From: Megaustenia siamemsis | Taxonomy: Eukaryota > Mollusca > Gastropoda > Stylommatophora > Ariophantidae | Direction: 5' to 3' | NCBI GenBank assembly: GCA_032433765.1 | Contig: JAVIAB010000160.1 | Span: 37,781,723-37,845,722 of the forward strand | Length of the DNA stretch: 64,000 nt | Shown: one piece after another, positions 1 to 64,000 of the stretch | How the letters are laid out: every line of letters begins with the position of its first letter | How positions within the stretch are numbered: the stretch's first letter is position 1 | The notes under the pieces: generated by a model | Seen by the model: the letters and a program-made list of their open reading frames with translations, nothing else | Databases searched by the model: none | What the model was told of the DNA's origin: nothing | Program-made: the position numbers and the translations under genes

Positions 1-300
1 TTTGTCTCTGATGGATTGGCAGACTTGCATTTGTAGTCCATGTATGTAATGAACAATAGGGGGGATAGTAGGCACACCTGTCTTACTCGTGCTCTAACTT
101 CGAATCTGGTCTGTGTAGCCTGCTGCTGTTCTGACTGGGCAGCTGCGGTTGTTGCTGTAGAGACATTTAACTAGGTTGGTTAGATGTTGGCTTGCTCCGT
201 GTATTGTTAGTATCTCCCATAATTGTTCTCTGTTTACTCGGTCGAATGTTTTTTTCCTGGTCAGTGAAAGCTATGTGGAAACTTTCATTGCGTTCTGTCG
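1..300 (-). mobile_element. RTE-like LINE fragment (family B)
   Basis: The minus strand encodes a decayed reverse-transcriptase piece with the AFTDQEK core. The same DNA recurs, better preserved, at about 2310-2590. It contains frameshifts and is cut by the window edge. The sequence from 300 to about 440 is not part of that match. Confidence 0.65.
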
Positions 301-464
301 TCTTTCCTGCTAGCTGTTTTAGGGTGAATAGGGCGTCAGTACACTTCATTACTGCCATAATTTTAGAGCATTGTAAAACACGAATATTCAGTAGACATGA
401 AGGTCCAACCAGTTTCAATTTTTTTTGCGACTACTTACTTATGTGAAACCGGGTTTGTTACCTC

Positions 465-600
465 TTTTTTTGATGGCAGTGACCAGGGCATTCGTCTGAT
501 TAGAGTCACAAGACTACATTCACGCCAACATACTAAGTGATTCAATGAAAATGATAAGAAAAGTGGAGGCGGGCTCAATACACAGGCAATGAGTTAAGTC
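465..600 (+). mobile_element. LINE RNase H fragment (family F)
   Basis: This stretch is closely similar to 23110-23240 inside the intact RNase H ORF of the family F LINE (shared words for the AVTKAF and LSDSM-type stretches). It is truncated and frameshifted, and it runs directly into the minisatellite that starts at about 598. Confidence 0.7.
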
Positions 601-1016
601 ATTGCAGAAGTAAAAAATATTTGCACCCATCAAAACAAAAAGAGTCATTGCAGAAGTAAAAAATATTTGCACCATCAAAACAAAAAGAGTCATTGCAGAA
701 ATAAAAAACATTATCAACCATCAAAACCAAAAGAGTCATTGCAGAAATAAAAAAAAAATTGTCAACCATCAAAACCAAAAGAGTCATTGCAGAAGTAAAA
801 AATATTTGCACCATCAAAACAAAAAGAGTCATTGCAGAAATAAAAAACATTGCCAACCATCAAAACCAAAAGAGTCATTGCAGAAATAAAAAAAAAAACA
901 TTGTCAACCATCAAAACCAAAAGAGTCATTGAAGAAGTCAAAAACATTGTCAACCATCAAAACCAAAAGAGTCATTGAAGAAGTCAAAAACATTGACAAC
1001 CATCAAAACCAAAAAC
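598..1016. repeat. 45-46 bp minisatellite, about 9 copies
   Basis: Tandem units begin with GTCATTGCAGAA and contain an A-rich middle and a CCATCAAAAC block. Two unit variants interleave (TTTGCACCATC and GTCAACCATC types). Because the period is near 45 nt, both strands show periodic 15-residue open frames; these are repeat artefacts, not genes. The first unit aligns with LINE family F RNase H DNA at about 23240. Confidence 0.9.
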
Positions 1017-1118
1017 AGATCACATTTGGACGCTAAGAAAGGCGGAATAGGAATGGGGATGAAGTAAGCTCATTCTTTCCATTGACTTTGTTCCGTTGAC
1101 AGTGTTAATATAAATAAT

Positions 1119-1655
1119 CTAATGTATGCTGATGATACAGTATTAATCGCTAAAAGTGAACATGAGTTACAAGAAATGTTGGACATTGTAGTGAAGGAAA
1201 GCAAAAATAAAAGACTCAGCCTTAATAGCAAAAAGACAGAGGTAATGGTAAAAACAATGAAAAAGATATCACCTCAGTGCAAAATAAAGACAAGTGGAAC
1301 ACTATTAAAACAGGTAAATGAATTTAAATATTTGGGAACTTTGTTAACCTCAGACGGAAGATGTACAAAAGAGGTGAGATGTAGAATAGTTCAGGCAAAA
1401 GCAGCTTTCCAAAAAATGAGGAAAATACTATGCAATCCATTTTTGACAATAGAAACAAGAAAAAGAGTTCTTAAATGTTACGTAGAGCCAGTCTTAACAT
1501 ACGGATGCGAATCATAGACAATAGGACAACAGACAAGAAAATCACTGGAGTCTGTAGAAATGTGGTTTTACAGAAGAATGTTGAGAATACAATGGACAGC
1601 TAAGAAGAGTATGGAGAGGTTCTGAGAAAGGTCAAAGCAAAAAGAGAGCTTTTGC
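1119..1655 (+). mobile_element. RTE-like LINE fragment (family A), RT thumb and C-terminus
   Basis: Encodes the reverse-transcriptase YADD box (about 1122-1135), the [13 protein letters not shown] stretch, and YGCES followed by a stop where Trp is expected (TAG at 1515), then the [14 protein letters not shown] stretch. This layout is typical of RTE/BovB LINEs. It is 5'-truncated and ends where family B sequence in the opposite direction begins. Confidence 0.8.
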
Positions 1656-2625
1656 TTCCCTTGGGTCTGATGTTCTCACAAAGTTTGTTGAAGTCTCGTT
1701 GTGTTGTGTTTTGATCTTTCTGCCTTGTCACGTGGCCAAACCATTTTATCTGTTGTTTCCTTATATATTCTATGGCGGGGGCTCTTCCTAGCTTTTTTCT
1801 CAGTTCTTCATTTCTGATCTTATCTCTCAGACTGTTTCCTATCATTCGTCTAACACATTTCATCTCTGTAGAGGTTATTTTTCTTATTGTTCTTGCATCT
1901 AGGGTCCAGGTCTGGCATTGGTAGCACAACATTGGGATGAAGATTGTATTGTATAGTGCTCGTTTTGCCTCCAGAGTTATTTCCCTGTTGGATAATAATG
2001 GTGATAACTGTCCAATGATTTGACAAGCTTTGTTGCATCTGATTCTATCTCTGCTGTTTGAGAATTATCATTTGTCATTAGACTTCCTAGGTATTTGAAT
2101 TCCTCTACTTGTTTTAGTTGCCTTCCTTCTATAGTTATGTTGATGTTCTGTTTATTTTTGGCGACATTCATGACTTCTGTTTTGTTGATTTTCATGTATT
2201 TTGTGCCTGAGTTGTTGAGTTTGTTTAAGTGTTCTTGTAGGTCTTCTATTGTTTCATGTATCAGTAGTGCCTGATCGGCTGCAAATAAAAACTCGTTGAT
2301 CTCCTCTGTCTCTGATGGGTTGGCTAGCTTGCATATATAGTCCATGTATGTAATAAACAGTAGGGGGTATAGTACGCACCCCTGTCTTACACCTGATCTA
2401 ACTTCGAAGTGGTCTGTGTAGCCTGCTGCTGTTCTGACCCTGCAGCTGCTGTTGGTGTAGAGGCTTTTAATTAACTTGATTAGATGTTGGCTTACTCTGT
2501 ATGTTGTTAGTATCTCCCACAGTTGTTCCCTGTTAATTCTGTCTAATGCTTTTTCCTGGTCAATGAAGGCTATGTATAAGTTTTTATTGTGTTCTGGATC
2601 TCTTTGGCTGATGGTAATAGAAATC

Positions 2626-2628
<3 letters not shown>
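1645..2628 (-). mobile_element. RTE-like LINE fragment (family B), reverse transcriptase
   Basis: Read on the minus strand, it carries FIDQEKALDRI (RT motif A region), SGVRQGCVL, a damaged active-site box (FAADQAL in place of FADDxxL), KYLGSLMTNDN, then in shifted frame a C-terminal WTLDARTIRKI to WFGHVTRQ stretch. It has several frameshifts and is not functional. The same family occurs at 1-300, 40545-41745 and 61795-62280. Confidence 0.8.

Positions 2629-2656
<28 letters not shown>
2629..2656 (+). repeat. A-homopolymer tract
   Basis: An uninterrupted A run followed by an AAG-rich stretch, between the LINE B fragment and the foldback repeat. Confidence 0.9.
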
Positions 2657-2667
<11 letters not shown>

Positions 2668-2757
2668 TTGTATGGTGACAGCTTTACGTGGTAATGGACA
2701 TAAAAAAAAGTCGACGTTTCGGCAAGTAGGCCTTCAGCTGGAACAACAAACAACAAC

Positions 2758-2829
<72 letters not shown>

Positions 2830-3050
2830 TTAGGATAATGAGCGTTTACACGCTCTGAAACACAGGGAAGTGACCCTTTTTTATTTCCTTTCTTGAGTAT
2901 CTAGCATACTATCGCCATGTAGTTAGATTTGTTTACATATAATCCTTATATATATTTTTTGTGTTTGTTGTTCCAGCTGAAGGCCTACTTGGCAGAAACG
3001 TTGACTTTTGTTTTGTCCATTACCACGTAAAGCTGTTATCATACCACTTT
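2668..3050. repeat. Foldback element: about 88 bp inverted arms around an AT microsatellite
   Basis: The left arm at about 2668-2757 and right arm at about 2964-3050 are reverse complements with few mismatches. Both contain AGTAGGCCTTCAGCTGGAAC (or its complement) and the CAGCTTTACGTGGTAATGGAC block. The 205 bp loop holds a TA dinucleotide array (about 2760-2823). This fits a MITE or foldback transposon; no coding sequence is present. Confidence 0.75.
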
Positions 3051-3600
3051 TTGAGAGCCACTTTCCGACCCCCGCCAATGTAGATGGAGCAGATATTTGC
3101 AACTATCAATCCGTAACTTGTTGATCAGACCAGCCCCAGGGCAGAAGACATCAATCTCGTGCGGACTAACTACAAACCTTGATACATTGTTACATGAAGC
3201 AGGACCATTAAGTTTTACCGTGAAACTGTCCGGATGTTTTAAGTTATTTGCATAAATCCTAAACCAGGAGCACGGCAAAGATTGATTGAGACTTGCCTCA
3301 ACTGATGTAGAATCTGTGTCCGGATTGCATGAGGTGTCGTTGTTATTAAACAGGAAAGTAGGTTCAGATTTGTGGGCATATTTGTAAATAAAATCCAAGT
3401 ACTAACACTGGGGTCCGAAAATTTCGTGCTGACAACTGTCATTGTTTGGGCATGTCCCTGTTGTTTTGTCACAAACTAAGCCATTTTAACAGTGACATTG
3501 TAACGTACAATTTGCCCCAAACCAACCGTCGGCACAAGTAAGGTCATTAGCTTCCATGGTCGCTAACGAAGCCAGCGAATAAAGACTTGATCTACAGCGA
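3045..3600 (-). pseudogene. EGF-like / lectin-type receptor gene fragment
   Basis: Read leftwards from about 3580, the minus strand gives a cysteine-rich EGF-like module (CADGWFGANC, a second CxC, then TGTCPN and FGPQC). A discoidin/fucolectin-like stretch follows, with SCNPD, PCSWFRIY and FTVKL. This order resembles the multi-EGF/lectin 'scavenger-receptor-like' proteins that are very numerous in molluscs. Two in-frame stops interrupt it (one after the CHC, one after FGPQC), so this copy is probably broken. No splice sites that would remove both stops are evident. The exact family is an inference. Confidence 0.5.
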
Positions 3601-3703
3601 TGGTTAACGAACTGTGTACACACATTTATTATCAAACCCGTGATTACATTTCAAAAAAATCCGCCAACTCACTGTGGTAAAAAACCAGACCGACACATTT
3701 GAT

Positions 3704-3934
3704 TTAGTTGGCTGCGTGGCAGTGTACCAAGCGTTCGGCTTCTCGTGGCAAGGCGCGGTGCCACTGAGTACGGGTTCGATCCCACTTCGGACCATATATT
3801 GTTCTTCGTTTTTTTCTATTGTTGTTTGTCTGTCAATTTTTCCGAGTGCTAACACATACTTCTTTGTTCTATTATTCCCTATTATCGCCTCGGAAGTTCC
3901 CCATATAATAATATTTATGTATTATTATTTGTAC
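3704..3934 (+). mobile_element. tRNA-headed SINE (family 3)
   Basis: The head has a Pol III box-A-like stretch (GGCTGCGTGGCAGTGTACC) and box B (GGGTTCGATCC), followed by a T-rich body ending in ATTATTATTTGT. It is flanked by a perfect 14 bp target-site duplication CCGACACATTTGAT (3690-3703 and 3935-3948). A second copy lies at 23976-24217. Confidence 0.85.
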
Positions 3935-3948
3935 CCGACACATTTGAT

Positions 3949-4830
3949 GCTTGTTATACAGGAGACGGATGTGGACCAGAGGCCGCAGTTAATAGCAAAA
4001 CAAAGACCAATCTCTATGACAATGACTGAATACACACACACAATGGAGAAGTGGAACCAATTCTGTTTACTGGTATCTGAACTTTGCAATGCCCCCAGAA
4101 GACTCACACCATTCGAATCTTTCATCGAGCTAGCACTATGATTCTGGTAAAGAATGCCACTCTAAATGCTTTCTCTGACAGTGGCGGAGTAGTGTTCCAG
4201 TATAATCATATATCATACCCTAATTTATCTGTGAACACTATTGTAGTCAAAACACAAACGCCAATGGCACACATTAAGATTGAGTTCTCACCGACCATTT
4301 CGCAGGCCGACAGTGCACTGACGGTATGTGAGGTGCAAACATTTACAGACACCTATTGTCTGGACGAGCATTCTTGGTCGTTTTGTGCAATGTGTAGTGG
4401 GTGTAGTAAAGGCTGCAATGTCATCATCGGTAATTGTCACGGCAACTGTTCACATGGGATCTATGGACACGACTGTTCCGGGTCTTGTCTCAGTGTCTGT
4501 CCTTTATTTGAGGAAAAATCCGGAAAATGCCGACAATGTAAACATCTTGGCTATACCTGTAATGACACTTGTCCCGATGGTAATTTTGGGCTACAGTGCG
4601 AACAGATGTGTTCTGATGGCTGTGACATCATATGTATTTTCAAATGTCCGGACAACTGTTTCAACGACACCTGTGAACAGTCGATCGGGAATCTGTACAT
4701 GCAAGAGAACGTTCTATGGGTCAGACTGCACTCTCAAATCTCCGGACAACTGTTTAACGAAACCTGTGATTCCCACTTTCAGAAGAGTCTGCCGACTACA
4801 ACAAGCCCAATCATATGGGCACTTTAATGT
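3949..4830 (+). pseudogene. EGF-like receptor gene fragment (scavenger-receptor-F-like)
   Basis: An open frame from 4084 to about 4700 encodes a lectin-like tail (HIKIEFSPTISQ to LTVCEVQTF) and then a cysteine-rich EGF/laminin-type array (CSHGIYGHDC, CNDTCPDGNFGLQC, MCSDGCD). The repeat pattern breaks near 4690 and continues in another frame (GICTCKRTFYGSDC), which indicates a frameshift. Stops also interrupt the part upstream of about 4080. A SINE split the upstream side (TSD 3690/3935). It is oriented head-to-head with the fragment at 3045-3600. It could be one exon of a live gene, but the frameshift argues for a relic. Confidence 0.5.
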
Positions 4831-4855
4831 GTTTCTGTGCTAGACATGGTTCATT

Positions 4856-5640
4856 TTTTGGTGTTTTTTAGTGAAGCCATGGCTCATATCTTGTTGTGTT
4901 TCTGTCCTGGCCATGGCTCATATCTTAACTTGTGTGTGCTGGCCATGGCTCATATCTTGGTGTGTGTCATGTTAGTCATATCTCATATCTTGGTGTGTCC
5001 GTGTTAATCATGTCTCCTATCTTTATGTGTGTCTGTGTTTAGTCATATCTCATATCTTAGTGTGTACCCGTGTTAGTCATATGTCATATCTTTGTGTGTG
5101 CATGTCTGGGTTAGTGATATCTCATATCTTTGTGTGCATGTTTATATTAGTCATATCTCATATCTTTGTGTGTGCATGTCTGTGTTTGTCACATCTCATA
5201 TCCTTGTGTGTGCATGGCTATGTTAGTCCCATCTCATATCTTTGTGTGTGCATATATATGTTAGTTATATCTCTTATCTTTGTGTGCATGTCTATGTTAG
5301 GCATGTGTCATATCTTTGTGTGTGCATGTCAATGTCAGTTATATATCATATCTTTATGTGCATGTTTATGTTAGTCATGTGTCATATATCTTGATGTGTG
5401 TCAGTGTTAGTCATGCCTCGTATCGCTGTGAATAAGTCTTTGACTTACTCACATCTCACATCTTTGTGTCTGCATGTCTGTGTTAGTCACATCTCATATC
5501 TTTGTGTGTGCATGTCTGTGTTAGTCACATCTCCCATTTTTGTGTGTGCATGTCTGTGTTAGTCACATCTCACATCTTTGTGCGTGCGTGTCTGTATTAG
5601 TCACATCTCACATCTTTGTGTGTGCATGTCTGTGTCACCT
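4856..5640. repeat. About 38 bp minisatellite, about 20 degenerate copies
   Basis: Units follow the pattern TCATATCTCATATCTTTGTG plus TGTGCATGTCTGTGTTAG, with length and base variation. The first units carry a GCCATGGCTCATATC variant. Open frames such as 5027-5374 come from the repeat and are not counted as genes. Confidence 0.9.
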
Positions 5641-5645
5641 CTAGT

Positions 5646-5960
5646 GACTCGGGCAGATGGTGCTCGTCAACCTGGGAGGGCCGACTATCTAAGGGCAGAA
5701 TCCCCCTACAGAAAAGACAATCTGCTGCCTTGCAGGAAGATTGGGGACAATCAAAGACTAGGGAAAGCAAACCCGAATAAAATGCTTGCTGAAATCGGAT
5801 GCAATGGGCCACTGGCGCAGAACACAGTGCAACGTTTTAACGGGTGTTCAATCAGAGTGGATCTGGCGAGCTCTACTTGTGATGTTCTGTCTGTGGGGGC
5901 GATCAACACACTTAACCTGACAGCTGACTTCATGTGAGAGTCTGGGACCCTTACTCTGAT
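5646..5960 (+). mobile_element. 3' end of RNase-H-type LINE (family E)
   Basis: The terminal part (GCGATCAACACACTTAACC to CAGCTGACTTCATG and GATTGAGTCCTGATC) matches the LINE 3' ends at 50040-50222 and, more loosely, 38345-38560. Coding potential is frameshifted. It ends just before the GA microsatellite, about 180 bp upstream of the GET3 start codon. Confidence 0.65.
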
Positions 5961-5973
5961 TGAGTCCTGATCG

Positions 5974-5977
<4 letters not shown>

Positions 5978-6016
<39 letters not shown>
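5978..6016 (+). repeat. (GA)n microsatellite
   Basis: About 19 uninterrupted AG dinucleotides, then a T-rich stretch to 6060. It lies about 130 bp 5' of the GET3 ATG, in the likely promoter or 5' UTR. Confidence 0.95.
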
Positions 6017-6019
<3 letters not shown>

Positions 6020-6144
6020 CCACTTTTTTCTTCTTTTTTAATTTTTTTAATTTTTTTTTTAGAATTGCTGTATATTCAACACGTTCTATAATCGTGACAC
6101 GTACGTTGGCTTTCGATAATGGGTAATAGCTTCCCCTGTACAAG

Positions 6145-6269
6145 ATGGCCGCGGCGATGTGTGATGACGTTATTAAATACGACCCGTCTTTGCAGAATGT
6201 CATAGACCAGACTAGCTTAAAATGGATCTTCGTTGGGGGAAAGGGTGGTGTAGGAAAAACAACATCAAG
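6145..6269 (+). CDS. GET3: GET3 exon 1
   Basis: Encodes residues 1-41 and two bases of codon 42. It contains the deviant Walker A loop and ends AG/GTAAAT. The start has a purine-rich Kozak context. Confidence 0.95.
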
Positions 6270-9200
6270 GTAAATAGCTTCGTTTTTTTATATTTGAAAA
6301 GGTTTCTCAGTAATTTACCGTTTACGAGTTACTAACTAACTGTGTGAGTGAGTCTACCGTAACCGTGCCGTGCTGTAGTGTAACTGTAAGTACCAGTTAC
6401 AGTTACCGGTTTCTAATTCTTTATACTTTATAATATTGCTTACTACTTATAAATTCAATCAATTTAAATCCCAGTTAACTGAACTAACTCTGCTCTAACT
6501 CTAAGAATTGTCAACAATTTCGTGACTGATTTACTGATTAAAATGCCTCAAACTACAACTGAAAATCAGTGAAAAAAGTTGTAGTTTGACAGTTTGAGGC
6601 ATTTTCAATTTTCATTTTTCATTTTAAAATTTAGATGGTTAACATCATAAATATTATTATTCAAACTTACTGCATTTTGAAATCATTTTCATTATTAAAA
6701 TTATTAGTTTCATTTCATCAGAATCAGTCATTCCACTTCATTCTCATTCTGTGATTTCTTTGACCAATGACTTCACTGACTTACTTTTTTTTACTACCAA
6801 ACGCGGCATACTGTGGCGTTAACAGTATTAACAGCTGTGTTAACGTCAATTTATTAACGCTTAATAAGTCCTTTAATATTTAATAAATAACTGACTGAAC
6901 TGGAGAGTGAAGTGTAGTCTGTTGTTAGTTAAAAGTTAGGGTAATTTCCTAGTTTGATCAGATATATTATTTCAGTTGGAAGAGTGATGTCCCCTAAAAT
7001 ATGTCTGCCAAAATACAGTGGTTCTACGCATTCTTGGCGTTGGGGTCATTACGCTGGCATGTAATCATTTCGGAGTATCTGTTGATTGGGCGTTGGGTCC
7101 AGGGGTTAGGTTTAGCTTTAGTGTTAAATATTTATAAATATATTATAACGCGTGATGTCCCCTAAAATATGTCTGCCAAAATACAGTGGTTCTACGCATT
7201 CTTGGCGTTGTTGGGGTCATTACGAAGTAAGTGAACTCAGAACTGCTTAGCTGGTTTTTAAATATTAGACAAACTAGCCTATATATATAGGCGGATAATT
7301 AGTAAGAAGAAGCATAAGAAAGGATAGGGGTTCAGCCAATTATTAATTAACATCTCGATTTGGACGCAGACGCTGACCCGAACGCCACGCTGACCCAAAC
7401 GCCAGTGTGAGTGACACATGCCAGCGTAATGACCCCAACGCCAAGAATGCGTAGAACCACTGTATTTTGGCAGACATATTTTAGGGGACATCACTCTTCC
7501 AAACTGAAATAATATATCTGATCAAACTAGGAAATTACCAAAGTTAGAGCAACTTGTTATTGTAACAAGTTTGTTACATTAGTAAACATTTCCAAAAGAA
7601 AATAATAATAATAATAATAAAACACTAACAGCCCTAAATGATAAGATAAATGATTACATTTAAATGAAGAATACGGAGGTAAACAATAATATCACAATCA
7701 CATCCTCATTCTTGTCAGTTGTCTCTGTATGTCAAATTGAAATATTAAATTTTAAAAAGTTATGTATGCAATTTTAATTTTAACCAACTGACAAAATTAA
7801 GACTTCTGTTCTCAGGATTTCTAACTTCTCTATATTTTAACAATTTTGCACATCAACAGGCTATGTCATCACTTCAAATCTATCAGTTTAGGTGCTAAAA
7901 TAATAATCTAGATCATCATTGTGGCTCCAGGTCACATGTTTTGGCCCTAAAGCAATGACACATACTTAACTCTTTCCGTACGTTCCGCTGCATGATGGTG
8001 CGCCATATCCATTTCAGTTGTGTACATTCAGCTGCATAGTGCACCATGCTCAATTTGATAAGTGTGAACGCCATCAAACTATACTCTTTCTAAATGTCTT
8101 GTATCATCGTGATATTGGTGAAATCTAATACCTTGTTGAATTATCTAAAAATTCATATATAATATGTTATATGTTAGATAAATATAAATATGTAGATTGG
8201 TTCTTAAAACCATGAACAATTTTGTCTTTGAAATCTCTTCTGTTGCGTCGATAAAAAGCTTCCGTATGGAAAGAATTAACCAAGGGGAAAAATGGTGTGG
8301 TCAATTAATTGTCAATAACTTCATGACCCAACTACAAATCACTTTGAAATTTCACAAATTTTATTTAAGTTGAAATAGTTACGGAATCTAAAAATAGTTT
8401 TTTTTAAATTGTACTATTTATTTTTATTGACAATTAATTGAAAATCAACAGTAGACACAAAAATTGTCAGAAGAAACCATGTGTTTCAGATCAATTTTCA
8501 TTTATGTTCTCGCTGTAATATCAATTTTTTTTTTTTTAAATTTGTGACAGTCAACCCTGCCATAGAGCGTGTTAAACCCCATGTTAGGGAATGTGTTAAA
8601 TAAACATAATTTCTCTATTTACTAATTCAATTATTCATATTTTAATCAAGTCTGTTTTATTTGATTAATATTGAATGCTACAAAAGTATAGTTAATTATT
8701 TTGCTTGTTTCTATTATAAATACTAAGGTTGTTTTAATATCAATTTAATGCAATGCTATTTCAGTTGCTGTCTAGCTGTTCAACTAGCAAAAGTCAGAGA
8801 GTCTGTCCTTATCATTTCAACTGATCCAGCTCACAACATCTCAGATGCCTTTAGTCAGAAGTTTTCTAAAGTTCCATCATTGGTCAAAGGGTTTGACAAC
8901 TTATTTGCAATGGTAAAAATATCTGAGTATCAAATTATGACATCTAGTTCTAGCACCTAAGTTTCTTTCATCACTGAAGGCCAAGATGCCTCAAAGCACC
9001 ACAGCTGAAGTTGCCAGTGAATCTTAATTTACTATATGTGCCACAGTCAATGAACAAAAACCATTCAGACCCTAATCTACCTCTTCGCTGTGCCACTAGT
9101 AACAGACCAATCAAGTGAGCCATCTGACCAAATAAGTAGGGATTGAGAGGAAAGGCAACCCGATCCTCAAAAATGCTATGCTGGAGTTGGATGTGTTGGA

Positions 9201-12200
9201 CTGAAATGTGCAAATATTACAGTTCTACTGCAAACCACAACACAACTCATACAACCCTCTTAGTGTCCTCTTAGGGCGGATGATGGAGAGGTGTTTTCAT
9301 TTAGTCATTGAATGAGTGCAAGTAAGCTTTCTTCATTTCCTTATGTTCATCTGACAACAACGTACGCTGCAGAAATCGGCATGGTGCACAGTGCGGTGAA
9401 ACATACGGAAAGAGTTAAGTGGGTGTAGATATCTTGTCTTGTGATTTGCACTGAGGCTGTGATATTTGCACCTTTTAGTCCAACATATTCAACTTCAGCA
9501 TAGCATTTTTGAGTATGGATTGCCTTCCTTCTTCAATCTGTATTCACTTGACCAGACTGATGGTTAGTCTGTTTCCAGGAGCACCACTTGATGGTGGAGT
9601 AGGGTCTTGATCAGCTTTGTTGTTCATTGACTCTGGCACAAGCAGTCAGCTGTGGCTCACAGACTCAGCGCCCTGGTCCCCATCTATGAAGAGTGTGCGT
9701 GCACCGTCATCTGTTGGAAGGCCCAACAAACAGGCACTACTTCCATTTAATGTTGTAGCTACTGTATTGAGTGATCTACATCAGTGTTTCTCAAACTGAA
9801 CACAAGATCTCCTGTTTTTCATATTATCCAAGAGGGCTAGACATTGATTCTCTCATGCAGATTTCAAAGGAGGGTATAAGCTTCCTGTATTTTTATCAAA
9901 GAGATTAAAATGCTAATTTTTTATGTCAAAGTTATTTTGTCTTGTAGATTAGAAGGAGAAGACATATGATATTCATAAAAAAAATATTTTAATGTTAGCA
10001 GAATTAAAGAAATTATGGGAGCACGGACACACAAAACATAAACTTGAAAGTACCCTACCATTTCTTGTCAAACAAAAATTAGACCACTATGACAAACAGG
10101 AAATCGTAGACTTAGAAGTCACACAAGGCTTGGCATCAATATGACATTTCAGCACATTGTGGCAAAAGCCCAAAATTGTTTAACAAATTATACTTTATAA
10201 AAAGACAAAATTAAAAAAGAAAGATGGGCCCCAGAGAAGACATTGCTTTCATCTTTTTTTAGCAGCACTCTAAGAAGCACTAAGTGAACTAAACAGTTAG
10301 TGGAAACTCTTAGTTTCTGAAAATGAGTGATGTCTGATAACAGCTTCTTCTTTAACAATGAAAATGCATTTGTGGACAATGGACAGATTTTGTAGCCTAC
10401 CAGGTTCTACTGCTTTGTTGGTCCAAGACCAAGGTGAAACACTAAGGAAATAATAAACCGTATAAATGTGTATTCAGATTCACATCTCATAGATTTTAAT
10501 ATTGTTTATCTTGATTTTCATATCATCATTTGAATGATTCATCAATCCATGATTTTGTTTACTCATAAATGACCTCTTTATTGTGTCCTAGTTTACACAA
10601 GAACTATACTTTTTTTTATAACACCTTTTGGCTCAAAACTCATCTTTATTAATGTATTATTTTTTTAACTTGGGTTAAATTTTTTAGTCAGACTGAATAA
10701 CTTGATTTTGGGATCACTTATGTGGAAGCTGCATATGATGATAAAAAAAAAATAGTAAAGTACCCCCGTCACGCCAAGTGGCATATAAGGAATATGGTGT
10801 TCATCATCATCATCATTGAGTGCCGTCTCCGCAACGAAGGTTGGCTACCATGGAGCGCCATTTTGCTCTATCTCTTGCTTTGATGGTGCAGGTTGTCATC
10901 GGTTGGTTTGTCCATCTTTTGATGTTACTCGTCCATGTTAATCTTGGTCTGCCTCTGCCTCTTTTACCTTGTATTTTCCCCTCCAGGATCACTTTCAGTA
11001 GGCTGTTGTGTCTTTTAACATGGCCTAAGAATCGCATTTGTCTTGTTCTAATTGTGTTCAGAAGTTCTCTTTTCATTTTTAGTTGTTTTAAGACTTTGTC
11101 GTTTGTTTTCTTTTCCTTCCATCCAATTCTACCTATTCTTCTATATATCCACATTTCAAAGGCTTCAATTCTCTGTTCTGTTTTCTTGTCTAATGTCCAT
11201 GTTTCAGCACCATATAGGAATATTGAGAAGATGTAACATTTTGCTATTCTTAGTTTTAGCTCTGGTGTTATTTGTTTTGATGTTAGTATGTCCTTCATGA
11301 CATTAAAATTACTTTTTGCCATTCCTATTCTTTTGTTTATTTCAGTTGTACATTTTCCATCACTGGTTATAGTATGTCCAAGGTAGTTATAGTTCTGAAC
11401 TGTCTCAAGGTCTATTCCTTCAATTTTGATATTCACTTGTGGGTTTTGAGTATTTTCTTTGTTTATGATCATAGTTTTAGTCTTTTTGATATTCATATCT
11501 AGTCCATATTTTTTGCTTGTCGTGTTTATTTCATTAAGTAACTGTTGTAGGTCTTTAGGATTTTCTGCTAGTAGTACAGTATCGTCAGCATATCAGGTTA
11601 TTGATTATCTTTCCATTAATTTGTAGGCCTGGCATCTCTATGATGTTTTTAAAGATTTGCTCAGTGTATAAATTGAACAAGCTTGGTGATAGGATGCATC
11701 CTTGTCTTACTCCTCTTTTTATATCAATGGGTGTAGAGAATTCTTTGTTATATTTTATTATTGCTGTTTGCTCCCAGTATAGATTGCATATTAGTCGTAT
11801 ATCCATGTCATCTAGATGTATCTCTTTTAGGCATTCTATAAGTTGTTTGTGGTGTACTCTATCAAAAGCTTTGGTGTAGTCTATGAAGCAGGCATATATT
11901 GGTTTGTTTACTTCTGTGTATTTTTCGATTAATGTTCTCATGCAGAATATGGCTTCTTTTGTCCCGCTATTTTTCCTAAATCCAAATTGCTGCTCATCTA
12001 ATTCAGTATTGATTTTATTCTGAATCCTTCCTTGTATAACTTTTAGCAAGATTTTTTGTAACATGGCTCATTAGGCTTATTGTTCTAAAGTCACTGCATT
12101 CAACTGCACCATTCTTTTTAGGCAATGCAATGAAAGTTGATGTTTTTAGTTCATTTGGTATGTATCCTGTGTGGTATATGTCGTTGCATATGTCTGTAAT

Positions 12201-15200
12201 CACTTCAATGCCAAAATCTTCAAGTGCCTGTATCATCTCTATCTGTATGCTTTCAGGTCCTGCTGCTTTTCCTCTTTTCATTGTTTTTATAGCTTTTTCC
12301 ACCTCAGATTTTAAGATTTTATAGCCTGATGTACATTTTATAACTGGTTTCTTGTCCCTTTGATCATGAAATAGTTCTGTTATATATTCCTGCCATCTAT
12401 CTATGATATCCTTATTGTCTGTTAGCATTTTTCCTTTTTTGTCTGCAATGCATCCACCTTCTGTGGCTTTTTTATTTTTATTAGTCATTCTTTTTATTTC
12501 TGTGTGCATTCCTCTTAGGTCTTGTTTGCTTTCCATATTTTCTATTTCTATACATTTTTGGCTGAGCCAGTCTTCTTTTGCCTTTTTGCACATTTTGCGT
12601 ATCTCATTATCTATTTTATTGTATTGGGCAGTGTTCTTCGCTTGTCTCCTTTCTTCCATTTTTTCTAAGATGGTGTTAGTTATCCATTTTTGTTTTTTGT
12701 TCTTTTCTCTTTTGGGTAAGGTGTCGCAGGCTTTTTGTATGCTTTTCTTTATGCATTGCCATTTGGTTGTTACTTTTTCATCAGGATTTTCTCTTCTGTA
12801 TTGTTCAATTCCTTCCTCTAGCAGCTTCTGGTATGTGTTCTTTACTTGTATTGTATAGGTATCTTTAATATCTTTTTGATTTAAAGCTGTTATGTCGAGT
12901 GGGTTTGTTGATGAATTAGATTTTTGCTTGTTTCTCTTTAGTTTGATTTTCATTTTAATCATTACAGGATTGTGATCAGAATTAATATCTGCTCCTGGGT
13001 AGGTTTTGGCTTTCTTTACGCTGTTACGGAACCTTTCTTTTATCATTATGTAATCTATTTGATTCCTCTTCCTATCTCCAGGGCTTTTCCATGTGTATAG
13101 TTTCCTTTTCTCTTGCTCAAAGTAGGTGTTACATATTATCAGCCTGTTTTCTTCACAGAATTGTATTAATCTTTCTCCTCTGTCATTTCTTTTTCCTAAA
13201 CCATGATTTCCTATAATTGTCTTATATCTACCTTTTCCTACTTTAGCGTTCATGTCACCCATTACAATCAAGATGTCTGAAGATTTCACTTGCTTCATAA
13301 CTTTATTTAGGTCTTCATAGTATGCCTCTATTTGTTCATCTGTGTAGTCTTGAGTAGGTGCATATGTCTGTATTATTGCTATGTCGAATGGTTTTGCTTT
13401 CAACTTGAGTAGTATAATCCTATCACTGTATGTCCAGTGGGTACTTATATATTTTTGTAGCTCTCTTTTTATCAGTATTCCTACCCCTCTTTGATGTTCT
13501 GTTGTGTTTCCTGAGTATATAAATGTATATTTTTCGTCTTCAATGTACCCACATTCTTTCCATCTAGTTTCTGATATGCCTAAAATATCTATATTTATTC
13601 GTTCTGCTTCTTGAATTAGATTTTCCAATTTCCCTTGTTGATATAGAGTCCTAACATTCCAAGTACTTATTTTAAGATCTTTCCTCCGACATAAGTTCGA
13701 ATTTCTCCGACTCTCCATGGCTTCCTCTGGATTGGTACGTGATGAGGCTCCAATCTCTTTCACGGTGGTCAGCCATGTTCGTCTTTCGTGTTCTGAACAT
13801 GCCTCTTGTGTACCACACACTTTGCTGTTTTCGCTTTCTGGGCCGTTGATCATTCTTGATTCCTCCGCCTCCATCCACCGTCACAGACTTTTCACATAAG
13901 GGTAAACATTTTTAAAAACTGCAGAAAAGATATAGGTTGGTTACAGGCAACAGACCAGGGTCAATATGGTGTTAGTGACCATAAATTTTACAGACTTTCA
14001 GCACATGATTTTTGGGGTAATGTGGTCAGTATTACTGCCGTGCCGCTTTACTTTCCCAGAAAAAATCCAGTACCCATTTAAGGCTGGGTGAACCAGGAAG
14101 TCGTCGGTTGGGATTGAACCCTACCTCTTGTCCTTTGTAGTCCAGTTCACTAACCACTGAGCTATCGCGGCTCCCTATATGATAATAGTCTGCTCTATTT
14201 TGCTGACTTTGATATCAACAGTCAACTATGAGTCATTGACAGCAGCTATAAACTCATGTGCTGCACATCTCAGCTCGTCTGAGGAGTGATGGATGAACAA
14301 TGGTAAAGAAGAACACTTAAAATACATTATGAGTCTGCCAGGTAATTAAATTAAAAGAGATCTCAGGTTGCTTTTACACATAGAGAAAGATTAAGCAAGG
14401 AAATAACAATTGTGTTTCTTATTCTAGGAAATAGATCCAAACCTTGGCTTTTCAGAACTACCAGATGAGTACTATGAGCAAGGTATGTTGTTTCTGTTTT
14501 GTATATTTTATTATTTTTGTTTAGATTATGGTGTGGAAGGATGTTTGTGGAGATTATTTTATTTATAATTTTGAGTCAGTAGATAAAATTTGTTGGGATG
14601 TGACGACACACTCACCGCATGTGAGAGTTCAGTGCTAATTACCTGGTCTGTTGCCTGTAACCAACCTATATCTTTTCTGCAGTTTTTAAAAATGTTAATT
14701 ATTTTCACAGTTGGTTTGGATGGCATTAAAAATGCTCTTTATAAGAATAGGGAGCTGTAATAGCTCAGTGGTTAGTGAACTGGACTACAAAGGACAAGAG
14801 GTCAGGTTCAATCCTAATTGACGGCTTCTTGGTTTGCCCAGTCATAAATGGGCACCAGATTTTTTATGAGAAAGTAAATCACGGGTGTAATACTGACCAC
14901 ATTACCCCAAAAATCATGTGCCGAAGGTCCGTGAAAAATTATGGTCACTAACACCATTATTCCCTATATGCCACTTGGTGTGACGAGGCTCTTAACTGTT
15001 TTCTTACTTCATAGGAATAATTGGTTATGTCTACAACTATGGAGGTACAGTTCATTTTCAAGAATAGTTTTAGGCAGTTTGACTTAAGTTTGCTTTTTAT
15101 CAGATGAATTTAGTAGTGTCACTTGCTCGTGTTCACCCGATCTCTAAAGGAATAGTTAGACCTCTTCATCATCCGCCCTTAAAAGGGTATTAATTGGGCA

Positions 15201-18200
15201 TGGATGCCTTGTAAGGAGGTTTTGTCATAAAGTAAGGGAAGGATCCCTTACCTCTATTATGGCGTTAGTGACCATATTTTTCCATGACTACAGCACATTT
15301 TTGAGCAGTGTGGTCAGTATCATGACAAGCTGCCTTTACATCCCAGAAAACCACTGGCGCCCATTAATACAGGTTGGGTAAATTCCAGAGCCTCATAGTT
15401 TTTTAAAAAAATCTGCCACTTCTGGCAATTGAATTCTGACCAGGTAGTAAACGCACTAACCACTTAGTTGGCAAGGCTCTTTTATGAACTGATTTTTTTA
15501 AACACATTATACTGTTTTTATTTCAAGTTAGCTTGAGGCTTCTCCTCTGACTTAATTTTAATCTTTGCAGCTGACATGATGGCCATGGGTCGAGGTATGG
15601 TTCAAGAGCTTCTTGGAGCTTTTCCTGGCATTGATGAAGCCATGAGTTTTGCTGAAGTGATGCGGTTAGTCCCTCATCTGTTTCCATGTAACTATTCTGC
15701 AAACTCTTAAAGAAATCCATATGTTCACTCTTATAGGGAGAGCATAGTTTAGAGATAAGTAGCATATTCTATGATTGGGAGAAGTATGTGAACAACAATT
15801 TATTGGAGAGGTGAGTCTAAAACATTTTATATTAAAAAGATATTATGATATCAATCTCAAGATATTAGGGGGAGATGATTAATACCAGTCAAATGTAGTC
15901 ACAAAATTTGGTGAAAATGTTACTTTTTTATTTATTTATTTTTTTTTTTTTTGCCTCTTTTTTTCAGGTTAGTGAAAAACATGAACTTTTCAGTGGTTGT
16001 ATTTGACACAGCTCCAACAGGTCATACACTGCGTCTGCTTTCATTTCCATCTGTGGTTGAGAAAGGGCTAGGAAAACTTATGAGACTAAAGAATCAGATT
16101 AGTCCATTCATTAGTCAGGTATTTAATTATTTTATTTGCTCAGTTTTTAATTGTATGGCTCATTTATTTTACAGTTGTAAACTAGTGGTATTTGTAATTT
16201 ATTCAGTACTTGTTTGTAAAGTGGATTTTTTTTAGTTTATTTTTTTTTTAGTAAAATGACGTAATGTTGTTTATTGTTGTTATGGATCCATCGGCCTTTG
16301 ATCTGATGCCCTCCGGCCCAATGCCATGTAGTAGTATCTGCAGGTATTTTTAAGTTATGCTGTGGACGTAATGTTGTTTATGCAGGTTATTTACTTTATG
16401 TTTTAACAACACAAATTTGTTTCCTTTATGACAGATGGCAGGTTTGATTGGTATGCAAGACCTAAATGCAGATCAAATGTCCAGTAAATTTGAAGAAATG
16501 TTGGCCACCATTCGGCAAGTGAATACTCAGTTTAAAAATGCGGTGAGATTTTATTGAATAATTTATTTGTTGTTGTTGTTATGGATCCAGTGACCTTTGA
16601 GCTGATGCCCTTCGGCCCAATGCCATGTAGTAGTATCTGCAGGTATTTTTAAGTTCTGCTGTTGTTCCGTACAGAGTATTCAATTTGGAGGGTCTTTGGG
16701 GAAATAGTGTTGTTCTGATGTCAGTGAGCTCAGGACATTGAAACAGGTGATGTTCTACAGTTTCTTGTGGGTGATTACAGAGTAGACATACTGGGGTATG
16801 GTTTTGTTGTATTCTATTAATGTGGTTATTCAGCATAACATGTCCTGTTCTCAGTCTGAAGATGGTGGTTTGGTCTCTTCTTGTTAGGTTGTTGATGTTG
16901 TCTTGTGGATTTGGTCTTGCCATATATTTAAAAAGCTCTCTCCCTGTTTTCCCTAAGGCCCATCCATTCAGCCACTCCTCCCTACTGTTGGAGTTTATGA
17001 CTTGTTTGGCTGTGTCTAGTGTGATGGATGTATGTATCTGTGTCTGTTTAGATCCTCTCTTAGCTAATGTATCTGCCTTATCATTTCCTGGTATATTTGA
17101 GTGTCCCGGGATCCATTGCATTACCAATCTTATGTTATGTGTTTCAATAAGTTTGTCTGTGTCAATGATAAGCTGTGTGAGTTCTGTTTTGTTCGTGTTG
17201 TTTTCCAGTGCTTGCAGAGCCGATTTGGAATCCGTAAATATAACTGTGTTTGTTTTCTTTGATGGTGTGGTATCGAAAATCATATTTAAATGATAAATTG
17301 CTGTTTTAATAGCTGTTACTTCTGCTTCATAATTGTTACAGACTTCACCACAAGGTCCACATATTTCTTCTGCTGTTCCATCTGGATAATGTATTAATCT
17401 TCAAAACGCTATTGTTCAGTAACCGTTTGTTAAAAACTGTTGAAATTTTCCAAATGTTATTAGAATGCAAAAGACCCTTTAAATGTATATTTAACAAATA
17501 TCTAGGCGAATTTCTTTGATGTTTGTCAAAATTGTAAATTGTGAACCCCTAAATAATAGAAATTACCGTAGTTGCTGGTCTATGATTAATTTTCACTAGT
17601 TAAAGGCGTGGCCGTAATGGGGAAATACCAGGAGAATTATTGTCTTCTCAGTTCAAGGACGGACGATAATATCAAGGTATACCTGTATGTCCAATTTTCA
17701 TAGTTGTGTGGTCCTGAAAAGGACCGTTTGTTGAACTAATTTAAGGTAATATAGGGGCCAACATTGTGGGGGCTATATACTTTCATTTTGAATCAGATGA
17801 GTCTAAAAGATTAATAACTGTTTGGGGTTGAACATTCCACAAACCATCATTTTTCCAATATTCCTCTTCCTGTTTTAAGACGTGGTCTTCACATTCAGCC
17901 CAATAATCTTTGTCTATGTTTAATAAAGCGAGATTAGCAAGAGTCTTTACATCGCATATTTTGAATGTATTTTCATCTGCCACTTGTCCTTTTAATTTTG
18001 CCCAGATTAGTTCTATTGGATTTAAATGAGCATGGTAAGGTGGCAGCCTCAAACTTATATGACCGTGCTCTTGGATAATCTTATCTATTTGAAAAATCTT
18101 TGTCCTTTGTTTTTGCTTTACTAGAGATAGTAATTCATGTTTTAAGTACATGTTATTAAATTGTATGTGCTCCTTTGTGAGCCAAATCTTAATAGCATCT

Positions 18201-21200
18201 TTTGTACTGGATGATGTCGGGACTTTATCTTCCAGTGCAACAATGTTGTGGTACGCTGCATTGTCCATTATTAGGCAAGATGGTCGATCTAGTGATGGGA
18301 GAACAGAATTTTCAATCCAATGTCTAAATATGTGACCATTCATCTCAGAGTGATAATCCCGATTGTCTATGGATTTTGAAAGAAAAATTAGCTCTGCATT
18401 CTGTATTAGTCCATGTTAGACTACCTGCATGAGCAATTATCAAGCGCTGTCCTTTGCTGCTAGGTATTAATCTCTTAATCTTTCCATCTGATGACTGCCA
18501 TTCCCTTTGGTTAGTGTGGTGAGCATTGATCCATGTTTCATCCAAGTACACAATATCATAACCTTGCTTGCGCACCTCTTTTACTTCACGTAAGTACTTG
18601 CTTCTCATGACTACAATATGTGGCTTCTCACAGATGATGTTTCATCTATTGGAATACTTTCTGAATGTAAAGCCTGCAGCTCTCACATTCCTCCATAATG
18701 TAGACTTTGATATTTCAATACTTTTGTTCTTTTTCAGCGAAACTTTTAATTTTCTTATTGTAACAGTTTCATTCATACCCGACATTTTGCGAATTTCACG
18801 TCTACACCTCTGAATGAACGGAAATGGAACACACAATTTCTCAAGTGTATAATTGTGTCAAAAAACCACGGCGAAAGCGAGCAAACACGTCAATTGTACC
18901 GTGTATGGATTTTTACTCGCTATTTTTAACTTAAAATACTGTAAACATTAAGTTTTGACTACATCAATGGGTCGTTATAAATTTATATAAATCAAATAAG
19001 CAACAATAATAACCAAATGTTTTTTTTTTATGAAATTAATTCCCTGTTGGGTTCTAATCATTATAACTTTACATGCAAATTTTGAATAACTTACAACAAG
19101 CGGTTAAAAAGCTATCGATTTTAAAAGTTGGGCACGAGTTATGAAACAAGCTATAATCAGTCTAGTGAAGTGTGTGGGGATGGAAGAGGAAGGGCAGCCT
19201 GGTACTAAAAAAATGGCGTGCTGGAGGCAGATATTACAGGCCAAATAGTATATATATTGTGGCTCACCATTACTAACAGCTTTCAAAAAATGAGGAAGAT
19301 ATTATGCAATCCATTTTTGATAATAGAAACAAGAAAAAGAGTTCTTAAATATTACGTAGAGCCAGTCTTAACATATGGATGCGAATCATGGACAATAGGA
19401 AAACAGACAAGAAAATCACTGGAGCCTGTAGAAATGTGGTTTTACAGAAGAATGTTGAGAGTACCATGGACAGCTAAGAAGAGTAATGAAGCTGTTCTGA
19501 AGGAGGTCAAAGCAAAAAGAGAGCTAAAATCTAATATTAGGAAGAAACGATCATCATTTTTTGGCCATGTAATGAGAAGAGAGCAACTGGAGTATATTGT
19601 AACAACTGGAAAAATTGTGGGACGAAGAGATAGAGGGAAGCAAAGAGAAAAATAACAGACAGCTTAAGAGAATGGCTTGGCAGAAGGTCAACAACAGAAA
19701 TGATAAAATAACTGTCGAGATTGAAAGTTGTGGAGAGACATGATCACCTACGCCAGCAGGCCCGGTACTTGATGATGATTACTAACAACACAGTGTTGTA
19801 TATCTATCTGTCTATCTAGCATCCTTTTAAAGGTGGATGAATAAGAGGAGTAACTGTCAGGTGATGGCAACAGAAGAAATACTTATAGCTATATACTTTA
19901 GTAGATTTCATTGGAGAAAAAGAAAATTAAACTGAGAATAACTTTATTTAACTAGTAGTTTATTTCTTACTTCAACTATGTTTGATATACAATACTGTCC
20001 TCTCTTGGGGATCTGCACTCTCACCAGTGCTTTTCATATATCTATCTATATATTGACCTTTCGAGCTGTAGTGGGCCATAGGGCATAGACCCCGATACTA
20101 CTTCTCTTATCTAAATTTTTATTCTAGCAGTTTTCAATTCTTGTAAAGATCTTTTATCAAATCTTGCCATTTGTCTCTGTTCTGTACAAGCAACTCTATC
20201 TCATTGAGTGAGCTGATTCCTGCTGCTCTTGCCTCTGATCAATTTTCTTCTCAGTGTCTCTCTGGGTCTTCCTCTTTTCATCTTACTTGTTGTTTCCCAC
20301 ATAAGGGCTTGCTTTGTTATTCGGTTATTTTCTCTCCTCATCACATGTCCAACATATGACCATTGTCTTTTCTTGATTACTGAAGATATTAATTTTCATA
20401 TAAAAACAACCAAAATTGGTCACCTCAGATGGATAGGCCCCAGATATTTTCTTTCTTTCTGATGTTGACCCAATGACTTCTAAAGGAATGGAGAGTCCTC
20501 TTCGTCATCTACCCTTAGAAGAACATTAAGTGGACTAGTGTTGTTGTTTATTTGCACCTTGCAGCCCAATAAATCTGACATCAGCACAGTATTTTTTAGT
20601 ACTAGTTGCCTTCCTTTTTTTTTATCCCTTCTCACTTGGCTAGACTAGAATGGTTAGTCTGTTACTAGTGGCACCTCTAAGAAGTGGGGTAGGGTTCCCA
20701 GCCCTTTGACCCATCTAGCCTGGGCGATCCTCTGGTAGTACTGCTACCATAGAACAACTCTTATGATATGGACAGATGGGCTTCTCTACCATGTTGGTGG
20801 AAACATCAGAGGAGCAGATTTTTTTTTCAGGTGCTCTGCTTGTAAAGTTATAATGCATAAAACCTCATTTATAGAATGCAGAGAAGCCTCAAAGCAGCAG
20901 AGCTGGAAGTTGTTAGCAACCCACAGCTGATGGCTTGCACCAGGATTGGTGAACTAGAAACATCCAGATTGCTTACGATGAATGATGATATCATATGATG
21001 AAGGACAGTACGACTGCATTTGCTTTCGGTGTGGCTTGGCCTTATGTCTTTTGGCATGTGCTGTGACTGCTATTATGGGGACTGCAGGTGCCTTTCTTTG
21101 TTTTGATCCTTCAATGAGATGAGGTGTTGATTTGGATAATTCCACTGCCACGAGCGGTTGAGCTATTATAGATTTTAATTCATTTGCAGTGATGACAGGG

Positions 21201-24200
21201 CTTTTGATTAACTACTACTACTGCATCCAGACCCCACTCCACCTCTCCATGGTGCCTGCAGAAACAGACTAACTTGTCTAGTCTGGCCAAGTGAGTAGGG
21301 ATCAAGGCGGGGAAGACAACCCTGTACTCAAAAATGTTGTGCTGAAGTCGAATGCTATGGTCCAAAAGGTGCAAATATCAGAGTTTTACTGCAAACCACA
21401 GCACGAAGCAAACATGCCCACTTAACATCCCTTTAAGGGTGGATGATGAAGAGATGTGATCCTTTAGTCATCAGGTGAATGCAGTCGAACGAACCTCATT
21501 TATACCAGAACATCTATTGAGTTATAATGTTGCATTGTGTCAGATTTGATTGGTTATGGTTGAGGCCCTCAGAGCTGGTTCATACCAGATATTAAAATGT
21601 ACACTTAACCAAGATTGATCACCTCCAGGTGGATATGGTCCTGGCAAATTTTAATGTATGCAGATGACATTCTTACATGCATACATGTTACATGCCAACA
21701 CGAAATTATCAACTTCAAGCAATTGTAACTCACATTCTGGGCTAGTGTGATGAAAATAAAGTGGTGATTAATCGAGATAAGACCAGGTAGTAGGGTGTTC
21801 CCTGGATAGTAGAATATGTAAGTCAGCTCGTTGATAATACTGTGCATTGGATTGACACCCATGGAGAGATATCACTGTTTGGAATACCTGGAAATCCTTT
21901 TTTTTTTTAAGGTCACTCTCATTTAATCAGCAAGTTTTCAACATAGCTGTGGGCGCTAAGAAAGAGATTAATAGTCTGAAGATGATAGCCAGTCTACTAA
22001 TAAGAGAAAGAATGAAGAATAATTATGTTTTGGTTGTCTGTTGCATTCTTGTCTATAACTTATCAATTGGTTAAATCAGGGCACTCAATGAGAAATAAAA
22101 GGCTATAATTTGTATAGCTTGTAATAAACCTGTATTCAGTTTTATCACATGAAAGGGGACAGATAGGAGTCCTGTCTCATTGACCCTGACTTGAGCTTTG
22201 TGTTGCATTTCGTAGTCTAGTGAAATTACAGTATGTGTGACTCATCTTTGTCATGACATATTTTTATAGTCATTTAATCATGATCTCTCCTTACTCACAT
22301 GGTCGACGTGGTCCCGAAAACACAGGCTGCGATCAAACTTAACTCCGAGGTATGTCATCAACTTGTCCCTGGTCACCTCATCAGCTCCCATTCGTACTAC
22401 CGGTGAAAGGATTAGCCGCCTTGAAGGTCATGGCAGCTGCCAACATCGAGCAGAGGCTACTTATTCTTCTGTTCCAGGGATTAGTCCTCGCACCAATGGA
22501 GTATGCCCTGGCCATTCTTACTGTCAGTACGACTCAAATTGATAAGCTGGAGAAAATACAAAATGAAGCCATGCGCATTATCCTAGGATGTACGAGGGAC
22601 ACTCCCTGTGTAGCAATGAGGTATCTTCTTGACTTTCCAACCATGGATGACAGAATTAAGATCTGGAGAGCACGAGCATACCTGAAGATTAGTACAGATA
22701 CAGAGCATCCATTGCATCACGTGCTCAACACAGAGAAAGGTACCAGGCTAAAAAGAGGCAAATCATGGGTGGGCCGGGCAGAAGATGTCATCAAACAGGT
22801 CTGTGGGCTTACCAATATCAGCGTTGGTGAGGAGTGGATACTGGTGCCTACGTCATTCAAGGGAACTTTCTCATGTATTGTCACACTCGACAGGAAAAGT
22901 AGGGAACAGAACCCGGTCGTGGTTAATGCTGAGGTCAACGGTCTCATCTGCGATAATACCGATGAGAAAGATGCAGTCATCTATACAGACGGATCTGTAA
23001 GACGACACGAAAGAAGTGCATGGGCATTTACAGCACGCTCAGCAGGCAGAATAGCCAAGGAAGACAGTGGTGCATACGCCATGACCACGAGTAGCATGAC
23101 AATGGAGGTGATGGCAGTGACCAAGGCATTCAAATGGTTAGAGTCACAAGACTACATCCACGCATGTATACTGAGTGATTCGATGAGCATGATAAAAAAA
23201 GTGGAGGCGGGCTATGTACGCATGCAATGGGTAGAGTCGTTGCAGAAATCCAAAATACGTAAGGTCACCTTTGTCTATGTCCCTGGACATGCGGGAGTAC
23301 AGGGAAATGAGAGAGCGGACAGGTTGGCTAGCTGCGCTGTCGTTGAGGACGGGCAACCGATGGATCGGGCGGACATCATCAATGCCCTTCGAGATGTTGG
23401 AAGAGCACAGGACTTCGACAAACACAGATCAACGTCACTTCTTCGGATGATGGAAATGGGAGTTAAGATGGGCACGACCAGAAATGAGAAACTTGGTGGC
23501 CGTGTAAGAAGACTTATCAACCAACATAGAACTGGAGTCGTCAGTCGCTGGACACTGAGGGAATTGCTGAGGAGGGGATCTGAGCACCTATGGACATGTT
23601 CGGAGTGCAATGATGATGACCCGCAAATAACTCAATAACTCAATAACTCAATAACTCTCCTTACTCACTTTCCAAACACTTTAACCCTAGATTACGATAC
23701 ATATCTGTAACTATCCCAGTTACTATACTGTAGTAAAATTTACTACCACTTAAATGTAACATTAGGTGCTCTAAAAATAGTAATTTCTCTGAACTTTTGA
23801 TACAGTCCCGTGTGTTAACATTAGACAAAACATGGGGACTCAAAATTCCTGGTTCAGGATCTATGTCCTGAGTTTCACTTCATGAACTGGACATGTTAAA
23901 ATGTCTATTGGTATGGTTACCGTAAGTTCATCAGTATATTTGGCTACGGCATAGCGTTATTCGCTGTTTCTCAACTTAGTTAGCTGAGTGGCAGTGTACC
24001 AAGCGTTCGGCTTCTCGTGGCAAGGTGCAGTACCATGGAGTATGGGTTCGATCCTGCTTTGGACCATTTATTGTTCTTTGTTTTTTTCTGTTGTTGTTTA
24101 TTTGTCATTTTTTTCTGAGTGCTGTAATACATACCTCTTCCTTCTATGATTCCCTGAATTATCGACTCGGAAGTTTCCCTCTATAATAATATTTATTTAT

Positions 24201-27200
24201 TATTATTTGTCTCCATTATATGAGTACTCACTTTTTTGGTGAAGAAATACTACACTGGTGTAACTGTCATTTTATGTAATTTATTTACAATTTCATGGGC
24301 TGGGTGGGCTTAACAGCCCTGTCCTGCATCCACCCTATGAGATGGAAAGCTATTATGTCAAACCGAGATCCAGCCTACTGAAGATGGAGTGTGTCAGCCA
24401 CAGCACAGTTTTAGGGGGGGGGGGAAAAATCAGGACACGTGTATGTGTATCAACCATGGGACTAGTTCATCTTGTGTCTTAATGTTGTTCCTACCCCTCC
24501 ATCATGAAGCAGGACAAAGAGTCAAGTTCACTTGATCGCTGAAGCAGAAGAATAAGTTTACAGTTTATAAGTGTTGTATAGTCTTGATAGAAAGTTTCTC
24601 TTTCTCTTCTACAGGATCAAACCACATTCATTTGTGTGTGTATTGCGGAGTTTCTCTCTTTGTATGAGACAGAACGGCTTGTACAAGAACTTGCACAATT
24701 TGGTATAGACACTCACAATATTGTTGTCAACCAGCTAAACTTTGTACGGAAAGGCGAAAAGCCTTGTTGTTTGTGTGAAGCAAGGCAAAAAATTCAAGCA
24801 AAATACCTTGATCAGGTGAATAGAATTGTGTCAGTGTTATGTTTTTACATGTTGTGCTTCTTCATTTATCTTTGTTTACCAGATGACTAATCTCTTCATC
24901 ATCTGCTCTTAAAGGACATAATTGATGTTGGTGCTTTTGTTTTGTTCTTTTTAATCCATCATATATTTCTTCGGCGTGGTTTGTTTATGATGCCAAGCTG
25001 CCTTCTCTATTTGATTTCTACTAGCTTAGCTAGACAGATTACTCTGTATCCATTCATACCACTGGGTGGTGTAGTAGAATCTTAATCAGTTGTGTTTCAC
25101 CTATTCTGGTGCAGAGTCAAATATGAGTCACTGACCACTTTTATTTCAGGTACTGTTTGGTGTCTTTAGCCGCCTTTGTTCTTACAAGATGTGCATTGTG
25201 TTGCTGCACAGTTTACAGCAGAAGCTTGCTATATATCAGCACCTGGTATGTAATGTGTTCAAAAGAAACCTGCCTGAGCTGCACCAAGTAAACATATGTA
25301 GGAGGCATGGTGATGTAGCATAGCTCAGTGGTTAGTGAACTGGACTACAAAGGACAAGGGGTAGGGTTCAATCCCAACCAACAGCTTCCGGGTTCACCCA
25401 GCCTTAAATGGGTATCAGATTTTTTCTGGGAAAGTAAAGCGGCACTGACATAATACCGACCACATTACCCCAAAAATCATGTGCCGAAGGTCTGTAAAAA
25501 TTATGGTCACTAACACCATATTCCCTATAAGCCACTAGGCGTGATGAAGCTCTTTACTTACTTATGGTGATGTAGCATCTGACATAATAGGCACACTAAT
25601 GTGCAATGGTGTAAGTGTTCAGTCTCTGCGTAATATTCATTGGTTCTGCAGCAGACTGTCGAAAAAATGGCCGGAATCTGTCCAAGGTTGATTCAGTTCC
25701 TAGCAGTCAAAGGAACTAGCCGGCCAAATGCAAGTAGTGTATGGTGACAAAAGTATGTCTAAGACTACAGTGCAGGACTGGGCACAAATGTTTTGAGAAG
25801 GTGTGAGTTAACAACAAATCTTCCTCAACCAGCCATGTTAGGTGCATATTGTTGGGACAAAAGAAGCCTTCACCCAAACTGATGTAACACCTTTAAAGAA
25901 ATCTCTAAAGTTACAAGAATTTGACTCTGATACAAATGTCATGACCCCAGTGACAAAATGGTTCAATGAGCAACCAAAGTCATTTTTCTCTGATGTCATC
26001 CATCATCTAACCAATCAGTGGGTGCATGTCTAAATGCCTATCGTCACTTTTTCTAAAGAACCCTGGTGAGTACCTGTACAGTCTTGACTGGAGAAGTGTT
26101 GTCAAGATTATTAGATGAAGACAGGTGCTGGTGACTTGGACTGTCTCATTAAGCTCTTCACCTATTATCAAGAATGATAGCTCCAAGAGACAACGATGAA
26201 TATATTGTTAAATGGCAAGACAGCACTATGTTATTTCAAAAGAAAGTGTGAATGGATCACCACCTTTCATGTTTAATAAAAAGGTAATAATAAGGGACGA
26301 ACAGCATTGGTTACAATAATTCAATGGTCAAATCACTTCAACCTATCACAATGTATCAACAGATCCTTTCATCTTCAAAAGAAAAACACACCTTTCTGGT
26401 TCATTTGAAAGCTAAGTATGATAATATTAACAATGAATTTATGACTATACAAGAACACAGCCCATTGTTGGGCCTATTAGTCTAACCTTATTTTGATCCA
26501 AGATTAGACATTCACTTAGTCAATGTGCTATGACTCGGCTATTCTAGCCATATAGTTCTCTCTCATTTAGATGCTATCATTAGCTTGTGCCTTTTGCTTG
26601 TTGCCATTTGGTCTACTGACAGAGCTTCAACTCCTTAAGAATAATCTGCCTTAGTCATGTGTTTCTTTCTCTCACATACGTCAAAAAAATATATTTCATT
26701 TTCCCCAAGACACTTAACTGGCCCTTGAACTTTGCACTGAGTAATCTTCCCTCAAAACACGTCACTCGACCTGGCGTACTGGTAAACCTATTTTCAGATT
26801 GCTTCCCCTTGATTAACCCTAGATTACAATACCTATCTGTAACTCTCCCAGTTACAATACCTTTGTAAAAACTACTACCATTTAAATGTTACATTAGGTG
26901 CTCTAAAAGTAGTAATTTCTCTGAACTCTTGACACAGTCCCATGTGTTCACACTAGCCTCATGATCACTGGGACTGAAAATTCCTGGCTCAGGTTGATTT
27001 ATGACCTAAATTTAACCTCGTGGACCAGGCATGTTACAATGTCTTTTAGTATGGTCGCCATAAGTCTATCAGTATGTTTGGCAATAGAGTAGCGTTATTC
27101 GCTGTGTTTCCTGAGTCACAAAGGGTTATTTGATGTCTGCCGATGACCAGGAAATTGAAAATTGGCGATTTTTGTTTGCATTAATTAAACCATGTATCTC

Positions 27201-28004
27201 ACGATCTCAAAATAAAATTTAAAAATCCAACAGCAATAGAAACAAATTAAACACTCAGGGGTCACTGGAAGTAGTAGTTAGGAAGGTACTTGGAGAGGGG
27301 TATCGTTTTAACTTGTTAAAATGTCAAATTTTGAAGAATTTGTGTTTTGATGCTGTAAATTTTACTATGGTGTCATAATCCAGGGTTAATCTTAAGTTTA
27401 CACCCTGTCACACCTGTACCAGAAATGACAGATTTAAAATACTTTGAACATTTCTTATCATAAACACTACTTTACAGGAATGTCATTAGCTCCAAATCTA
27501 CATGAACTAGAATATTCACATTGTCTTGTGATCGCATAATTTTAACCTCTTCAAGGAGATATCAGTTTTATGAGAAAAGAAAACAAATTTTTTTAGTCAC
27601 AAGATATCTCAAACTATTTATCTGTCTGTCGGACTTATCTTTCTGTCTCATTATCTGTTTATATAATCTTATTTATTCATACAATTGGGGCATCCTAAAT
27701 CCACATTGCTGCCCATCTCACAAAGCATGTCCTTGTCCGGGTGTTTTCTGTTTCTCCCAAATGCAGACATCACATAGGATTTACCAGATCTATTATTATG
27801 AGATATATACATTAGAATGATTTGAGCAACTGTATTCTGTTGGAAATAATGAGTTAGTAATTTTTTTCATTTCTTTGTCTGTAGATTATAGATCTGTATG
27901 AAGATTTTCACATAACTAAGCTACCTTTACTGCCAGAAGAGGTCAGAGGAGTTGACAGCATCAAGGCATTCTCAGAGAATTTATTGAAGCCATACAAGCC
28001 ATAA
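6145..28004 (+). CDS. GET3: GET3 / ASNA1: tail-anchored protein targeting ATPase (8 exons, complete)
   Basis: Exons 6145-6269, 8765-8912, 14428-14482, 15571-15664, 15968-16118, 16435-16542, 24615-24815 and 27885-28004 join in frame to 1002 nt (333 aa plus stop). Every intron is GT-AG. Family knowledge: Get3/TRC40 is a cytosolic homodimeric ATPase that receives tail-anchored membrane proteins and delivers them to the ER GET1/GET2 (WRB/CAML) receptor. Seen here: deviant Walker [11 protein letters not shown] (residues 31-40), switch I DPAHN with catalytic Asp (62-66), switch [10 protein letters not shown] (154-161) and the zinc-binding CxxC as CCLC (Cys278, Cys281). Length is close to the usual 340-350 aa. 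The start is ATG in CAAGATGG; the N-terminus before Walker A is short. The reading frame has no lesion, so the gene looks functional despite heavy TE load in its introns. Identification is very secure. Confidence 0.97.
6270..6939. other. GET3 intron 1, 5' part: no gene seen
   Basis: AT-rich sequence with many ACTGACT/TTACTAACT-type near-repeats and the hairpin at 6540-6604. No coding signal. Confidence 0.7.
6540..6604. repeat. Short hairpin in GET3 intron 1
   Basis: A 21 nt left arm starting AAAATGCCTC pairs with a right arm at about 6577-6604 that carries an extra 8 nt duplication. The loop is about 16 nt. It may be a tiny MITE remnant or chance; no function is claimed. Confidence 0.6.
6940..7539. 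mobile_element. 600 bp MITE with about 125 bp terminal inverted repeats and 8 bp TSD
   Basis: The ends (GGTAATTTCCTAG...) are reverse complements over about 125 bp with one indel (6940-7064 versus 7415-7539). The direct 8 bp flank AAAGTTAG occurs on both sides (6932-6939 and 7540-7547), as expected for hAT-type insertion. A third partial copy of the arm lies inside in direct orientation at about 7153-7226. There is no transposase, so it is non-autonomous. Confidence 0.85.
7540..7965. other. GET3 intron 1, middle: no gene seen
   Basis: AT-rich intron with a short (AAT)n run near 7604-7620. Nothing else recognised. Confidence 0.6.
7970..8275. mobile_element. TTAA-flanked MITE (family 2, piggyBac-like)
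   Basis: TTAA at 7966-7969 and 8276-8279 flanks inverted ends that read CTCTTTCCGTACG on the left and, reverse-complemented, TTCTTTCCATACG on the right. TTAA is the piggyBac-superfamily target. A related end fragment lies at about 9360-9418. Confidence 0.7.
8280..8764. other. GET3 intron 1, 3' part: no gene seen
   Basis: Very AT-rich sequence with poly-T near 8527 and no coding signal. Ends at the exon 2 acceptor TTTCAG. Confidence 0.7.
8765..8912 (+). CDS. GET3: GET3 exon 2
   Basis: Residues 42-91, including the DPAHN switch I and the [14 protein letters not shown] region. Acceptor TTTCAG, donor GTAAAA. The exon ends in phase 0. Confidence 0.95.
9030..9312 (+). mobile_element. Dispersed repeat SR2, forward copy
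   Basis: Contains the diagnostic order AAGTAGGGAT, GGCAACC, GTGCAAATATTACAG, TGCAAACCACAACACAA, GGGCGGATGATG found in ten places in this window. Roughly 250 bp, non-coding, SINE-sized; I could not see a clear tRNA head. Confidence 0.7.
9360..9418. mobile_element. End fragment of TTAA MITE family 2
   Basis: Ends ACGGAAAGAGTTAA, the inverted end seen at 7966; the other end is missing. Confidence 0.5.
9425..9645 (-). mobile_element. Dispersed repeat SR2, reverse copy
   Basis: Reverse complement of the SR2 order: GTGATTTGCACTGAGGCTGTGATATTTGCACC-like start, then GGTTAGTCTGTTTCCAG and the GTAGGGTCTTGATCAG end. Confidence 0.65.
9646..10753. other. GET3 intron 2: no gene seen
   Basis: AT-rich intron. 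Small open frames (9617-9799, 10188-10379 reverse) have no recognisable similarity or splice context. Poly-A near 10743. Confidence 0.6.
10754..10801 (-). mobile_element. SINE family 1, tail part (split by the LINE at 10802-13962)
   Basis: Carries the SINE-1 tail signature (AGTACCCCCGTCACGCCAAGTG). It continues at 13963 after the LINE; the junction word AATATGGTGTT occurs on both sides. Confidence 0.85.
10802..13962 (-). mobile_element. Near-full-length RTE/BovB-like LINE (family C)
   Basis: Minus-strand ORF 13874-12015 encodes an APE-type endonuclease ([29 protein letters not shown]) and the start of the reverse transcriptase. It continues in a second frame (12064-11585: [25 protein letters not shown]) and a third (from about 11596: YADDTVLL, then [10 protein letters not shown] to GHVKR and NLRCGDGT). 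So there are two frameshifts: one in an A-run near 12055 and one just before YADD. The RNA 3' end is an ATG/ATC triplet run at 10802-10816. It is flanked by the perfect 11 bp TSD AATATGGTGTT (10791-10801 and 13963-13973), and it landed inside a SINE. Inactive but recent. Confidence 0.92.
13905..13959 (-). repeat. 55 bp perfect inverted copy of 14642-14696 at the LINE 5' junction
   Basis: All 55 bases are the reverse complement of 14642-14696. It lies between the LINE body and the TSD, so it behaves as filler added during insertion. Confidence 0.9.
13963..14176 (-). mobile_element. SINE family 1, head part
   Basis: Body word ATGATTTTTGGGGTAATGTGG, and at the right end the reverse complement of the tRNA-like head (box B GGTTCAATCCC, box A TAGCTCAGTGGTTAG, CGCGGCTCCC). 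Together with 10754-10801 it forms one complete SINE. Confidence 0.9.
14428..14482 (+). CDS. GET3: GET3 exon 3
   Basis: A short 55 nt exon encoding [18 protein letters not shown] plus one base. Acceptor TTCTAG, donor GTATGT. Its length is not a multiple of three, so skipping it would break the frame. It lies between opposite-facing SINE-1 copies. Confidence 0.95.
14642..14696 (+). repeat. Source copy of the 55 bp inverted repeat
   Basis: Unique-looking intron 3 sequence beginning CCTGGTCTGTTGCC; its inverted copy is at 13905-13959. Confidence 0.9.
14750..14997 (+). mobile_element. SINE family 1
   Basis: tRNA-like head GGGAGCTGTAATAGCTCAG with box A, box B GGTTCAATCCT, then the common body (ATTACCCCAAAAATCATGTG) and tail (GCCACTTGGTGTGACG). 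Confidence 0.9.
15136..15222 (-). mobile_element. Dispersed repeat SR2, short reverse fragment
   Basis: Contains CCTCTTCATCATCCGCCCTTAAAAGGG, the SR2 terminal part in reverse. Confidence 0.6.
15225..15482 (-). mobile_element. Old, diverged SINE family 1
   Basis: Has the order GGCGTTAGTGACCAT, TGGTCAGTAT, TTTACATCCCAGAA, GGTTGGGTAAA and CTAACCACTTAG, but with many substitutions. It is the most decayed SINE-1 copy here. Confidence 0.7.
15571..15664 (+). CDS. GET3: GET3 exon 4
   Basis: Codes [20 protein letters not shown] and [11 protein letters not shown]; begins with two bases completing Ala and ends with two bases of the Arg codon. Acceptor TTGCAG, donor GTTAGT. Confidence 0.95.
15968..16118 (+). 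CDS. GET3: GET3 exon 5
   Basis: Residues about 141-191: [20 protein letters not shown] (switch II) to NQISPFISQ. Acceptor after a long poly-T tract, donor GTATTT, phase 0. Confidence 0.96.
16275..16364 (-). mobile_element. Severely 5'-truncated LINE (family G), 90 bp
   Basis: Only the last about 90 bp of the LINE 3' end, matching 16578-16665. Flanked by a perfect 17 bp TSD GACGTAATGTTGTTTAT (16258-16274 and 16365-16381). Ends 54 bp before GET3 exon 6. Confidence 0.9.
16435..16542 (+). CDS. GET3: GET3 exon 6
   Basis: Residues 192-227, [14 protein letters not shown] to NTQFKNA. Acceptor ATGACAG, donor GTGAGA. Phase 0 on both sides. Confidence 0.95.
16560..17398 (-). mobile_element. RNase-H-bearing LINE 3' part (family G), open frame
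   Basis: The minus-strand frame is open from 17398 to 16579: RNase H ([42 protein letters not shown]), then a C-terminal zinc-knuckle-like [19 protein letters not shown]. This tail is typical of I/Jockey-group LINEs. The 3' end is a (GTT)n-type tail about 18 bp from the GET3 exon 6 donor. The 5' side is cut exactly where the Tc1/mariner-type element begins. Confidence 0.88.
17399..19127 (-). mobile_element. IS630-Tc1-mariner element with long D-E spacing (Sailor/DD82E-like), degraded
   Basis: Minus-strand transposase in three pieces: 18836-18642 (helix-turn-helix type N-terminus), in-frame stop, 18608-18345 ([12 protein letters not shown], first Asp), a 1 nt frameshift, then 18343-17783 (DNAAYHN, second Asp; [19 protein letters not shown], Glu). 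I count 83 residues between the second Asp and the Glu, far more than the 34-41 of ordinary Tc1/mariner. From memory this fits the DD82E 'Sailor' group. The ends (about 17400-17460 and 19070-19127) are imperfect inverted repeats sharing TAACCG(T/C)TTGTT. Confidence 0.8.
19135..19262 (+). mobile_element. Dispersed repeat SR2, truncated forward copy
   Basis: CAGTCTAGTGAAGTG, GGCAGCCTGGTAC and GCTGGAGGCAGATATTACAG match the SR2 order. Confidence 0.55.
19279..19777 (+). mobile_element. 5'-truncated RTE-like LINE (family A)
   Basis: Encodes the C-terminal RT part ([48 protein letters not shown]) and ends in a GAT triplet tail. Perfect 10 bp TSD ATTACTAACA (19269-19278 and 19778-19787). Confidence 0.9.
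19806..19872 (+). mobile_element. Dispersed repeat SR2 end fragment
   Basis: CATCCTTTTAAAGGTGGATGAA followed by a GTCAGGTGATGG tail, as at the 3' end of SR2. Confidence 0.5.
20052..20395 (-). mobile_element. LINE 3' end (family D)
   Basis: Minus strand encodes a decayed RT C-terminus; the same DNA is better preserved at 36107-36690. Diagnostic end: ATTGACCTTTCGAGC and GGCCATAGGGC. Confidence 0.75.
20466..20722 (-). mobile_element. Dispersed repeat SR2, reverse copy
   Basis: Reverse SR2 order: CTCTTCGTCATCTACCCTTAG, TATTTGCACC, GGTTAGTCTGTTACTAGTGG. Confidence 0.65.
20870..21190 (-). repeat. Dispersed coding-like repeat, unknown family
   Basis: Minus strand reads [41 protein letters not shown] second copy at about 48505-48725 keeps the same reading ([18 protein letters not shown]). 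Two copies with preserved protein-like text suggest part of an unrecognised transposon or a duplicated exon. Confidence 0.5.
21215..21482 (+). mobile_element. Dispersed repeat SR2, forward copy
   Basis: AAGTGAGTAGGGATCAAGG, GTGCAAATATCAGAG, GCAAACCACAGCACGAAGC, GGGTGGATGATGAAGAG. Confidence 0.7.
21483..22284. other. GET3 intron 6 stretch: no gene seen
   Basis: Mixed AT-rich sequence. Around 21650-22000 there are scraps that read like LINE RT (ATGCAGATGAC at 21656 could be a YADD relic), too decayed to assign. Confidence 0.5.
22299..23654 (+). mobile_element. Young 5'-inverted LINE (family F) with intact RT-tail/RNase H ORF
   Basis: ORF 22352-23638 (428 codons, no stop) encodes the end of a reverse transcriptase ([28 protein letters not shown]), then RNase H ([35 protein letters not shown]) and a short C-terminus (HLWTCSEC). 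The first about 105 bp (22299-22403) encodes the adjoining upstream RT piece ([19 protein letters not shown]) on the opposite strand, a typical 5' inversion. The 3' tail is (AATAACTC)n. Perfect 14 bp TSD CTCTCCTTACTCAC (22285-22298 and 23655-23668). The ORF is not autonomous because most of the RT is absent. Confidence 0.92.
23685..23975 (+). mobile_element. TTAA MITE family 1 (piggyBac-like), 3'-truncated
   Basis: TTAA at 23681 followed by CCCTAGATTACGATAC and the family body (ACATTAGGTGCTCTAAAAATAG). Truncated where a family 3 SINE begins. Confidence 0.8.
23976..24217 (+). mobile_element. tRNA-headed SINE (family 3)
   Basis: Second copy of the SINE at 3704-3934: GTGGCAGTGTACCAAGCGTT, box B GGGTTCGATCC, T-rich body. 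Confidence 0.85.
24218..24614. other. GET3 intron 6, 3' end: no gene seen
   Basis: Includes an 11-base G run near 24414. The GGGCTGGGTGGGCTTAACAG stretch is loosely repeated near 41950. No coding signal before the exon 7 acceptor. Confidence 0.6.
24615..24815 (+). CDS. GET3: GET3 exon 7
   Basis: Residues 228-294: [31 protein letters not shown], zinc site CCLC in [20 protein letters not shown]. Acceptor CTACAG, donor GTGAAT. Phase 0. Confidence 0.96.
24880..25130 (-). mobile_element. Dispersed repeat SR2, reverse copy (decayed)
   Basis: CTCTTCATCATCTGCTCTTAAAGG, then a GTGGTGTAGTAGAATCTTAATCAG end. Confidence 0.55.
25322..25563 (+). mobile_element. SINE family 1 with 15 bp TSD
   Basis: Head TAGCTCAGTGGTTAGTG, box B GGTTCAATCCC, standard body and tail. 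Perfect TSD ATGGTGATGTAGCAT (25307-25321 and 25564-25578). Confidence 0.95.
25620..26040 (+). mobile_element. Mariner-type transposase deletion derivative
   Basis: The first part reads, in shifting frames, [19 protein letters not shown] (mariner N-terminal helix-turn-helix region). It then jumps to the C-terminal end pattern [13 protein letters not shown] and [11 protein letters not shown]. The whole catalytic DDD core is missing, so this is an internal-deletion copy. Similarity is to mariner/GVQW-type transposases, from memory of the motif order. Confidence 0.6.
26060..26812. other. GET3 intron 7 stretch: no gene seen
   Basis: AT-rich, with no repeat family recognised and no credible ORF. 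Confidence 0.6.
26817..27385 (+). mobile_element. TTAA MITE family 1 (piggyBac-like), complete
   Basis: TTAA at 26813-26816 and 27386-27389. Inverted ends CCCTAGATTACAATACC versus CCCTGGATTATGACACC. 569 bp, no ORF of note. Confidence 0.88.
27390..27884. other. GET3 intron 7, 3' end: no gene seen
   Basis: AT-rich; the 99-codon open frame 27521-27820 lacks similarity and splice context and is not called. Confidence 0.6.
27885..28004 (+). CDS. GET3: GET3 exon 8 (last)
   Basis: Encodes [20 protein letters not shown] to LLKPYKP and stop TAA at 28002-28004. Acceptor CTGTAG. The C-terminal [11 protein letters not shown] stretch is well conserved in the family. Confidence 0.96.
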
Positions 28005-28107
28005 TCATTTATTATTTCTTTATATATATATTTTTTATACCATATATTTTATTCCATTTATAGTAGCTTACCACATTTCCAGAAACACTGGCATTTCAAT
28101 TTATGGA

Positions 28108-28113
28108 AATAAA
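28108..28113 (+). promoter_or_regulatory. GET3: GET3 polyadenylation signal
   Basis: Canonical AATAAA 104 bp after the stop codon, with a T/GT-rich stretch (28150-28165) downstream. Confidence 0.75.
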
Positions 28114-28556
28114 CCTGTGGCATTATAAGTTTCACTTTATTCATGAAGTGGTCATGGTTTTTGTTGTTTTACAAAAGTTAAGAGATCATAAGACCTTTCT
28201 TCTTCTCTTTATCAATCAGCTGCTGTTAGTTATTTATTCTCTGGCAATGTAGGTCTGTAGAAGTAGAAACTGGCTTGTGACTGTTTCATTCCAGAACAGG
28301 TAGCTGGGGAGATCATTTCTGTCCACATTTAGGGATGTAATATTCATTAATAAACATGTCCCTCCCTCCCTCCCCACAATTGATCTTCAAAATGATGTCA
28401 GTCTTTGTTGTAGATAAATGTGGAGTTCAACAATATAGTCCATTCATCAAGTTGTGGAGTCAGTTTGGACACAAATATGTTGGGAAGTGTACACTACAGA
28501 ATGTTATGATAATTTGGCATAGTCTTATATGTTAAATTATTTTTTTTAATTAGATC
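28114..28556. other. 3' flank of GET3: no gene seen
   Basis: AT-rich; no repeats or ORFs recognised. Confidence 0.6.
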
Positions 28557-28564
28557 TATACATC

Positions 28565-28733
28565 TAGATTATGATACCACCTTGTGATGTGCATCGTTAC
28601 ATTTCATAATACAAATTACTACCACTTAATTGTAACATTAGGAATGTTTGACCACAGCAAACTATCAAATTTGGAAGAATTTGTTTTGATGCAGTAATTT
28701 TTACTATGGTATCATAGTCTAGGTTTAAAACAT
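28565..28733 (+). mobile_element. TTAA MITE family 1, internally deleted short copy
   Basis: Both end regions are present (CTAGATTATGATACCA and TGGTATCATAGTCTAG) but only about 170 bp apart, with the AATTTGGAAGAATTTG subterminal word. Flanking TTAA is not clear on the left. Confidence 0.7.
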
Positions 28734-28735
28734 CA

Positions 28736-29569
28736 CACCACAACATGATGGATGGGTTAAAGTACAATCCCTGCTAGTTGTAGAGTGCTCCAATCCAAAG
28801 CAGCAAATTTGTTAAAAGACAATAAATAAATAATACTGCTGGATCCATATACTGTGCTGTTCTCTGTGGCTGTGTCACGTCATGTGCTTGGCTACTTGCA
28901 TGAGTTTCCATCAGTTCAGTATGTTCGCTTTAGTTTGTGGGGTGTCATGTCCATCACTACACTACTAGCAAGCAGAAATGTTTTTTTAACAAATTGCAGT
29001 GTCAGAACTTTTAGCCACACCTCGTTATAACTGCAATAGGTAAGGGTAAGGGAGTAATGCATTTTCTAAAGTTGTCAGGTTTTGTTATTTGTCTAAACCT
29101 TGTTAAACCTCATGAATTCTTCTTCTTTTTTCTTTCTTTCTTTCTTTCTTTCTTTTTTTTTTTAAAGAGACATGCAAGGTACAAACACTGTAATATTCTT
29201 CATCAAGGTGCAGGGTGAGATCTTTGTTGAAACAGTTAAGAATGCTGATTTAATGCCACCAGACAAGTGTAAGCCATAGCTTTTAAATATAGGATGTTGT
29301 GTGGCAGACTACTGTGGCTTTCTTGGATTCTGCTGGAATCAGGCCATCCTAGATGCACTGCAATAGTAGATAATCTATTCACAGCAGACTGCACCACTGT
29401 GTGGACTATATCTTTAAAAGTGCATGGGCTCAGCTTTAAAAATAATAAAAATTTGTACCATTTATTAATTATTTTTTTTTAAATCATTGTAACCAGTTTA
29501 TTCATGATTGTACAAAGAAATTACAATGGTGGTTTTCTGTTGCCTTCCGTCGGTTTGTTTCCGGTTGGC
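28736..29569. other. Intergenic, no gene seen
   Basis: Includes a (TTTC)n run at about 29128-29152. Nothing else recognised. Confidence 0.6.
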
Positions 29570-29757
29570 TCCTGTTCTGAAAGAGGTCAAAGCAAAAAGA
29601 GAGCTAATTTCCAATATTAGGAAGAATACCAGACAGTTTAAGAGAATGGCTTGGCAGAAGGTCAACAACAGAAATGATAAATAACTGTCGAGATCGAAAG
29701 TTGTGGAGAGACATGATCACCTATGCCAGCAGGCCCGGTACTTGATGATGATGATGA
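29570..29757 (+). mobile_element. RTE-like LINE (family A) 3' end fragment
   Basis: CTGAAAGAGGTCAAAGC to CGGTACTTGATGATGATGATG; internally deleted (about 100 bp missing compared with 19500-19660). Confidence 0.8.
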
Positions 29758-30613
29758 ACAAGATTATTAAAAGTTGTGTTTGTAACCCACTATGAGGTTC
29801 AAAGTTAATTCACTGTGATGAGGTTTTCACATGTGTACTGGCAAAGTACAAAGAGCTATTGGGTACAGTTTGAACAGATGATGGTGGCTCAGTATACAAT
29901 AGGTATAGTTACCTCATTAAGTAAAAAGCTGTTTGTTTTCTTCTCAAAGTGGCATTTTAGTTCTCATCTTGATTATGGTGCAGCTTTTACGGATGAAGGT
30001 GTCCTGAGCCTAGTACATTCCATTAACTCTTAAAATTTAATATTGAAAGAAGTGGTTTCAATTTGTGACATCACATGCACAGAATTAACATTTTTAGCTA
30101 AAGTAGATACTTATGTTTGATATTTTAGCAGTTAATGCTCATAAACAAAAAAGATGAGAGATCTGCAAATCTGACAGCTCTGAGGTCAGATATTCCGTTT
30201 TTAACCATAGTGGTTTTTTTAATGAAGTTTCTTATAATTACTTTATATGTATAAATGCAAGAAACATATGTGTTTTATCTTTCTGGAAAGACACAAATGA
30301 ACAAATCAACTAAAGTTGTCATATATGCTGATTCACCACCAGCACTTTACTTATTCAAACCCCTTCATTGTGTCTCATAGGTACTTTGTTTGTCATCTGT
30401 AGGTTGTGATGAATGTGCATGCTGATTGTTTCTGTAACTCATTGTCAAAGAGCACTCTCCATATGTCATTACAAAGATCCATTTTACTCATATCACACTT
30501 TATTTCAAATTTCTGCATTTGTCAGATTGTTCATTTTTAGTTGATTTTGTTTAAATTCCAAGGATTTCTTGGTTATCTTCATATCATCTTCCGCGTGCAC
30601 CTTTATACATCAA
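29758..30613. other. Intergenic, no gene seen
   Basis: AT-rich; the open frame 29815-30033 has no recognised similarity. Confidence 0.55.
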
Positions 30614-30626
30614 TATTAATAAGTTC

Positions 30627-30880
30627 ATGGAGCCGCGATAGCTCAGTGGTCAGTGAACCGGACTACAAAGGACAAGAGGTAAAGTTCGATCCCAACTGAC
30701 GGCTTCCGGGTTCGCTCAGCCATAAATGGGTACCAGATTTTTTTCTGCGAAATTAAAGTGGCACGGGTACTGACCACATTACCCCAATAATCATGTGCCG
30801 AAGGTCTGTAAAATTGATGGTCACTAACACCATATTCCCTATACGCCACTTGTCGTGATGGGGGTACTTTACTTTACATT
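30627..30880 (+). mobile_element. SINE family 1 with 13 bp TSD
   Basis: Starts ATGGAGCCGCGATAGCTCAG. Box B is AAGTTCGATCCC, followed by the standard body. TSD TATTAATAAGTTC (30614-30626 and 30881-30893). Confidence 0.95.
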
Positions 30881-30989
30881 TATTAATAAGTTCCAAGAAA
30901 GCACTAATCTGCTCAAAAGGTTGGTTGGGTATATCTCCATACAGCTTGTTCCAATATGGTACTGGTTATGACCATAAGAACCTGTCTGT

Positions 30990-31575
30990 TCATCATATAG
31001 TGGGCATGTAGGTGGAAGGACTATGAAGGAAGACAGTGGTGCTTTCACATTGACTTCAAGTAGTTTGACCATGGGAATTGTGGCTGTTACAAAAATATTG
31101 GCATGGCTTGAAACCCAGACTTATACACATTTGTGTTTCTCAGTCACTCCATGAGTATGTTCAGAAAGATCACAACAGCTGCGTTCAATGGCAGCAGTGG
31201 TTAGATTTCAGGGGAGGTCTTTTTAAAAGTTTGTCTGCTTTTTTTTGTGCCATGGCACGCAGGTGTAAGAGGTAATTAACACATGACAGACTTGCTGGTT
31301 TGGCTGATGTTGAGTGTCGAAGGGCAATGAACCGACGAAAAGACTAAAAAAAATTACCCTGGCTCCACAGCCATGAACAGACTTCATGAATATTATGTCA
31401 CAGTGGGAGTTGCCAGACGAGAGCACTACTCAGGAATCCAAATAAGATATGTCAACCAACATAGCACCGGTTTTGTTAGCCGCTATATTTTAATGGTATT
31501 AATTCAAAGAAGACCTGTGCACTTATGGACTTGTCTGATGTGCAATCAGAGTGACCTGCCAACTAAACTAAAACT
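30990..31575 (+). mobile_element. LINE RNase H fragment (family F), decayed
   Basis: Reads KEDSGAFTLTSSSLTM, WLETQTYTHLC and, after frameshifts, YVNQHSTGFVSRYIL and HLWTCLMC, in the same order as 23060-23610. Confidence 0.8.
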
Positions 31576-31789
31576 AAACATCTTCCTTGTCACTGCAAAT
31601 GATTTTTGGTAATGAGTTGAATTCCCTAGGGTCCTTGGTCAATTGTGGTTTCCTGACTTTCACACCAGCAGTCCACAATGATTTACTGGCTGTTTTCTGG
31701 CCTTGTACAATGTACATGTATGGATAAGAGAAGGCAGCTGGTTTTTCAGAACAATAGCATAGCATTGGTTATTTATTTGACTCTTCATA

Positions 31790-32245
31790 GCTTTCTCTCT
31801 GTTGTTGTTATGGCTCCAGCACCCTGTGAGCTGATGCCCTTTGGTCCAATGCCATGTAACGAAATCTGGAAACTCTTCTGAGTTTCCTTTTAGTTTTGTA
31901 TGAGGTACTCCATTTATCAGGTCTTTGGGGAAGTAGAGTTGCTCTGATATTGTGAGCCTTGGACAGTCAAACATGTCATGTTCTACTGTTTCATGTGGAT
32001 GCTCACAAAGTGGATATGCTGGAGTATGGTTTCGTTGTATTCTATTGATGTGGTTGTTCAGTGGTATGTGACCATTTCTCCGGTTTGATCTCTTCTTTTT
32101 AGATTGTTAATGTTGTCATGGGGGTTAGGTCTTGACATATATTTAAAATGATCCCCTTTTTTTCCCATGGCTCATCCAATCAGCCACGCCTCTCTACTGT
32201 TGGAGTTTATAATTTGTTTGACTGTGTTTAATGAGATGGCAGTGG
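31790..32245 (-). mobile_element. LINE 3' part (family G), decayed
   Basis: Follows 16575-17020 closely (GCTGATGCCCTT, CCAATGCCATGTA, ACTGTTGGAGTTTATAA) but with many indels; no open frame. Confidence 0.8.
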
Positions 32246-32450
32246 GACATTGTGCATTCTCTCTCTACTAGACTGTTTTTTGTGTGGGTGTGCCAGCCTT
32301 TACTCTCTCATGTTCCCCTCTAGACTGTTTAGTCTGTTGCCAGGGTCTTTGCAGGTAGATGGAGTAAGTGAACAGATTTTGCCACAGACCCTGACTCATG
32401 TAGTCAACAATGACTACCTGACTACTTTTAGCTTTGGTACTGTTGATCAT

Positions 32451-32813
32451 GTGTCCGGTTAGCGCAATCGATAGGCGGTTGGCTTACCACGGCAACAGCC
32501 GGGGTTCGTTCCCTGGCGAGGACACCTGGGTTTTACTAATTCCCTAAAAATTAGTAGGAGCCGCGATAGCTCAGTGGTTAGTGAACTGGACTACTACGGA
32601 CAAGGGGTAGGGTTCGATCCCAACCGACGGCTCCGGGTTCACCCAGCCTTAAATGGGTACCGGATTTTTTCTGGGAAAGTAAAAGCAGCACGGGCGTAAT
32701 ACCGACCACATTACCCCAAAAATCATGTGCTGAAGGTCTGTAAAATATAGGGTCACTAACACCATATTTCCCTATACGCCACTTGGCGTGACGGGGGGTA
32801 CTTTACTTACTTT
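32451..32813 (+). mobile_element. Dimeric tRNA SINE: second tRNA head fused to SINE family 1
   Basis: Positions 32451-32526 are strongly tRNA-like: acceptor-stem match GTGTCC/GGACAC, box A-like TTAGCGCAATCG, T-arm CCGGG/CCTGG around GTTCGTTC. A short A/T linker follows, then a complete SINE-1 (GGAGCCGCGATAGCTCAG to GGGGTACTTTACTTAC). One 13 bp TSD, TACTGTTGATCAT, flanks the whole unit (32438-32450 and 32814-32826), so the two modules moved together. Confidence 0.9.
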
Positions 32814-32837
32814 TACTGTTGATCATCTTGGTCTCTT

Positions 32838-33078
32838 GTAGTGTTTAGTCCAATTTATACCAATCTAATGGTTCTAAATCTGCCCTCACATGTATCTAGT
32901 GTTTAGTCCAATTTATTCCAGTCTAATGGTTCTAAATCTGCCCTCACATGTATCTAGTTGTTAGTCCAATTTATACCAGTCTAGTGGTTCTAAATCTGCC
33001 CTCACATGTATCTAGTGGTTAGTCCAATTTATACCAGTCTAGTGGTTCTAAATCTGCCCTCACATGTATCTAGTGGTT
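32838..33078. repeat. 58 bp minisatellite, about 4 copies
   Basis: Nearly identical units of the form TTAGTCCAATTTATACCAGT plus a GGTTCTAAATCTGCCCTC block and ACATGTATCTAG. Confidence 0.95.
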
Positions 33079-33640
33079 AGGCCAAGAAGAAAGGTTTCCA
33101 TAGTTCATAAAGTAAAAGATGATGTAACAGTCCATGAGAAAGGCTCTGTGGATTCTAGAACAACAACAAAAATGACATCTCACTAGAGGTGGGCATTATT
33201 TCAGTGCTACTTAAAATTCACTGATGCTGAAGATGATTTAATTATCAAAATAGTGATGATCATTAATTTATGTGATTGTCATTTTATATATAGTAAGCAT
33301 TTAACAAAATTGTACAATAGATATGTTCTACCTTGTACATCCAAATGCACTGTATGTGATTTGACAGCAATAAATGACTATAAAGTATAAACACAATGAG
33401 TGATTTTTTTTTTAACATAGAGGAACGATCACAACGTACAGTAGCAGACAAACAATTCTCCACTATGGTAGTGTCTAATTCAACAAAACATTCATTTCCT
33501 GAGGTGCATGATCTTATTAACATCTCTCACTCACTCTCACACACAGAATTATAATTTCTAATTGTTTTATGTGCTAATCCACATTGTTCAGCCATCTTCT
33601 GTGAATTTTCCTTCTTTTCCAGAATTCTCTAGGTATACTG
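33079..33640. other. Intergenic, no gene seen
   Basis: AT-rich, with no recognised repeat and no credible ORF. Confidence 0.6.
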
Positions 33641-33644
33641 AGAA

Positions 33645-34262
33645 CATATTAAAACAGGTAAATGAATTTAAATATCTGGGAACAATGTTAACCTCAGATG
33701 GTAGGTGTACAACAGTGGTGAGATGCAGAATGGCTCAGGCAAAAGCAGCTTTCCAAAAATGAGGAAGATAATATGCAATCCATTTTTGACAATAGAAACA
33801 AGAAAAAGAGTTCTTAAATGTTATGTAGAGCCTTTCTTAACATATGGATATGAATCATGGGCAATAGGACAACAGACAAGAAAATCACTGGAGGCTATAG
33901 AAATGTGGTTTTACATAAGAATGTTGAGAATACCATGGACAGCTAAGAAGAGTAATGAAAATGGTCTGAAAGAGGCCAAAGCAAAAAAAAAGCTAATTTC
34001 CAATATTAGGAAGAAACGATCATAATTTTTTGGCCATGTAATGAGAAGAGAATAGCTGGAATAGATTGTAACAACTGGGAAGATTGAGAGACGAAGAGAT
34101 AGAGGGAAGCAAAGAGAAAAGACGAAAAGATACCAGACAGCTTAAGAGAATGGCTTGGCAGAAGGTTAACAACAGAAATGATAAATAACTGTGGTGATCG
34201 AAAGTTGTGGAGAGACATGATCACCTACGCCAGCAGGCTTGGTACTTGATGATGATGATGTA
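33645..34262 (+). mobile_element. RTE-like LINE (family A) 3' part
   Basis: [20 protein letters not shown], then a frameshift, [33 protein letters not shown], and a GAT triplet tail at 34243-34262. Not functional. Confidence 0.88.
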
Positions 34263-36105
34263 CTACTCCGGATATCACAGCCATTACATAATTACAATTG
34301 AAATCCTCTATCTACCATCACGGAGCGGGGACCATAAACTGTACTATTTGTCGGCTGTTGAAGATCTGATCACCTACATCGCACAGGAAGTAGAAGATGC
34401 TCTACAAGAAAAGAAACACACACTGCCAGTGTGGGTCGACATGGAGAAGGCTTTTGATAGGGTATGGAGAGAAGGATTAAAGAACAAGCTTCTCAGACTT
34501 GGCATCCAAGGTCGTTTATTAAATTGGATATCTCAATGCCTACATGACAGAACGGCCAGAGTACAAGTACATGGACAACTAAGTAAGACAGGACGGCCAG
34601 AGTACAAGTACATGGACAACTAAGTAAGACAGGACGGCCAGAGTACAAGTACATGGACAACTAAGTAAGACAGAACGACCAGAGTACAAGTACATGGACA
34701 ACTAAGTAAGACAGGACGGCCAGAGTACAAGTACATGGACAACTAAGTAAGACAGAACGACCAGAGTACAAGTACATGGACAACTAAGTAAGACAGAACG
34801 GCCAGAGTACAAGTACATGGACAACTAAGTAAGACAGGACGGCCAGAGTACAAGTACATGGACAACTAAGTAAGACAGAACGACCAGAGTACAAGTACAT
34901 GGACAACTAAGTAAGACAGGACGGCCAGAGTACAAGTACATGGACAACTAAGTAAGACAGAACGACCAGAGTACAAGTACATGGACAACTAAGTAAGACA
35001 GGACGGCCAGAGTACAAGTACATGGACAACTAAGTAAGACAGGACGGCCAGAGTACAAGTACATGGACAACTAAGTAAGACAGAACGGCCAGAGTACAAG
35101 TACATGGACAACTAAGTAAGACAACGGCCAGAGTACAAGTACATGGACAACTAAGTAAGACAGAACGACCAGAGTACAAGTACATGGACAACTAAGTAAG
35201 ACAGGACGGCCAGAGTACAAGTACATGGACAACTAAGTAAGAAAGCCAGAATCCTACAAGGTGGAGTCCTGTCCCCAACACTCTTCTTAATTTTCATAAA
35301 TGACATCGTACTGGACATTCCACCCAGAATACACTCAGCAATTTACGCAGACGACCTGGCGATATGAGCACGTGAAGAATCTATGTCAGTGGCTAGTTCC
35401 AGAATGCAAGATGCCCTAGGAAAACTTGAAAAATGGACAAACACCTGGTTCTTACATATTAACGGGAAAAAAACTACATATACAATTGTCAGCATATCAA
35501 GAAAAACACTCTCTGCAAAACTGAAGATAAAAGACCATACACTCCCTATTGACCACAACCCAACATATCTTGGTGTCACCTTGAATCGCAGAATGACATG
35601 GAAAAACCAGATAGACGGAGAAAACAAAAGAGCCAGACAACGAACTAATGTTATGAAGACATTGGCAGGAACGAACTGGGGAGCAGACAGCAATATCTTG
35701 AAACGACTATACGTAGGAAGAGTAAGACCTGTCCTACAGTATGGTGTCACAGCCTGGACTACAGCTTCCAAATCACAGCTTAGCAAAATTAACAGAACAC
35801 AAACCAGGCTACCCGTATCATCACTGGTGCTATGAAATCTACACCTATTAAGACTCTGGAAACAGTAACAAGTTTACAACCTTTAAAAGACAGACGGAAA
35901 ACTAAATTATTGCAACAAACGGAGAAATATGAAAGGCTCCTTAGTCACCCCATGCACCAAAGAATAACTGGTTTCGGAAAAAGAAGACTGAAAAGGAGCA
36001 ACTTCGCTGCAACCTCCAAAGAACTGGCAACTAGTGACCCAGTACTATCCCAAACAATACCGAAACCCTTAGGCCCATCTGGTATAATTCCTCGTCTATC
36101 TATCT
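34263..36105 (+). mobile_element. RNase-H-type LINE (family E), reverse transcriptase part
   Basis: RT motifs in order: WVDMEKAFDRVW (34435), LNWISQCLHDR, then a minisatellite, then LQGGVLSPTLFLIFIND (35250), IYADDLAI followed by TGA, NPTYLGVTLNRRMTW (35560), VLQYGVTAWTTAS. A frameshift at about 35810 precedes the rest. The other half of the element (RNase H) resumes at about 36700 after a nested LINE D piece. Confidence 0.88.
34551..35243. repeat. 41 bp minisatellite (about 17 copies) inside a LINE RT ORF
   Basis: Units run CCAGAGTACAAGTACATGG plus ACAACTAAGTAAGACAG and a variable GACGG/AACGA block. The unit is a duplication of the RT segment RVQVHGQLSK. 41 is not a multiple of 3, so the array destroys the frame. 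G-type and A-type units alternate, which implies dimer-level expansion. Confidence 0.97.
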
Positions 36106-36106
36106 A

Positions 36107-36690
36107 TTGACCTTTCGAGCCGTAGCCGGCCCATAGGGTGTAGACCAAGATACTCCCTCTCTTATCTGAATTTTTGTTCTTGCAGTTTTCAATTCTTTTA
36201 AAGATATTTTATCAAATCTCGCCATTTGTCTCTGTTCTGTGCAAGCAGCTCATTGAGGGAGCCGATTCCTGCTGCTCTTGCCTCTCTCATCAATGTTCTT
36301 CTCAGTGTCTCTCTGTGTCTTCCCCTTTTCCTCTCACCTGTTGTTTCCCACATGAGGGTTTGCTTTGCTATTCGGTTATTATCTCTTCTCATCATATGAC
36401 CATGGTCTTTTCTTTATTACTGAAGATATTAGTGGTTGATTGGCGATTTCTCTAATTTCCTCGTTTGTTTTGAATTCGCTCCACGCTATACCAAGTATTT
36501 TCCTTAGACATTTATTTTCAAATGCGTTCAACGTTGTTTCAATGTCTCTTGTTGTTTTCCAGCTTTCACACGCATACGTAACGGTTGATAGCACATTTGA
36601 TTTAATTAGTCTAAGTTGTGTGTTTGTGCTGATGAGTTTTCATTTCCACAACTTTTCAAGGCTTCTGAAAGACATTGCTGCTTGACATTG
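36107..36690 (-). mobile_element. LINE RT C-terminus (family D), nested in LINE E
   Basis: Minus strand: KLRL-type stretch, VTYACESWKTTRDIE, NAFENKCLRKILGIAW, NEEIREI, then ERKRGRHRETLRR and KWRDLIKYLL. Ends at ATTGACCTTTCGAGCC, the same terminus as at 20052, 63820 and (inverted) 49445-49615. Confidence 0.82.
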
Positions 36691-36699
36691 ATTGTTTCC

Positions 36700-37585
36700 G
36701 GTTGTATACAAGATGGAGGAATTATTTTCTCCGGCTTGGTATAGAACCGTTGATCAGAGGTTTAACAAGCCGCTATCGTAAAAACGATTTTGTTAATGAA
36801 ACGTTGACTCCTCATGGGAAACACAAAATACCAGAACTTAAGGAAAACATTATAGGAATCATGAAGAAAGGCACCCAAACAGACACAGAGAGAAAACACA
36901 TAGCAGAAAAAAACACACAAAAGACAACTACCCACATGACTCCTGGTCACACATATACACAGATGGTTCCGCTACAAATGCCACCAGAAATGGAGGAGGA
37001 GGTGTGTTCCTGAAGCTGAAAAACCAGGAAGAGATCATCTAGTCAATAGCTACCGGGAAATTCTCAAACAACTATAAAGCAGAATCTGAAGCCCTCAATT
37101 ACGCTGCAAAACTGGCAATCAAACACAAAAATAACATGCACAAGAAATTGGTGATACTGACTGATCCTTTATCAGCCCTAACAGCTCTAAAAACCCACTG
37201 GAACAACGATCTAGATGACTTGAGAACAACCCTAGAGCAACTATGCAATAACTTCCAGAGAGCGGTCATCCAGTGGATACTATCACACTGTAATATACAC
37301 GGAAACGAACGCACAGACAAATTAGCTAAAGAGGGAGAGAGCCACAGGAGAACCATCTGGTCAGCTACGATGAAGCCAAATCCAGCATCAAAGGCCAGTT
37401 TCATGAAAAATGGAAACGAGAACACCCAAAGTATGACGAGAGGGATGGATACCTCCAACTATCAAGGAGGAATCAAGTCATCATGCTTCGCCTACGCACT
37501 GGACACAACAGAATGAGAAACCACATGTTCACCAAACTCAAAATTTTTACTACGAGCCAATGCCACTGCACACCAATGGCATATT
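36700..37585 (+). mobile_element. LINE family E, RNase H part
   Basis: YTDGSATNATRNGGGG-type start at about 36958 (frameshifted relative to neighbours), YKAESEALNYAAKLA, VILTDPLSALTAL, VIQWILSHCNIHGNERTDKLAKEG. Interrupted on the right by hAT-derived DNA. Confidence 0.82.
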
Positions 37586-38345
37586 CTCTTTGTTACCGCA
37601 GCTACCGCCGGTAGCCTGAACATATTAACGAAATACAAAAGGAAATGATAATTTATTATAATTTTTAAATAATTATATAACAAATTTTCGAATATTCTAT
37701 TACACATTTCGTAGGCCAATATGAATTATTTGCTTTGATTTGCATTTATTAAAGCCAGATTTTCCTACGGCCACGATAACGTTTGTGAATGAAACCGAAA
37801 CTACTCTACGATAGTACATGAAACCGCTAATATGCAGCAGTACAGTTCTCTTCTCTCCGACTTAGAATTAATGACCTTGACATATAAAATTTCAGTGAAA
37901 ATAATACGGCGGGAGCTACCTATACAAAATGCGGTTTCATGGGTTATTTTTAGCTCTAGCCAATTAGAAGTGTTACAAAGTGAAAGTGAAACTGTATCAG
38001 ATTACCGGAACTTCATAACCTATTTATAACTACGTTATGCGCATCAGCATCTGTAGAAAGAACTTTTTCTGCTCTCGAGAGAATCAAATCTTATTGTCGC
38101 TCAACCCAGACACAAGAACGCTTATCTGGTTTGGCAATAATGTTCATTGAGAAATCATTCCTTCAGAATTTAGAAACCAACCCAACAGTACTTTCAATGA
38201 TAAAGTCATCGAGACATTTTCGTGCCAAAAAAGACAGATAGAGTTTACACATAAATAAGTAATTTAAAATGTAGTGATGTCATTAGCAAATATTACTTCA
38301 TGTTAGCTTACTGAATATAATGTATGTTTTTATTTATTATGTCAG
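37586..38345 (+). mobile_element. hAT transposase remnant nested in LINE E
   Basis: After a frameshift near 38028 the + strand reads TLCASASVERTFSALERIKS, CRSTQTQERLSGLAIMFIEK and stops at 38241. This is the hAT C-terminal dimerisation pattern (SVERTFSALxRIK). The N-terminal DDE core is missing. The LINE E C-terminus resumes to the right. Confidence 0.78.
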
Positions 38346-38565
38346 CGGTAGCCCAGACCCCAAAACCAGTATACGCCACTGCTGCACACTGGACAACAAA
38401 ACATGTTCTAAAGGATTTCCCCCAGTACACAGACCTGAGAAGTACAATGTGGACCACACCCACCTCCCTGGAAGAGAAACTAGACGGGGCAACCGAATCA
38501 CTTAAACAGACAGCTGCCTTCATGAGAGAGTCCGGAATCCTACTCTGAAAGATTCATGATCGCAG
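38346..38565 (+). mobile_element. LINE family E, C-terminus and 3' end
   Basis: Reads TKHVLKDFPQYTDLRSTMW and LEEKLDGATESLKQTAAFMR then ESGILL stop (38548), the usual end of I/Jockey-group LINE proteins. The terminus resembles 5900-5975 and 50150-50222. Confidence 0.75.
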
Positions 38566-38818
38566 CAGAAGAAGAATGTCCCCAATAATTAAGACAATTA
38601 CTTAATTTTATATTAGAATACGTGTCGAGCTGTATAAGAAAAAGGCGTTTGAAGTATCGGTCATGTGTGTGCAATGTAGACTGGAAGAAGTATTAATTAC
38701 ATCAGTATTGGTATTGACTGTCATGAAGAAAGACTTCCCCATCAGGCTAGTGGAAAACTGACTGATAAAAAAAAAAACAAGGAAGACAGAGCAAAAGAAC
38801 CACTACGCAGATCAACTA

Positions 38819-38889
38819 GACACAAGAACGCTTATCTGGTTTGGCAATAATGTTCATTGAGAAATCATTCCTTCAGAATTTAGAAACCA
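38819..38889 (+). repeat. 71 bp templated insertion copied from 38109-38179
   Basis: Identical at all 71 positions to a piece of the hAT remnant 710 bp upstream and in the same orientation. Flanked by the 7 bp direct repeat TCAACTA (38812-38818 and 38890-38896). Not a transposon by itself. Confidence 0.9.
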
Positions 38890-38896
38890 TCAACTA

Positions 38897-40540
38897 CTAA
38901 GGAAGACTCGGTCGTAGGACTAAGAGAAATAACCAAGACCTAAAGAACTTAAAAAGAAATCGTCAGTAGCAGAGAGCAATGCCTTTCACCTTATGTGCCA
39001 TCTTCGGCCCAAGAGTCGAGAGAAAATTTGACTTAAGTTCCTAGACACAACGAAGCGAGAACCGCTGACTGTCAGTTTTCAATGGAGAACAAGAAAATCA
39101 AAGTTACCTCCCATGCACTTCCTTCCGCTAATTCGAATATGGCGGAACCCATGAGGATGTTTGTTTGATCAAGATCAGGTCCATAGTGTATCGCTGATTA
39201 CATGTATGTTTTAATAATATAAACCATGTTATGTATCATATTTATGTATTGTAAAATAAAGTATCAGGGATTTCTTAACGACCAAAAGATTGTAGAGGAT
39301 ATCTGTATTGTTAAATAATAATTTAATGGAGTAGTAGTAGTAGTTTTTTTTTCTTTATCTGTCAGTCAGTGTTTACAATTTACAGTAATTGACTCATTGA
39401 GTAATATATGATAATGATGCTATATAAATAATATGTGATGATATAATGATATGATGTAAATAATGTGATATATTATATAAATAGTATATATAGATATTAA
39501 GTTGTGTTTTGCCATGAATATTTTTGGCCCATCATGATGAGAAGAGGTAAGTGGTAAGTTGGAATACTAATACTTGGAGTTGGTACTTGGTTTGGTTGGT
39601 TGTTAATAATTGTTACAACTGGCTTTACTTTACTGGCAAATGTAAGAATAAAATCTAAAATCATAGATAGTACCATTTCATAGTTACATAGTACTTACTA
39701 AAGTAGTAAATAAACTTAATAAAGTAGTTTAGTAGTCTAGTCTCTCTAGGTTAGTTCAAACTAAACTTAGTAAGAAAAAAGTTGTTTGACTTTGACTACT
39801 TAAGCTTACTTAAACTTACTAAGAAGTAGTGAGTTTAGCAATTAAGTCAGCTTTCTGTCTTTCTTCTCATTTCAAAGTTACCCTATCTTAACTATCTATA
39901 GTCTCAGAATATGTCATGTCTGTTACTAGTATAAGTTATGTTACTTTCACCACTGGTACACAGCAGCTCATCAACTCAATTACTATTACAAACAAGGAAC
40001 GGAACTCAACTGTATAAATTATATATTGAATTTGAATGAATAATTATAGTATAATAATTTAATAATTGAAGTAAATAATTATTAAGTTAAATTTAAAATT
40101 ATATATTATAATAGTAATTAATTAGTTAACCACACTCACTACTGACTTTACTTTTACTACTTTTACTTTATTTTTAAAAAATTCTATTCAGGAAGAATTT
40201 TCCATTTTCTTAAAAAAGGTTTTGCAAAAAAACGTAGGTCATAGCAATGATGATTTGCTGTTATTTGCTTGAAATCAATATAGTAATACCAGTATAGTAA
40301 TAGTAAAATACTTCTTGTCTTTTTTACTTTTTATAAAAACTTTGAATCTGTACTACAGCAGTGTAATGAGTGTACCGGCAACGCAACAGTACTTTGTTAG
40401 ACTTAGGTACTAACAAGAGTAGTTTACACACTACTCACAGTAGTTTAAGTTCAGTAGTAAAATTTACAAAGTAATTTCTTTTGTAAACATTTTGCATACT
40501 CAGTGTTATATGAGAGGAGAAAACAATATAGCATAATAAA
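38897..40540. other. Intergenic, AT-rich, no gene seen
   Basis: Dominated by ATAT/TAGTAG and ACTTACTAA-like simple sequence (39330-40500). ATGGCGGAACCCATG at 39139 opens only a 9-codon frame. Confidence 0.65.
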
Positions 40541-40544
40541 ACAC

Positions 40545-41745
40545 TATATACAGCTTTTATTGGACCAAGAAAAGGCGTTCGATAGAGTGGACAGGGAACA
40601 ACTGTGGTCCGTATAGTATTGCCCTTGTACGGAGTGAGTCACCACCTAGTAGAGATATGTAAGAGCCTCTATGAAAGTAGTCGCAATACAGTGAGTAAGA
40701 TCTTCAGCAGACTACTCTAAACATTTCACCATTAACTCCGGAATAAGACAAGGCTGCGTGCTTTCCCCTGTACTTTTCATCACATATATGGACAATATAT
40801 GCAAATTAGCATGCCCAAGCAAAGGTAGTACACCAACAAGGATGATAACAAGTGATAACACAAAAGAGAACGAAATATACGTTCCAGAAAACAGCAGAAG
40901 AGAGGACGAAATAAATGAAATACCATTTGCAGACGACCAAGTTATAATACATGAAATAACTGAGGACCTGCAAGAACATATCAACAGGCTAAACAACACT
41001 TGTAAACAATACAACATGAAGATGAACATAAACAAAACTGAAGCAATGGCAACAGCGAGAAAGAAAGAAAAACTAAACATCATAATAGCTAATACGACTC
41101 TGAAACTACTAGACGATTTTAAATATCTGGGTAGCACGTTAACACAAGACAATAACCAAGAGACAGAGATATATATAAGGTGTAACAAAGCATGCCAAGT
41201 TATAGGCCAAGTATCAACACTATTGAAAAAAAAGCAATAACTACGGAAGCAAAAAGGCCAATATACAAATAAATTTTTGTACCAACTCTGTGCCATCAGT
41301 GCCAGAACAATAAGACGCTGGACTCTAGAACAATAAGAAAGATAACGTCCACCGAAATGAAATGTGTCAGCAGAATGACAGGAAACAGCTTAAGGGACAG
41401 AGTAAGAAACACTGACCTGAGGAAGAGACTAGAAATTGCACCAGCCATTGAATACATAAAGAAACAACAGATAAATTGATTCGACCACATAAGAAAAAGT
41501 AAAAAAAGAACTAACAATGACTCAAAGAGCAATAAACAAACGCTACGAAAACGCCAGATTAAGAGGAAGAGCGAGAAAGAGATGGATAAAGGGAATACTA
41601 GAGTCACTAGGAGGGATAACACCAGAAGAGGCCAACAGAAGAGCAAAGAATCGCAGATTGTTATCTCCCGTCGACGCCAATGGCAATGGAGGAAGGATAG
41701 AAGAAGAAGGAGTGTTATATGAGGATATAGAATTGAGTACACTAG
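40545..41745 (+). mobile_element. RTE-like LINE (family B), RT to 3' end
   Basis: LLDQEKAFDRVDREQLW at 40555, GIRQGCVLSPVLFITYMDNI, PFADDQVIIHE (the active box reads FADD), FKYLGSTLTQDNN. The C-terminal third reads in other frames. Stops and frameshifts make it inactive. Confidence 0.85.
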
Positions 41746-42071
41746 TATAACTATAGATACTTTTAAAAATTTTAAGATTTCGATTAAAGTGATAAAAACA
41801 ACTAGCTATCCCTTTCACTCCAGCTTTCCTTTACTTATTACACTTTTTGTGTAAAAAGTGTAGACAAGTTACTTTTAGTAAGTAGTACTGTAGTTAAGAG
41901 TCTTTAAAATAGCTACAACCTGATTTTTTGAGATATCCAGTTCAAAATACGGGCTGGATGGGCTCACCAACAGCTCAACCAAGGTTTTTAGGTATTTGGG
42001 TGGAACAAAAATAGTAGAGTAACTTCTTATTCACTCTCTGAGTCTGATAAGCCATGATCACAATTTCATAT

Positions 42072-42281
42072 TATCAAGGGGCTGGGTTGTTTAGTGGGAA
42101 GAGGTCGGCCTCTGGACAAGAAAAAGTCATGGGTTTGATCCTCACCACAGGTGGTGGGAATTTTTCAAAAATCAAATCTGTGGTTTCTTCATGCTTTTAC
42201 TCTCCCGTGGTCTCTGAGTAGTGAGATCCGATGTCCAGCTCTCTTGGAAAACTGCGAAAAAACAGGAGATACTATGCTAAT
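42072..42281 (+). mobile_element. tRNA-headed SINE (family 4), 5' part
   Basis: Box A-like GGTTGTTTAGTGGGAAGAGG, box B GGGTTTGATCC, then AATTTTTCAAAAATC and the GTGGTCTCTGAGTAGTGAGATCC body. It continues, after two nested insertions, at 43158-43340. Confidence 0.8.
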
Positions 42282-42536
42282 AAAAAGTAAAGTACCCCCA
42301 TCACGCCAAGTGGCGTATAGGTAATATGGTGTTAGTGGCCATACATTTTACAGACCTTCGGCACATGATTTTTGGGGTAATGAGGCCAGTATTACGCCCG
42401 TGCCACTTTACTTTCCCAGAAAAAAATCCGGTACCTATTAAAGGCTGGGTGAACCCGGAAGCCATCGATTGGGTTCAAACCCTACCTCTTGTCCTTTGTA
42501 GTCCTGTTCACTAACCACTGAGCTATCGCGGCTCCC
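42282..42536 (-). mobile_element. SINE family 1 with 13 bp TSD
   Basis: Complete reverse copy. TSD ATACTATGCTAAT / ATACTACGCTAAT (42269-42281 and 42537-42549), one mismatch. Inserted inside SINE family 4. Confidence 0.93.
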
Positions 42537-42554
42537 ATACTACGCTAATGTTAA

Positions 42555-43153
42555 CCCTTAATTACGATGCTTATCTGTAGCCCTCCCATTTACGATACTC
42601 TAGTAAAAATTACTATCACTGAAATGTAATATTAGGTGCTTTAAAAATAGTGTTTTCTCTAAACTTTTGACACACAGTCATGTGTTTACACTAGGCTAAA
42701 GATGGGGACTCAGAATTCTTGGCACAGGTTGATTTAAGACCTAAGTTTCACCTCATGGGCCGGACTTATTACATTTACTAGCAGTACGGTCACATGAAAT
42801 TCACCATTATGTTCAGCCACCTCGTAGCATTATTCATTGTATTTCCCAAGTCACAAGAGGCTGTTTAATGTCTGTCGACAACCGAGGAAATTTTCCCTGG
42901 TCAAAAAATAAATAAAAATAAACAAAGGGAAAAACAGCTGATTTTTTTTGTTCACAAAAACAATGTATCTCGTGATGTGAAAAAAAATCCTTCATCAATG
43001 GAAACAAATCCAACCCTCCTGGGTCACTGGAAGTAGTGATTATGAAGGTACATATTGGGGGGGGGGGTTAATGTTTCACCACAAGAAAATGTCAAATTAT
43101 GAAGAAATTTTGATTTGATGAGGTAATTTTTCCTACAGTATTGTAATCTAGAG
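42555..43153 (+). mobile_element. TTAA MITE family 1 (piggyBac-like)
   Basis: TTAA at 42551-42554 and 43154-43157. Ends CCCTTAATTACGATGC and inverse CTCTAGATTACAATAC. About 600 bp with a G run near 43060. Confidence 0.88.
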
Positions 43154-43157
43154 TTAA

Positions 43158-43340
43158 AAACCCATGGCAGTTTAAAGTTGGAAAAAGTAAGACAAAAATG
43201 GCAGCTTTTTTGGCAAAAATTGTTAGACAAATGTACTCATTCATGCCGAAGATGGATGTGTCGGGCCGAAAGGCGCAGTTATCTATTGTGACTATGCTGT
43301 AAACTAGCGACACAACGCATCTATGCCTGCTTAATGGGTG
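43158..43340 (+). mobile_element. SINE family 4, 3' part
   Basis: GGCAGCTTTTTTGGCAAAAATTG to TGTAAACTAGCGACACAACG and CTATGCCTGCTTAATGGGTG parallels 54150-54290. Confidence 0.75.
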
Positions 43341-43367
43341 AAAGCTAAGAAGAATAAGGTGAGATAT

Positions 43368-43600
43368 CATCATCATGGAGTGCCATTTTCGCATCGAAAG
43401 GTTGGCTACCATGGAGCACTATCCAGCTTTGTCTCTTGCTCTGATGGTGCAGGTTGTCATAGGCTGACTGGTCCATCTTTTAATGTTACTTGTCCATGTT
43501 AGTCTTGGTCTGCCTCTATTACCCAGTATTTTCCCTTCTAATATTACTTTTAGTAGGCTGTTGTGTCTTTTAACATGCCCCCAACATTTCTTTTGTATGA
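43368..43600 (-). mobile_element. RTE-like LINE (family C) 3' end
   Basis: ATC triplet tail then the family C terminus in reverse. Short flank GAGATAT on both sides (43361-43367 and 43601-43607). About 230 bp, 5'-truncated. Confidence 0.85.
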
Positions 43601-43607
43601 GAGATAT

Positions 43608-44430
43608 AATCATATATTTTTTTAATTGAAGTCCCTAATTAATTAATATTTACTGGTGTGATAGTACGTAGTAATTCTTCAGTCTCCATTTGGTTTTTAT
43701 CTTCACCATTTCTCATTTCTGTCCTGTGGTTTACACTAGTCTGGTGTATATTCTTATACTGATCATTTTCTTTTATTTTAAAAACCAAGAAATAGCCTGT
43801 TAATTTATTTAATAATTTATTGTAGTTAATTAGGCAATGATTGTAATTTGATTAAACTGATCTTGAAGGATTAATTTTGTAATTTTTTATTAAATCGATT
43901 GATGATAATTAAAATATGTAAATAATAATGAATGCAATTCTAGATTGACACTCTGTGAGGCCAGTGGCTTGCATTAAAGTTAGAATTGAATGTGTGCTTC
44001 ATGCCCTCCTTGAGTTGTTGATATGACTCTTACTTGAGTTCAGCCGCTGGCAGAAATGGGTACCAGGGTAGTTCTCTGGGAAGGTGGGGAATGCCGTCTC
44101 GCATCATGAGTTTTGATGCTTGAAGCAACACTATCCAGAAGTCTCTGATGACTTCTGGATAGGCGGCCGAGCACATGTTGGTGAAAACTCGCAAACTAAA
44201 ACGCCAATTCAAGACTCGTAATTTACTTTTACCTTTGAGTTGAGTCTCAGGTAATGAATATTTACCCAAGGAAGTGATTAGTGATTTCATTCACTTTCTT
44301 TCACTGTTTCATTAATTTTTCAATCAACAGTAAAAGCAGAGCTAAATGAATTTTGGTGAACCCAGGACTAAGACTGTGCCTTCGTTCAATTTTAGTAGTA
44401 ATTTAATTATGCTTATTGTTTGCATCTATA
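43608..44430. other. Intergenic, no gene seen
   Basis: AT-rich on the left; 44030-44230 is more GC-rich and unexplained (open frame on the minus strand, 44290-44030, with no recognised similarity). Confidence 0.5.
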
Positions 44431-45132
44431 ATCCATTTTTGACAACAGAGATAAGATTTCTTTTAGAACCGGTCGTAAGATATGAAAGTGAAGCCTGGTT
44501 AGTGGACAACAAACAAGCAAATTGTTTATAGACACAGTAATGTGTTTTTACACAAAAATGTTCAGATTACTATGGATAGCTAAAAGGAAAGCTTGTTGCC
44601 AAAATCTGGAAAAAACAATGTATGAATCAAGTAATGGGAATGGGGTGCACCACAGAAATAAAAAGCAGAATAGCTCAGGCCAAAATAGCATTTAAGAAAA
44701 TGAAAAAATCTTATGCAACAAATCTTTGTCAATAGAAGTGAGAAAGAGAGTTCATCAGTGCTATATAGAGCCAATTCTGACACATGGAAGCGAATCATGG
44801 ACTGTAGACAAACAAATGAAAAGACTATTAGAGGCCACAGAGATGGAATTTCTGAGAAAAATGTTGAAAGTTCCCTGGACAGATTAAAAAAAGACAAATG
44901 AGGAAATTTTCAAAGAGGCCAACACAAAAAGGGAACTCCTAAAAACATCAGAAAGAAACAATCAACATTTTTCGGGCACATCATGAGAAGAGGAAAGTTG
45001 GAATACTGGATAGCTTGGTGTCATGGCATGGAAAACAGTCAACAACAGAACTGATACGATGCACAGTAGATAGAAGATTGTGAAAGGATATGATCGCCTA
45101 TGCCAACCGTTTGGCACATGATGATGATGATA
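44430..45132 (+). mobile_element. RTE-like LINE (family A2), decayed and rearranged
   Basis: [30 protein letters not shown]-like DNA, FFGHIMRRGKLEYW and a TGATGATGATGAT tail at 45119-45132. The reverse copy 59316-60050 is better preserved. A displaced fragment lies at 44430-44585. Confidence 0.78.
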
Positions 45133-45483
45133 AATGGGAAAGGAGCATCTGTTTATATCTTGTATTAATAGGAACAACTGAGGGAATAGAAAATAGAGTG
45201 AAACAGAGAAAAGATAACAGACAGCTTAATAGAGTTCTTTGGAAGGAAATAAAAAAAAAGGTTTATAAACAAATGTAGAGATAGAATGATCACTTATAAC
45301 AATATATTATTATATCTTAAAGATATCTTGTATCTGAGCTTTTACCATAATAGTTATGGTATCTGAAAATGTTATCTTAAGATTTATATAGCATCTTGGT
45401 TTTACAGGTAATATTTAATTCTATTCACAGATATATATATATATATACATACCTGAACCTGATAACTTATTTTTAAGTTTGCC

Positions 45484-45625
45484 ATGGTTTCACTTTTGAG
45501 TCCTGGCTTGCCTCTCTTGTCACTTCAAGACATCTTAGACAATGCTGGCCGCTTGGTAGATAAACACCTCCAAGATGATTGCTCCTATTTGGATTTGGTT
45601 GACTTGCTGAACATTCCTTCAGACA
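45484..45625 (+). CDS. NUP155: NUP155 exon 1
   Basis: [20 protein letters not shown] to NIPSD plus one base; donor GTAAGA. Strong Kozak GCCATGG. Confidence 0.92.
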
Positions 45626-48600
45626 GTAAGATCTATAACTGATACATGAGTTTTGGAATAAATGATTTATGTTACAATGCATTCTTTTCTTCTAAATATA
45701 TAGTGTTAAAATTATTACTTTAGAATATCTAATGAAACAAGTACTAAAGAAGGTGAGAATTAGACGTATAAATGTATCTAATATGTTAGAGCATGGGCTC
45801 AAAGAGTTCAGCGACAAATATCCGACTGCTGTTGTCAGGATCAGTGCACATGAGCTGATCACACCCTATTCCACCTCCGGCCCATGCTCATGGAAACAAA
45901 CTTGTGGGTCAAGTGTATAGGGATCAAGGAAGGAAATCAACCTGGTACCAAAAAATGTCATGCTGAAGTCAAATGTGGTTGACTGAAATGTGCATATATA
46001 GCAACAGCTTGCTATAAACTACGACAATGAAAATTATACTTGCTTAACACCTTTTTAAGGATAGATGATGAACAGAGAAATCATCAGATGAGTGGAAAAG
46101 AAACAAATTCTTTAGGCATTTTAAAACATATGACAATATGCCAAAGGACAAGATTGAAAACAAATTGACAAGAGGATAACAACATTGTAATTAGGAGATT
46201 GCAGCAACAGCGTATCAGAATGTAATAGAATTGTAAGCAGCAAGTGATATTATAAATCAGCTGTTTCAAGTTTTGATACAAAGACAGTACCTAAGAAATA
46301 AATTAAAGCATTGGTGACATTATTAATAAATTATTTTGTTGAAAAAAATACGAGTTACATTTTAAAAATAATCTTTTTAATGTTCATAAGAAATGACTGT
46401 TTTTCTCTCTTAGGTGGTAGAATTTACATCTTGCTTAGGTAATGTGCAAGCATCTAATGAAAGTTCATGCATACGTCCTGGATGTTTGTTGCTTTCTAAC
46501 TTTTCTATTATTGCACTTTTGTCAGAGTAGATTTTTTATCCACGAATTGTTAAATGTTTAATTATTCCTGATAGTGATTATTACATTTTGTATAAGTTAA
46601 ACTGTTGATATATTATTTAAACTTGTTAACTGAACCACAATAAATGAGGACTTTGTGGGTGACATTAGAATTACTTAGAAAACAAGCTGAAGGCATTGCA
46701 AGATGACAAATTGATTTAGAATTAATGAGAAACTGAGCAGGGAGGGAGAAAAGCAAGGAAAGTAATATTATAAACAGATTAAGAGGAATATGGATAAAGC
46801 TGGGAAAATTAAAAACAGATTAATTTATTCTTGAGTAGAAAAAAAAAAGTAAAAAAGCCCCTTCATATGGCGTATAGGAAATATGGTGTTAGTCCCCCCT
46901 TTTTTTTAATAGACCTTCAGCACATTATTTTTAGGGTAATCTGATCTGTATTATACCCATGTCACTTTACTATCCCAGAAAAAAATAAGGCATCCATTTA
47001 AGGCTGGGTGAACCTGGAAGCTATCAATCAGGATCAAACTCAGTCTCTTGTCTAATTTATTCTTAAGACAAGAACAAATTGTTTAGGTTTATTGAAGACC
47101 TAGCCTTCATAATGAGTTAAAAAGTTGATGATGGTGATGATAATGTTGATATTGGTTAATGCATGGAAATGATTTTCCCCAGGTCATCCAACTTTAAGTG
47201 GATTGTATGATCATGACTATCCAAGTCTCTCAGATGTTGGAGTTGGTCTTGACTCTTTGTCAGAGATTTCGGTACTGAAGAAAGTACCACTACCACCTGA
47301 GTTAGTTGAACAGTTTGGCCGTATCCTTTAATGAAAGCTTCATAAACACTTTATGGTGGATTGTAAGTAGAAGTGTAAGGTAACATACAGTGGCTTGCTT
47401 CTAAATCCATCCTATGTGTGTATGTGTATATATAAAAGTAAAGAGCCCCCTTCACGCCTAGTGGCGTATAGGGAATATGGTGTTAGTAACCATAAATTTT
47501 ACAGACCTTTGGCACATGATTTTTGGGGTAATGTGGTCGGTATTACGCCCGTGCCGCTTTACTTTCCCAGAAAAAAATCTGGTACCCATTTAAGGCTGGG
47601 TGAACATGGGAGCCGTCGGTTGGGATCGAACCCTACCCCTTGTCCTTTGTAGTCCAGTTCACTAACCACTGAGCTATTGTGGCTCCCTATATATACATAT
47701 GGACAACTGCAGTTGACAAAAGGACTAGAGGTTGCCCAAAACTTTGATTTGGAGATGTGTGTAAATGGAACATGAAGACTCAAAAATGGTGGAACGTTTC
47801 ACGTTCTCTTGATCGCTGTAGAAAATGCATCTGGGGTTTGATTAATTTCAGCTCTGTGATGCAATTTTCTGTGTTGAAATCAAAATGATGTTCTACTTAA
47901 CAAATCTGCGCCGACGAAGTGGACAAATCTGCGCCGCCGAGTACACACAGCAATGTTCCTTTTTGACAAGTCAAGTATTGTAAAAGCGACCTTCACCGTC
48001 TAGTGTTGACATGCGGTTTACGTCACATTGAGTGCTGTTCAATGGCTGACGTTGGAATTGTTTGACACAAGTTATTTACATGCTGAAACGCATTAATGTG
48101 GACTGCTCCGTCAAGTCGACCGAAGATTTTCCTCTTTGGGGAATATTCACTGTGTTTCGTTCGTTGTACACTAACTGTAGGGTCTGTTGTTTGATGTGTG
48201 ACGGGGATAATTCGACAACTGTGTGTTTATTTGTTCGGTTGGAGTTGAGAAAGATGTCCTAACATCAAGCGCTATACATTTTTTTGTTCTCAATATGACG
48301 ATCATCATTTTTGGGAGGACGTGAACTTCCGGTATATGGTGGATAGGCTGCAGGAACCATTGAAGGCTATGTCTGAAAAGTGTTCCTTGTTACAGTTTCC
48401 TCATATTCCAAGTCCGGCTTGTTGCAGGAGCTACCGAGTTAAGTGCTCTGTGCACACCGTGAGCTGTGTGTCTCATCCGTGTTGATCATGTTTCGATGTT
48501 CCAATTGTTTACGATGAATGATGATATCGTATGACAGGGAACATTTGGCTGTGTTCACTTTCTGCACGGTTTTGCCGTATGTCTTTTGGCGTGTGCTGAG

Positions 48601-51600
48601 ACTGCTACGATGGGGACTACAGTTACGTTTCTTTGTTTGGGAGATGAGTTAGTAATTTGGATGATTTCACTGGCACGGGCAGTTGAGCAATTATGGATTT
48701 TAATTCGTTTGCAGTGATACCGAGGCCTTCCATAACCAATAGAACCCTGCAGCCTGGGAAGAAATAGCTGCAGCAGGCCGCAATCTTTGAAACACACTCT
48801 AATGCTTCATCTCAAACAAGAAGCAGGCAAATTCATAGAAAAAGAAAATACATTGTGAAAGAAAAGAAAAAATAACATTTCTAGGGGCGCTGCAAAATCC
48901 ATAGTCAACTATGACGGAGGCTACTATATACATATACACACGCGTGTGCGCATGCGCGCGCGAGATTCAACATCTTGAAGAAGTATGTCTCCCAGTGCTA
49001 TCTTAAAATATAAAACAGTGTCCTATAATTATCGTTAATGAGTTAGGTGATTTGGTTAATGATTTAATGGCCAATAGGTTCTTGCTATTGTCTTACTGCA
49101 AGATATTCCTTGCTTGATCTCTATGAATTTCCACCTCTTTCAGGTTAGGAGCAAAGGAAAGGGTTGTTATGTCAATACTGAAAATAAGTTAATGTCTTTA
49201 AACTGATCCAAGATTCTGCAGGTAAAGTAGAGTTTACAGTGCTCACTACATGATGACTCTTCTAAGGCTGTAAAGAAAAAGGAATTATCTTGTATGAAAC
49301 ATTCCAGATGAGTTTTAAAAGTTTTAAAATTTCCTCTCAGCCTCTTGGATTGTCATACATTCCTCATTTCTTACCAGTTACAGAAGCTGGTGCATACATA
49401 ATGATAAAAACTCTAAATGTTTACATATGGCAAGATTTTAAGAGGAATCGGCTCCATCAATGAGATTGAGATGCTTGGACAGAATAGAGACAAATTACAA
49501 AATTTTATAAAAGATCTTTGCAAGGATTGAGACTGCTAGAAATAAAATTTTGAAACTGGGAAAGAGTATTTAAGTCTATGCCCTATGGGCTGACTACAGC
49601 TAAAAATGTTGATAGATAGAAGATTTTAAGGATAAAATCCCCTATTTTTTAGCAATTAAATAACTGAGTTCTATTGTGACATAGTATCAGATCTGACATT
49701 TCACAAGTGATGCAGTAAAAAACTTGGGCTGTACATATTTTTTAACTGACATAATAAATTCTTTAACCTGAATGCAAGGTATGCAGTGTAACTGTATGAT
49801 GGGGTTGTTTCCAGAGATAGAAAGAGCTTGGCTGACAATAGACAGTGATATCTTTGTGTGGAAATATGAGGATGGGTAAGTTAAGTGGTAATTACTATGT
49901 CACTTGTGACCTAGTATTACTTATTCTGTGTCTAGTTATAATTGGTTATGTTTTGTTCTTGATCTCAGTTCATTTTTGCCAATCAGCATCAAGGGGAAAT
50001 GGTATATTTTTGACAGTCTTCTTTAGCTCATCTCATACATGGATGCACTGGGCCACTGGCGCAGAACACAGTGCAATTTTTTTAATGGGTGTTCAATCAG
50101 AGTGGATCTGGCAGACTCTAAATGTGATGTTCCGTCTGTGGGGGCGATCAACACACTTAACCTGACAGCTGACTTCATGTGAGTGTCTGGAATCCTACTC
50201 TGATTGAATCCTGATCACAGAGAGAGATACATGGTGTGTTGTGTGATGTCAGGTATTTTGCTTGTTTGTCTTCTGTTGTCTCCTGATAAAGCTCAGTTGT
50301 TACTCCCACTCTATTCCTAATGGGTTATGTTCGGCCTATGTGTTGTTAGCATTTCAATGCAAAGCCATACATTTTTCTGACTTTGTTGTCATTTATAGTC
50401 ATCTTCAAGAAACCTGTATGGGTAGTGGTCAAGAAGAAATGTATATATTTGTAGGGAACTTGGTGGTCTATAGGTATAACATTGGCTACTGGACAAGAAA
50501 GTTCTGGGTTAAAATCCCGTCACTGTGCAGGAATTTTTCTCTTTGAATCTATTGTTTCTTTGCAGCTCCACACTCCTCCGGCCTCTGCGTAGTGAGACCT
50601 GATGTCTAGCCATCTCAGATAATGGCTGAAAATGTTAACACTCTAAAAAAACGTAAAATAAAAAAAGCTGCATTCACCCTAACTTAATGGGCTGAATCTT
50701 AGTGTTCAGTTTCTCATGTATCTTTGACAGTCACTCAAACTTATACATAGCAGATATTTTTCTTAACTCTTTCCCTTTGTGATTATCTTGCTGGTTTGAC
50801 CTGAATTATCTGATTTAGATTTATCAACTACCCGATGTCACCAATGTAAAAAATTCTATGCAAATTTTCTTTTTAAATAAAACATGTGATAAACATAATA
50901 AGCAAAAAATATGGACTAGATATGAATATCAAAAAGACTAAAAAACTATGATCATAAACAAAGAAAATCCTCAAGACCTACAAATAAATATCACAGTTGA
51001 AGGAATACATCTGGAGACAGTTCAGAGCTACAACTACCTTGGACATACTATAACCAATGATGAACAATGTAAAATTGAATTAAACAAAAGAATAGGTATG
51101 TTAAAAAGTAATTTTAATGCTATGAAAAATATACTAGCAACAAAACAAATAACAGCAGTGTTGAAACTAAGAATAGAAAAATGTTACATCTTCTCAATAT
51201 TCCTGTATAGTGCAGAATCATGGACATTAGACAAGAAAACAGAACAGAAAATTGAAACCTTTGAAATGTGGATTTATAGAAGAATAGGTAGAATTGGATG
51301 GAAAGAAAGAAAACAAACGATGAAGTTTTAAAACAACTGAAGAGAAAAAGAGAACTACTAAATACAATTAAGACAAGACAAATGAAATTTTATAGGGACA
51401 TGTTAAAAGACACAACAGCCTACTAAAAGTAATATTGGAAGGGAAAATACAAGGTAAAAGAGGCAGGCCAATATTAACATTGATGAGTAACATGAAAAGA
51501 TGGACAAGTCAATCTATGACAACCTGCACCATCAAAGCAAGAAACAGAATGGAATGGCGATCCATGGTAGCCAACCTTCGTTGCGGAGACGGCACATGAT

Positions 51601-54600
51601 GGTGATGAAATAAAACATATCATATCATGTATCAAATTAAAGAGGGATTTTGCACAACATGGAATTGACATTTGTATGACATAAAATAGTGGGGATAAGT
51701 ATTTAAAAGGTAAAGAATGAGGGAAATGACAGTTGAAAAATTGAAAATATTACTTATCAAATTATGGATCCAGTTAGATGCATATTTTATTATTATATAT
51801 ATTATTTTAACTATATCCAATTATGTCTTTACTAGATGGATAGCACACTCAAAGTATTTTATATATTAGTGAAATTCACATTTTATGTGGACCCAGTGTA
51901 CATTTTTTAAAATGCAGAAAATTTCATATCATTTGACGTATCCTTGTCATATACACTACACTATTGATGAAAATTTTGTTTGTATATGTTTACACAAATT
52001 TTATTATTTCTGCATACTTACTGGTCATTAAATAATTTTCTAGAACTAACTACATCAGATGTGCCAAGCATAGAAGCCGTTTTGTGAAAAGTAAATATGA
52101 GTTCTTAAATGTTATGTAGAGCCAGTCTTAACATATGGATGTGAATCATGGACAATAGGACAACCGACAAGAATATCACTGGAGTCTGTAGAAATGTGGT
52201 TTTACAGAAGAATGTTGAGAATACCATGGACAGCTAAGAAGAGTAATGAAAATGCTTTGAAAGAGGTCAAAGCAAAAAGAGAGCTAATTTCCAATATTAG
52301 GAAGAAACAATCATCATTTTTTTGGCCATGTAATGAGAAGAGAACATCTGGAATATATTGTAACAACTGGAAAAATTGAGGGACGAAAGTACATCCACTT
52401 CAAAATAACACTACATACCAAACACGAGACATTCCACAAAATAAACCAGATGCTCAGAATAGGGGATGGGGGGAGACTCTCCAATGCACTGGAAGTCAAT
52501 GTAAATGCTGAAATAAAGTAAAACAAAACAATCCGTCATTATCGTGAGAGACCGTGTGTTGGGAAACATAGGACATGCTACTGCAGTGAACTGAGCATTA
52601 CTGAGAAGGGTAAAAGTTAAGGAAGTAAGGTGGCATGAAATATTTTTTATCACGGATCATTAAAAACTTTACCATTTCCGTTTACTATGGGGGGGGGGGG
52701 GGAAGTGTTTTAAAGAACCAAACAAAGGTAGCTTGTCCAGTGCAGTCGTCATAAGGTGTTCATCATAATTGTGCCAAAGTTTTCATGGAAAAAGGGTGCT
52801 CCCTAACTACAACACTGCATGTATGAGTTCACATACATATGATATTATTCATTTTATAAATTATATGTTCTTTTTATCTATAATTAATTGCTATGTCTCA
52901 AACTTCCGAGATTTGTATTTTTGTCTGAAATGTTGTTATTTCAGCTCAGATCTTGCTTACTTTGATGGTTTAGGAGAGACTATACTAAGTGCTGCATTGT
53001 TAAAACCAAAACCAGGTTAGTTTTAAATGATGCCGCTATTAAATTTCTGTTCATACTTTTACCATTTGATTTTGACAAACTGTGCTGGCAAATAGGTAGT
53101 CCCTGAATATGTCATTAAAATATGGGACATAATGGAATCAGCGATAGAGACTGAACAGTTTGGATCTTTAGATTCAATTTTTATTTTTTGACTTCCATCC
53201 TTTTGTTTTTTTAACCATACACACACTCACCTCCACCACCATTTTGTGGGCTATCATCAAGTTATTTGATTATTTCTGTCCTTTATTGTCTCTTTCAGTT
53301 TCCATATGTGTGTTTTTGGTCACAAAATCCAAAAATGTTGATCTATAGAATAGGTAGAATTGGATGGAAAGAAAAGAAAACAAACGATGAAGTTTTAAAA
53401 CAACTAAAAATGAAAAGAGAACTACTAAATACAATTAGAACAAGACAACAGAAGGAAGAGAAAATACAAGGTAGCAGAGGCAGACCAAGACTAACATGGA
53501 CAAGTAACACCAAAAGATGGACAAGTCAACCTATGACAATCTGCACCATCAAATCTAGAGACAGAGTGGAATGGCGCTTCATGGTAGCCAACCTTCGATG
53601 CGGAGACGGCACTCATTGATGATGATAATCATCCGCAATATTTTCTATTATATTGTATAAAGACACCCATGCCCACTTAATGCATGAATCTTGAAACTAA
53701 TGTTGTTAAAGGAGACTAGAGTTAGGTTACAAGGAGGATTTAGCTGGCTTCATATATTTATTTTTTTTGTAGTGATTAAGTAGTTTTGTAGTTAATTGTT
53801 CATAGACTTTGCTAGGGAACAGTTTATGTTTTATTCCAGGGATTCATGCAAAAAAGTACAGGGATTCATGTAAAAAAGTAGTCAGCTATTAATACAGTGT
53901 TTGGAGGAACTAGATGGTCTAGAGGTAGAATGTAGGTCTCTGCATAGGAAGGTCTCAAGTTCAAATCCCGCCACAGGCAATAGGAACTTTTCTCTTTGAA
54001 TGTGTGGTTTCTTCATGGCTTTACCCCTCTTGGTCACTGGATAGTGAGATCCAATGTCTAACCCGCTTGGATAACGGCAAAAAACAGGAGGTCTTGTGTG
54101 CACTTAGCACCCAAGACAGTTACAAGTCTAAAAGGGCAGGCCAATATAGCTGCTGTCTGGGCAAAATTGTTAAGCAAACTTTCGCACACAAATGATAAAT
54201 GTTTTGGGGCTGGAAGGCACAGACATTGCAGCTTTGCCATAAATTAGTGACACAGCACATCTATGCCCACTTGACGGGTCAGCACTGTAGAAGGGTAATG
54301 TCAGCTGAAGTTGGGTAAAAGTGGACACATTTTCTGCTGCAACTAATAATCAAATGTCTTGGTTTCCATTTTTTCAAAGTGTATAATGGTTTCTGTTTAT
54401 CAGGAGTAAAATTAACATCCAACTAAATAATCCACTTAATTTTTTTTGTTCTCCTGTAATGTCTATGAGCTTTTCTTGTGAAATTTAAATACTCTTATTT
54501 CTTCACTTTTTATAAGCTGTACTGTTGATGTTGTTCATATGCTTTGAAGAACTCATGTTGTGATATTCAGTTTCAAACTTTTAACAAATCTCTGTTCTTT

Positions 54601-57600
54601 CATCCAGGTATTTTTCAGCCTCATATTCAGTACCTGATGTGTCTAGCAAATCCGGTGGACATTGTATTACTGGGTGTTAGTTTCCACAAGCCTATTGATG
54701 GTAAGTGCATGTTTATAATTGTTGAATCTTACAGAAATAATATTATTAATTCATTCATTCTTTTAAAAAACAAGCAGAAATGTATACACACACACACACA
54801 CAGATATTGTAAAAAAAAAAGGGGCAGTCATATTTTCACAGTGCAACACACTCATAGAAGCATATAATTAAAAACAACTTACGTCCGGCGAAGATTGGTA
54901 ACTACCCTATCAACTAACATTGATTTTAATACATTATAGTGTTGCCTTCTCCACTACGGCAAGTCTGGAAGTATACCTTTCACAAATGTTTATTGGCAGC
55001 CAATTTTTTGTTGTTGTGTAATTCATCCTGTACTGGTTGATAGTAACATTAGATACTGATGGGCTTCCCCTCTCAATCATCTTCTTTCATATGTTTTCTA
55101 CACTCTTCATTTGCTTAGCCCTAAAGATCTGGGTGAGTGCTGATGGTACTTTGGGCTCCCACTATCGTCTTTTCACTTGATGCCATTAATCACAACTCTG
55201 TAGATGGTCCACTCAGAAATGTTCATGGCTTAAAAAATGTTGGAACATGTTTGATTACCTTCATTCTAAAGCTGTGAAATTAGCATGTGCTTTGACTTTT
55301 ACATCCATTTTTCAGCCACCAGCACTATAAATTGTAGTCTGCTTTATTATCATGCAACTTAAAACTATTATTATTTTTTGGTACTTTGTAGTGTTTTCTC
55401 ATTTAAGTGTAGTGCACATTTTAGACATAACATGTATATTTCAGCATATTTAAGCTCAGTGGTAAGACTGCAATTTTTGTTTTGCAAAATATTTGTACAT
55501 AAAGTCTTCATATAGGAGCCATTCTCTTATATCAGTTTAACAAAAAGACAGGGGGTTCTAAACGCAGTAAAATCAATGAACTTAAAACATTCAGCAGCTC
55601 ATATCACAACCATTGGCATTAGGATTAGCTAGTTGGAACTGGTCTTGCATTACTTTCCCATGGTAGACCTGAAACAAAGCAGCGTGGTTGAGAGAAGTAG
55701 GGATGTAAAAAAAAAAATAGAAAGCAAACCTGGCACTAAAAATAGTACAGGGCTGAATTTAGATATGTTCGGCTTAAATATACAGATGTTGCAACTTATT
55801 GCAAATCACAACATAAATTATGCACATTTAAAATCCTTTTGAGGATAGACTAGGAAATGGGGATAATAGTCAGATAAACACAGGAAGAAAATATGCTTCT
55901 CTTTTTTATCCGAAAAGGAAAGAAACAAATAATGCAGTGTATCATAGTTATATGGTGCAGAAACATGGACATTAGATAAGAAAACAGAACATAGAATTGA
56001 AGCCTTTGAAATGTGGATATATAGAAGAATAAGTAGAATTGGATGGAAGGAAAAGGAAACAAACAATGAAGTCTTGAAACAACTAAAAATGAAAAGAGAA
56101 CTACTAAACATAATTCAAACAAGACAAGTGTGATTTTTGAGCCATGTTAAAAGACACAATAGCCTACTAAAAGTAATCTTGGAGGGGAATATACAATGTA
56201 AAAGAGGCAGACCAAGACTAACATGGACGAATAACATCAAAAGATGGACAAACCAGTCTATGACAACCTGCACCATCAAAGCAAGAGACAGAGCAGAATG
56301 ACGCTCCATGGTAGCTAACTTCGTTGCGGAGATGGCACTCGATGATGATGATCATCATAGTTAGGTATCAAAAGTAAATCATTAATATTAAAGAAATCCT
56401 CAACTTTTGTATTTAAAGTACATCTTCAAAGTCGAGGATATGCCATCTTTGATGAGCATCAACAAATGATACGAGTCACAATTGTTGAATTATACATTTC
56501 TGTATTGTTGAGTGCATATTTTGTAGAGCTTTGGTAATTAATTAGTGTGTGCTGATCAGATGTATCCAGGTTCAATTTGGCAAATTTTTTTTGCAGACCA
56601 ATGAAACTCGATTTCATCTGACCTCTAAAACTGAGTACTGGATATTTTTTGGGAAAGTATGGGCAGCATGGTGTGGTGCTGACCACATAACTTATACTCA
56701 TGGTCACTAACACTATATTCTCGAAGTCATGGAGAGAATCTGTATTAAGTTTTACATATTTTGTCTAAATAGGTGGTAGCGGAGACCATTTATCAGGAGA
56801 GATGCACCTTCTGCCTGACCCTCTGTTCTCAATCCCGACTGATGGTGTCTACATTACCAGCATTGTAGGAGCTGACAATGGTCGTGTATTCATGGCTGGA
56901 AAAGATGGCTGCTTATATGAACTTATTTACCAGGTCAGCTTGAGATTTGATGGTTTAATTTTTATCAAATTATCAGTCTCTGGTTAATTAGCAAAACTGA
57001 CATTTTCACAACATGGAGAGGCTGTAAATTTTAAAGATATTCTTTACCTTTTGCTACATGTCTAGACCAGCAAGAATCATGAACAGGATGGTGCACTGGA
57101 GGCCTTCTTTGGCTTCTCCATAGTTTTTCATGCAGGTTTGGTTCTGAAAATATCTAGCAGCATGTGGGCCAAGAGCACTCAGCAACTCATAGCTGACTGC
57201 ATGTGCCAGGATCAGCGGTTAACACTTGATCCAGATCTGTTTCACCTTCCAGTGAGGAAGGAGACAAACTTGCATAAGAAGGTGGGAACCTTCATCAGTG
57301 CAACACTTTTCAGAGCCTCAAAGAAATAAAAAATGGAGAACTGTATGACAGCTTAAACAACCTCAACAGAGATGAGCAGATCAAGATCTTCACTCAGGGA
57401 ACAGGTCACTGTGGCCTAGGGGCATGCACACATACATAAACTAGGGCTCAATGACATGGCAACATGCAATTGTGGAGCATCCAAATTGACTCAAGAGCAT
57501 ATCCTACTGGACAGCATCGCTCTCAACACCTTAAGAATACAAATGTACCCACTATAGGGAACTGGTGAACACTTCAAATGACTATTGTTTATGACCCATG

Positions 57601-60600
57601 CAAGTCTAACCATCCAAATACATAGAAAAGGCTGACTGTTGAAATAGAAGACCAGCATGGATCACGCAGGGGATGGTGCTCTTTGTGTTCTTGATATTTT
57701 AATTTCCATAGATGCTGCAGTGGACTTGTATCTGCATCAAGATGGCTCTGTTTTTTGCTCTACTTTTTTTTCTTGGATAAAGAAATGATTTTACAAATCT
57801 AATTGATTAACGTCACTGCTATTACAACATACTGCATGTCTCATTAACCCTAGATTACAATACTATAGTAAAATTTACAGCATCAGAACATAAATTCCTC
57901 AAATTTTGACCTTTTTCTGTATTCAATTACATATAGCAACCCCCACCACCACCTTAATTACCACTTTCGGCAACCCTGATTTTTTATTTTTTTATATTGC
58001 TGTTATGACCAGGGGAATTTTCTGCTCATTTGAAAATATCAAACGTTTGTGACTCAGGTAAACACAGCGAATAGTGCTATGCAGTCGCTGAACATAACTG
58101 ACAGACTTATGGCGACCATACCAATAGACATTGTAACATGTCCGCTCCATGGGGCGTAACTCAGGTCATCAATCAACCTGAGCCAGGAATCTTGAGTCCC
58201 CATGTTTTGCCTAGTGGTAGCACATGGGAATGTGAAGAGTTAAGAGAAATTACTATTTTTAGAACAGCTAATGTTACATTTAAGTGGTAGTAATTTTTAC
58301 AACGGTATCGTAACAGGGAGAGTTACAGCTAGATATCATAATCTAGGGTGAAATATACAGATAATCAATAACAACGTAATCTAGGGTTAAGTCTTCATTA
58401 AAATGGTGAGGTATCAGTTTTTTTTAAAATTCTGCCTATAAAGCATTTCAAAAAGCTGGTTAATTATTTTATGCGTTTTAATTTATTTACATTAATTTAT
58501 AGTAATAAAAAAAAAATCACTTCTTGCATTGTATTTCAGGCGGAGGATGGATGGTTCAGTCGGAAATGTCGTAAAGTGAACCACTCCACCAGCTCTCTCT
58601 CCTTCCTTATTCCATCATTCTTCAACTTCTCATTAAGTGATGATGGTAAATATGACTTGTAATGCATTTATTTTTTTCATTGAAATATATATGAAACACT
58701 TCTGTTTTATTTGTATACTTGTTACTGATTTTCATTCAAACTTGAAACTGTTCTGTTTTATATTCAATTAATTTGATATATGGCACCACAAATAAAACTA
58801 CTGAGAACATGTATCTTCCTGTTTTCATCTTATGCTAGTGAGTCATGAACAATCTCATAAACACTGAAGAAAATAGGTTAATTAGTATAAAAATGCTACA
58901 TAATTATCCTTTGTATACCTTTGATAATGGAAAAAAGATCAATGAAGACATTAAAAAGTCCTAAACATTGAAAAGAATTGGCTTATAAACAACATTTTAA
59001 AGAGGAAATAAAAATACAATGGCCACATAAAAATACACAATGGGTTGGAAAGAACAATAATGAACGGTATGGTTCCAGCAAGAAGACGAGATGGACAGAC
59101 CAAGAATAAGTTGGTTTCAAGACACCAAAGACACCTTGAACTTGATAACAGTAGAAGTGGGAGATCTGGCTAGAGACAAATTATTTCAGATGGGTTTTAA
59201 TATGAGTGCAACATTCTGTAAAGAGCACACAACCCAATAATGATGAAACAAAACTATTTTATCTGTATACTTAGGATTACTGTATATTCTATACATATAT
59301 ATGCATATCATCATCATCGTGTGCCATACCGGTTGTCGTAGGCGATCATGTCATTCCACAATCTTCTATCTACAGTGCATCGTATCAGTTCTGTTGTTGA
59401 CTGTTTTCCATGCCATGACACCAAGCTATCCAGTATTTTCTGTCTTTGTTGTCCATGATCTCTCTTTCCTTTTATTTTGCCAGTTGTAACCAAGTATTCC
59501 AACTTTCCTTTTCTCACGAAGTGCCCGAAAAATGTTGATTGTTTCTTTCTGATGTTTTTTAGAAGCTGCCACTTTGTGTTGGCCTCTTTGAGAACTTCCT
59601 CATTGGTCTGTTTAGCTGTCCAGGGAACTTTCAACATTCTTCTGAGAAATCCCATCTCTGTGGCCTCTAATCGTCTTTTCATCTGTCTACTGTCCATGAT
59701 TCGCTTCTATAGGTCAGAATTGGTTCTATATAGCACTGATGAACTCTCTTTCTCATTTCTATCGACATAGATTTGTTGCATAAGATATTTTTCATTTTCT
59801 GAAATGCTATTTTGGCCTGAGCTATTCTGTTTTTCATTTCCGTGGTGCATCTTCCATCCGATGTTATTATTGTGCCCAAGTATTTGACCTGCTGCACTTG
59901 TTTCAAATTTGTCCTGTTTATTTTTATGCTGCATGCTGGTGATGATTGTTTCTTCAATATGACCATTACTTTTGTTTTCTTACTATTCAGACTGAGACCT
60001 TTCTTATTGCTTTCTTTTACTATTATGTCTATCATTTCTTTCAATTTTGAACTTGAATATGTATATAAATATGTATATTTGTTTCTTGTTTTACTTTGTT
60101 CAATTTCTTGTGCTCAGCAAAGTATATAGAGAAGTTAGTTGTCTTCTTGTATCTAGTCATCATTACTAGGAGGTCATCTTAAGTACTCCATAATTTGTCT
60201 GCTGATTATTTTTCTTAGGTCAGATTCTAATCTTTAAGTAGTTTTACAGCTCATTTTTACAGTACATATTCAGGGGCCTGTCACAGCTGGTTGTATCTAA
60301 TATTTTAGTTATCTTGTTCATTTACTCATTTTAGAAATATCAACTGTGTATGGTTCTTCTATGGGTGTTTGGTCTACAATACCCAGTTCAAAATTGGAAG
60401 ATTGTAAGTAGCCTTCTGCTCTCTAAGATTGTAAGTAGCCTTGGGCTCTATAAGATTGTAAGTCGCCTTCTGCTCTCTAAGATTGTAGGTAGCCTTGGGC
60501 TCTATAAGATTGTAAGTCGCCTTCTGCTCTCTAAGATTGTAAGTAGCCTTGGGCTCTATAAGATTGTAAGTCGCCTTCTGCTCTCTAAGATTGTAAGTGG

Positions 60601-63600
60601 GCTCTATAAAATTGTAAGTAGCCTTCTGCTCTCTAAGATTGTAAGTATCCTTGGGCTCTATAAACTTGCAAGTAGCTTTGGGCCCTATAAGATTGTAAGT
60701 AGCCTTCTGCTCTCTAAGATTGTAAGTAGCCTTGGGCTCTATGGGATTTCAAAATATAATCTTCATGAAGCTTGTTATTTCTTCTTGTTCTAATTTTATT
60801 GTCTTTGCATTTTTTATTGATACCCTGTTATGAAATTGTTCTTAAGTGTGCCTTCTTTATCAAGTTTGTCGGCTTCTTTATTTTCAACTACTTCACAATG
60901 GATAGGGACTCATTGCAGTGGTTGTTGATGGTAGTTAGCTGGTTCAGCTGATCCTACACTTTAAAAAATAATTTTTGTTTTGTTTTGCATTTATCAGCTT
61001 TATCACCTCTAGTGAAACCCCTTTTAAGCATGATAGATCTAATAGAAAAGTAGTAAAGAGCCCCTGTCTTGCCAAGTGGCGTATAGGGAATTTTGTGTTA
61101 GTGACCATAAATTTTACAGACCTTCGGCACATGATTTTTGGGGTAATGTGGTTGGTATTACGCCAGTGTCACTTTACTTTTCCAGGGAAAAATCAGGTAC
61201 CCATTTAAGGCTGGGTGAACCCGGAAGCTGTCAGTTGGGATCGAACCCTACCTCTTGTCCTTTGTAGTAAGATAGATCTAATGTCTTGGGTTAATTTTTC
61301 CCAACAATTTAAACATCACAGAGAGCACACAGGACTAGTGTGTGTTTTGTATCGTTTATGGCACAGCCACAACAATATGGGTTCATGCAGTCAGTTGTGA
61401 GTTACTGACTGCTCTCTGCCTGCCCCATTTTAAATATAACTGCAAAAATGCTTTTATTATACTTTTTTAAAACTAATTTGTGTTGCTTCTCCTAGCTTTT
61501 TGTTAGTTACACAAAATCTTTGACATTTCTCAGATTGTTGACTTTATTTCTATTTCTTTCACTGCCATCCGTTAAAAATTATAAGAGCGTTTATAAATTC
61601 CCTTCAAAAGTTTGTTCTTAAATTTTTTCTCCTCTACCTTAGACCCTATGGTCCAAATAAGCATAGACAATTCAAGAGGAATCTTGTATGCCAGGACACA
61701 AAAAGGTACAATTCAGGTAAGCTTAATAAGCAATATCTTATTAATGTTGTGGAAATGGTTCTTAATTTAACATGTCATTAAGTTTTTTTCAGTTAAAACA
61801 AATGGAAGAATTTAAATACCTAAGAAATGCGGTGGAAAACTCATCTGACAATAGTCTCCACTGCTATCCAACAAGGAAATAAGACAAGAGATAAAATTGG
61901 CACTCTACAACACAATCTTAATCCAAATCTTCTGCCACCATTGCCAGACCTAGATGCTAGACTCAAGAACCATAAGACAAAAAATAACCACTAAAAAAAA
62001 AATGTGCTAGATGCATGACAGGAAATAGCCTGAAAGATAAGATCAGAAATGAAGAACTGAGAAGAAAGCTAAGCGTAATTTTCGCCACAGAACACATTTA
62101 AAAAAAAAGTCAAAATGGTTTGGCCACATGATAGGACAGAATGATCAAAACACAACAGAATGAGCCTTCAATAAACATTTGCGAGAACACCAGATCCAAG
62201 GACCGATCACATAGCAGCAGAGGCCAACAGAAGAACAAAAGACTGCACTCAGCGCTGAAATACAAATTAGGAAGGAAAGATTATTACATTTTTTTCTTTT
62301 GTTTGCTAATAATTTTGTTATTCTTCTCACTGATTTTTTTTTTTTTGCCAGTCAGTTATGCAGCTCTTTGTATTGATACCACACATTTCTACATATTTAT
62401 TTAACCCTAGATCACAATGTGTATATGCGGACTCTCCCATATATCATCATCAAGCACTGGGCCTACTGGCGTAGGTGATCGTATCTCTCCACAACTTTCG
62501 ATCTCGGCAGCTATTTATCATTTCTGTTGTTGACCTTCTGCCAAGCCATTCTCTTAAGCTGTGTTATTTTTTTCTCTTTGCTTCCCTCTATCTCTTCGTC
62601 CCTCAATTTTTCCAGTTGTTACAATATATTCCAGTTGTTCTCTTCTCATTACATGGCCAAAAATGATGATTGTTTCTTCCTAATATTGGAAATTAGCTCT
62701 CTTTTTGTTTTCACCTCTCTCAGAACATCTTCATTACTCTTCTTAGCTGTCCATGGTACTCTCAATATTCTTCTGTAAAACCACATTTCTACAGACTCTA
62801 GTGATTTTCTTGTCTGTTGTCCTATTGTCCATGATTCGCATCCATATGTTAAGATTGGCTCTACATAACATTTAAGAACTCTTTTTCTTGTTCTATTGTC
62901 AAAAATGGATTGCATAGTATCTTCCTCATTTTTTGGAAAGTTACTTTTGCCTGAGCCATTCTGCATCTCACCTCTTTTGTACATCTTCCATCTGAAGTTA
63001 ACAAAGTTCCCAAATATTTAAATTCATTTACCTGATATTGTTCCACTTGTCTTTATTTTGCACTGAGGTGATATCTTTTTCTTTGTTGTTACCATTTCCT
63101 CTGTCTTTTTGCTATTAAATCTGAGTCCTTTATTTTTGTTTTCTTTCTCTATAATGTCCAACATTTCTTGTAACTCATTTTCACTCTTAGCGATTAAGAC
63201 CCCATATATCATACTAAAGTAAAAATTACTACCGCTTAAATGTAACATTAGGGGCTCTAAAAATAGTGTTTTCTTTTAACTTTTAACATACAGCTATGTG
63301 TTCACACTAGGAGAGTCACGGGGACTCATATTTCCTGGTTCAGGTTGATTTTTTTACATGAAATTTGACCGCTTGGACTGGACATGTTATTTGTTTAGGT
63401 TCATGGGGGAAATGTTTGCCCATGGCATACAGTCAAATTTGGAAGAATTAGTGTTTTTATGCGGTAATTTTTATGACTGTATCATTATTTGGGGTTAAAA
63501 CTCTGACTTGAAAACACACGCAACCGTTATTAAGTGTCAGCCTGTCTGTTAAAATATATAGCCCTTATATTTAATATTAGTTCTGACATGTTCACTGTTT

Positions 63601-63742
63601 AGCATCAAAATTAAGAATATTTATAGATGCTGCTGTTTTATCAATGACAGGTATTTGATCTTGGTGAAAACAAGAAGGGGATGGGAAGAGTTGCATCACA
63701 GTCACAGTCTAGTATACGAAGTGTTGCTGGGGACATTGCCAG
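45484..63742 (+). CDS. NUP155: NUP155: nuclear pore complex scaffold nucleoporin (first 9 coding exons, partial)
   Basis: Exons 45484-45625, 47183-47320, 49779-49875, 52945-53015, 54608-54700, 56773-56933, 58540-58645, 61643-61716 and 63651-63742 join in frame (974 nt, about 324 residues) with GT-AG introns. Family knowledge: Nup155 (yeast Nup157/170) is an inner-ring scaffold nucleoporin with an N-terminal beta-propeller and a C-terminal helical solenoid. Residues seen match the N-terminal region: [113 protein letters not shown]. The start is ATG in GCCATGG; an upstream non-coding exon is possible. The remaining about 1000 residues lie beyond 64000. No lesion seen. Confidence 0.96.
45855..46095 (+). 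mobile_element. Dispersed repeat SR2, forward copy in NUP155 intron 1
   Basis: CAAGTGTATAGGGATCAAGG, TGGTACCAAAAAATGTCATG, GTTGACTGAAATGTGCA, CACCTTTTTAAGGATAGATG. Confidence 0.65.
46096..46820. other. NUP155 intron 1: no gene seen
   Basis: AT-rich, no recognised element. Confidence 0.6.
46836..47052 (-). mobile_element. SINE family 1, head-truncated, 15 bp TSD
   Basis: Tail and body of SINE-1 in reverse, ending before the tRNA-like head. TSD TAATTTATTCTTGAG / TAATTTATTCTTAAG (46821-46835 and 47053-47067), one mismatch. Confidence 0.85.
47183..47320 (+). CDS. NUP155: NUP155 exon 2
   Basis: [20 protein letters not shown] to [14 protein letters not shown]. Acceptor CCCCAG, donor GTATCC (weak). 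Reading on past the donor meets a stop within a few codons. Confidence 0.93.
47436..47690 (-). mobile_element. SINE family 1, complete
   Basis: Well-preserved reverse copy ending GAGCTATTGTGGCTCCC, 115 bp after NUP155 exon 2. Confidence 0.92.
47691..48504. other. NUP155 intron 2: unexplained, relatively GC-rich stretch
   Basis: Between about 47890 and 48500 the base composition is less AT-rich than the neighbouring introns. I recognise no gene or repeat family. Confidence 0.5.
48505..48725 (-). repeat. Dispersed coding-like repeat, second copy
   Basis: Matches 20970-21190. The minus strand keeps [13 protein letters not shown] and KPCRK. Confidence 0.5.
48926..48963. repeat. 38 bp perfect pyrimidine-purine alternation
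   Basis: TATATACATATACACACGCG continuing to CGCGCGCG with strict YR alternation; GC-rich right half. Confidence 0.9.
48964..49440. other. NUP155 intron 2: no gene seen
   Basis: AT-rich, no recognised element. Confidence 0.55.
49445..49618 (+). mobile_element. LINE family D 3' end, forward copy
   Basis: GGAATCGGCTCCATCAATGAG, then AGACAAATT and CTATGCCCTATGGGCTGAC, the complement of the ends at 20052 and 36107. Confidence 0.65.
49779..49875 (+). CDS. NUP155: NUP155 exon 3
   Basis: [20 protein letters not shown] to [12 protein letters not shown]. Acceptor GCAAG, donor GTAAGT. Confidence 0.94.
50040..50222 (+). mobile_element. LINE family E 3' end
   Basis: GGGCCACTGGCGCAGAACAC to CTGACAGCTGACTTCATGTG, very similar to 5803-5960. 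Confidence 0.7.
50455..50660 (+). mobile_element. SINE family 4, 5' part
   Basis: TGGTGGTCTATAGGTATAAC, box B-like GGGTTAAAATCCC, GCGTAGTGAGACCTGATGTC. Confidence 0.7.
50886..51607 (+). mobile_element. RTE-like LINE (family C) 3' part with 11 bp TSD
   Basis: [12 protein letters not shown] start, [28 protein letters not shown], then NLRCGDGT and an ATG triplet tail; frameshifts are present. TSD AAATAAAACAT (50875-50885 and 51608-51618). Confidence 0.88.
51619..52095. other. NUP155 intron 3: no gene seen
   Basis: Very AT-rich. Confidence 0.6.
52096..52386 (+). mobile_element. RTE-like LINE (family A) internal fragment
   Basis: [40 protein letters not shown], and TTGKIEG; both ends missing. 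Confidence 0.82.
52387..52944. other. NUP155 intron 3, 3' end: no gene seen
   Basis: Contains an about 15-base G run near 52688. No coding signal before the exon 4 acceptor. Confidence 0.55.
52945..53015 (+). CDS. NUP155: NUP155 exon 4
   Basis: [20 protein letters not shown] and PKP. Acceptor TTTCAG, donor GTTAGT. Confidence 0.94.
53337..53632 (+). mobile_element. RTE-like LINE (family C) 3' end with internal deletion
   Basis: [44 protein letters not shown] and ATG triplet tail. About 60 bp between RTRQ and EGKIQG is missing compared with 11040-11110. Confidence 0.88.
53903..54295 (+). mobile_element. SINE family 4, most complete copy
   Basis: Box A-like TGGTCTAGAGGTAGAATG, box B AGTTCAAATCCCG, body GATAGTGAGATCCAATGTC, 3' part GGGCAAAATTGTTAAGC to CTATGCCCACTTGACGGGTC. 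Confidence 0.8.
54608..54700 (+). CDS. NUP155: NUP155 exon 5
   Basis: [20 protein letters not shown] and [11 protein letters not shown]. Acceptor ATCCAG, donor GTAAGT. Confidence 0.94.
54701..55615. other. NUP155 intron 5: no gene seen
   Basis: Short (AC)n run at about 54784-54802. The remainder is unassigned AT-rich DNA. Confidence 0.55.
55620..55875 (+). mobile_element. Dispersed repeat SR2, forward copy
   Basis: GAAGTAGGGATG, CCTGGCACTAAAAATAG, TTATTGCAAATCACAACATAA, TTTTGAGGATAGACTAGG. Confidence 0.6.
55951..56353 (+). mobile_element. RTE-like LINE (family C) 3' end with 10 bp TSD
   Basis: [15 protein letters not shown] DNA to the triplet tail. TSD ATCATAGTTA (55941-55950 and 56354-56363). 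Frame broken. Confidence 0.9.
56570..56735 (+). mobile_element. SINE family 1 relic
   Basis: GGATATTTTTTGGGAAAGTA, GCTGACCACATAA, ATGGTCACTAACACTATATTC; head unrecognisable. Confidence 0.55.
56773..56933 (+). CDS. NUP155: NUP155 exon 6
   Basis: [20 protein letters not shown] to [20 protein letters not shown] and Q. Acceptor AAATAG, donor GTCAGC. Confidence 0.95.
57060..57690 (+). mobile_element. RNase-H-type LINE C-terminus, decayed (family H)
   Basis: DNA such as [12 protein letters not shown], then TGHC and, in another frame, a Cys-rich tail resembles the C-terminal tail of I/Jockey-group LINE proteins. Many stops. Assignment is tentative. Confidence 0.4.
57848..58386 (-). mobile_element. 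TTAA MITE family 1 (piggyBac-like), reverse copy
   Basis: TTAA at 57844-57847 and 58387-58390; both ends begin CCCTAGATTAC. The right end carries a small tandem copy of the terminus (CTAGGGTGAAATATACAG, about 58346). Confidence 0.88.
58540..58645 (+). CDS. NUP155: NUP155 exon 7
   Basis: [20 protein letters not shown] to [10 protein letters not shown]. Acceptor TTTCAG, donor GTAAAT. Confidence 0.95.
58815..59248 (+). mobile_element. LINE RT C-terminus, decayed
   Basis: TATGCTAGTGAGTCATGAAC corresponds to YASES; later AATGGCCACATAAAAATAC and GAACGGTATGGTTCC correspond to the GH-x-NGMVP tail common in RTE-like LINEs. Heavily frameshifted. Confidence 0.5.
59300..60060 (-). mobile_element. RTE-like LINE (family A2), reverse copy
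   Basis: Minus-strand frames 60044-59679 and 59697-59314: [88 protein letters not shown] and a triplet tail. One frameshift; 5'-truncated. Confidence 0.9.
60396..60745. repeat. 27 bp minisatellite, about 13 units in alternating pairs
   Basis: Two 27 bp unit types, AAGTAGCCTTCTGCTCTCTA and AAGTAGCCTTGGGCTCTATA (each preceded by GATTGT), mostly alternate as a 54 bp dimer. Because 27 is 9 codons, one frame stays open across the array (60350-60793). It lies in a NUP155 intron and is not called a gene. Confidence 0.95.
61044..61270 (-). mobile_element. SINE family 1, head-truncated, 12 bp TSD
   Basis: Body and box B in reverse, ending TGTCCTTTGTAGTAA before the box A region. TSD GATAGATCTAAT (61032-61043 and 61271-61282). 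Confidence 0.92.
61643..61716 (+). CDS. NUP155: NUP155 exon 8
   Basis: [20 protein letters not shown] and KGTIQ. Acceptor CCTTAG, donor GTAAGC. Confidence 0.95.
61795..62280 (+). mobile_element. RTE-like LINE (family B), C-terminal part, decayed
   Basis: [12 protein letters not shown], then in shifted frames [19 protein letters not shown] and [15 protein letters not shown], as at 1650-2110. Confidence 0.8.
62405..63494 (+). mobile_element. TTAA MITE family 1 split by an RTE LINE
   Basis: TTAA at 62401-62404 and 63495-63498. The MITE parts are 62405-62447 and 63213-63494; the LINE between them carries its own TSD. Confidence 0.85.
62448..63200 (-). mobile_element. 5'-truncated RTE-like LINE (family A) with 12 bp TSD
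   Basis: Minus strand: [91 protein letters not shown] (62436-62447 and 63201-63212). Small frameshifts. Confidence 0.92.
63651..63742 (+). CDS. NUP155: NUP155 exon 9 (last in window)
   Basis: [20 protein letters not shown] to RSVAGDIA plus two bases. Acceptor GACAG, donor GTAATA. The gene continues beyond the window. Confidence 0.94.
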
Positions 63743-63819
63743 GTAATATTACATGCTTGTAACTATGACATTAATTTGTAGACTTCTTTCTTTTTGCTTT
63801 TCTTCTTTCTATCTACCTC

Positions 63820-64000
63820 TATCTATTGACCTTTCGAGCCGTAGCTGGCCCATAGGGCGTAGACCAAGATACTACTTCTCTTATCTAAATTTTTGTTCTA
63901 GCAGTTTTCATTTCTTTTAAAGATATTTTATCAAATCTCGCCATTTGTCTCAGTTCTGTGTAAGCAGCTCTATCTCATTTCTTCTTTAGTTAACAGTAAT
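63820..64000 (-). mobile_element. LINE family D 3' end, cut by window edge
   Basis: TATTGACCTTTCGAGCCGTA, GGCCCATAGGGC, then TTATCAAATCTCGCCATTTG as at 36100-36240. Confidence 0.8.

Follow-up and report, generated by a model that had tools for sequence, protein, structure and literature searches.

How LINE 5' ends are joined to their targets is still debated, and the locus described here raises the question of how one such end was completed. In the window (the whole 64,000-nt stretch of DNA analysed), a LINE lying inside a SINE is separated from its target site duplication (TSD) by bases that recur, in inverted sense, about 0.7 kb away. The source, the filler, the truncation point, the TSD and the target are all resolved at this locus, and by virtue of its length the copied tract can be traced to a single origin in a 2.59-Gb genome. 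We consider it roughly 85% probable that the filler arose by templated synthesis of local origin, taken in general and irrespective of the route.

A truncated LINE within a SINE

The element sequence of the LINE runs on the minus strand from 13903 (5') to its GAT-repeat tail at 10802 (3'). The first-pass annotation had placed the element at 10802-13962; the 3' limit was upheld, whereas the 5' limit had to be moved inward, because the element stops at 13903. Three overlapping ORF pieces, all on the minus strand, carry its protein domains: an APE endonuclease (PF03372, PF14529) at 12015-13880, identified by domain and protein searches, the first part of a reverse transcriptase (PF00078) in another frame at 11585-12067, and the last part of the reverse transcriptase with the C terminus, also in another frame, at 10813-11592, the latter two identified by domain search. 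A protein search returned 706 relatives, with the best at 58% identity among the 120 listed; two of these 120 bear the name Craniofacial development protein 2 (Nymphon striatum), which we take to mark RTE-derived proteins. Based on its APE-type endonuclease, its reverse transcriptase and the 11-bp TSD, we call the LINE RTE-type. The TSD length is inside the 10-12 bp range at which RTE-element TSD lengths are described as peaking in PMC4245944.

The LINE body is 99.3-99.5% identical to three full-length copies, L017, L025 and L026, which perhaps represent only two insertions, because L025 and L026 have a common 3' flank. Aligned to the 3360-nt reference copy L026, the window LINE starts at position 258, and the three full-length loci agree for 257 nt beyond the window's 13903, up to ATGGCGG. 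Among 29 fetched loci, ATGGCGGC was not found in 7, and in 15 of the 22 loci where it was found CCGGTGTC lies directly 5' of it. Judged from the additional 257 nt of its relatives and from the placement of CCGGTGTC before ATGGCGGC, the window copy is 5'-truncated by about 257-267 nt, with 13903 as the truncation point. The annotation had also read the 100% identity of the filler as a sign of youth; this is weak from 55 nt alone (95% upper bound of about 5% divergence), and the identity of the LINE body to the full-length copies is the better evidence of recency.

The 11-bp TSD, AATATGGTGTT, was present as first described, at 10791-10801 on the 3' side of the LINE and at 13963-13973 on its 5' side. 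According to the repeat comparison, the LINE splits a minus-strand SINE into a 5' part (13963-14180) and a 3' part (10741-10801), with no deletion at the target. Seven further matches to the 205-nt 5' part of this host SINE, each longer than 160 bp, occur in the window. One SINE copy on the plus strand (14747-14988; inverted pairs I1, I3, I4 and I6), inverted relative to the hit SINE, runs uninterrupted across the insertion point, and the empty-site type is visible together with source, filler and TSD, in agreement with the annotation.

The plus strand of 8001-17000 matches PF02374 (ArsA_ATPase) in three same-frame stretches with an overall E of 2.4e-38; the best of them is a coding stretch, seen in translation, at 15960-16133. 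Between the insertion and the source, a probable exon of the same presumed gene lies on the plus strand at 14428-14483, with an 18-residue translation, splice-site-like ends and a weak GET3/ASNA1 match (E 0.021). From this exon and the PF02374 stretches, the LINE and the source would lie in successive presumed introns of a plus-strand GET3/ASNA1-like gene, the LINE being antisense in one and the source in the next.

Origin of the 55-nt filler

An inverted-repeat comparison of the window confirmed that 13905-13959, on the minus strand, is the exact reverse complement of 14642-14696 on the plus strand (55/55 nt, 100% complementary), with a spacer of 682 nt between the two arms. The filler is positioned between the 5'-truncated minus-strand LINE and the 11-bp TSD, within the SINE. 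It had been described as sitting between the two; the length of 55 bases was retained, and four further extra bases, all on the minus strand, were found beside it, such that the total extra tract from LINE to TSD is 59 nt. The first of these, base 13904 (T in LINE sense), matches neither the canonical element nor the source, the LINE/filler junction reading ATGTTCA-ACCC in the canonical form versus ATGTT-T-ACCC in the window. The other three, 13960-13962 (GTC; GAC in LINE sense), lie between filler and TSD and, by junction comparison, occur in neither the source nor the element. An assembly error or a chance match is scarcely credible as an explanation: from base composition, only 5.6e-23 inverted matches of 55 nt are expected in 64 kb, the TSD and SINE flanks are ordinary and resemble those of other family copies, and nothing was found in its favour.

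A search of the LINE family's 5' end for the 55-mer had been set beforehand as the test of the claim that the 5' end was finished on nearby genomic DNA. With the LINE 5' region as query, 40 of 957 candidates were scored; the window was matched in full, and the other 39 copies matched only from query position 67, 72 or 73, all 39 being devoid of the 55-mer. The majority of the fetched loci (L048-L076; 28/29) extend into the 5' UTR of the family itself, with the ending ...TATGTTCAA(C) or a one-base variant of it, and the remaining one, L049, is another truncation. In the 2.59-Gb assembly, a 115-nt query with the source returned two candidates, both of them matches, namely the source itself and the filler, a uniqueness that is strong rather than absolute, given that the search passes over simple repeats and very common words. 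Because the other LINE copies are without the 55-mer and the source matches only itself and the filler, the filler is, by these comparisons, a copy of unique local DNA, and the claim is supported.

The boundaries of the source have a peculiarity of their own. AATTA directly abuts it on both sides, at 14637-14641 immediately before and at 14697-14701 immediately after; equal 5-mers at this spacing occur at 131 of 63,935 window positions (~0.2%) and at 2 of 700 locally (~0.3%). Direct repeats that bound 14642-14696 exactly are what would remain after a short insertion that duplicated 5 bp, which speaks for a reading in which the 55-mer belongs to the element, as an alternative 5' UTR or as a 5' transduction, and 14642-14696 represents a piece of LINE or a second insertion. 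This reading is very improbable. The 55-mer is missing from all 39 other scored 5' regions, no parent locus was seen in the assembly because the source query has no third match, and a comparison of 10700-15100 with Rfam gave no match at E up to 1; the 5' UTR and the 5' transduction were rejected on the first two of these grounds and on the 5' ends of the fetched loci. A small RNA gene as template was likewise rejected, on the Rfam result and the lack of a third genomic copy.

The same AATTA duplication, exactly at the source boundaries, would also suit a reversed direction of copying, in which the filler came first, from a template now missing, and exactly those 55 nt were later copied in inverted form to fill a staggered break at AATTA. 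We regard this order of events as improbable, since copying would need to have begun and ended, by coincidence, precisely at the limits of the filler itself, and the source query found no third genomic copy that could have been the first template.

Routes to an inverted local copy

Any model of the copying is constrained by a template on the same side of the break, in inverted sense and up to 733 nt away (679-733 nt), and by a short homology at either end of the copied stretch. The route that we prefer, at about even odds, is synthesis-dependent microhomology joining through a snap-back, of the polymerase-theta type. A same-strand snap-back would yield what is seen, an inverted copy drawn from the same side of the break. 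The exact inverted copy, its local and unique origin, the truncation and the TSD are shown directly, whereas the identity of the polymerase and of the template strand is inferred.

Under this model, the RTE-type LINE would have entered the SINE recently, in a presumed intron of the GET3/ASNA1-like gene, by target-primed reverse transcription that halted about 257 nt short of ATGGCGG, and the 5' end would have been joined to the target after a polymerase had copied 55 nt of unique flank as inverted filler. Resection of the right flank would have exposed the 3'-ending strand ...CACCATATT-3' at the break, which could then fold back and prime at the ATT in the AATTA beside the source through a 3-nt homology. 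Copying would run from 14642 to 14696, after which ATGTT (5-nt homology) would allow the strand to re-anneal with the end of the LINE cDNA, and fill-in would introduce small errors. The probabilities of finding such homologies by chance at the ends of the copied tract are 0.006 for ATGTT on the LINE side and 0.057 for ATT on the target side (0.00036 jointly), with offsets that were chosen post hoc. Fold-back priming from the hit SINE onto the SINE copy at 14747-14988 was rejected by reasoning alone, as it would copy the SINE tail and not 14642-14696.

Several features count against snap-back. Neither joint is exact under the model: ATATT-A-CCTGG is expected at the target joint versus the observed ATATT-GAC-CCTGG, and ATGTT-CA-ACCC at the LINE joint versus the observed ATGTT-T-ACCC. 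A resection of ~0.73 kb is needed, and 55 nt is long for polymerase theta, whose inserts are generally under 25 bp according to PMC12426944. Furthermore, the AATTA repeats that bound the source have no role in snap-back and remain unexplained by it.

The main rival is a jump of the LINE reverse transcriptase at the truncation point, a serious possibility to which we give somewhat short of even odds. The enzyme would leave the LINE RNA for a second template of plus sense, which could be flank DNA or nascent GET3/ASNA1-like pre-mRNA, copy from 14696 back to 14642 and add a few untemplated bases before being joined to the target. The acceptor must have plus-strand sense because the first-strand cDNA is the window's plus strand, and the required sense is that of the host gene. 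Untemplated base addition at jumps is known from R2, and the extra bases at both jumps (13904 and 13960-13962) would fit such addition. Many 5' extra nucleotides of ZfL2-2 are ascribed to template jumping, as unpublished data, in PMC2666801. Against the jump, there is no evidence that any RNA or DNA molecule had its 3' end at 14696, and ATT on the target side and ATGTT on the element side point to annealing, although a jump could also make use of ATGTT.

The more specific proposal, that the reverse transcriptase copied 55 nt of nascent pre-mRNA from the gene under insertion, is unlikely in our estimation. If true, transcript sequence from the surrounding host gene can serve as a cap for LINE 5' ends, and long fillers in intronic LINEs would be expected to come preferentially from the host gene's sense strand. 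The first-pass annotation had left the choice between template jumping and end joining open, and the present data do not settle it: a single locus alone does not separate host repair from reverse-transcriptase jumping.

Comparison with other LINE junctions

Flank-derived extra nucleotides at LINE 5' ends are already published. Zebrafish ZfL2-2 inserts in chicken DT40 cells are reported to acquire them through annealing of LINE and genomic ends (Kajikawa, Yamaguchi and Okada 2012, Gene 505:345, as cited in PMC4760211 and PMC4245944), and these 5' extras resemble those of the window insertion in lying between the TSD and the LINE 5' end, in being copied from flank and in having short homologies. 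The extra bases of the window insertion are absent from other copies and identical to nearby DNA, and by these features it belongs to the same class of LINE 5' extras templated from flank. Particular to the present case are the 55 nt from ~0.7 kb away, in inverted sense, and the setting, an RTE-type element that inserted naturally into a genome; the case is clean and rather long, and is of note for its length, its distance and its full resolution.

Templated insertions by polymerase theta (TMEJ, synthesis-dependent MMEJ) share with the window insertion, going by PMC12426944, a filler from DNA near the break, stray unmapped bases and, as proposed here, priming by minimal pairing; theirs are usually under 25 bp, whereas the one in the window is part of a LINE integration with an 11-bp TSD and no target deletion. 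Template jumping by R2 and L1 reverse transcriptases, as described in PMC2912911, likewise continues the cDNA on a second template at the 5' end, but in the present case the enzyme would have moved to flank DNA or host pre-mRNA lying 0.7 kb off and not to the target end. In the same paper, extra nucleotides are given for 14.6% of 5'-truncated human L1 copies.

Junctions of the window's own family were surveyed at 35 distinct LINE 3' ends, window included, after collapsing duplicate 3' flanks (L026 with L025, L023 with L022, and the window with L001). A TSD was called in 28. The seven rows without a call comprise three with <100 nt upstream (L003, L004 and the first row of L009) and four without a 7-nt TSD (L006, L025, L034 and L036); L004 shows a TSD in other comparisons despite receiving no call under the 100-nt rule. 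Among the 28 TSD-called junctions, 5' extras number 0 in 14 and 1, 1, 3, 4, 4, 4, 8, 9, 11 and 17 nt in ten, and the values of 50, 52 and 52 in L005, L009 and L037 come from TSD calls misled by repeated flanks or composites. The 59 nt of the window is an outlier in this set, the other 27 having no reliable extra >17 nt, a point that also weighs against the preferred explanation, and the 17-nt extra of L017 is at least partly the element's own start. Templates sought for the 3-17 nt extras of seven other copies gave matches of only 7-9 nt, too short to assign.

LINE copies with differing 5' truncations occupy the same SINE position at five loci (the window, L002, L004, L007 and L008), with SINE on both sides and matching TSDs, copies that were favoured in the ranking by a query that included SINE flank. 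The LINE 3' end followed by AACACCATA within 15 nt was found at 41 places in the genome, versus 0 for the reversed control, which is a count and not a rate. Some of these 41 LINE/SINE junctions are composites, such as L006, in which a LINE 3' piece and a SINE tail are flanked by their own 14-bp repeat.

LINE copies sharing one SINE position

Five copies of the LINE family are inserted at a single SINE position, namely the window copy (target site duplication, TSD, at 10791-10801 and 13963-13973) and those at the genomic loci L002, L004, L007 and L008. The 5' truncation point differs among all five copies, and their TSDs agree, each being AACACCATATT or a private variant of it. Genome-wide, 41 LINE/SINE-site junctions were counted, a number that takes in composite elements and the window.

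Composite and tandem arrangements

At locus L006, we observed a composite retroposon (1446-1750, reverse strand of the locus) consisting of a LINE 3' piece and a SINE 3' tail, with a 14-bp duplication, TACTGATGATATTA, on both sides. L005 has a similar appearance, and such structures suggest a role for LINE-in-SINE loci as starting points of new mobile composites. At L009, a unit of LINE 3' end plus SINE tail is repeated in tandem; in locus coordinates, the matches to the LINE 3' end stop near positions 194, 340 and 484.

Surroundings of the filler source

The 55-nt filler source (14642-14696) is bounded exactly by AATTA direct repeats (14637-14641 and 14697-14701); the chance of such repeats falling exactly at its limits is about 0.2-0.3%. 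The source is located in the loop of an inverted-repeat pair formed by the hit SINE (13963-14180) and a second SINE copy (14747-14988).
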